Source: Burkholderiaceae bacterium (GTDB taxonomy: Bacteria; Pseudomonadota; Gammaproteobacteria; Burkholderiales; Burkholderiaceae_C). From it: a DNA stretch of 12,191 nt. Location: contig JAIRRE010000067.1 of assembly GCA_031256125.1 (NCBI GenBank), positions 1-12,191 on the forward strand. The letters run 5' to 3'. Below are positions 1-12,191 of this stretch, one piece after another (positions within the stretch are counted from its first letter, which is position 1; each line of letters begins with the position of its first letter). The position numbers and the translations under genes were made by a program. The notes beneath the pieces are model-generated. The model was not told where the DNA came from. It saw nothing but the letters and a program-made list of their open reading frames with translations, and ran no database searches.

Positions 1-1
1 C

Positions 2-511
2 GGCTGGTTTGCTTCGGGCGGATTCGACGGCTGGAATTTCAGCCCCGGCCTATGGCCCGGTTTGTGGGCCGGGCTGAAGGCACTCTTGCTGCCCGCGCTG
101 GCGCTGGCGGCGGTGCAGGGCGCGATTCTGGCGCGCTTTACCCGGTCGGCGCTGCTGGAAGCGCTGCGCGAGGACTACGTGCGCACCGCCCGCGCCAAGG
201 GGCTACCGCCGCGCCGCGTGCTATGGCGGCACGCGCTGAAAAACGCGCTGATCCCCGTGGTGACGGTGATGGGGATGCAGTTCGCGGAACTGCTGGCCGG
301 TGCCATCGTGGTGGAAAACGTGTTCACCTTGCCGGGGCTGGGACGGCTGGTGTTCCAGAGCATCGCCAACCGCGACTTGATCGTGGTGCAGAACACGGTG
401 CTGGTACTAGCGAGTCTGGTGGTGCTAGTCAATTTCGGGGTCGACGTGCTGTATGCGGTCATCGACCCGCGCATGTCGCTCCAACGGCAAAGGCGCGGCG
501 GCCATGCGTAG
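2..511 (+). CDS. ABC importer permease, DppB/OppB type (3' part, 5' end outside window)
   Basis: This is an inner-membrane permease subunit of a peptide/nickel-class ABC importer, with 169 C-terminal residues visible. The frame is open from base 2, so the true start lies upstream; the TTG at 62 is internal. The conserved cytoplasmic loop that docks on the ATPase (EAA-type motif) is clear: EALREDYVRTARAKGL followed by RHALKNALIPVVT. After it come FAELLAGAIVVENVF and PGLGRLVFQSIANRD, both usual in the DppB/OppB/GsiC family, and a last hydrophobic segment ending with YAVIDPR. The stop overlaps the start of the next permease by 8 bases (ATGCGTAG at 504-511), as expected for a co-translated pair. 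The substrate cannot be told from a permease; dipeptide, oligopeptide, glutathione and nickel are all possible. No binding protein or ATPase gene is in the window; if present they lie upstream. Family assignment is firm. Confidence 0.93.
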   Translation, partial: GWFASGGFDGWNFSPGLWPGLWAGLKALLLPALALAAVQGAILARFTRSALLEALREDYVRTARAKGLPPRRVLWRHALKNALIPVVTVMGMQFAELLAGAIVVENVFTLPGLGRLVFQSIANRDLIVVQNTVLVLASLVVLVNFGVDVLYAVIDPRMSLQRQRRGGHA

Positions 512-1334
512 AGGCGGGCCTGGAATGGCGGCATCCCCGGCACTGGTCATTGGCGCAGCCTTGACCGCCGCACTGTTGCTGGCGGTGGCGGTCTCGCTGG
601 TGTGGACGCCCTGGCCGGTAGCCGGCATCGACATGGCCGGGCGCCTGCTGCCGCCGGGCAGCGCCGGCCATTGGCTGGGGACCGACGCTTACGGGCGCGA
701 CGTAGGCTCGCTGCTGCTCGCCGGGGCGCGTGTTTCGCTGTGGGCCGGCGTGGTCGCGGTGGCGATGGGTCTGGTCATGGGCGCGGGATTGGGTCTGATC
801 GCCGCCGTCCGCACGGGCTGGGTGGATGAGTTCATCATGCGCTGCACCGACTTTGGCTTTGCCTTTCCGGCGCTACTCACCGCCATCTTGCTGGCCGCCG
901 TTTATGGGCCGGGGCTGACAGTGGCCATCGTCGCCGTTGGTCTGTACAACATCCCGGTGTTCGCGCGCGTCACCCGCGCGGCGGCGGGGCAGATATGGCA
1001 CCGCGACTACGTGCGCGCCGCGCGCGCGCTGGGCCGGGGTACAACGGCCATCACTGTGCACCACGTGCTGCCCAACATCCTGCCGGCGCTTACCGTGCAA
1101 GCCACTATCCGCTTTGCCATTGCCATCCTGGCGGAGGCGGCGCTGTCTTACCTGGGTCTGGGCGCGCAGCCCCCACAGCCCAGTTGGGGCCGGATGCTGG
1201 CTGAAGCGCAAACGTTGATGTTCGATGCCCCCTGGCTGGCCGTTTGGCCGGGGCTGGCGATTGCGCTGGCGGTGCTGGGGCTGAACCTGCTAGGGGACGG
1301 GTTGCGGGATGGTTGGGATCCGAAACTCAAATGA
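504..1334 (+). CDS. ABC importer permease, DppC/OppC type
   Basis: Second permease of the same importer, 276 residues, a typical length for DppC-like proteins. Residues 56-66 read HWLGTDAYGRD, a hallmark of this subfamily just before the first transport-domain helix. The EAA-type loop lies at about 168-195 (DYVRAARALG, then HHVLPNILPA), followed by AALSYLGLGAQPP and SWGRML, also characteristic. About six hydrophobic segments are visible, including an N-terminal one at about 12-32. I chose the ATG at 504, which overlaps the upstream stop and has AAAGG ten bases before it; an ATG at 525 (shorter by seven residues) is a reasonable alternative. The gene ends 12 bases from the convergent murJ stop, leaving no room for a terminator between them. 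The ATPases expected for such a system are not downstream, so they would have to be upstream or elsewhere. Confidence 0.95.
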   Translation: MRRGGPGMAASPALVIGAALTAALLLAVAVSLVWTPWPVAGIDMAGRLLPPGSAGHWLGTDAYGRDVGSLLLAGARVSLWAGVVAVAMGLVMGAGLGLIAAVRTGWVDEFIMRCTDFGFAFPALLTAILLAAVYGPGLTVAIVAVGLYNIPVFARVTRAAAGQIWHRDYVRAARALGRGTTAITVHHVLPNILPALTVQATIRFAIAILAEAALSYLGLGAQPPQPSWGRMLAEAQTLMFDAPWLAVWPGLAIALAVLGLNLLGDGLRDGWDPKLK

Positions 1335-1346
1335 ATCCAGCGTAGG

Positions 1347-2900
1347 TCAACGCCGCAACAATTCCTTCACCCGGGTTCCGCACGCCATCAGCGCACCAAA
1401 ATAGATCGCCGCCGCCGCAACGACGGTCAGCACCAGCCATAGCACGCGCGACCACGGCGTGACGTGCAGCCAGTCGATACGCCCGCCCATCCAGGCCAGA
1501 AAGATTGTCATTACCGCAGTGGCCACGATGACCTGTGCGATGAAGCGCCTCCAGCCCGCGCCGGGCCGGTAACTGCCACGCTGAATCAGGCCGGTGAGCA
1601 GCCACCCGGCGTTGATGAGCGCGGCCAGACCGATGGACAGCGTCAGTCCGGCGTGCGCCAACCACGGCACGAACAGCACGTTCAAGATTTGCGTCGCAAC
1701 CAGCACCGCAATGGCAATCTTGACCGGCGTACGGATGTCCAGGCTGGCGTAATAGCCTGGCGCCAGCACTTTGACCGCGATCAGCCCCGGCAACCCCAAG
1801 CCATAGCCTGCCAGCGCCAGCGCCACTTTGCCGGTGTCCGCGCCGGTAAATCGCCCATGTTGAAACAGTGTGGCGATCAGCGGCTGGCCGAACGCCAGCA
1901 GCGCCGCTGCGCACGGCAGCGCCAGCAGCAGCACCAGCCGCAGGCCCCAATCGAGCAGTTGCGAATAGCGCGCGTCATCCTCCGCCGCCCGCGCCGCAGC
2001 CAGTTGCGGCGTGAGCACCACGCCCAGCGCCACGCCCAGCAGCGCGGTCGGGAATTCCATTAGCCGGTCGGCGTAGTAGATCCATGTCACGCTGCCGTGG
2101 GTCAGATGCGAGGCGATTTGCGTATTGATGAGCAGCGAGAGTTGCGCCACGCCCACGCCCAGCAATGCGGGCGGCATCAAGCCCAGCACCTGCCGCACGC
2201 CTGGGTCGCGCCAGGCCGCAACCATACGCCTGCCATCCAGCGCGATGCGCGGCAGCAGCGACAGGCGCAGCAGCGCCGGAATCTGCACCGCCAGTTGCAG
2301 CACGCCGCCCAGCATCACGCCAGCGGCCAGGGCGTAGATCGGCTCAATGCCCATGCGAGCGAACCACGGCGCGCCCCACAGCGCCGCCGCGATCATTGCC
2401 AGGTTGAGCAGCACCGGCGTGGCCGCCGGTACCGCGAAATGGCGCCACGTGTTGAGGATGCCCGCCGACAGCGCCACCAGTGACATGCAGCCGATGTAGG
2501 GAAACATCCAGCGCGTCATGTACACGGCGGCGGCGAAACTGTGCGACCCCAGCCCGCTGGCCAGCAGCCACACCAGCAGCGGCGCGGCCAGCACACCGAC
2601 AATGCAGGTGATGACCAGGGTCCAGGTCAGCGCCGTCGCTACTGCGTCGATCAAATGCCGGGTTGCCTGTTCGCCGTTTTTCTCGCGCGAGCGCGCCAGC
2701 ACGGGCACGAAGGCCTGACTGAATGCCCCTTCGGCAAACAGCCGTCGCAGCAGATTGGGAATGCGGAAAGCAACATTGAAGGCGTCGGTCAAGCCACTCA
2801 CGCCAAAAACCGAGGCCATGAGCAAATCGCGCACCAGCCCCATGATGCGCGAAACCAGTGTGATAAGCGAAACCGTAAAGGTGGATTTAAAGAGGCTCAA
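1347..2900 (-). CDS. murJ: MurJ (MviN) lipid II flippase
   Basis: A polytopic inner-membrane protein of the MOP superfamily that moves lipid II to the periplasmic face during peptidoglycan synthesis. Its 517 residues match the usual length of about 510. The N-terminal block (SRIMGLVRD, TDAFNVAFRIPNLLRR, FAEGAFSQAFVP) is canonical. R18, R24, D39 and R52 fall at the same numbers as the functional charged residues of E. coli MurJ, and YADRLMEFP carries D278-R279, the counterpart of the E. coli D269-R270 pair. The start is TTG at 2900: an in-frame TGA lies two codons upstream and the next methionine (residue 20) would remove the essential N-terminus. No strong Shine-Dalgarno precedes it. It follows the DUF212 gene by 33 bases on the same strand, so it is probably co-transcribed with the lipid-linked arabinose genes. 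It looks like the housekeeping MurJ, but a paralogue serving another lipid-linked sugar cannot be excluded. Confidence 0.95.
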   Translation of the reverse strand: MSLFKSTFTVSLITLVSRIMGLVRDLLMASVFGVSGLTDAFNVAFRIPNLLRRLFAEGAFSQAFVPVLARSREKNGEQATRHLIDAVATALTWTLVITCIVGVLAAPLLVWLLASGLGSHSFAAAVYMTRWMFPYIGCMSLVALSAGILNTWRHFAVPAATPVLLNLAMIAAALWGAPWFARMGIEPIYALAAGVMLGGVLQLAVQIPALLRLSLLPRIALDGRRMVAAWRDPGVRQVLGLMPPALLGVGVAQLSLLINTQIASHLTHGSVTWIYYADRLMEFPTALLGVALGVVLTPQLAAARAAEDDARYSQLLDWGLRLVLLLALPCAAALLAFGQPLIATLFQHGRFTGADTGKVALALAGYGLGLPGLIAVKVLAPGYYASLDIRTPVKIAIAVLVATQILNVLFVPWLAHAGLTLSIGLAALINAGWLLTGLIQRGSYRPGAGWRRFIAQVIVATAVMTIFLAWMGGRIDWLHVTPWSRVLWLVLTVVAAAAIYFGALMACGTRVKELLRR

Positions 2901-2933
2901 GAAATCACTTTAAAAAAACGTGCTGTGCCAACG

Positions 2934-3371
2934 TCAAGGCCAAAAATGGTTGAGCAGCCAAGCCACCACAAAGCCGGTAACGATACCGGCGGCAAGTTCG
3001 ATGCGCGTGTGCCCCATGCGCTCGCGCAGCCGGAGGGCGTTGGGATCCCCGGCCTGCAAACGATTGAGCGCCTGCGCTTGCCGCCCCACCTGGCGGCGCA
3101 GGCTAGCCGCGTCCAGCACCACGATAAAGGCCAGCGTCAGCGCCACGCCAAAAGCCGGGTGCGCCACGCCTTCGCGCAGCCCGATCAGGCTGGCCATGCT
3201 GGCGACGATGGCGCCGTGATTGCTGGGCAAACCGCCATAGCCGATCAACCCGAACGCCAGCCGCCCGGCGCGCAGACTGTTGATGGTGAACTTGAGCGTA
3301 CCTGCCACCAGCCACGCCGCAAACGGCGTTGCCACATAAACCCAAGATGCCGCACCGGTCATATCCGTCAT
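2934..3371 (-). CDS. Divergent PAP2 family membrane protein (DUF212, YuiD-like)
   Basis: A small membrane protein of 145 residues matching the DUF212 'divergent PAP2' family. Visible motifs are GGLPSNHGA at 46-54 with H52, the block LDAASLRRQVGRQA at 86-99 with D87, and MGHTRIEL at 119-126 with H121. These correspond to the GG-P-S-H, D-A-x-x-x-R-R and GHT blocks of the family. About four hydrophobic segments are present. The family is named for distant similarity to PAP2 lipid phosphatases; members lack a well established reaction. The gene begins 16 bases after the stop of the UbiA-like prenyltransferase, where mycobacteria have the PAP2 gene Rv3807c, the proposed phosphatase for phosphoribosyl-decaprenyl phosphate. 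I infer the same step here. ATG 3371 has AGAGAG ten bases upstream; ATG 3362 is possible. Family is well supported, function is inference. Confidence 0.85.
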   Translation of the reverse strand: MTDMTGAASWVYVATPFAAWLVAGTLKFTINSLRAGRLAFGLIGYGGLPSNHGAIVASMASLIGLREGVAHPAFGVALTLAFIVVLDAASLRRQVGRQAQALNRLQAGDPNALRLRERMGHTRIELAAGIVTGFVVAWLLNHFWP

Positions 3372-3387
3372 GGTATCAACGCTCTCT

Positions 3388-4263
3388 TCAGCCCCACAGC
3401 CGCACAGCGCACAGCACGATCCACGCCAGCACGGTCAACAGCAACTGCCAGTCGGTCAGCAGCGTGTCGGTGGGCGATTCACCGCCGCCTTTGCGCTCCA
3501 CGATGTACCAGTAGCGAAATAGCCCAAACAGCACCAGAGGAATGGTGACGATCAGTTCCCGGTGAGCCGACATTACGAACAGGCTGTAGAACACCAGCGC
3601 GCCCGTGGCCGACATTTCGGCGTAGCGATCGATCAGCGGCAGCGAATATTTGCCCAGCACCTCACGCGCGTCGCTGCCCGATTGCACCAGTTCCTGCCGG
3701 CGCTTGACCGCCGCCAGATACAGCGCCAAACACAGCGTGGTGATGAACATCCACGACGACACCGATACCGCCAGCGCCTGAGCGCCCGCGATCATGCGCA
3801 GCACAAAGCCGCTGGCGATAACAAAGATGTCGATTACCGGCTGGTGCTTGAGGCCAAAGCTGTAGGCCAGGTTGAGCAGCAGGTAAATGCCGATCACCGC
3901 CAGCACGCGCGGCAGTGCGAACGCGGCGGCGATCAGGATAGCGTAAAGAAAAATCAGCAACGCCGCCGCCAATCCCGGCGTGACCGCTCCCGAGGCCATA
4001 GGACGCTTGTGGCGTTTGGTGGGATGGGCGCGGTCGCGTTCGATGTCGCGCCAGTCGTTGACCACGTAAGTGGCCGACGAGGCGACGCAAAACAGCCCCA
4101 TTGCCAACACTACGGCAACCACTGCATGGAGCTGCCCGAACTGCCCGGTAAACAGCAGTGGCGCAAACACGAAGCCGTTCTTGATCCACTGGCGCGGACG
4201 CAGCAGACGGATCACCCCTTGCAATCGGGCACCATGAGAAGGTTGACTATGATCGGCCATCAT
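3388..4263 (-). CDS. UbiA-family prenyltransferase, decaprenyl-phosphate phosphoribosyltransferase-like (DPPR synthase)
   Basis: Integral membrane prenyltransferase of 291 residues. Members of this branch (Rv3806c in M. tuberculosis) transfer 5-phosphoribose from PRPP to a polyprenyl phosphate, the first step toward lipid-linked D-arabinose. The first Asp-rich motif is at about 69-88: N69-D70, D73, D77, then H80-P81 and KRHKRP, the DPPR-type signature rather than that of quinone or heme prenyltransferases. The second motif region is at 134-161 (YSFGLKH, D145, FVLRMIAGA), and LRPRQWIKN at 21-29 is the usual N-terminal box. Multiple hydrophobic segments fill the rest. The start may be either of two consecutive ATGs (4263 or 4260); no Shine-Dalgarno is evident. 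It is the first gene of a minus-strand group with the DUF212 gene and murJ, and is divergent from gtrA-dprE1-dprE2. This context makes the DPPR role much more likely than ubiquinone synthesis. The polyprenyl chain length is unknown. Confidence 0.9.
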   Translation of the reverse strand: MMADHSQPSHGARLQGVIRLLRPRQWIKNGFVFAPLLFTGQFGQLHAVVAVVLAMGLFCVASSATYVVNDWRDIERDRAHPTKRHKRPMASGAVTPGLAAALLIFLYAILIAAAFALPRVLAVIGIYLLLNLAYSFGLKHQPVIDIFVIASGFVLRMIAGAQALAVSVSSWMFITTLCLALYLAAVKRRQELVQSGSDAREVLGKYSLPLIDRYAEMSATGALVFYSLFVMSAHRELIVTIPLVLFGLFRYWYIVERKGGGESPTDTLLTDWQLLLTVLAWIVLCAVRLWG

Positions 4264-4291
4264 CGCTGAGAAATATATTTAATTTTGCCTG
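4264..4291. promoter_or_regulatory. Short A+T-rich divergent intergenic region, probable bidirectional promoter element
   Basis: Only 28 bases separate the ATG of the UbiA-like gene (- strand) from that of the GtrA-like gene (+ strand). The centre is a perfect 10-bp palindrome at 4271-4280 (AAATATATTT), so TATATT occurs on both strands as a -10-like hexamer (4274-4279 on +, 4277-4272 on -). No convincing -35 lies at the right distance: a TTGACT at 4243-4248 is 25 bases from the plus-strand hexamer. If these hexamers are used, both transcripts would begin a few bases before their start codons, and neither gene shows a Shine-Dalgarno. The element could equally be an operator half-site pair. Low to moderate confidence. 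Confidence 0.35.
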
Positions 4292-4708
4292 ATGCGCATT
4301 GTGTTGCTCTATGGCCTGTTTGCCCTGCTGGCCACCGCCGTCAACATCGGCGCGCAGGATTTGTGGCTGCGCGCCTGGCCCGGACCGTGGCCCATCGTCA
4401 CGTCGATGTGCGCCGGTACAGCGGCGGGACTGGCGGTCAAATACGTGCTCGACAAGCGCTACATCTTCCGCTACCAGACCAGCGGAGCGCTGCATGATGG
4501 CAGAACTTTCGTGCTTTATACCGTCATGGGCCTGGTAACCACGGCCATTTTTTGGGGTTTTGAGTCCGGCTTTCAAACGCTGTTTGCTACGCGGGGGATG
4601 CGCTATCTGGGCGGCGTGATCGGTCTGGCAATCGGCTACGCAGCCAAATACCGGCTCGACAAGCATTTTGTTTTCACCCCGCCGCGCCAGGTTTGTAACC
4701 GTGTCTGA
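4292..4708 (+). CDS. GtrA family membrane protein (Rv3789-like)
   Basis: A 138-residue protein with four predicted membrane segments (about 3-22, 32-52, 72-95, 104-122), the size and topology of the GtrA family. The signature K-Y-x-L-D-K-x-x-x-F occurs twice, at 50-59 and 119-128, at the cytosolic ends of the second and fourth segments, which points to an internal two-fold repeat. GtrA proteins are associated with polyprenyl-linked sugars; Rv3789, at the same place before dprE1 in M. tuberculosis, has been proposed either to flip decaprenyl-phosphoryl-arabinose or to anchor arabinan enzymes. The ATG at 4292 is the first possible start and lacks a Shine-Dalgarno. The stop overlaps the GTG of the next gene by 8 bases (GTGTCTGA at 4701-4708). 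Family certain; role here inferred from context. Confidence 0.9.
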   Translation: MRIVLLYGLFALLATAVNIGAQDLWLRAWPGPWPIVTSMCAGTAAGLAVKYVLDKRYIFRYQTSGALHDGRTFVLYTVMGLVTTAIFWGFESGFQTLFATRGMRYLGGVIGLAIGYAAKYRLDKHFVFTPPRQVCNRV

Positions 4709-6053
4709 ATCACCGGCCATGATCCCCGTCGAGGCTTGGGGACGGCTAACACGCCAGCCACACCGCTGGATCGCGCTGGCCGACCACGGCGACGCCCAAC
4801 CCATTGCCGACGCCATTGCGCACACCACGCCCGGCATTGCGCACGGCGCGGGGCGCAGTTATGGCGACGTGGCGTTGAATCCGCACGGTACGCTGTGGTC
4901 GGCACGCGGGCTGGATCGCTACGTGCGCTTTGACGCCACGACAGGTCTGCTCACAGCACAGGCAGGGGTGATGCTGCGCGACATTCAGCGCACTTTAGTG
5001 CCGCACGGCTGGATGCTGCCAGTCACGCCTGGCACGCAAATCGTCACCGTCGGCGGCGCGATTGCCAACGACGTGCACGGCAAAAATCACCACGCCGCGG
5101 GAAGCTTCGGCCACCACGTGCGGCGCATCCGGCTGCTGCGCACCGAGGGACAAATTCGGGAATTGACGCCCGCAGCCACCCCGCAGGCGTTCGCTGCCAC
5201 GGTGGGCGGCCTGGGCTTGACCGGCGTCATTCTGGAAGCCGACTTGCAACTGACGCGCATCGGCGGTCCGTGGCTGGATACCGAAACGCTGCCGTTTGGC
5301 ACGCTGGCGGATTTTTTCGCGCTCGCCGCCGCCTCCGAACAACAGCACTGGCCCTACACCGTGGCGTGGATTGATTGCCTCTCCGCCCGCACCGGGCCGG
5401 GTACCGGTTCAGGGGCGCTGCGTGGCATCTTCGAGCGCGCCCGGCCAGCGTCCGGCATCGACCGTCCGGCACCACGACCGCACCAACTGGGTATGCCCTT
5501 TACGCCACCGTTGTCGCTGGTCAACGCGCCGTCGTTGCGCCTGTTCAACCTGGCGTATTTCCACCTCCACCGGATCAAGGCCGGTCATGCGATCCGGCAT
5601 TACGAAAAATTTCTCTACCCGCTCGACCACATCCGCGACTGGAACCGCATGTATGGCCCGCGCGGCTTCTACCAATACCAGTGCGTCGTGCCCCAGCCCG
5701 GCGGCGAAGCGGCCATTGCTGCGCTGCTGGCAGCCATCGCCGCGTCGGGCGAAGGGTCGTTCCTGGCCGTGCTCAAAGTGCAAGGCGACATGGGGCCTCC
5801 GGGAATGCTCAGCTTCGCGCATCCGGGCGTCACGCTGGCGCTGGACTTTCCCAACCGAGGCGAGCGCACATTGCGCCTATTCGATCGGCTCGACGCCATC
5901 GTTGCCGACGCGCGCGGACGCATCTACCTGGCCAAGGATGCGCGCTGGCCGCGTGCGCGCTTCGAGGCCGCCTACACCCGCCTGGCCGAATTTTTGCCCC
6001 ACCGCGATCCGGGCATCAGCTCGGCTCTGTCGCGGCGGCTGATGGGTTACTAA
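4701..6053 (+). CDS. dprE1: DprE1-like polyprenylphosphoryl-beta-D-ribose 2'-oxidase (FAD)
   Basis: FAD-dependent oxidase of the VAO/ALO fold, 450 residues (the mycobacterial enzyme has 461). It oxidises the 2'-hydroxyl of lipid-linked ribose to the keto intermediate. Colinear motifs: GAGRSYGD at 49-56, the PGT...VTVGGAI segment, DVHGKNHH with H126 (mycobacterial H132), AGSFGHHVR, ATVGGLGLTG, LYPLDHIRDWNRMYGPRGFYQYQ, and IYLAKDARW with K412 (mycobacterial K418, needed for activity). The position of mycobacterial Cys387, the target of benzothiazinones, is Ala380 here (codon 5838-5840) within GVTLALDFP. I chose GTG 4701, which overlaps the gtrA stop and has AGG nine bases upstream; ATG 4719 is an alternative, and a TTG at 4668 would lie deep in gtrA. 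It is followed by dprE2 after 23 bases. Assignment is very strong; the lipid carrier is unknown. Confidence 0.94.
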   Translation: MSESPAMIPVEAWGRLTRQPHRWIALADHGDAQPIADAIAHTTPGIAHGAGRSYGDVALNPHGTLWSARGLDRYVRFDATTGLLTAQAGVMLRDIQRTLVPHGWMLPVTPGTQIVTVGGAIANDVHGKNHHAAGSFGHHVRRIRLLRTEGQIRELTPAATPQAFAATVGGLGLTGVILEADLQLTRIGGPWLDTETLPFGTLADFFALAAASEQQHWPYTVAWIDCLSARTGPGTGSGALRGIFERARPASGIDRPAPRPHQLGMPFTPPLSLVNAPSLRLFNLAYFHLHRIKAGHAIRHYEKFLYPLDHIRDWNRMYGPRGFYQYQCVVPQPGGEAAIAALLAAIAASGEGSFLAVLKVQGDMGPPGMLSFAHPGVTLALDFPNRGERTLRLFDRLDAIVADARGRIYLAKDARWPRARFEAAYTRLAEFLPHRDPGISSALSRRLMGY

Positions 6054-6076
6054 TCAATCTTCCTCAAAGGATTGCC

Positions 6077-6850
6077 ATGAACAACGACACGACACCGCGA
6101 CACATCGCCATCGTCGGCGCCACCTCCGGCATGGCCGAGCATTGCGCGCGGCTGTGGGCCGCGCAACAACAGCCCACGCGCTTTACCCTGATCGGTCGCC
6201 GCCCCGAGGCGCTGGCGCGTATCGCCGACGATTTGCGGGTACGCGCCCCCGCCGCCACGATCACGGTGCTGGAGCAACGGGATGCCCGCGACCCGGCAGA
6301 CATCGAACGCATCGCCAACCAAACCCATGCCCTGGCGCCAGTGGACGTGGCCCTGATCGCCCACGGCCTGCTGCCAGACCAGTTCACCACGCAAGACGAT
6401 TTAGTGCGCTGCGCCGAGGCGCTGACCATTAACGGCGATTCGCCGGTGCTTTACGCGGCGGTGTTCGTGCGGCACATGGTGGCGCGCGGCGCGGGCACGC
6501 TGGCGGTCATCGGCTCGGTCGCCAGCGACCGTGGCCGCAAAAGCAACTACACCTACGGCGCGGCCAAGGCGATGGTCGATGTCTATATGCAGGGCCTGCA
6601 ACACCGGTTGGCGGTCGAAAAAAGCCCGGTGCGCGCGATCCTCGTCAAACCTGGCCCCACCGACACGCCCATGACGGCGCACCTCAAGGCCAAAGGCCAA
6701 CGCCTAGCACCGGTGGAACAGGTAGCCGCCGGCATCCTGCGCGCCATCGACCACGGCCAGCCCGTGGCGTATCTACCGGCGCGCTGGCAACTCATCATGG
6801 GCGTGATTCGGCATATTCCTCGCGGGGTTTTCAATCGGATCGATATTTAA
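6077..6850 (+). CDS. dprE2: DprE2-like decaprenylphosphoryl-2-keto-D-erythropentose reductase (SDR)
   Basis: Short-chain dehydrogenase of 257 residues that reduces the keto product of DprE1 to lipid-linked D-arabinofuranose, completing the 2'-epimerisation. The N-terminal nucleotide-binding motif reads GATSGMAEHCARLWA. The catalytic set is S147 (IGSVAS), Y160 and K164 (YGAAK) with the usual 13-residue Ser-Tyr spacing, followed by KPGPTDTPM. The C-terminus (RHIPRGVFNRIDI) closely resembles that of the mycobacterial DprE2 and is not a general SDR feature, which supports this subfamily. The ATG at 6077 has AAGG six bases upstream. It directly follows dprE1, and the two enzymes act as a pair. It is the last gene of the plus-strand group; an inverted repeat starts 2 bases after its stop. 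Confidence 0.93.
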   Translation: MNNDTTPRHIAIVGATSGMAEHCARLWAAQQQPTRFTLIGRRPEALARIADDLRVRAPAATITVLEQRDARDPADIERIANQTHALAPVDVALIAHGLLPDQFTTQDDLVRCAEALTINGDSPVLYAAVFVRHMVARGAGTLAVIGSVASDRGRKSNYTYGAAKAMVDVYMQGLQHRLAVEKSPVRAILVKPGPTDTPMTAHLKAKGQRLAPVEQVAAGILRAIDHGQPVAYLPARWQLIMGVIRHIPRGVFNRIDI

Positions 6851-6851
6851 C

Positions 6852-6954
6852 CTGGTGTACTGTCTCGCAAATATCTCCACATGAAATCACGCTTTTCCCT
6901 GACGCGAAATTCATCAATTTTATTTTGTTCAGCCATTTGCAAGACAGCACACTA
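6852..6954. repeat. Imperfect 21-bp inverted repeat flanking 61 bases
   Basis: The left arm (6852-6872) and the reverse complement of the right arm (6934-6954 region, matching from 6935) agree at 18 of 21 positions; the core TGTACTGTCTCGCAAAT at 6856-6872 pairs with ATTTGCAAGACAGCACA. All three differences are transitions. The arms enclose A+T-rich sequence with no recognisable gene. No target-site duplication is obvious at the edges, and no T-tract follows either arm, so neither a mobile element nor a standard terminator is proven. It sits between the convergent 3' ends of dprE2 and the HARE/GIY-YIG gene and could be a bidirectional 3'-end structure or the remnant of a small non-autonomous element. 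Confidence 0.6.
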
Positions 6955-7093
6955 GAAACAGCTATTGGGCACATCAAGAGAATGTCGTCGGACATAGAAA
7001 TTTTCAGGCAGAATATTGACGGCCACCTTGGCCAGCATGGCTGCGCTCTTTGTCGCAAGGAATCCTTTATTCACCATGTTCCGAGAAGCCCAA
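6955..7093. other. Intergenic A+T-rich remainder between convergent genes
   Basis: No gene is recognised here. It contains overlapping short hairpins (GGCCA at 7021-7025 with TGGCC at 7029-7033, and GCCA/TGGC just after) that lack T-tracts. A 41-codon minus-strand reading frame (7077 to 6952) starts 16 bases after the nuclease gene stop, but its product resembles nothing known to me. The base composition matches the neighbouring nuclease gene rather than dprE2, so this gap probably arrived with that gene. Confidence 0.4.
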
Positions 7094-7891
7094 CTACAGT
7101 TTTTTAAGTGCTGCCTCAAGAGAAGTTCTTATTTTATTTTTTTGAATTTCAGGATCTTCATATTGAGTGAATTCGACACGTGAAAGATCGTCGCCGCGTT
7201 TGCGATTTTGTCGAGGCTCCAATGCCTCAATCAAAATAGCCTCAAGGGTTGGAATAATTTTTGTCGATTCATAATTAGAAGGGAAATCCCCTAATTGTCC
7301 ATTTTCCAATACAGGTAACAAACCAAACCATGAAAACCGATCCCACCGTACAGCCAGCCTATCCAAGGTGTGTTCATACAAACGCCGTCCCAAAGGACGA
7401 TCCGTCGTTCGCCCGATATAAATCACTTCCCGACTATCATAGAGCAAATAAATTCCTAATTGTTTATTGAAATCTACTGGAGTAGTCGAACCCAATTGTT
7501 GTACACCCAACAATTTAGGTGAGTAATTCCATTGAATTGCATTTCTTTGCCAAAACATACCAAACGAAGTAATAATGGCATATTGATCCTCATCATCTTC
7601 GGATGCTTCGATGGGTGGCGTCAATTTTCCCTCGACCATTGGTACTGCCTCCCTGGTTGCAGAACTCAACCCGAATGTTCCTTTGGTCACACGGATATAA
7701 GGCGATGATGCCCCATCGTGTTTAATCGAACAAGAAATTTGTGCATTGACGGTCGCAGCAGGCGTGGCGCCAAGATTCTTTCTTAACTGATCCGAAATTA
7801 TCTTTTCAGCTATTTCGTTGTAATGAAGTGGCACAGGAGAGGCAGCAAGCACCTTGTCAATCGCCTCACGCCAAGTCAACTCTTTAGCCAT
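7094..7891 (-). CDS. HARE-HTH domain protein with GIY-YIG nuclease domain
   Basis: A 265-residue two-domain protein. Residues about 4-75 (LTWREAIDKVLAASPVPLHY onward, ending YIRVTKGTFGL) form a HARE-HTH winged-helix-like domain, found in restriction-linked and DNA-binding proteins. After an acidic linker at about 95-103, the C-terminal part has a GIY-YIG nuclease core: GIY at 146-148, YIG at 158-160, R161, RRLYEH at 169-174, and E217 in PTLEAILIEAL followed by P-R-Q-N-R-K-R-G, the usual place of the metal-binding Glu. All expected catalytic residues seem present. ATG 7891 is chosen because GGAGG lies five bases before it; a GTG at 7909 would overlap guaB. The gene is much richer in A+T than its neighbours, which suggests horizontal acquisition. 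It follows guaB by 14 bases and may be read from the guaB transcript. Whether it acts in defence, repair or mobility is unknown. Confidence 0.85.
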   Translation of the reverse strand: MAKELTWREAIDKVLAASPVPLHYNEIAEKIISDQLRKNLGATPAATVNAQISCSIKHDGASSPYIRVTKGTFGLSSATREAVPMVEGKLTPPIEASEDDEDQYAIITSFGMFWQRNAIQWNYSPKLLGVQQLGSTTPVDFNKQLGIYLLYDSREVIYIGRTTDRPLGRRLYEHTLDRLAVRWDRFSWFGLLPVLENGQLGDFPSNYESTKIIPTLEAILIEALEPRQNRKRGDDLSRVEFTQYEDPEIQKNKIRTSLEAALKKL

Positions 7892-7896
7892 GAATG

Positions 7897-7901
7897 CCTC
7901 C
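7897..7901 (-). promoter_or_regulatory. Shine-Dalgarno GGAGG deciding the start of the HARE/GIY-YIG gene
   Basis: GGAGG lies five bases upstream of ATG 7891 and just after the guaB stop (7906-7908). It favours this ATG over the in-frame GTG at 7909, which would add six residues and overlap guaB. Confidence 0.75.
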
Positions 7902-7905
7902 AACT

Positions 7906-9468
<1,563 letters not shown>

Positions 9469-9993
9469 TTACAAAATTGCTTTCCGTGATTCGATCGCGG
9501 CGCGCAGAATTTCAAGCTTCTGGCTCACCGCCGGGAGATCGGCGCCGGTACGCGCCAGTTCCCGTAACTGCAAGGCTTGGCCCGCCATCGCCTCATCGGC
9601 GGCCATGAGGCGCGGGAGAAACTCGCGTTCGGCGCGGTGTCGCAACCACGTCGAGTCATTCTCTGGAACCGGCAAATGCCGGATCAACGTTTCGATCGCC
9701 TCGATGTCGCGGCTGACCTGTTCGACCTGCGCAATTTGGGCGCGCTCCTGTGCTCCCGGAAAGGGCACTTCGCGGCTCGGCGTGGGAATCAGGCGGCGGA
9801 TGGCCGCTGCCCGGCTACCCAGGGCGGCCCGCGAATCGCCCAGCAGCCCGCATACGCCATTGCGGATGAGCAGATCATCGGCCCGATCCTTGTTTTCCTG
9901 CCGATAGGCGTTGTACCCCCAGCCGGTGTAAAGATTGATAACCAGCGCCTTGAGTGCACCGGCATCGTCAATCGGGTTTGGTGTGGTTGTCAT
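9469..9993 (-). CDS. Unrecognised 174-residue helical protein next to SPFH gene
   Basis: I do not recognise this protein. It has no signal peptide or membrane segment. Residues 1-10 are polar, 11-50 contain an aromatic patch (INLYTGWGYNAY at 19-30), 54-72 are rich in Ala and Arg, and about 82-174 look mainly alpha-helical with charged heptad-like stretches (QVEQVSRDIEAIETLIRHL; AVSQKLEILRAAIESRK), so a coiled-coil or helical bundle is plausible. ATG 9993 is preceded by GGA six bases upstream. An in-frame ATG at 10029 would add 12 residues but lies in the loop of a strong hairpin. It follows the SPFH gene by 57 bases on the same strand, suggesting that the two work together. Base composition and codon use match the surrounding chromosome, so it is probably a real gene. 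Confidence 0.75.
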   Translation of the reverse strand: MTTTPNPIDDAGALKALVINLYTGWGYNAYRQENKDRADDLLIRNGVCGLLGDSRAALGSRAAAIRRLIPTPSREVPFPGAQERAQIAQVEQVSRDIEAIETLIRHLPVPENDSTWLRHRAEREFLPRLMAADEAMAGQALQLRELARTGADLPAVSQKLEILRAAIESRKAIL

Positions 9994-10016
9994 GGTTGAT
10001 CCAGACTGCTTGCGTG

Positions 10017-10037
10017 GCGAGCCGCGCATCGGCTCGC
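10017..10037. promoter_or_regulatory. Strong intercistronic hairpin between SPFH gene and downstream gene
   Basis: GCGAGCCG (10017-10024) and CGGCTCGC (10030-10037) are perfect 8-bp arms with a 5-base loop, and seven of eight pairs are G-C. It lies 13 bases after the SPFH stop. No T-tract follows on the minus strand, so it may stabilise the upstream message, cause partial attenuation, or control initiation: the alternative ATG of the next gene (10029-10027) is inside the loop. Confidence 0.55.
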
Positions 10038-10050
10038 TGCCATCAGAATG

Positions 10051-10905
10051 TTATTTTTTCGTCAATCCGGCGATACTGCCAGCGTCAACCGTTCCCAGCG
10101 TGCCGCCGCCAATCTGAAACGGCATTCCGGCGGCGGCATTCGGTGCGGATACCAAACCTTTGTCGGCCATCTTCAGCGCCAGATACATCCGGGCGGACTC
10201 AATTTCCGACATGCCGAAAGCCCGCAGCGAAATCAGCTCGCGCATCCGCGCGTCCTGCGGCATGATGAGCACCTTCACGTCGTTCAGATGCACGCCGTAG
10301 ATGTCGAGAAAATCGCCCAGATGGCCCTTGGCGAGGTCGATAATGTCGTGAATGTGCTCGTTGACCTGTTCCATCGGCGTGATCTGGACAATCTGATTGA
10401 TCGCCTGCTCGATGACCGGCCCCGCATAGGCCGTCAATTCCGCGATGGGAATCCGCTCACCGGCAAACGGCATGTGCGTGATGAGCTTGACGGCATCGTC
10501 CTTGGTGTCGATATGGACGTAGTAATCGACCGTGTATTCCATGATCGCCATCTCTTTGGATGTGGCGATACCCTTGTTCTGGGCCAGCAGCTTGCTGCGC
10601 TGGACATAGATGGCCTCGTACTGCCACGGCGAGTTTCCGCCGAAAAAGCCTTGCACGATATTGCCCAGAATCGGCTTGTCCGGCGTAATGATTTGATGCT
10701 GGCCGGTTTCATACACGTCCAGCACCGCACCGCGGCTTTTCAAGACGCAAAAATGGTTGGATTCGACGGTCAGGAGGGAACCTGACACGATACTGTTATC
10801 GGGATACTTCCAGGCCAGCGTATCCAGACCCATCACATCGCGGCCTTGATTGTCCAGCGTGCTGATAACTTGCCGCTGCAAGGCGCCACCTTGTCCGAAT
10901 GCCAT
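10051..10905 (-). CDS. SPFH/Band-7 domain protein (COG4260-like, YdjI-like)
   Basis: A 284-residue protein of the SPFH (stomatin/prohibitin/flotillin/HflK) superfamily, in the branch sometimes labelled 'virion core protein'. The SPFH core spans about 28-235: WKYPDNSIVSGSLLTVESN and VLDVYETGQHQIITPDKPIL at the beginning, YTVDYYVHIDTKDDAVKLI in the middle, then a long helical part ending in ISLRAFGMSEIESARMYLALK. There is no obvious N-terminal membrane helix, as usual in this branch, and the C-terminal zinc ribbon of many COG4260 proteins is missing; instead there is a short Gly/Ala-rich tail. Related proteins such as B. subtilis YdjI bind membranes and recruit PspA-type proteins. ATG 10905 has GGAAAG seven bases upstream. 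The unrecognised gene downstream is probably its partner. Family well supported; cellular role unknown. Confidence 0.85.
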   Translation of the reverse strand: MAFGQGGALQRQVISTLDNQGRDVMGLDTLAWKYPDNSIVSGSLLTVESNHFCVLKSRGAVLDVYETGQHQIITPDKPILGNIVQGFFGGNSPWQYEAIYVQRSKLLAQNKGIATSKEMAIMEYTVDYYVHIDTKDDAVKLITHMPFAGERIPIAELTAYAGPVIEQAINQIVQITPMEQVNEHIHDIIDLAKGHLGDFLDIYGVHLNDVKVLIMPQDARMRELISLRAFGMSEIESARMYLALKMADKGLVSAPNAAAGMPFQIGGGTLGTVDAGSIAGLTKK

Positions 10906-10934
10906 ATATTTTCTTTCCAGATTAAAGCGTCCGC

Positions 10935-10940
10935 ACTATA
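10935..10940 (-). promoter_or_regulatory. Possible -10 hexamer for the SPFH gene
   Basis: TATAGT on the minus strand, 29 bases before the SPFH ATG, matches five of six bases of the sigma-70 -10 consensus. No good -35 is present at 16-18 bases, so the call is weak. Confidence 0.25.
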
Positions 10941-11131
10941 GACCGGCGGCCAATGCCGTGACTAAAAAATAGCCACTCCAAGATGATCTCACAAGTCAAT
11001 GCCTGCGTCATTCATTTTTTTGCAAATCGGCAGTACGCTAACACCCTGCATCGCCGGAGGCACATTGCCGATGGCGGTCATCCGCAAGGCGCGTTCACGC
11101 CTCGGGCAATGCCGCACGGCACAGATCGAAC

Positions 11132-11137
11132 TATGAT
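11132..11137 (+). promoter_or_regulatory. Possible -10 hexamer for the GMC oxidoreductase gene
   Basis: TATGAT lies 32 bases before the ATG at 11170, at a plausible distance for a short leader. No recognisable -35 is found at the expected spacing. The rest of the 264-base gap (10906-11169) shows no gene, only weak repeats such as ATTGCC/GGCAAT. Confidence 0.25.
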
Positions 11138-11169
11138 GGCCTTTCACGGATATTCGAGGAGACAACGCC

Positions 11170-12191
11170 ATGAACGAGACCCGTTGCGATTACCTGGTTA
11201 TCGGCGCAGGCACGGCGGGGGCGTTGATGGCCAACCGCCTGAGCGCCGATGCGCGCCGCCGCGTGTTGTTGATCGAAGCTGGTGGTAAGGATGACTACCT
11301 GTGGATTCATATCCCTGTCGGCTATCTGTACTGCATCGGCAACCCGCGCACCGACTGGCTCTATCAGACTGAACCGGACGCGGGGTTGAACGGACGGCAA
11401 CTGCGTTACCCGCGCGGTAAAACGCTGGGCGGCAGCTCCAGTATCAACGGCATGATTTACATGCGCGGCCAGTCGCGCGATTACGACCAGTGGGCCACGC
11501 ACACCGGCGATGAAACCTGGCGCTGGGATAACGTACTGCCCGTTTTCAAGCAGCATGAAAACCATTGGCTGGGCGACGCGGGGCAGTCCCCGGACGCTGA
11601 ATTTGCCCGCTTCCACGGCCACGGCGGCGAGTGGCGGGTGGAGCCGCAGCGTTTGCGCTGGGACATTCTGGACGCCTTCGCCACCGCCTGCGAGCAGGCC
11701 GGCATACCGCGCAGCGCGGACTTCAATCGCGGCAACAACGAAGGCGTGGGGTATTTCCAGGTCAACCAGAAACGCGGCTGGCGCTGGAACAGCGCCCGCG
11801 CTTTTTTGCGGCCCGCTTGCCAGGAGCGGCCCAACTTTACTTTGTGGACTGGCGCGCAAGTCATGCGCTTGCTGATCGAGCGCGACAGCGGCGGCGCGTT
11901 GCGCTGCACCGGCGCGCAGGTGTGGACTGGCGGCGAGATGGTCTCGGTACATGCCGCCGCCGAGGTATTGCTGTGCGCGGGCAGCATAGGTTCGCCGCAA
12001 TTGCTGCAACTTTCCGGCATCGGCCCTGGCGCGCTACTGGCTCAACACGGCATCGAAATCGCGGCGGATTTGCCCGGCGTGGGCGAAAACCTGCAAGACC
12101 ATTTGCAGATCCGCGCGGTTTACAAGATCCAGGGCGCGCCCACGCTCAATGTGCTGGCCAATTCCTGGCTGGGCAAGGCGCGCATCGGGCT
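11170..12191 (+). CDS. GMC family FAD oxidoreductase (choline/alcohol dehydrogenase-like), 3' end outside window
   Basis: The first 340 residues of a glucose-methanol-choline family flavoprotein; complete members have about 530-560, so roughly 60 percent is visible. The Rossmann motif VIGAGTAG has G12, G14 and G17, with E36 after RRVLLI as the ribose-binding acid. The first GMC signature (GKTLGGSSSING at 83-94, then MIYMRGQ) and the second (GSIGSPQLLQLSGIG at 271-285) are both present, followed by LPGVGENLQDHL. The catalytic C-terminal His/Asn region lies beyond the window. ATG 11170 has GAGGAG eight bases upstream. The gene is divergent from the SPFH gene. BetA-type choline dehydrogenase and AlkJ-type alcohol dehydrogenase share these features, so the substrate cannot be assigned. 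No betaine aldehyde dehydrogenase or BetI-like regulator is next to it in the visible part. Confidence 0.94.
   Translation, partial: MNETRCDYLVIGAGTAGALMANRLSADARRRVLLIEAGGKDDYLWIHIPVGYLYCIGNPRTDWLYQTEPDAGLNGRQLRYPRGKTLGGSSSINGMIYMRGQSRDYDQWATHTGDETWRWDNVLPVFKQHENHWLGDAGQSPDAEFARFHGHGGEWRVEPQRLRWDILDAFATACEQAGIPRSADFNRGNNEGVGYFQVNQKRGWRWNSARAFLRPACQERPNFTLWTGAQVMRLLIERDSGGALRCTGAQVWTGGEMVSVHAAAEVLLCAGSIGSPQLLQLSGIGPGALLAQHGIEIAADLPGVGENLQDHLQIRAVYKIQGAPTLNVLANSWLGKARIG

Follow-up and report, generated by a model that had tools for sequence, protein, structure and literature searches.

Several described systems assemble a pentofuranose on a lipid carrier. The mycobacterial decaprenyl-phosphoryl-arabinose (DPA) pathway combines a polyprenyl-phosphate phosphoribosyltransferase (PRT), DprE1, DprE2, and a GtrA protein with a PAP2 enzyme; the available part of PMC3229680 assigns Rv3807c to the PAP2 superfamily of phosphatases. 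A lipid-linked arabinose route has been published for the pilins of the Gram-negative Pseudomonas paraeruginosa (PMC12369383, PMC11841053), whose D-Araf pilin glycosylation cluster comprises PSPA7_6245-6251 with TfpW (PMC12369383). A general lipid-linked pentofuranose pathway has also been published, with DprE1/E2 homologues in arabinose systems; as far as the available text goes, the three-component GT136 systems consist of a HAD phosphatase fused to a UbiA-type phosphoribosyltransferase (PPPRS), a MATE flippase, and a periplasmic GT-C, and the phosphatase of Pseudomonas is an enzyme of its own that belongs to another structural family (Kelly 2024, PMC11127046).

We analyzed one stretch of 12,191 nucleotides (the window), which is contig C302 of a 2.05-Mb, 77.7% complete Burkholderiaceae genome in 365 contigs. 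It carries five adjacent genes in two divergent groups (Table 1). All frames are open, and an earlier reading made from the sequence alone (the sequence-only reading) had their order, orientation, and exact 28-bp gap right. In GC and GC3 these genes are close to murJ and guaB, and murJ flanks the locus on this side in four genomes of the genus too (G008, G013, G005, and G027). Among the matches listed, the closest named relative was JAITMV010000141.1 ('Burkholderiaceae bacterium isolate Pmx449_bin7'), a contig of G002, with a PRT 85% identical to that of the window. Between the locus and guaB lies a gene for a HARE-HTH protein (window 7094-7909), with GC of 0.43 and GC3 of 0.37 compared with about 0.65 and about 0.8 in its neighbors; it looks like a recent insertion, and PADLOC matched none of three further genes of the window, this one among them.

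Table 1. Features of the donor locus and its flank (window coordinates)
Feature	Coordinates	Strand	Evidence or remark
murJ, lipid II flippase	1347..2900	-	TIGR01695 436.7/235.55; housekeeping, syntenic anchor outside the pathway
DUF212/murJ gap, 33 bp	2901..2933	.	site of GT-C genes in sister species
DUF212 (PF02681, 'divergent PAP2') membrane protein, 145 aa	2934..3371	-	PF02681 104.3 vs cut-off 26.5
PRT / PPPRS, UbiA-type polyprenyl-phosphate 5-phosphoribosyltransferase, 291 aa	3388..4263	-	NF008978, PDB 8j8j
Divergent intergenic gap, 28 bp	4264..4291	.	read directly
GtrA-family protein, 138 aa	4292..4708	+	NF037976 181.7/50; PF04138 34.8/26.1
DprE1-like FAD oxidase, 444 aa from ATG 4719	4719..6053	+	NF053785; PDB 4p8c/4fdn
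DprE2-like SDR reductase, 257 aa	6077..6850	+	NF005489, NF053786

The locus shares with the mycobacterial DPA pathway a PRT, DprE1, DprE2, and a GtrA protein, in what would be the same order of steps. Unlike that pathway, it has DUF212 in place of PAP2, carries no Emb or Aft gene, and encodes Ala at DprE1 residue 374 (counted from ATG 4719), the position that we take to be the benzothiazinone-binding C387 of the mycobacterial enzyme. With the P. paraeruginosa pilin cluster it has in common a Gram-negative background and donor synthesis of the PRT/DprE type, but the window is without the pilin-transferase cassette. The GT136 systems resemble it in the UbiA-type PPPRS, the lipid-linked pentofuranose, and the periplasmic GT-C, whereas DUF212 and GtrA stand in the window where the available account of those systems places the fused HAD phosphatase and the MATE flippase (PMC11127046). 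We are thus probably dealing with a known donor route that uses a different phosphatase family and a transferase encoded elsewhere.

Gene identities, catalytic motifs, conserved neighborhood, and phyletic association all support the proposal of the sequence-only reading that this is the gene set for a lipid-linked D-arabinose donor, and we consider it likely that the locus makes polyprenyl-phosphate-D-arabinofuranose, from which a GT-C enzyme moves arabinose to a surface acceptor. PRT would transfer ribose-5-phosphate from PRPP to polyprenyl phosphate, DUF212 would take off the 5'-phosphate, and DprE1 and DprE2 would in turn oxidize and reduce the lipid-linked ribose at C2, yielding arabinose. 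GtrA may assist transfer of the lipid-linked arabinose to the periplasm, where a GT-C enzyme, with G000:C216:6175-7719 as the candidate, would pass it to the acceptor.

The first of these enzymes is firmly placed. PRT scored 221.1 bits against the curated profile NF008978 (cut-off 207) and stayed under the cut-offs of two sibling models (NF008977, 213.7/234; NF008976, 173.7/474); its closest solved structure is 8j8j, a decaprenyl-phosphate phosphoribosyltransferase (E 4.8e-40). Its earlier description as a protein of the DPPR-synthase type therefore stands, and the quinone prenyltransferase alternative raised with it is ruled out (TIGR01474, 22.5 bits). The window residues N69, D70, D73, and D77 are kept in 90 of 90 aligned PRT rows; they correspond to the four Asn/Asp residues of loop II that are reported, in the available part of the source, to be required in vitro in ORF15 (Kelly 2024, PMC11127046). 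No HAD domain is fused to the window PRT, whose 291 aa give a UbiA match only.

The identities of DprE1 and DprE2 are looser. DprE1 scored 336.6 bits against NF053785, below the cut-off of 500, with a runner-up family at 45.7 bits, and matched PDB 4p8c and 4fdn at E about 2e-67. DprE2 scored 219.8 bits against NF005489 (cut-off 267) and 140.7 bits against the DprE2 model NF053786 (cut-off 250), so that an unnamed SDR model fits it better; it adjoins DprE1 in many related loci. Their placement in the DprE families thus survives in part: the best fit of DprE1 is its own curated family, but both proteins fall under the curated equivalog cut-offs, DprE2 is nearer to NF005489, and the names therefore hold as relatives rather than as passed equivalog tests. 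The DprE1 start is more likely ATG 4719 than TTG 4668 because GtrA ends at 4708. DprE1 contains HGKNHH and AKD motifs, and the active-site positions that we take to be mycobacterial H132, K134, and K418 are retained in 30 of 30 DprE1 rows; at the presumed C387 position, 29 of these rows have Ala and one has Ser. GtrA is a putative flippase or accessory for the lipid-linked sugar, and murJ is not favored as the donor flippase because it passes the MurJ equivalog cut-off.

Gram-negative loci of this kind are not a rarity: of 369 genomes sampled evenly across the class, 81 had PRT-profile matches (E <=1e-20), 12 of them window-like at >330 bits. Many of the weaker matches belong to frames of roughly 500 aa that may be HAD fusions, and DprE1 or DprE2 was present in the available stretch for 22 of the 30 best places. 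Scanning genome contigs with the PRT alignment gave at least 572 confirmed relatives, the best 80 of which were examined. Among these, 22 named loci had a PRT of >=53% identity, with DprE1 in 20 and DUF212 after PRT in 16 (one of the latter, L058, repeats G002); the other 58, with PRT <=45% identical, showed no DUF212, DprE1, DprE2, or GtrA by these profiles of limited reach. The same five-gene set recurs in related genomes, including two other Pseudomonas loci (L064 and L077) among the best 80, and its occurrence in the window is for this reason not chance. A plasmid search with PRT returned 36 records at E 1e-20, all at <60% identity. Donor loci of the window type are thus found in many Gram-negatives, so D-arabinose may be under-reported on their surfaces.

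The protein that departs most from the mycobacterial pathway is DUF212, our candidate 5'-phosphatase of polyprenyl-P-ribose-5-phosphate. We reject it as the counterpart of Rv3807c, since the two belong to different families: Rv3807c is placed in the PAP2 superfamily, and in a Nocardia locus, whose PRT is 37% identical to that of the window, a canonical PAP2 gene (PF01569) adjoins PRT where the window has PF02681 instead. DUF212 and the Nocardia PAP2 share only a 39-residue stretch (E 0.018), and a DUF212 profile search in Corynebacterium glutamicum gave no match. The family occurs from Bacillus to cyanobacteria. No function for it was found in a literature search, in which the matches listed for 'YuiD' and 'divergent PAP2', judged by title, held nothing relevant. 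Harvey 2011 reportedly dealt with the D-Araf pilin glycosylation cluster of P. paraeruginosa (PA7), and the assignment may already be implied there, since two Pseudomonas loci are of the DUF212 type.

Neighborhood ties DUF212 to PRT. In the class sample it occurs in 6 of 369 genomes, beside PRT in 5; a phylum sample of 398 added two more above the cut-off, of which that in G477 adjoins PRT and that in G699 has no PRT within 8 kb, giving 6 of 8 for the samples combined (a match in G493 below the cut-off was left out of the count). In the PRT tree, all 27 DUF212 rows fall in one set (support 99/68) that also holds 12 rows with no DUF212 seen, some of them from short stretches. In another set, four PRTs are accompanied in their locus by a separate HAD gene; one of the four helped build the HAD profile. 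The remaining PRT loci lacking DUF212 gave no phosphatase by DUF212 or HAD profile, and a Pfam scan of ten neighbors found none except one separate HAD already counted.

Within the genus, DprE1 relatives of 60-80% identity occur in the host genome itself and in 9 of 28 others. DUF212 is present in 8 of these 29 genomes, namely 8 of the 10 with DprE1 and 0 of the 19 without (Fisher p 1e-5, uncorrected for relatedness). The two exceptions, G011 and G015, carry a HAD-PRT fusion, which Pfam identified in G011; in G015 a HAD and a PRT profile hit the same frame, the HAD profile having been built partly from these two genomes. In the trees, their DprE1s branch next to those of the DUF212 type (branch 0.26), but a very long branch (6.27) separates their PRTs. 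The half made up of PRT and phosphatase thus appears to have been exchanged as a unit while DprE1 stayed, as if HAD had replaced DUF212. Of the indirect evidence for DUF212 doing the job of HAD, this exchange is the strongest. In one DUF212 locus of the genus (L031, in G027), PRT, DUF212, and DprE1 were found, the stretch fetched gave no GtrA or DprE2 match, and the murJ match was split over two frames.

It is possible, if rather unlikely, that the donor pathway works but DUF212 acts in it as transporter or helper, leaving the dephosphorylation to a housekeeping phosphatase. Several PRT-DprE1 loci have neither DUF212 nor HAD nearby, the fold evidence for DUF212 is moderate, and, in the available part of PMC11127046, a Citrobacter enzyme with the HAD active-site change D18A still made a small amount of dephosphorylated product. 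Against this, DUF212 adjoins PRT, seems to have been exchanged for the HAD fusion within a single genus, and was accompanied by no HAD match in 23 DUF212 loci scanned (22 distinct, limited stretches). It also carries PAP2-like histidine motifs, and 15 of its 16 top structural rows are PAP2 or acid phosphatases. We continue to favor DUF212 as the phosphatase.

The arabinosyltransferase had been expected outside the window, and a candidate indeed lies elsewhere in the genome. The best is a GT-C-family protein (family A) encoded by an open frame at G000:C216:6175-7719, between ORFs of 369 and 314 aa. It had no match in Pfam or NCBIfam and is 40% identical to the G002 copy, compared with 77-85% for the five pathway proteins between these genomes. 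A PDB sequence search with family A gave nothing below E 0.2, and profile comparison with PMT_2-type GT-Cs and family B gave no link (one comparison had a probability of 5%, E 0.0075, over 65 columns). Only a structural model, not sequence searches, revealed the fold: for the sister protein P0121, 40% identical to the host's own copy, all 8 Foldseek matches with E <=0.001 were GT-C enzymes, and VIA rows 1-43 were GT-C transferases, oligosaccharyltransferases, and one GPI transamidase subunit. The model would place family A within the GT-C fold, near ArnT, AftB, and AftA.

In sister genomes, GT-C genes come after DUF212, in several of them reaching as far as murJ. On single contigs, G008 has families B and A there and G013 has family C; G002 has family A after DUF212 on a contig that ends short of murJ. 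Over two contigs each, G014 carries GtrII behind DUF212 and both GtrII and A ahead of murJ; in G026, DUF212 is followed by B and two copies of A, and a fragment of A immediately precedes murJ. Across the 29 genus genomes, family A occurs in 6 (the host included), B and GtrII in 3 each, and C in a single one, always in DprE1-positive genomes; none of the four was found in the 19 DprE1-negative ones. Some membrane proteins near related loci, considered as transferases, turned out to be transporters or an acyltransferase-like protein.

No GT-C gene lies between DUF212 and murJ in the window, G005, or G027, and the window locus might be a relic, its GT-C gene lost from this place and the donor unused. 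With just 33 bp between DUF212 and murJ here, no GT-C of the four families in G005 and G027, and no GtrA or DprE2 match in the stretch fetched for G027, the idea has some support, but five open frames, GC near that of the neighbors, and an open family A frame elsewhere in the genome make it improbable. Improbable too is another pentofuranose, such as ribose, with DprE1 and DprE2 acting otherwise: the available part of PMC11127046 describes lipid-linked ribose and xylose systems in Gram-negatives and both scores lie under their cut-offs, but DprE1 and DprE2 co-occur in many loci, the DprE1 active-site residues are kept, and a related DPA locus, from Lampropedia, contains an AftB-like transferase.

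Returning to a functional D-arabinose locus, these results lead us to a broader proposal, evenly poised between right and wrong: that DUF212 is the dedicated polyprenyl-phosphate-ribose-5-phosphate phosphatase of a widespread Gram-negative D-arabinose pathway, and that arabinosyltransferases from several unrelated GT-C families, including a new one, can replace each other in the DUF212/murJ place, varying the surface glycan between sister species. If true, it would give DUF212 a directly testable function. The analysis also names candidate arabinosyltransferases, among them the GT-C family that has no Pfam or NCBIfam match in this genome.

Three related loci have further contents of their own. 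In Comamonas koreensis (L070), a PRT-DUF212 pair stands beside a WsfD-like GT-C, with no DprE1, DprE2, or GtrA match within 10-kb flanks; this could be a ribose-type system. Between the GT-C genes of the G026 locus (L053, 3112-5373), one protein of 282 aa and another of 397 aa are predicted, both possibly exported and with no Pfam or NCBIfam match. In a Burkholderiaceae MAG (L069, 11310-12941), a PglL-type protein glycosylation ligase (PF11846, PF15864) is encoded just after DUF212.
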